From positions 1 to 23,179 of the forward strand of contig CAJVGD010000053.1 of the NCBI GenBank assembly GCA_910890315.1: a DNA stretch of 23,179 nt, read 5' to 3'. This document shows positions 1-23,179 of the stretch, piece after piece (the stretch's first letter is position 1; each line of letters begins with the position of its first letter). Source of the stretch: Serendipita indica DSM 11827. Lineage: Eukaryota > Basidiomycota > Agaricomycetes > Sebacinales > Serendipitaceae. A model generated the notes under the pieces. It saw only the letters and a program-made list of their open reading frames with translations, did not search any database and was not told the DNA's origin. The translations under genes were made by a program, and so were the position numbers.

Positions 1-1
1 T

Positions 2-601
2 CGCCATGACTACTTCCTGGCGGCATGCAAGGTGGAGAGGTTCACCTGCCGATTCTGTGCGCAAGAGCACAGCTCTCGGGACTGTCCGGACAAAACGCAG
101 ACCAAATGCACCCCATGCGGGTCCAGCCGACACTCCTCCGGGGATGAAAGGTGCATAGAAAGCAAGTCCAGACAGGACAGGCAAGCGGAACATGCGCCAG
201 AAACGAGATCCAAATTCTTCTTCACCAAGGACCGATGGACATATAACGAGTCAGTCAATGCCCCATAGAACTCAGGATACCTGTGCCCAGAGATCGAGAC
301 CGAGACCACGCAAGAACAAGCAGGCAAGCAGCTCACAACGGCGGCTGCCAACGCCTCACAGGGAGTCACCAACAAGTCCAGAAAGATCAACCAGACAAAA
401 AACCGACAGATAACACTTGCCCAATACAGCATCCCAACGCAAGTTGCACGAAGCATCCAGCACCCCGGGCCAACTCCCAAGACCCAAACCACCCCCAATT
501 CATTGCAAGAAACGACCTCTTCACCATCCTCACTGCCCCCCGCTCAAACCCAGCCATCCATCATGACCAGTAATGCCTGGCCAACTGACCCCTCTGCATG
601 A
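2..601 (+). pseudogene. LINE ORF1 (gag-like), C-terminal part with zinc knuckles
   Basis: This is the C-terminal end of the nucleic-acid-binding ORF1 protein, which packages LINE RNA. The frame is open from the window edge. Two Cys/His knuckles are visible: CRFCAQEHSSRDC (CX2CX3HX4C) near 47-88 and CTPCGSSRHSSGDERC (CX2CX4HX6C) near 107-154. A TAG at 266-268 interrupts the frame, but the same frame stays open afterwards for 110 codons of Gln/Thr/Pro/Ser-rich sequence, ending with TGA at 599-601. That TGA overlaps the ATG of ORF2 (ATGA at 598-601), which suggests ORF2 translation by termination-reinitiation. The tail assignment rests on this frame continuity and overlap, not on homology. The TAG fits a CAG to TAG change. 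Confidence 0.8.
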
Positions 602-3600
602 ACAACGGCACCCCACTCACAACAAGCAGTTATCTAAGAATCATACAGATCAACCTCAGAAAATCCTTTGACGCCCACGACAAATTCATCAACACAGCCT
701 CACCGGACGACTGGGACGTTATTGCAATCCAAGAACCAGCACTCAACTCCCTCGGCAACACTCGGGCTAACAGGAAATGGCAGTCGTTTTACCCATCCAC
801 CAAGGCTCACGAAGGCCACGGCAGAATACGTGCTGTAATGCTAGTCAGCACACGCGTCGGTGCGTGCATGCAGATAGATGTTGATTCAAGCGACATTGTA
901 GGAATAAGAGTGGGTACTGCATCGGGCCTCTGCACCATCTACAACATCTACAACGAAGGCACCAGCAACGATACATTGGACCAGCTCACCCAACACCTCG
1001 AAACGCGCAATATGTCAACATGGGCCAACCAGCTCGAAGTATGGCTTGGGGACTTCAACAGGCACCACCACACCTGGGAGGGGGACAACAACCGTCACCT
1101 ACGCAGTTCGACCGATGCCATCACTCCGCTACTCAACCTGATCATTGAACACGGCATGCAGCAACTCCTACCAGCCGGAATACCCACACGAGAGGAGAAC
1201 GGGAGTCAAACTAGGCCAGACAACGTGTGGGCATCAGACGATATCATCCACCGACTCGTAGAGTGCAATACATGGCCAGACCTTCGTCCAACAACAACGG
1301 ACCACATCCCAATCGCCTCCATCATCAACCTCTCAGTTGCGAAAGTGGCCATCACGCCAAGGCCAAACTACAGAAGGACAAACTGGGAGAAATTCCGGGA
1401 AGGCATGGAAGACGCAGTCAAGAACGACCCAAGACTGGCAATCGAACCAACGCGCCCTGAGGAGCTGGAGCAGCTTGTCGAGCTACTCACAGGTTACATG
1501 CAGACAAAGCTCAAGGACATGACCCTGCTCAGCAAGGACCCAACATTCCGCAAGCCGTGGTGGAACAAGCAATGTCAGGATCTTCACAAATGCAAATGCC
1601 AAGCATACACAGAGTCGCGGTACTGGCAAGCATCCCCAGCCCACCCAAGTCATCAGCTTTACAAGGCACTGTGCCAAGAGATGAAGGAGATGGTACGAAA
1701 GAGCAAGGAGGCATTCTGGTGGAAGTGGATCGACAAGGCATCCAACGCCGACCTATGGAACATTAACCGCTTCATCAAGCGAGGCGCCAACGACGGAAGT
1801 AGCAAGAGAATCCCCCCACTCAAAAAGCCGAACGGCACACTAACGCAAAGTAACGAGGAGAAAGCAGAGCTACTATGCGACGCATTCTTTCCACCTCCAC
1901 CTGCACTCGCACTCCCCAGACCAAGGCCGGCACCTCAAACTGCACTTCCTCAGTGGACACCATACTCGATAAAGAGGGTGAGCAAGGCAGTTGGACGTCT
2001 CAAGCGCGACAAGGCACCAGGCCTGGATGGTATCCCAAATGCAGCAATTCAGGAAGCACTCCCAGCTATCAGTCCCATCCTCAAGAATGTATTCAATGCG
2101 GCCATTCGACTCCGGCACATTCCAAAGCAGTGGAAGGAATCAACTACAGTGGTCCTATGAAAGCCAGGGAAGCCAGTGTACAATATAGCCAAAGCGTACC
2201 AACCAATCGCGCTCCTCAACACCCTCGGAAAGCTTCTCTTGGCACTCATGGCGGAGGACCTCACCTACATGTCCAAGCACTATGCACTGCTCCCACACTC
2301 TCAGTTCGGTGGTCGACCAGGAAGGACAACAACGGACGCCCTTCACCTTCTCACAAGCACAATCAAGAAGGCATGGAGGGAGTCAAAGGTGGCCAGCGCA
2401 CTGTTTCTCGACATCCAAGCAGCATTCCCCAATGTTGTCAAGCCAGTCCTCATGCAGAACATGAGAGCAAAAGGGATCCCAGAGGAGTATGTGCAGACTC
2501 TCGAGAACATGCTGACAGGCAGATCCACGCACCTCAAATTCGACAAGGTGCACTCTGCACCCCGCGCTATCACCAATGGGAACAGCCAAGGATGCCCACT
2601 CTCAATGATCCTCTACCTATTCTACATTGCCCCACTACTGGAGATCGCAAACAGCAAGGACCAGCTCACCCTCGGGTTTGTGGACGACTCTACCCTGATC
2701 GCCATTGGCCAGAACTTCCATGACATGCACCTCGGACTGAAGGACATGATGGAACGTGAAGGAGGTGTACTAGACTGGTCACGTTCGCACCACTCACCAC
2801 TCGAGAACAACAAACTCGGGCTTGTCGACTTCACCATGTCATCCGAAAAGTGCAAAGGCTCACATCCCCTGGTCCTCGAGGCAAAGGACAGCAATGGCAG
2901 AATGTCAACAGTAACAATTCAACCTACCGACAGTTGCAAGTTACTTGGAGTGGTGATCGACCAGTCACTGCGGTGGAACAAGCACCAGGAGCTCGTGCAC
3001 ACAAGGGCAGTAAAGTGGACCTCACTATTCTCGCATATACACAGGGCATTCCATGGCCTCCCAATCCGCTCAGGCCGCCAACTCTTCAACTCCGTTGCCA
3101 TTCCTTGCATCACATACGCCACAGACATCTGGTACACCCCACTGTACACCAAGCCAGACTCCGCACGCCGGATGGGATCCGTAGCCATCACCAAGAAGCT
3201 GCAAGCCGTCCAACGTAGAGCCGCCATCGGTATCACAGGCGCTATCCGCACAACAGCAGGAGATACCCTTGATGCGCACCTCAATATGCTACCAATCAAA
3301 GAAACTCTACGCCTCACATGCCAGAAGGCAGCGGCCCGGCTGGCAAGCCTGCCCGCTACCCATCCTCTCTCCAAATTTGTGAAACGAGCATCAAGAGGAC
3401 TCCTCCAGAGGCACAACGCCCCCCTACATTGCATCTTCCACTCCATCGACTCCAAAGTAGATGACCTCAAAGCCATCACCCCAGCGTCACGCAACCCCAA
3501 TGCCACTAACCCATTCACTATCTCAATAGAGGAGTCGAAGATGTTAGCGAAAGAGGCGGACAACAACAGCAACGGCAACAGCGAGCAGGTAGTAGTTTAT

Positions 3601-4581
3601 ACGGACGGCTCAGGAATGGAAGGCATGATAGGAGCAGGTGCAGTACTCTACAGAGACGGAGTACGGATAAGGTCAGCAAGATTCCTGCTTGGAGAAGACA
3701 TGGAGCACACGGTACACGAAGGAGAACTTGTTGGAATTGCACTCGGAGTCCAGCTAGCCAAGATGGAAAGGATCATCATACCACGTATCAAGATCAGCCT
3801 TGACAACCAGGCAGCAATACAAGGAATGGAGAACGTCAGTGCCAAAGCCGGCCAACACATCATCCACAAGATCCACAGAGCAATAGACAAACTGCGCAAC
3901 AATCAAAAGCGTAGACAAGAACTTGTAGAGGCGAGCGATGACGAGACGAGGATCAATCGATCGACTCAGATCACTCTCACATGGGTCCCAGGTCATGAAG
4001 GGATTGAGGGTAACAAAGCAGCGGACGAGGAGGCCAAGAAGGCCATCACAGATGGATCATCCACAGCAGCAACACTCCCACCATGGACGAAGGACACCCT
4101 CCCACAGAATATCTCGGCACTCAGATAGGAACTCAAACTTGCAGCAAGGAAGTCAGCACATGACAAGTGGAAATCTTCAGCACGGTATGACAGGACCAGG
4201 CCCATTGACAAGACAATGCCATCCAACAAATATCTCCAAATCACAGACAAGCTAACGAGAGCAGAAGCAGTGGCACTTATTCAGCTACGTACAGGACATA
4301 TCGGACTGAACAAGCATCTGAACTGCATCAACAGAGTGGATGCACCATGGTGCCCACACTGTGGAGAGGGAAATGCAGAAAACATAACTCATCTCCTCCA
4401 CATCTGCCCAGCGTACAACGCAGCGCGAGCCAAATGGGAAGGAGCATTGCGAGAGAAGACGAGAGAACCAGTGGAGATACTAGGGACAAAGGAGGGAATC
4501 AAGGAGACATTGAAGTTTATCAGGAGGACGGGGAGGTTGAAGATGGGACGGGAGGATACAAACGGAAGGGAAAGAGAGTAA
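598..4581 (+). pseudogene. LINE ORF2: endonuclease, reverse transcriptase, RNase H
   Basis: This is the replication protein of the LINE, 1327 codons in one frame. Residues 14-240 form an endonuclease/exonuclease/phosphatase fold, with QEP near 45, GDFN near 151 and TDH near 234. Residues about 480-790 are the reverse transcriptase, with FLDIQAAF (catalytic Asp about 605), NSQGCPLS and FVDD (about 694-697). Residues 998-1150 are RNase H, with YTDGS (Asp about 1003), HEGEL, SLDNQA and HEGIEGNKAAD. The C-terminal motif CPHC-X9-HLLHIC starts near 1252. Two in-frame stops break it: TGA at 2158-2160, just before KPGKP of the reverse transcriptase, and TAG at 4126-4128, after RNase H. Each fits a C to T change (CGA to TGA, CAG to TAG). 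ATG 598 is the first start after an in-frame TGA at 586 and overlaps the ORF1 stop. Confidence 0.93.
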
Positions 4582-4848
4582 CCAACTCACCAGAGTGACA
4601 ATGCGTATCGAAACCAAACCAACTTCACAGACAGTCAAGGCAATTGAAAGCAAGCAAAAGTAGCATAGCAGAGCCACACCCAGAGGGAGATCTCGGCAAG
4701 GAGAGTGACAACTGCCTGCCTACAAGGAGATGCACGCGCCAATGAAACCGAGGGTAACCCAGTAAGTGGGCTCCAGTTAGACAATGTGCTATATTGGCGG
4801 TGCCACTGCACAATAATACTTAACCCAAAAAAAAAAAAAAAAAAAAAA
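4582..4848 (+). other. LINE 3' UTR and poly-A tail
   Basis: Non-coding 3' UTR follows the ORF2 TAA and ends in 22 uninterrupted A residues (4827-4848), the usual 3' terminus of a target-primed LINE insertion. The uninterrupted A run supports a recent insertion. Confidence 0.85.
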
Positions 4849-4849
4849 C

Positions 4850-6243
4850 ACGAGACACCGCCATACTGTCGCCAACGAACAAAGCTGGTCAATGCCGCAA
4901 GGTCATCAGGTGTATTCAACCACCAAGCCAGACCACAGCCAGAGCCAACCAGGACCATCTTCTCAACTGCCACTCGACAGTCCATTCAAGCCATTTCGCA
5001 GCGAGATCCACCTCCAACCAGCTTGCCCGAGTAGCCATGTCACCACTCGTCAGACGTCCATCTCTCCCCATCTTGAGCAGTGCGCCACCAATGCAGAAGA
5101 CGAGTTGGCACCAGACTCCAACAAAAAACATTCGCAGCGGCGTCAATGAACATCACCCAGCACCATATCAGATCACTTCATACGAAACCAAAGCAGCGCA
5201 TCTTGCAGTTGCCAAGGCGACTCTATGCTCTTCGTATTGCCATGGTCAATGCCTTCCAACTCCTGCTGAACGAATGGACGGTGCTCGAGCCGCATTCGAT
5301 GTAGCTGAGGGAGAGTTTCATCTGCCGGGCCAGGACGGTGAGCTATTCCTTGATCTGAATTCACACTAACTCACCAGGTGTTAGGGAGATCGATCGAGTG
5401 GTCTCCCAATAAGTATCGCTTGGTAAGCATTACTATTTGACAAGTAACCTGCGCTTACTTGTATAGATCACGGACGCTGCATGGCCTATATGCAGCCGTG
5501 TCAAAGCCACAGCAGCTGCCCTTGTTAGCATGGTCTATCGCTTTGAGATGCCACAGTGCTTAGTGGATTTGTGGAATGGGCCAGTTACCGCTGCGGATCG
5601 TACTCGTTACATTCGGGAGCGAGTTGCATACCTGCTTGAAAATGGTCATTATCTCTGAGGCTCCTTTGGATGCGTACGTGCTCTACTTCTTATGTAAGAT
5701 GATATTGACTTTTGATCCAGTGCACTTCCATGCTGTATGCACACCCCATTCTTCAACAGATTATCGAGCAATCGTTGTACCGCCCCACCAATGCAGATCA
5801 ACGTGTCCACTTCTCACCAATGCCCGCAGGCGCAATTGCCCTTGCTGCTACTGCTGTAGGTACACTTCCTGACTCGACGTCTAAGACTCATTTGTTACTA
5901 GACCTTTAGTGCCCTTGAGGAGTGGAAGACGGGGTTATGTCAGAAGATCCCCTTCACCGAGGAGAGTTACCAACACACCTACGCGATGCACCTCAGGAAT
6001 ATCAAATGCATGATTGATACTATTCCTGATCAAGCGGCCTCATTGATGATGAGTATGGCGGACTACTGCATGTAAGTGCCATTCCACATTCTTTAGCAAT
6101 ATCTCACCTACTGTAGCGCATGCAATCAGGCCCCTGCGCCCCTACCAAGCGAGAACCAAGACGAACTCAATGAATTGACTTTTTGTTTGGATAACAACAT
6201 CACTGATGTTGACAAGGACAATGCCAGCCTCGAAATCTTTTGA
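4850..6243 (+). pseudogene. DUF6532-like protein gene, interrupted
   Basis: This resembles the DUF6532 family, basidiomycete proteins of unknown function; recognition is from memory of the family pattern. Proposed exons are ?-5337, 5378-5422, 5467-5673, 5721-5855, 5902-6071 and 6117-6243, separated by introns of 40-47 bp with GT...AG ends. Diagnostic stretches are QRILQLPRRLYALRIAMVNAF (near 5192), MLYAHPILQQIIEQ, VHFSPMPAGAIALAATA and, across an intron, TFSALEEWKTGL, then FTEESYQHTYAMHL. The C-terminus is SLEIF at 6241. Two stops lie in frame (TAG 5302-5304, TGA 5656-5658), both explicable as C to T changes. The upstream low-complexity Ser/Pro/Gln region (4892-5149) is in another frame, so a frameshift or unseen intron lies near 5130-5150. 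That upstream frame is open right up to the LINE poly-A, so the LINE probably sits inside the N-terminal coding region. Confidence 0.68.
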
Positions 6244-6589
6244 TGCATATGACCAGTATCTATTAAGGTTCCATGGATTTGTGATGCACCAGTACAACCA
6301 AAACCGCCTAAAAGTTCAAATCGTCAAATTCCACAAACAGTGCCTGCTCTTCTTCCCGACTCCAACGTACCATACACGTGATTCCCTTCCCACCTACGCC
6401 TTTCACTGATCATCACCTGCTCCCGCCACCCATGCAACCGCAATGGTGTCCTCCAGCCATGATTATCTTGATGTCGTCCACATTGTGCTCTCATTGCTCC
6501 GTCTAATTTACATTCGTCTTCATCACCCGATTCCCTGCCATGCTGTAAAATTAGCCACTTTACCAACCATTTTGGTGAGCGCTATATTT
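6244..6589. other. Downstream spacer, no gene seen
   Basis: This follows the DUF6532-like stop codon. Short open frames are present but lack recognisable motifs, and base composition shifts to AT-richer sequence. It may hold the 3' UTR of the preceding gene. Confidence 0.5.
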
Positions 6590-7275
6590 GCTGTGCGTCA
6601 ACATGCTAAGCACACCTTTTCTTGCACCCTTTTACTCTGTCCTCGCTTCATCGTCTTCAACATCCTTTGCCACCCGTCAATGCCACTCGTCTACGTGGCA
6701 CCTGTCATGCTTGTCCACATCGCATCTGGCCGTCAATGCCACTCATCTATGTTGCATCTGCCGTGCTCATCTACATTGCGTCTGGCCCCTTGCCTACGCT
6801 GCATCTCGGTCATTCATCTACGCTGCCCTAGCTTGCCCTTACTACTTCTCCATTGTCGGTGCTGTTTGGTTAGTGTTTCTATCTGCCACGTATCACGCCG
6901 CTAACACCTTATCTTACACCCTTTTACTCCGTTCTTGCCGCGTTGTCTTCAACATCCTTTGCCACTTGTCAATGCCACTCCTCTACGTTGCATCTGCCGT
7001 GCTCATCTATATCGCATCTGGCCACTTGTCTACGCTGCATCTCGGTCACTCATCTATGCTGCCCTAGCTTGCCCTTTACTTCTCCATTGTCGGTGCTGTT
7101 AGGTCAGTGTTTCTATCTGCCACGCATCAACACGCCACTAACGCCTTATTTTACACCCTTTTACCCCGTCCTCGCTGCGTTGTCTTCAACATCCTTTGCC
7201 ACCTGTCAATGCCACTTGTCTACGTTGCATCTGCCGTGCTCGTCTACATTGCATCCGGCCGCTTGTCTACCTGCA
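6590..7275. repeat. Diverged tandem repeat, three units with an internal 56-bp duplication
   Basis: Three units are anchored by GTCTTCAACATCCTTTGCCAC at 6653, 6945 and 7182, giving periods of 292 and 237 bp. The first unit is longer because a 56-bp segment starting GTCAATGCCACT is duplicated inside it (6676 and 6732). Other shared blocks are CTACGTTGCATCTGCCGTGC and CTGCATCTCGGTCA. Open frames here translate to Cys/Leu/Ser-rich strings that simply echo the repeat, so no gene is called. Confidence 0.85.
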
Positions 7276-7760
7276 TCCTTCTTACTCGTCCCTTGATTTT
7301 CATTCCAACCCACCATACACGCATCAATAGTAAGACCTGGCATCTGGACTGCATCTTGTCTGTCATGTAATTAGTTGTTTTCAATTATAGCTTTTAGCGA
7401 TTATGACAAGGAATCAGCTTAAGATTTTATATATCTATATCTGTGACTTGGAGTCTGGTGATGACGGCTTTGCACACCAAAAATACCTTGAGCCATCTTT
7501 CGAGCTTAGGCCAGGTGTTGGTGCCACAGGACATATGAGCTTGAGTAGTTGTATGAGGTAGTATGCATACAAAAACTTTGCATTTGGATTTGTGTATACA
7601 ATGAAAGATGAATGAATCAGAGTTATCCTTTTTTTCTTGCACTAGGCATATATGAATATAACAGTGGGAAAATGGATGAAAACAGTAAGGATATCAATGT
7701 ACATATAAGCATGTGACTACAACTGAGAATTCGTACAAGTAATTAGCAGTAAGAGCAGTT
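7276..7760. other. AT-rich spacer, no gene seen
   Basis: The sequence is AT-rich with simple TATATCTATATCTG-like stretches near 7427-7442. A minus-strand open frame of about 70 codons (7427-7642) has no recognisable motif and is not called. Confidence 0.5.
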
Positions 7761-7838
7761 AAGCGGCTAATTAGGGGGGGGGACTAGCTAGTCCACCTAA
7801 CGTGCTAAAGGCACCCGATTTGATCTAATTAGCGGCTT
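7761..7838. repeat. Compound inverted repeat with nested palindrome and G9 tract
   Basis: The outer arms AAGCGGCTAATTAG (7761-7774) and CTAATTAGCGGCTT (7825-7838) are inverted copies with one mismatch. Inside lie a run of nine G (7774-7782), the perfect palindrome GGACTAGCTAGTCC (7781-7794) and a short GTGC...GCAC hairpin near 7802-7814. This could be a tiny inverted-repeat element or transposon footprint; no target duplication was identified. Confidence 0.7.
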
Positions 7839-8309
7839 CATATTTTACTGATGGACATTTTGAGGAGGCTGTCAAATTCTATGAAAATTGGGACAAACTT
7901 TTCAGGCTGTGTCTGCAAAAGCCACAGCTGTCATTGGTTGTCCAGTCACTGAAGTCCCAAGTTGCTTCTATATCAGCATCAAGGAAGAATCTGCGCTGGG
8001 AATTCATTGGTTCCTCCAGCCAGTGCTGATTGGTTCTGACCCTTGTATTCTCTAGCGTACGTAATACATCCTGTCACGGATATTTGACACTATATTGTCT
8101 GATAGTATCTATGAACCTGGCATGGCCACTGGGAACTTCTAAGTGCAAACAAGAAGGAACCTGTAAGCTTGCTCAAATCCTGGATCCATGGATATGTAAA
8201 CTTTGTTTTATGTAGGTTAAACTCAACGAGGAACCGACTGATGATGAAAACAAGCCAGTTCCCACCCATTTTACTCCAGAGGCACTTTGGCTCTTTGAGT
8301 ATGTCGCAG
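7829..8309 (+). pseudogene. Coding relic of unknown family, two exon-like pieces
   Basis: The family is not recognised. From 7829 to 8029 one frame is open with protein-like composition, including YFTDGHFEEAVKFYENWDKL, then RLCLQKPQLSLVVQSLK and RKNLRWEFIG, ending in TGA at 8027-8029. A second exon-like piece at 8216-8309 is bounded by TGTAG on the left and GTGCTG on the right and reads VKLNEEPTDDENKPVPTHF then TPEALWLFEYVA. The pieces are on the same strand but cannot be linked with confidence. No start codon or later exon could be fixed, so this is probably a relic of a host gene or DNA transposon. The left end abuts the compound inverted repeat. Confidence 0.4.
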
Positions 8310-8929
8310 GTGCTGAGTAAACTAGAAGTATAAGGAACCTTGATGCTACATCCTTTATCTAGTGGAGGCAAACCTGCCCTTGGTCATTAGAGATTGAATA
8401 ACCAGGCTCTCCTGATCCAAATTGGTGGGAGGTGGCCTAACTACCCCTGTAAAGAGAGCACATATTGAAATCAGACTCTAGAAAGTGGATCCATGGTATC
8501 TTGATCACGATTGTTTCCATTTGAATGTACCGCTGACACACGCGCAGCTGTTAAGAGGCAAAGAATAGATCAAGTCAGACGTGGCTGATGTTCACAATTG
8601 AATAACTGGGACCAAAGGCTACGCTCTGATCTTGTGGTATTTATCAACTGCTCTGACCAAGGACAAGCAAGCCTCTCAACTCAACTGCATATGAAGTAAA
8701 GATGGCCACCAAATCACTTGTTGATCCCTCGGTGTTGAAGGTTTACCCTTTGACTCTTAGTGCTCACTAAATAGACTTAGCCAATAGTAATAGCTCACAT
8801 TCGTAACTCAATGTATTTAGGACGCTGGACAATGCAGCTGACCTTACTGGTCTTGCCTCTCACCTCATGCCGTCCTAGGTTTGCCACACTATATACTGGT
8901 CTTGCTCTCTCACCTCACACATCCTAGAA
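8310..8929. other. Spacer with one short direct repeat
   Basis: No gene is supported. A direct repeat of about 33 bp is present: ACTGGTCTTGCCTCTCACCT... at about 8845-8878 and ACTGGTCTTGCTCTCTCACC... at about 8895-8927, both ending TCCTAG. Short plus-strand stretches such as KGYALILWYLSTALTKDKQA near 8615-8675 hint at further decayed coding sequence but are interrupted. Confidence 0.45.
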
Positions 8930-9208
8930 TCAACAATCAACATATTTCAGACTGATTATGAGATGTATGTCTCCTATGTAATTGGCTAATTGGTTGTGAT
9001 GGAATGAGGGAATGATGCCATCTACCCATTCTAGTGGTGCCCAGATAGTCATGTCAGCTACAAGGTGTGCCAAGTCAGGGCAAAGAGCCTCTCCAAAGTG
9101 ACTTTTGTTCCCAACAAGCTCTTTGAGCAGAACCAAGGTCTCTTCAACAAACCATCCCCTCGTTAGAGTGTCAAACCAAGCTGCATTGTATCTGAGATAC
9201 AGTGGGCT
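8930..9208 (-). pseudogene. Unidentified coding fragment, 92 codons
   Basis: A minus-strand frame is open from 9208 to the stop at 8930 with protein-like content: SPLYLRYNAAWFDTLTRGWF, then VEETLVLLKELVGNKSHFGE, ALCPDLAHLVADMTIWAPLE and WVDGIIPSFHHNQLANYIGD. There is no ATG at its head, since a stop immediately precedes the Ser codon, so it would be an exon or a remnant. It lies 180 bp downstream of the NLR stop codon on the same strand but is not needed for that gene, whose C-terminus is accounted for. The family is not recognised. Confidence 0.4.
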
Positions 9209-9383
9209 CTAAAACTGTTCCAATGTTGGTCACAGGTGGCTTGTTGGCCTGATTACTCAATAAGGGCCTATACTAAGCTCATGAAACCTTATGATAAATA
9301 GATTAGCTTTCTTATCCCATCTCTCTATGATCTTTGCATCATATTCTCAGGCAGTCCGCAGGAGTGGCAAAACCAATCAGAGT

Positions 9384-9727
9384 TTATAGTCCCTGGTGGG
9401 CAATAATACTATTTTGTATCTTATATTGATAAATCAACAAATGACTATGAGCTTGTTCGGACTTTGTCCACAACATTCCACACTGGAAATTGGTCAAATC
9501 AATTGTGGTCGCTCTAAGGTGACTTGAAGTAGGTATAGTGAGAAGAAGACGTGGGTGCTTCAGTCCATGTCGATTATTAGGTGGTACCCAGAAGATATGT
9601 CGACCAGAAGACTGCACCCATCCCTCGGGCAGCAAAGAACAGCCACCAAATCCAGGTATAAACAGATTAGAATCGCTGGAAGGAGACTTGATATTGGTTG
9701 AGAGGTGCTTTATGCTGTGGAGGCTAC
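9384..9727 (-). other. Conserved C-terminal exon of the NACHT-WD40 gene
   Basis: This is the last exon of the NLR. It joins the final WD40 blade (WSLANG) across an intron at 9728-9801 with GTGAGT donor and TAG acceptor, in frame. It reads EGWVQSSGRHIFWVPPNNRH, then GLKHPRLLL and TTIDLTNFQCGMLWTKSEQ, the pattern that typically closes basidiomycete NACHT-WD40 proteins (GWV...LLFWVPP...GTSW). The identification is from memory of the family. The stop codon is at about 9384. Confidence 0.75.
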
Positions 9728-9801
9728 CTACATCTAGCATACCATCAGTCGCCATAGAAAAACTGACACTACAAACAAAGAGATATTGAGAATCAACTCA
9801 C

Positions 9802-12095
9802 CATTGGCCAAACTCCAGATTTGAATTGTCCTATCGAAGGAACCAGAGACAACTTGTGTGCCATGTGGTGAGAATGCGACAGCCATGACCTTATCTTCAT
9901 GACCTTGGAGTGGCTCTCCCAATGGCTGGCCAGTCTCTGCATCCCACTGTCGAATTGTCCTGTCCAAAGAGCCAGAGACGATTCGTGTGCCATCTGGTGC
10001 GAATGCGACAGCATTGACCGAGGATTCATGACCTTGGAGTGGCTCTCCCAATGGCTGGCCATTCTCTGCATACCACTGTCGAATTGTCCTGTCCAAAGAG
10101 CCAGAGACGATTCAAAGCATCTGGTGAGAATGCGACAGCGTTCAATGAGGATTCATGACCTTGGAGTGGCTCTCCCAATGGCTGGCCAGTCTCTGCATCC
10201 CACTGTCGAATTGTCCTGTCCCAAGAGCCAGAGACGATTCGTGTGCCATCGGGTGAGAATGCGACAGCCATGACCGAGTCTTCATGACCTTGGAGTGGCT
10301 CTCCCAATGGCTGGCCAGTCTCTGCATCCCACTGTCGAATTGTCCTGTCCCAAGAGCCAGAGACGATTCGTGTGCCATCGGGTGAGAATGCGACAGCCAT
10401 GACCGAGTATTCATGACCTTGGAGTGGCTCTCCCAATGGCTGGCCAGTCTCTGCATCCCACTGTCGAATTGTCCTGTCCAAAGAGCCAGAGACGATTCGT
10501 GTGCCATCGGGTGAGAATGCGACAGCCATGACCGAGTCTTCATGACCTTGGAGTGGCTCTCCCAATGGCTGGCCAGTCTCTGCATCCCACTGTCGAATTG
10601 TCCTGTCCAAAGAGCCAGAGACGATTCGTGTGCCATCGGGTGAGAATGCGACAGCCATGACCGAGTCTTCATGACCTTGGAGTGGCCTCCCCAAGGACTG
10701 ACCGGTATTTGCCTCCCATAGTCGAACGGTGCAGTCCTTAGATCCAGAGACGATTCGTGTGCCATCTGGTGAGAATGCGACAGCCTTGACCGAGTCTTCA
10801 TGACCTTGGAGTGGCTCTCCCAATGGCTGGCCAGTCTCTGCATCCCACTGTCGAATTGTGCTGTCCAAAGAGCCAGAGACGATTCGTGTGCCATCTGGTG
10901 AGAATGCGACAGCGTTCACCGAGTCTTCATGACCTTGGAGTGGCTCTCCCAATGGCTGGCCAGTCTCTGCATCCCACTGTCGAATTGTGCTGTCCAAAGA
11001 GCCAGAGACGATTCGTGTGCCATCTGGTGAGAATGCGACAGCGTTCACCGAGTATTCATGACCTTGGAGTGGCTCTCCCAATGGCTGGCCAGTCTCTGCA
11101 TCCCACTGTCGAATTGTCCTGTCCAAAGAGCCAGAGACGATTCGTGTGCCATCTGGTGAGAATGCGACAGCGTTCACGGAGGATTGATGACCTTGGAGTG
11201 GCTCTCCCAATGGCTGGCCAGTCTCTGCATCCCACTGTCGAATTGTGCTGTCGCTTGAGCCAGAGACGATTCGTGTGCCATCTGGTGAGAATGCGATAGC
11301 CATGACCTCGCCTTCATGACCTTGGAGTGGCTCTCCCAATGGCTGGCCAGTCTCTGCATCCCACTGTCGAATTGTCCTGTCCAAAGAGCCAGAGACGATT
11401 CGTGTGCCATCTGGTGAGAATGCGACAGCCATGACCTCGTCTTCATGACCTTGGAGTGGCTCTCCCAATGGCTGGCCAGTCTCTGCATCCCACTGTCGAA
11501 TTGTCCTGTCCCTTGAGCCAGAGACGATTCGTGTGCCATCTGGTGAGAATGCGACAGCGTTGACGAAGGATTCATGACCTTGGAGTGGCTCTCCCAATGG
11601 CTGGCCAGTCTCTGCATCCCACTGTCGAATTGTCCTGTCCTTGAGCCAGAGACGATTCGTGTGCCATCGGGTGAGAATGCGACAGCGTTCACCGAGGCTT
11701 CATGACCTTGGAGTGGCTCTCCCAATGGCTGGCCAGTCTCTGCATCCCACTGTCGAATTGTCCTGTCCAAAGAGCCAGAGACGATTCGTGTGCCATCTGG
11801 TGAGAATGCGACAGCCATGACCTCGTCTTCATGACCTTGGAGTGGCTCTCCCAATGGCTGGCCAGTCTCTGCATCCCACTGTCGAATTGTCCTGTCGCTT
11901 GAGCCAGAGACGATTCGTGTGCCATCTGGTGAGAATGCGACAGCGTTCACCGAGAATTCATGACCTTGGAGTGGCTCTCCCAATGGCTGGCCAGTCTCTG
12001 CATCCCACTGTCGAATTGTCCTGTCGCTTGAGCCAGAGACGATTCGTGTGCCATCTGGTGAGAATGAAACCGCTGTGACACTACCCTGGTGACCT
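9802..12095 (-). repeat. Array of 18 near-identical WD40 repeats, 129-bp units
   Basis: Eighteen 43-codon units encode one WD40 blade each, with consensus [20 protein letters not shown] and then [23 protein letters not shown]. They would fold into beta-propellers forming a ligand-sensing surface. Most units appear nearly identical in sequence. Variation is concentrated just after GHE, at the residue before AVAF (N, M, K or T) and around GSxDxT. One unit (10678-10806) is an outlier reading KDCTVRLWEANTGQSLGRP. Four consecutive units between about 10240 and 10670 share a CCC Pro codon where most others have CCA. Unit 4 (near 11640) is one base short and unit 16 (near 10111) two bases short relative to their sisters. 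Confidence 0.95.
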
Positions 12096-12311
12096 AGCAG
12101 CGTTCTGGGAAGCTCACGAAATGTTTCTTCAAGCCCTCTGGTCACAATTAACGAATTCATATACTCCTTTAAACCCTCCGTATGAAGTACCGACTTCCGT
12201 GGACTGAATGGGAGAGATGAGATGTAGATGTGTGGTGCGCTGTCTTGGATTGGTACAGAGAATGCCATCAAAAACCGTCTGATGTCATTCATCCGACCTC
12301 GGATCCCTTGC

Positions 12312-13865
12312 TCAAGCTATCTGTTGCTTTAGTAATCGGAAGGTCTCAAATATTCCACGCACACTCTTATGTTGCGTCGCAGCTCGCATTCCAGATACTG
12401 CACGCATGACTCCTCCATTCACGCTGAGGATCTCCATCCAATAGAGTGCGAATGGACTTTGGACTATACATGCCAGCTCATTCCTTAGCCTGCGGCCCCA
12501 GTCACTGTCCATTGCGGCCACATGGAACGACCAGTGCAAACTAGCATAGCGAAGCCTTCGCGAAATGAATTTCGCCACCCGGGCGTCAAGGTCTGTAATC
12601 TGCCTATTCAGATAGAAGGATGACTCGATTTGGCAAATATTAAACTTGAGCCCCTCCTTGCGCGATTTGAGAGTGTGAAGACACCATGATGTGGCTTGGC
12701 CATGTGCACGCGCGATGTATGATAAGATTCTGTCGCCGCCGATAATTTCGGTGCTACAGCGTCGTCGAAGATATTCGAAAAAGGTGGGGTGACGAAACTG
12801 TATCAAGTGCGTGATCGGATCCTCCTTGAGTACACTTCCCAGAATCCGTACCAGCGCTTGGCACTCCTTGTCCTTTGGTATGCTGAACAAGGTCTTCCAA
12901 GTCATGGGTGGTGAGTGGTTCGAACGCAGCAAGCAGCATACCGAGCATTTCAATGATGCCTTTTTGGATGCTGGCTCGATGCGTTCAAAGACGAGGTCAT
13001 AAACGTCGTCGATAGTCCCACGCCGATCGATAGAGACCAGTTGATTATATGTATCCTCAAGAGAGATCACCCTCGTCTCCTCGGCAAGGATTTGGCAGGC
13101 AGTGCTTGCCCAAATGAACAGGCCGCTGGCTTTCTCGACCAATCTCTGTCTCTTATCGAGTGCCAGGACTCCATCCAGCACTTTGTGGACGTAGATCGCA
13201 ATGTCTTCGATGTTATCGCGATGGCTAGGATCGTAGAGCCGATCTTTCAACTTGACCTTGATCGAAAGAGGTTCTAAAACCTTTTCTATCACAGGGTCTG
13301 GCCGACTTGTGATGAATATCCGAAGATTCTTGCTCTCCTGAGCGGCAGAAGCGAGAGTCTCTACCAGTTTCCTTCTCTGTGGTCCAGACTTGCATTCGTC
13401 AAGTGCGTCTAAGACGAAAACTACTCGCTTCTGTTGATGCTGGAGGGGACCGGTGATGAGCATTCGAAACTGTTGATCAAAAGAGGCTCGTAGGAGAGCA
13501 GGATTCCGCTTTACTATCTCCGCAATCGGTGTCCCAAGCTCCGGAATATGTTGAGCGAGTTCCCTCGCCATGGTCGAGCAAAACTTTTCGGTGTCTGAGC
13601 TTTCGCTGCTTGCCATGGAGAAGAAGAATCCGCCGCCTAAGATTCCTTGCTTCTTCCACTTCTCCATTGCAGTCATCGCGACGGTCGATTTTCCAGAGCC
13701 AGCTATATCACATAGCCAGAAGATCGGTTTTTCTGATGAATCGCCATCGGCCCATTGCGAGATTGTCTCGAGGACAGCCTGGCGAGTTCCTTTGTAGACA
13801 GGTGGTATGGACAGAGGATGGGGCGAATGCGACTACCGGCAGTTGAGATACGAAAAGCGCGTCGT
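12312..13865 (-). other. NACHT domain of the NLR
   Basis: This is the nucleotide-binding oligomerisation switch. It opens with QLPVVAFAPSSVHTTCL and GTRQAVLETISQWAD, then PIFWLCDIAGSGKSTVAM (Walker A, about 13683-13703). VVFVLDALDECK (Walker B, about 13391-13430) and RIFITSRPDP (sensor region, about 13300-13325) follow. The remainder is helical, with YDLVFERIEPASKK and FRHPTFFEYLRRR as in other fungal NACHT proteins. A shift of one base at about 13791 separates TTCLQ from GTRQAVL; the second NLR in this window reads KTCLPGTRVPILQEIRQW without a break there, which supports a real or artefactual one-base insertion. The NACHT frame ends in TGA at 12312-12314, and the WD40 frame resumes at about 12292 one base out of register. 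Confidence 0.9.
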
Positions 13866-13943
13866 CTTGAGAATATTAGTAAACCTTCGTGTACACGAGA
13901 TAGTTCATACCTGGTTGAGGGATGGTTCCTCCCTTCACGACGG

Positions 13944-15161
13944 CTACTCGTGGGTCAGGAAAGAATCAGCGATGAGTATGTTACGAACTGCGCAAGTTAT
14001 TCTCCATAAACCATTTTTTGTGCACGGCATCGGGGGCGTTCTCAGCGCACTCCGTGAGATAGTAAGCAACTGCTTGGTAATCTTCACTCTCTTCCGTCTG
14101 GAATCTGACAAGGTTCTGGTGATCGCTATGGAGTACGACCGCAATAGCGTTTTGATCGCCAGCGATCACCGCCGAGTGATACGGAACATTCTATAAGCCA
14201 GTTAGCACCCACCCATAAGACGATTTAGCGCACCTACCAAACGTATCTGCTGTTCGTCGGCTCCGGTGCTGTATTCCTCGCAGAAGAAGACGCTGTTTAT
14301 CTTTTTACTCGCGGTGAGATACAAGCTCTGGATGTTTTCGAGTTCATCCGAGTGAGCGTGAAGGTTCTTGACAATGACTTCTGTTGATTCCATACATGGT
14401 GCTGCCAGGCGAACGATCTTCAGGAGCGTTTCTTCTACGCCGGAATGCGGGTTCCAAAGAAGAGGATGGAATGGGTGGATACCACGATATTTCGTAGGCC
14501 GTCTTTTGATTCCAGGTCCTCATTGTTGCATATGACAAGCGCCTATGAGACCGTCAGGGTCAAAATGTAGTGGACATCCTCGGACGAACCCATTTGAGAA
14601 TGATGCCTCCCAAATCGTGAGCAACAAAGATGATGGGGCGCTAGGGTGATTAGGGAACAAGGCACCGGTTTACGGATGCCACTCACTCGAGGAGCATCTT
14701 TACGCTTTCGTAAAATAGCTTGAGCCAGACCGACGGCGTGGCGGCGCATAGTCTGGGTCGATACGCACTCCGTACTGTGAGTGTCGGCGTCGTAGCCATA
14801 GGTCAGGATACGGGCACGAGGCAATGAGGACGGCAAGAATTGGCGTAGCCAAAGAACGCCATCGTCTGTCATCCAAGTCTTTTCTCTGTGACCATTCAAG
14901 CCGTGGATTGCTATGATACTGGAGTGGGGAGGTCAGCACGAAGCGACTACAGTGCCCCGAATGTGCTTACTCGACGGTGGGATCCTCTGGGCATACCAAT
15001 TCCAGGAATCCAAGGTCTTCCTTCTTGGTTTTGGACGTAGAGGATTTCAATGTTCTAGGATGTTCACTTGCAGCAGTCCGATCGTTCACTCGTTGCCAAA
15101 GTCGGGCAACATGATTTAGGCCTCGTGGAAATGGCCGTGCTTTGCCTTGCTCTTGTGACAT
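13944..15161 (-). other. Alpha/beta-hydrolase (lipase/SesB-like) N-terminal domain
   Basis: This is the N-terminal effector-type domain of the NLR, encoded by the first five exons. Visible in order: LGFLELVCPEDPTVD then IIAIHGLNGHREKTW (oxyanion-side HG motif), WLRQFLPSSLPRARILTYGY, FVAHDLGGIILKW (nucleophile elbow, exon 14640-14590), a region matching the usual FFGTPHSG motif but with the frame broken near 14448, and VVLHSDHQNLVRFQ (candidate catalytic His). Lipase-like domains of this kind are known at the N-terminus of fungal NLRs. The elbow carries Asp (codon GAT) where GXSXG-type esterases have Ser. Two introns (14543-14589 and 13944-13988) use an unusual GTTCGT donor and are the least certain boundaries. 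Confidence 0.75.
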
Positions 15162-16382
15162 TGTGCGCTCTTGAGTTGTTCAAACAGTCGATAGTGTCGT
15201 CTGAACGGGCCTTAGGACGCGCTGTAGGGGTTATACGGTCCTAGAGGTGTCGGGGAGCAAGCCTCATTGTTTCCAGACGAGCGACCGGATGACCGGTCAG
15301 TAGGCTGATATGAATCGTCCAATCGCAGTTCGATTCGATAGACGCCAGAGTCTGATTGGTGTGTGACTTTGTATTCGGATAAGATGGCAACTCAGAATAG
15401 CGGTACTAATCGTGTCCACCAGCATGCGAGTACTCGCTGGGATCTGGCATTATATGGCCAAAACGAGTTGACCTTTGTTTGACCAAATGTTCGTGCCGAC
15501 CGCGACTCTGTAGTCTGCGGCTCTCGGTCCATTGCGCTGCGAGTTGTACCAATGTGTACAAGAAATTCTAGTATAATACAGGTTGATTCCTTTTCTACCG
15601 CAACTGTGACCTGGGAAGCGTCCTTCGTGACTCTTCTACGGCTAGCTGCTCACGATGCGACTCTTTCGCCTTGAAAGTATCAACATTCGAGTCCTCAGCT
15701 CACCTAAAATCGACTCCCACTTCTTTGGTGTTGATCCGCTCCAGCGTTGGAGATTTGAGCCCGTCATCTAGCAGCCGCAGTCTGGCCCTATTCGACGCGG
15801 AGTGACCTTGGTATCGCTCGTTCAATCATCATGAGTGCGTAGTCTCATTCTACTCGACGCTCGACGTCTCCACGTGATTTCTGGACTTGCTTCGCTAACA
15901 TGTTCGAGGTCGAATACATCTTTCGCGTCAGACATGAACTGTATTTAGTACCAAACCTGTGTTTTCTAGTCGAGGAGTGCCTTGCGGGGTCAGTCGTTAT
16001 GCTTGCGAGCGTCCTGGACAAGAGACAGGGTCACGATGGGTGGGAAAAGGACGTCATTTGAACGCTCCAGTAGACATGCGCCTGCAGAGATATGTTTCGC
16101 GATATCCATTGGACCCAGTGCGAACGTCGACGCGCTACTGCGCGCAGCGTCAAGATTCGCAGTGCGGCAGATGCACATTTCCTCTTGTATGCAGTGGTAC
16201 GTTTCCATTCCACTCGTCCAACACAAATGCATACGCCATCCCATCCATAATCTCCTATGCGGTGTCAACGAGGATACATCCCAGGTAAATTGGTGACGGG
16301 AGATCTACAAGGCACTCATTGTGCATTGGCCAGAGTCTCTTTTCCCTCGTCTCTATTCAACCGCCCATCATCACCTTGCTGG
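15162..16382. other. Intergenic region between divergent genes
   Basis: This separates the minus-strand NLR start (15161) from the plus-strand Pro/Tyr-rich relic. It presumably holds both promoters, but no convincing TATA or operator-like repeat was found. Plus-strand open frames at 15959-16296 in two registers have no recognised motif and may be decayed 5' exons of the downstream gene. Confidence 0.5.
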
Positions 16383-18085
16383 CACACAGTCTCGGCCCTC
16401 ACCCTGCGCTATGGTCCTCCTCCTCTCCATGGTTATACCCATACACCCAGTCACCACCAGCACGCATACTCCATGTCAGTCGGTTACAACGTTGATACGC
16501 TTCCTCAATATGCAACCCCGCATCCACCAGCCCACCCTCCTAGGTCGAACTCGATGAGCGAGGCGGGTCAATACCAGGCGCCATGCCATACATATGACTA
16601 TTCTCCTCGATCACCGCTATCTCATTATCCAAACTACTATCCACCGCCCGGAGAACCGCACCCGTCTGTTTACTATGGCTATCACGCTCGCTCTCAATCG
16701 TACAATGGCTCTCCCCCAAACGCCTATCAATACCATCCTGCACCTGCGCACCATCCTCCCTATTATTGTGAACCGGCCATGACCCAGTCCGACAGTCCCT
16801 CGGAAATGCACATGATGCGTTAAATGTCGTACCCACCCGCCGCACCGCAGACATACGACCATCCATTTGCATACCAGCTACCGACTCTCACTCCAGCGCC
16901 CGCCGATGCAGCGCCAGCTCAACAGTTGCCCACCCCACCTACCCAAAGTCCCGAACATCGTTATGCTGTCGCCGCACCTCTACACCTGCAGGTACCAACT
17001 CATATACGCAACTCATTCGGGCTCTGTGGATAATGGACATGCATACGGATCACCCAGTCCAGCAAATGCGGGCGTGCGTAGTCCACCCAGTGGTGTCGTA
17101 CGAACTGGGCGAAAGCTGCGTAGATAGGATGGCACCCGAGGGGCGTGGGTCCATAGACGCTAGGACCTCTCAATTTTCGCCCTATGGTCGTCCCATTAAC
17201 CTCGCCGACATCCAGCCGTGGAGTTTGCTCCGTCCAGTGGTCATTTCGACCCGTTCCATCCACCTCTTATCGAGTCAGGTCAGCAATCACGTGCGTCTTC
17301 GATACCGAGTAAGACGTCCCAAAACGGTTTCTTGAACGAGGCTGACTCGACGACAGGCAACGCCTATACACCTCGGCCTGCGAGTGATTCGCATAATCAA
17401 CCTCCTGGACCACATCAGGTTGGGTATACATATGAACGCGATCCCTCCTGGTCAACCCAATGGTCCACCGAACACCCCTCGGTCTCCTTACAATCCCAGA
17501 GCGCATATGCCATGCCCGCCGACGGAAGAACGCGATTTCGTAATCCAGCCACCTCGACAGAAAACTAAACACCACCTCAGCCAACCACTGGCGGACATTT
17601 CCAACCGCAACTTGAACTGCTCGCCAATCCAGACGGCTCGCCTCCGTTTACACATTTCGTTCTTCCTCTGGAACCGATATTGCAAACGTCACCAGCGCGA
17701 GTCGTGAGTCTAGTTGTAGCCTATAGACGTCTCATTGACGCAACGCCAGCAGAGGGCTCGACGTCGTCAAACGGGACAACTCGCAAGCGCTCACGTTCCG
17801 TCTTCATCGGCACCACTAGCCAAATTGGACATGAACATTACAGGCGGGAGTACGACGAGTCAAACGAGCGCAACATGTGCAACGGGTGGTGCGGTTAGTT
17901 CAAAGTTGGGCCCACTCACGCCGTCGACACATCATTCGCGTGACCCGCATGACGAACGTGTGCTCGAGCTGCTCAGTCGTGTCGCTACCGGGATGACTAC
18001 GCCAGTCGCGACTGCACCCGAACAGTCGATGGCTGGAGCCGGGGATGGCGGGACTGCAGGCAACCTGACAGACTCAAACGACTGA
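16383..18085 (+). pseudogene. Pro/Tyr/Ser/Gln-rich low-complexity protein, decayed
   Basis: The family is not recognised. The sequence is strongly biased towards Pro, Tyr, His, Ser and Gln, as in intrinsically disordered regulators such as transcription or RNA-binding factors. The first stretch includes YGPPPLHGYTHTPSHHQHAY, HYPNYYPPPGEPHPSVYYGY and YQYHPAPAHHPPYY, and ends at TAA 16821-16823. The same frame continues immediately with MSYPPAAPQTYDHPFAYQL, so the TAA looks like a CAA to TAA change. Coding-like sequence then hops between frames near 17010, 17130, 17215 and 17800, with SVDNGHAYGSPSPANAGV, FAPSSGHFDPFHPPLIESG and FQPQLELLANPDGSPPFTHF. It closes with HDERVLELLSRVATGMTTP and a stop at 18083-18085. 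No intron was found that would restore these hops. A true 5' end was not located. Confidence 0.55.
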
Positions 18086-18679
18086 TATTGGTGAGACCCC
18101 CTTTCCTACTCGTATTTCTCAGACGGCTTGGTAACACTTGTGCAGACTTCTTGTGACTCGACACGGACTTTTCGTACCTAGTGGCGTACACCTCTCATGG
18201 ACTAGTGGTTCTCTCAAAGCCGTGTCATCGTACCGTTCTTGTCTAATACATTTACCTTTTGGTATGCCACTGCTAGTGTTTCGCACCGTATGCAGAATGC
18301 AATATGTCTTCTTGATACCAAGCCTTCGTTGCGACAACAGTCTAGTGGCAACAATCTCTTTGTGATCGTAGTATCGCCGTCTGGCAGTCTATGCGGCAGA
18401 GATGATACGGGTGGTCAGAAGTCAAAAGGGCGTTGATATTGGAGTCGAAATATGCCACTTGAAGCGTCTACAGCTCAGCAAGAGCAACTACGAATGTCTC
18501 TGTTCTCCTGTCCCCGATACCAGCCCTCTGGGCATCGGCAGTGCTCAACCCCGAGGTGTATACAGTACAATGACATGATACTCCCCGCGAACGAGATGAA
18601 TCGGTCATCCTCCTCTTCTGATTCTCCTCACCTGGCACCTTTGTGTTAGTTTATTGCCTTGTTGTCTCGTCTATGTACA
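18086..18679. other. Spacer, no gene seen
   Basis: This lies downstream of the low-complexity relic and may hold its 3' UTR. The short open frames on both strands have no recognised motif. Confidence 0.5.
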
Positions 18680-18741
18680 TAGTGGCGAGTGAGCAGCTGT
18701 AGTCAAACCTTACTGGTTTGACTACAACGCTCACTTGCCTA
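18680..18741. repeat. 62-bp hairpin-forming inverted repeat
   Basis: The inner arms TGTAGTCAAACC (18698-18709) and GGTTTGACTACA (18715-18726) pair perfectly around a 5-nt loop (TTACT). The pairing extends outward with GGCGAGTGAGC (18684-18694) and GCTCACTTGCC (18729-18739), with one mismatch and a one-base bulge between arms. It could be a MITE remnant, a palindrome at a transposon end, or a structured RNA element. Confidence 0.8.
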
Positions 18742-19439
18742 AGTATACTCTGTTCAACGCTTTGTGTAACGTTCTAGCCGTGGGAAATGGAACAAGCCGG
18801 ATTCGCCCCGACTTAGCCGTCAGACCACTAGACTATAGTGTCCCTCTTTTCCCTCTAAAGCGTCACAGTACCTATGACCCCCGTTACTCAGGTATTCCTA
18901 ACCTGGTCGGCCGGGCTCTGACCTGTAAGGTGAGCCAATCCTTGGTGCAGGGCCCAGGGGGACAAATCGCCGCTCTAAGCCCTTCTCGGTGTGCTCCGAA
19001 TAACGTATAAGAGTGTTCTGCTGTCAGATAAGTTCTATTGTGTAAGAATATTGTCATATTTTAACCCGGCGTCTCTTATAGGCGTCTTGGAAGTCTTAAT
19101 GAACCTCAACGGAATTGGAGCTAAGGAACGCATAGGCCGACTAGAAGTGCATGTAATATTATTCTAAATCAAGTCTGAAAAAGTTTGAGGTATATAATTC
19201 GAGCCTCTGTCCTGCTGGAAGGGCCTAGTTAACCCGCCGTGTGCGGAGATGAAGGACTGAAGCAGTCAAATGGTTACTAATAATGCATGGATGCTTGTAT
19301 GCGTCTGTAATTTCATCGATAGACTGCATATATGTCGCATATTTGGCCATCATGTGTTCCTAGATTACCACAAAGCCGCTACTACTCTTGGACATATGTA
19401 GAGACCACAGCTAGAGAGCGCCTTGCCTGCAATTTTTGT
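18742..19439. other. Spacer, no supported gene
   Basis: An open frame at 18735-19010 (91 codons, starting inside the hairpin) has no recognised motif. The rest is AT-rich with many stops. It may include far ends of the flanking LTR element, but no boundary could be fixed. Confidence 0.45.
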
Positions 19440-19443
19440 CAGA

Positions 19444-19602
19444 CTAACAGACAACGTGTAGTTAGCTCACAGCGGTCGTTGATTAACCGAATCAAATACA
19501 CTACCTAACAGACAACGTCTAGTTAGCTAATGTGGGCGGTGAGCATCGATCATACGAGTGAGCAAGTGGCAATAATTCACAGCAGTCGTGAATTAACCGA
19601 GT
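19444..19602. repeat. Direct repeat inside the putative copia 3' LTR
   Basis: Two copies start CTAACAGACAACGT at 19444 and 19505. Both end in a CACAGC-GTCGT-ATTAACCGA block, at about 19490 and 19600. The second copy is longer by about 46 bp between these blocks. Confidence 0.7.
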
Positions 19603-19983
19603 GAGGAGCACTGCCACCGGTGATGGATCGACCAATGGGGAAGGGAGGCAACGTGACGGGTGTAATGTACACTAGTGTGAACTAACACTCCCCCTCACAT
19701 GGGACGTTGTGTCAAACCCATGAGGGAGACTAGACGCCGAAATACTTTGGGAGTGAGAGCTTTAGTGAACAAATCTGCCACGTTCTCCGTTGATGGAATC
19801 CACTCCAGCTTGATCATTTCATCTTTAACGCATTCGCGAATAAAGTGATATCGTAGATCAATATGCCGAGTTCGCTGGTGCGACTTCAGAGCTCAAGTGA
19901 GGGCCATGGGACCTAAATTGTCCATCCAAAGAGTGGTAGGTGACAATGAAGGCCAGCCGAGCTCAGCAACCATCCGACGAAGT

Positions 19984-20342
19984 TGTAAGGTTCCGAGGAT
20001 TTCTCCTCGTCACACACGTCGCAACCGTACCCGTGACACTCATTACCCACTCCATACCACATTCATTACCGTTCTCTTCATAGCCTCCATTGCATATACC
20101 CTCATAGCGACGGTATAAGCACATGCTTAGCTTCCCATCGCTCTTTCCTCGTTCCAATGTTTACCCTTGCTATATAAGACTCTATGTACATGTCGTAACT
20201 AGCAGAGACTTCCTGTACCCTCCCACGTCGATACCCTCCGTCAATAAACGGGTTTAGACTGGTGAACACGCTCGCCCAGCTAAGTATTACTCACTTGGCC
20301 TCGCATAGCCCTCGTACTGGTGAGTTCTCCCTGTGAACCTCA
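19984..20342 (+). mobile_element. Solo LTR nested in the copia fossil
   Basis: This is a 359-bp block with TG...CA ends and an imperfect terminal inverted match (TGTAAGGTTC at the left, GTGAACCTCA at the right). It contains TATATAAG at 20171-20178 and AATAAA at 20243-20248 on the + strand, the expected promoter and poly-A signal order of an LTR. It sits inside copia pol sequence of opposite orientation and no internal region accompanies it, so it is a solo LTR left by recombination and is younger than the host fossil. A clean target-site duplication was not identified, and its family is unknown. Confidence 0.7.
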
Positions 20343-20830
20343 TAGAAGCCATACAGCCTCCTGACATGCAGGTGCAGTGGCAACGTATTCCGCTTCAGTT
20401 GAGGAAGTCCCAAGGATGGTTTGAAGTCTTGATCTCCAGGAAATCGCTCCCCCAGCCATTGTGAAAACAAAACCGGATGTCAAGCGTCTTTGGTCAACGT
20501 CACCTGCCCAGTCGGAATCGGTGTAGCCAACTAGTGCATTGGGAATCGGTGTGTCTGAGGGAGTATAATTCAGGCTGAGGTCGGGATGGTTGCGAAGATA
20601 CTGGAGGACACGCAGCGCTTGGTTCCAATGACGGATCCCAGGGTTGGATAGGAAGCGAGAAAGGTTGGATAAGGCAAAGGTGATGTCAGGATGGGTACAT
20701 GTGGAGAGATACATGAGAGAACCTATAAGTTCACAATAAGGATAACGATGTGAATCAAGGGGGTTGGCAGGACAGTCCATGACGTCCCATGGAATACACA
20801 GCACTCGCAGTCGGCCATGGTCGGCAAGCA

Positions 20831-21414
20831 GGCTCCAGGGCTGTGCAGATTCATCTTACAATGAAATGAAAAATTCAGAGTCCGAGCTCAGGAAAGTCAG
20901 AATCAGCATTCACAATGGTCCCGAATCCAGTCGTACTCTGTGCGTGAGACAGTATAACGGCCACGCAACGCGACTAGGATGGACCGGAACAAGGACAAAT
21001 TGGGTAGTACCACGGTTGAGCCTGGCTAGAGAGGTGAGGAGGAGTACCTCGGGATGCGTTATAGTCGCATCACCTTTATCACACAACAGAGCAATCCGTA
21101 ATGCACAGAAATCTCCAAGCGCAGCCGCGGCCACGTAGCGGATAGAATCCTAATCGTAATGAGATAGTTTCTCATTCCAGGTTTTCCCGTCACGCCGCCA
21201 GCGCTCATCTAACCATCCGAGCATTATAGCCATAATTGGACGACCACTGGCATGTTAACCAGCCACCGAGGCAACTTAGATGCAAATAAAGAGATGGCGG
21301 CGATGGCCGAGATACCTATGTACCTGCGTTTGGACGCCGAGGCCGAGCGCTAGATAGCGCTCTGGCCAAATATAGCAATCAACGTGGTATCCACCAGCTT
21401 CGAGCATATTCACA
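20831..21414. other. Spacer upstream of the second NLR
   Basis: No gene is firmly supported. A minus-strand open frame at 20910-21134 (AAAALGDFCALRIALLCDKG onwards, then TSLARLNRGTTQFVLVPVHP) has plausible composition but no recognised motif. The stretch from about 21140 to 21414 presumably includes the promoter of the plus-strand NLR; no clear element was found. Confidence 0.45.
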
Positions 21415-22681
21415 ATGCATCGCCGAAAAGCCAGGAACTCAGAATTCGACTCTTCGAATTCCTCAAGAACAAATACACCTTCTCATGACCCAGACATTGC
21501 TTATCAGCGAACACGGGATACCCTCATCGAGGCTGTCAAGCTCGTCAAGGCGGGGACCGAGGCTACTTCATTTCTGGGACCTCTCAAAGCAGTTTGCGAG
21601 ATTTCCCTTCTATTCCTTGAGATAACCAGGGTACGACACGCTTAGCATCACTACTGAGTTTCTATCTGATTACGCCGTAGAGTGTAAACGAGAACACCAA
21701 AGGACTCAGAATACTCAGGGATAGTCTTGAATTACATATATACATCTTGGATGAAGGATATCTCCAAGCTGTCGAGGACGGACGCATGGACCGGATGCCC
21801 ACCGCGCTCAAGGATTTCAACAATGCATCGAGAGATTACATTGTGTAGGACCCGAGGTCAAGCTTTTGAATGTTTTGCTGAAATTGTATAGCGCTCTGAA
21901 GGGCACACTCTCCAAAATGGATGAGTTGAAGCACGGCAGAGATCAAGGCGTCAAAGGATTTTTCAGAAAGATCACGGATGCCAAGATCGATACCGGAAAT
22001 ATTGCAGAATACAAACAGGAAATCTTACAAGCTACGCGGGTATTCGAGGTATGAATGTCACGTGGAGCCAGCTTCGTATTGAGCTATTCGCAATAGGATA
22101 CGACCAAGCTCTGTCAAATTCAGCTACAAGCAGAAGGTTAGCCCGATTCACGTCACCCTCCGACTCGTGTTGATTACCTACAGTGTGGAAAGTAGCCCAA
22201 CTCGGCCCCGAGAAGCCTCGTCCGATGGGTACTCAGCATAAGACGTGTCTACCGGGCACACGCGTACCGATTCTGCAGGAGATTCGGCAATGGCGTCTGG
22301 ATTCCAACGCAGACAAGCGCATCTTTTGGCTCTGCGACGTTGGCGGGTCTGGAAAGTCCACGGTCACATTGACGATGTGCGAGGAATGGGATAATACCAA
22401 AGATGTTCTAGTTGGTCGGTTCTTCTTTTCGAAGAATGCTCGGCAGACATCAGAGACGGATGATTTCTGCTCCGTCATCGCAGGGGATATTGGTGCTCAA
22501 AACGAGACAATCCTAGAGCAAATAAAGATGATAAAAGAAAGAGATCCTCACCTTCTCATACGAGGACTGCGCCATCAGTTCACCAAACTCATCGAAGAAC
22601 CATTGCAACTTGCAAAGACGGATATTGTCCTCGTGATCGACGCAGTGGATGAGTGCAAGGAGGAGCAGGACAGTCAGTCAG
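21415..22681 (+). pseudogene. Second NLR gene, 5' part: helical N-terminus and NACHT start
   Basis: This is the beginning of another STAND/NLR receptor. Proposed exons are 21415-21630, 21681 to about 21846, about 21850-22048, 22097-22136 and 22184-22681, with introns of 47-50 bp. The N-terminus is helical and amphipathic: AYQRTRDTLIEAVKLVKAG, FLGPLKAVCEISLLFLEITR, ALKDFNNASRDYI and VLLKLYSALKGTLSKMDELK. It resembles the helical leader of other agaricomycete NLRs, but no named domain is claimed. The NACHT start reads KTCLPGTRVPILQEIRQW, RIFWLCDVGGSGKSTVTL (Walker A, about 22342-22362), FFFSKNARQTSETDDF and IVLVIDAVDECKEEQD (Walker B, about 22624-22660). A TAG and a frame change near 21847-21855 are unexplained. 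NACHT similarity stops abruptly at about 22681, before the sensor motif, where a motif-dense insert begins. Confidence 0.82.
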
Positions 22682-23179
22682 GTACGAGACAAGTTTGTCG
22701 GCAAGGACCACCACGCCAGATACTAATTTGTATCTGGCGTGACGTGCCAGCGCAGGAGAATAAATCCTGGCGAGAAATTTGAATGGGATAGGGTTGATGA
22801 GCTTGCAGGGGCACACCGCTGGCAGGACATTTGACAAACTATGAGCACCCGCTGGCGAGGAGACGGGACCCGGCCCCCATGTGCCGGCGAAGGCCATCGC
22901 AAGTTTGTCTACGCTGGCAAGATGCTCCGGTCCCTACCACCTCTAGGCGAATTGCACATTGTAAGCATGCTGAAACGAGGTATCAACATACTTATATCTA
23001 TATACAGTGTGAATACAAGGGATTTGCACCGTTTGACTTGCCCGCGTAAGATTGTCTGTAAACTTGCTTCCGCTGGCGAGCATACCCACAGGATTCGCCA
23101 CCGGGCAAATAAACAACTTGAGCCGCTAGCAAGTCATTTAAGGATTCAAACGTATAACAAAGTATCTATACTATGTAAA
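22682..23179. mobile_element. Motif-dense insert, probable non-autonomous element (unknown family)
   Basis: No coding sequence continues the NLR here. A short motif close to CCGCTGGCRAG recurs in many variants at about 22697, 22765, 22815, 22848, 22882, 22911, 23071 and 23124, with an inverted copy at about 22744. AAGTTTGTC occurs at about 22691 and 22900, with an inverted GACAAACT at about 22833. A perfect hairpin of 12-bp arms (CACGCCAGATAC, 22712-22723; GTATCTGGCGTG, 22730-22741) lies near the left edge. Dense subterminal repeats of this kind are typical of some DNA transposon ends. The right end is beyond the window, so terminal repeats and target duplication cannot be tested. Confidence 0.5.

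Follow-up and report, generated by a model that had tools for sequence, protein, structure and literature searches.

Layout of the NACHT/WD40 gene

The window analysed here is the whole of contig C51 (23,179 bp) in a genome assembly of Serendipita indica that totals 24,708,602 bases in 55 contigs. A phosphate transporter encoded in this genome matches the PDB sequence 7SP5, the S. indica transporter PiPT, over 251 residues, and the alignment is identical except at three residues near the piece's ends. A gene on its minus strand is, judged by its sequence, a NACHT/WD40 NOD-like receptor (fungal NLR/STAND class), the N-terminus of which is probably sesB-like. Read from its 5′-side, the gene consists of the following parts.

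14450-15161, minus strand: N-terminal exons (15161-14971, 14918-14687, 14640-14590 and 14542-14450; splice sites by sequence) of a probable sesB-like alpha/beta-hydrolase-type domain
12963-13832, minus strand: NACHT domain (PF24883, 5.5e-28; PF05729, 5.8e-14; both over the cut-off)
12363-12962, minus strand: remainder of the NACHT-side ORF, from an alignment of seven copies
12317-12362, minus strand: probable 46-nt intron of phase 0, read from the sequence GT...TTACTAA...AG and near-identical in close copies
12095-12316, minus strand: linker between the NACHT side and the propeller, containing PHIYISSLPFSP, from a sequence search of the genome
11580-12094, minus strand: WD40 units 1-4, frame A (unit 4 at 11707-11580)
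10161-11579, minus strand: WD40 units 5-15, frame B (structure model made of units 5-11)
9734-10160, minus strand: WD40 units 16-18 and the C-terminus to the stop, frame A (unit 16 at 10160-10034; PF00400 on 9803-10075)

The same contig carries a second NACHT ORF (22183-22782, plus strand), a LINE-type retroelement (598-4128, plus strand) with an endonuclease ORF followed by a reverse transcriptase with RNase H, and, at 6732-7277, a 237-bp tandem repeat of 2.3 copies with internal 24-bp periods, which a 56-bp repeat adjoins.

The architecture of the gene is observed directly, weakly so for the N-terminal domain; this domain scored E = 0.0066 and 16.4 bits against PF05057 (DUF676), under the curated cut-off of 20.3, its best match in the PDB was at chance level (E = 0.93), and the N-terminal pieces of a relative, locus L072, were without a Pfam match at E ≤ 1. 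With E ≤ 0.01 as the limit, a HET domain (PF06985) was looked for in the first 189 aa and not found. The frame of the N-terminal domain breaks directly after FFGT; FFGTPH.G is present in 27 of the 30 best-matching loci, FFGTRI solely in the window's own locus (L064), and neither in two. The NACHT domain has the P-loop GSGKST at about 13683-13700 (minus strand), and the stretch downstream of it (12363-12962), set against most other copies, lacks a single base at three places and 3 nt at a fourth. Reading the 46-nt segment as an intron explains why the frame changes between NACHT side and linker and why a stop follows; a nonsense mutation before the array was rejected as the less likely reading of this stop.

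At its nucleophile elbow, the sesB-like hydrolase has the motif AHDLGG (14590-14640, minus strand), with Asp at the site where the catalytic Ser would be expected. Among the 30 best loci, the window's own included (L060-L089), this position is Asp in 20, Asn in eight and Ser in none, and the motif is missing in two, a count biased by searching with the Asp form. Domains of the sesB-like type have been reported to be almost absent from basidiomycete NLRs (PMC9815663), and Asp or Asn at the nucleophile, found here in 28 of 30 loci, is not discussed in the accessible text on sesB-like NLRs of Dyrka 2014 (PMC4986451). The family may thus represent an overlooked pseudo-hydrolase branch of basidiomycete NLRs. 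At L072, the same N-terminal domain apparently precedes another type of nucleotide-binding domain, which has GLGGAGKT and looks NB-ARC-like to the eye; this may reflect an effector swapped between receptor types.

TRF reports a 129-bp tandem array at 9823-12066 (17.4 copies, 92% matches) as the sole long array of the window, and cutting it unit by unit on the minus strand gives 18 WD40 units of 43 aa or 129 bp each, unit 1 running from 12094 and unit 18 starting at 9904. The 18 nearly identical WD40 repeats of the preliminary description, made from the letters of this DNA, are thereby real. PF00400 matched in all three array pieces scanned, with 11 WD40 stretches in the middle piece, and the mean pairwise identity over 14 of the units is 0.896, above the threshold of the criterion for high internal conservation (HiC), namely repeats more than 85% identical over at least 100 aa (Dyrka 2014, PMC4986451). 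The residues that had been listed after GH(E/Q), before A(V/I)(A/S)F and at SGSxDxT all agree with the cut units save residue 23 of unit 4, which is unreadable because of an indel. That the rest of the unit is almost constant holds for 16 units, which show few single changes, but not for units 11 and 18, which are divergent outside the variable sites as well.

The array had also been taken as one protein, and here two frame shifts inside it had gone unreported. Unit 4 has 128 nt and unit 16 has 127 nt in a register otherwise of 129 bp, so that the frame changes twice, with units 1-4 in frame A, units 5-15 in frame B and units 16-18 again in frame A. A single continuous 18-unit protein is ruled out by these two breaks; translation of the assembled sequence would run out of the WD40 frame within unit 4, and the copy in this form is unable to encode a whole protein.

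Near-identical copies and their variable codons

An 81-aa query from the linker region (12032-12274) found at least 150 matches in the genome, four of them, the window included, at 100%. Eight copies are at least 94% identical in the linker, and their arrays differ in length: C51 (the window) has 18 units, C23 13, C40 15 and C1 14 (these four at 100%), and C41 has 15, C21 two, C14 eight and C50 18. The order of units varies between the eight copies as well. All eight lie 5-34 kb from a contig end. A subtelomeric location was considered but is doubtful: two of the copies belong to contigs as short as 18 and 23 kb, closeness to an end is shared by several other loci of the family, and the ends are possibly breaks at repeats; TTAGGG was found in none of the five contig ends beside near-identical copies. 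The last 636 bases of C50 match window positions 18897-19538 at 98%; either the duplication extends past the gene or repeats broke the assembly.

Differences among units are concentrated at a few codons. The arrays compared were the best matches of genome searches, a subset of the genome's arrays; 36 rows had enough units, arrays of fewer than six units and each array's last unit being omitted. In the 29 rows above 0.75 mean unit identity (26 distinct, as three overlapping pairs are included), mean entropy is 1.62 at codon 23, 1.56 at codon 7, 1.50 at codon 4, 1.37 at codon 5 and 1.12 at codon 25, and the next value is 0.29. The same five codons lead in the seven low-identity rows, over a higher background.

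These codons also show an excess of amino-acid replacement. In the window alone, without units 11 and 18, pN is 0.347 and pS 0.224 at codons 3, 4, 5, 7, 23 and 25 (pN/pS 1.55), and the corresponding values at the remaining codons are 0.010 and 0.061. For 82 units pooled from the eight copies (59 distinct; first, last and off-length units dropped), pN/pS is 4.09 at codons 4, 5, 7, 23 and 25 (bootstrap 2.65-7.63) and 0.18 (0.10-0.24) outside them, intervals that are too narrow because the units are related, exchange sequence and hence are non-independent; pN at the five codons is 8.5 times the pS of the other codons. When parsimony steps are counted over 90 units (last and off-length units dropped), each observed codon being used once, codons 3, 4, 5, 7, 23 and 25 account for 10 synonymous and 33 non-synonymous steps, or 3.5 versus 2.2 per site. 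With codons seen at least twice, the six codons have 23 non-synonymous and five synonymous steps, and the remainder one and eight (Fisher p = 2.5e-4). Synonymous differences as dense as, or denser than, non-synonymous ones at the variable sites had been named in the preliminary description as what would refute its reading; pairwise ratios, both pooled and in the window alone, point the other way, but parsimony steps per site do show that density. On balance, we read these data as diversifying selection at the variable codons, short of proof of omega above 1. The variable-codon pattern is unchanged in the three copies that lack a frame break in the array (C1, C41 and C14; 31 units).

The positions are those known from Podospora anserina. 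In HET-D/E, codons 7, 9, 25 and 27 are reported as positively selected, and 8 and 26 as constrained (Paoletti 2007, PMC1805685). From the spacing of 18 and the conserved Asp at 26, a register follows in which window codons 5, 7, 23 and 25 correspond to Podospora codons 7, 9, 25 and 27, and the claim that repeat homogenisation is combined here with diversity at surface sites of the HET-D/E type is thus borne out. Variable positions have more recently been given as 10, 11, 12, 14, 30, 32 and 39 (Ament-Velasquez 2025, PMC12222747), equivalent to window codons 3, 4, 5, 7, 23, 25 and 32; at codon 32 (position 39) the amino acid is constant in 90 units, and the other six vary.

Where the variable codons would lie in the folded protein was estimated from an AlphaFold model of units 5-11 (10677-11579), predicted from the single sequence; the best of five models reached pLDDT 94.8 and pTM 0.90, and the other four pLDDT 72-84. 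By fold match, the model is a seven-bladed propeller. Among its first three matches are 7BIE, a designed propeller that its title describes as symmetric and 7-bladed (TM to the model 0.94), and 2YMU, a propeller of highly repetitive sequence (TM 0.93, by query length). Both share near-identical WD40 blades with the array but, as titled, contain no NACHT receptor. Strands in the first modelled unit span residues 6-11, 17-22 and 27-31, so that codon 7 is the second residue of strand a, and codons 4, 5, 23 and 25 fall outside the strands. The five variable codons are thus predicted to lie on a single face of the propeller, within or beside its d-a and b-c loops.

Within a unit, the variable codons fall into two linked groups. 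Mutual information over the 59 distinct units links codons 4, 5 and 7 mutually (p = 0.001 each) and codon 23 with codon 25 (p = 0.003), whereas the six left-right codon pairs give p ≥ 0.087, and a comparison of the entire left set with the entire right set gives p = 0.96. There are 21 left types and 11 right types, and they occur in 49 combinations. Codons 4-5-7 and 23-25 thus behave as two freely reassorting cassettes, although chimeras from polishing could mimic such reassortment. New repeats of het-E and het-R are reported to arise by shuffling of these codon pairs (Chevanne 2010, PMC2873952), and shuffling of this kind would account for the cassette pattern. Twelve of the 59 distinct units are present in two or more loci. 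Units differ on average by 6.8 nt within a copy and by 7.4 nt between copies (p = 0.001), but the mean is 6.4 nt, below that within a copy, when units at one index are compared across copies; the sharing between loci would therefore be due in part to common descent, not to exchange.

Frame breaks and the genome assembly

The frame breaks of the window copy, two in the array, three on the NACHT side and one in the N-terminal domain, have to be seen beside those of its relatives. In the stretch upstream of the array, the seven copies compared (C14, whose upstream part aligns only in pieces, being left out) have 11 deletions of 1-2 nt and no insertion: three each in the window, C40 and C50, and one each in C1 and C21; C41 has no frame break either there or in its array. 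In the arrays, 40 frame-breaking shortenings stand against one lengthening, a count in which some shortenings figure twice, seven belong to L033 alone, and a 16-nt lengthening in C23 was missed. The published S. indica assembly (24.7 Mb, 57 contigs) was built with Canu and Pilon from 324 Mb of MinION data and MiSeq reads (Osborne 2021, PMC8385953); dividing the 324 Mb gives a MinION coverage of about 13-fold. Polishing with short reads is reported to be unreliable in repeats (Polypolish, PMC8812927). Because the breaks are nearly all deletions, as low-coverage nanopore data give, assembly error is likelier than a dead gene, and the frame breaks in the window copy most likely stem from deletions left behind when low-coverage nanopore reads were assembled. 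Random loss in homopolymers may fall short of a full explanation: C51, C40 and C50 each have one unit with the same site shortened (3 short versus 34 full), and loss at this site exceeds that at another GGG, where 0 of 90 units are short (p = 0.023). An excess of frame breaks in high-identity arrays amounts to a trend: a frame change was seen in 14 of 26 such arrays versus one of seven low-identity arrays, a non-significant difference (Fisher p = 0.095; the three overlapping loci were dropped, as were arrays of fewer than five units or without an identity value, C21 and L018), and the low-identity L033 has eight breaks.

It is rather unlikely, if still worth weighing, that the window copy is a pseudogene with real breaks, in whose array exchange with live copies alone would maintain homogeneity, as has been proposed for the NWDp genes of Podospora. 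Such pseudogenes with largely clean WD repeats are reported there (Paoletti 2007, PMC1805685), the array, the NACHT side and the N-terminal domain of the window copy all have breaks, and the short site shared by C51, C40 and C50, the best argument for a pseudogene, could be a broken unit spreading by exchange; the deletion bias (11:0 upstream, 40:1 in the arrays) and the sequencing behind the matching published assembly fit residual nanopore error instead. Polishing of repeats with short reads could make chimeric units, and single residues are possibly wrong. That the whole array is a chimera of assembly and polishing, with a repeat number and variable residues of no real locus, nevertheless seems very improbable. 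Low nanopore coverage and short-read polishing, if the assembly is the published one, would allow it, chimeric repeats are reported in short-read assemblies of such genes (Ament-Velasquez 2025, PMC12222747), and the non-significant difference between high- and low-identity arrays runs in its direction; however, the same codons vary in the break-free arrays of C1, C41 and C14 and also in arrays of other family members, and random error is unlikely to keep to loop codons.

Proposed function of the array

In our estimate, with a probability of roughly 70%, the array serves a fungal NOD-like receptor as its ligand-sensing domain, made of a homogenised scaffold with diversified codons 4, 5, 7, 23 and 25. 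Unequal crossing-over and gene conversion among the near-identical repeats would keep the scaffold constant while changing repeat number and order, and selection would retain amino-acid changes at the five codons of each repeat, so that the string of repeats would spell a binding surface for some non-self ligand. Binding of this ligand would free the NACHT domain to oligomerise, and the N-terminal effector would then be triggered, with cell death as the probable outcome.

The closest parallel is the HNWD family of Podospora anserina (HET-D/HET-E/HET-R), with which the gene shares a NACHT domain, highly conserved WD40 repeats that vary at the same codons, reassortment of codon groups in blocks and, between paralogues, varying repeat number. 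It differs from HNWD in a unit of 43 aa instead of 42 aa, with up to 18 units in the compared copies, in the invariance of position 39 (window codon 32), and in its N-terminus, where a HET domain was looked for and not found in the first 189 aa. The window gene appears from its sequence to work like HET-D/E, yet on account of this N-terminus it would stand outside the HNWD family. Nearer relatives in architecture and high internal repeat conservation are the sesB-like/NACHT/WD40 NLRs listed for Piriformospora indica, that is S. indica, among its 274 reported NLRs (Dyrka 2014, PMC4986451), a study that describes high internal repeat conservation for fungal NLRs generally. An expanded NACHT/WD40 family of the same fungus, 99 NACHT/WD ORFs in a 25-Mb genome, has been reported with non-self recognition as its proposed role (Zuccaro 2011, PMC3192844); diversity at the level of repeats is not treated in the accessible part of that paper. 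The papers listed on NACHT, WD40 or NLR proteins of S. indica and Serendipita and on internal conservation in basidiomycete NLRs include none that, by title or the abstract shown, treats S. indica repeats unit by unit. One NACHT/WD40 gene, PIIN_07414, which is not matched to the window locus, belongs to the 25 genes that S. indica induces most strongly when it colonises roots (log2FC 7.64; PMC8385953, Table 1). The kind of gene is thus already known, in a fungus rich in such genes, and the window copy is one more NACHT/WD40 NLR with high internal conservation.

The preliminary description had gone further and called the array an allorecognition-type sensor. That the gene acts in vegetative incompatibility like het-d/het-e, its repeats recognising an allelic partner in another strain and killing the fusion cell, is unlikely in our judgement, although the selected codons and the mode of repeat reshuffling are as reported for HET-D/E/R; the N-terminus yielded no HET domain in its first 189 aa, at least 150 linker matches and 274 reported NLRs exceed what allorecognition alone would appear to need, and such dynamism has been argued to make more sense for pathogen receptors (Chevanne 2010, PMC2873952). 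The reading as a sensor stands, and allorecognition would be one possible use among several, other non-self sensing fitting at least as well. A further alternative is that diversity at the five codons is neutral, with loops tolerating change and repeat exchange alone making the pattern, which we consider improbable. Synonymous steps per site at the six codons, at least as dense as the non-synonymous ones, agree with neutrality, but a pairwise pN/pS of 4.09 and a pN 8.5-fold above the pS elsewhere exceed what tolerance alone gives, and so, among codons seen at least twice, does the ratio of 23:5 against 1:8.

If the array is indeed such a sensor, then dozens of receptor arrays in a plant-root symbiont, a basidiomycete far from Podospora, have in common the five codons at which they vary. 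More speculatively, and with clear reservation on our part, the genome may keep a rapidly rewritten germline receptor repertoire of dozens of NACHT/WD40 genes with two reassorting cassettes per repeat, in which new surfaces would arise by within-repeat recombination and be common to several loci, and which would be tied to a pseudo-hydrolase branch of effectors that has lost the catalytic serine. Genes of this kind can look broken in assemblies from nanopore and short reads, and their repeat strings need accurate long reads. Should the sensor reading be right, repeat-shuffled sensors would be a wider fungal device, and these arrays a natural library for how the order of blades sets specificity.
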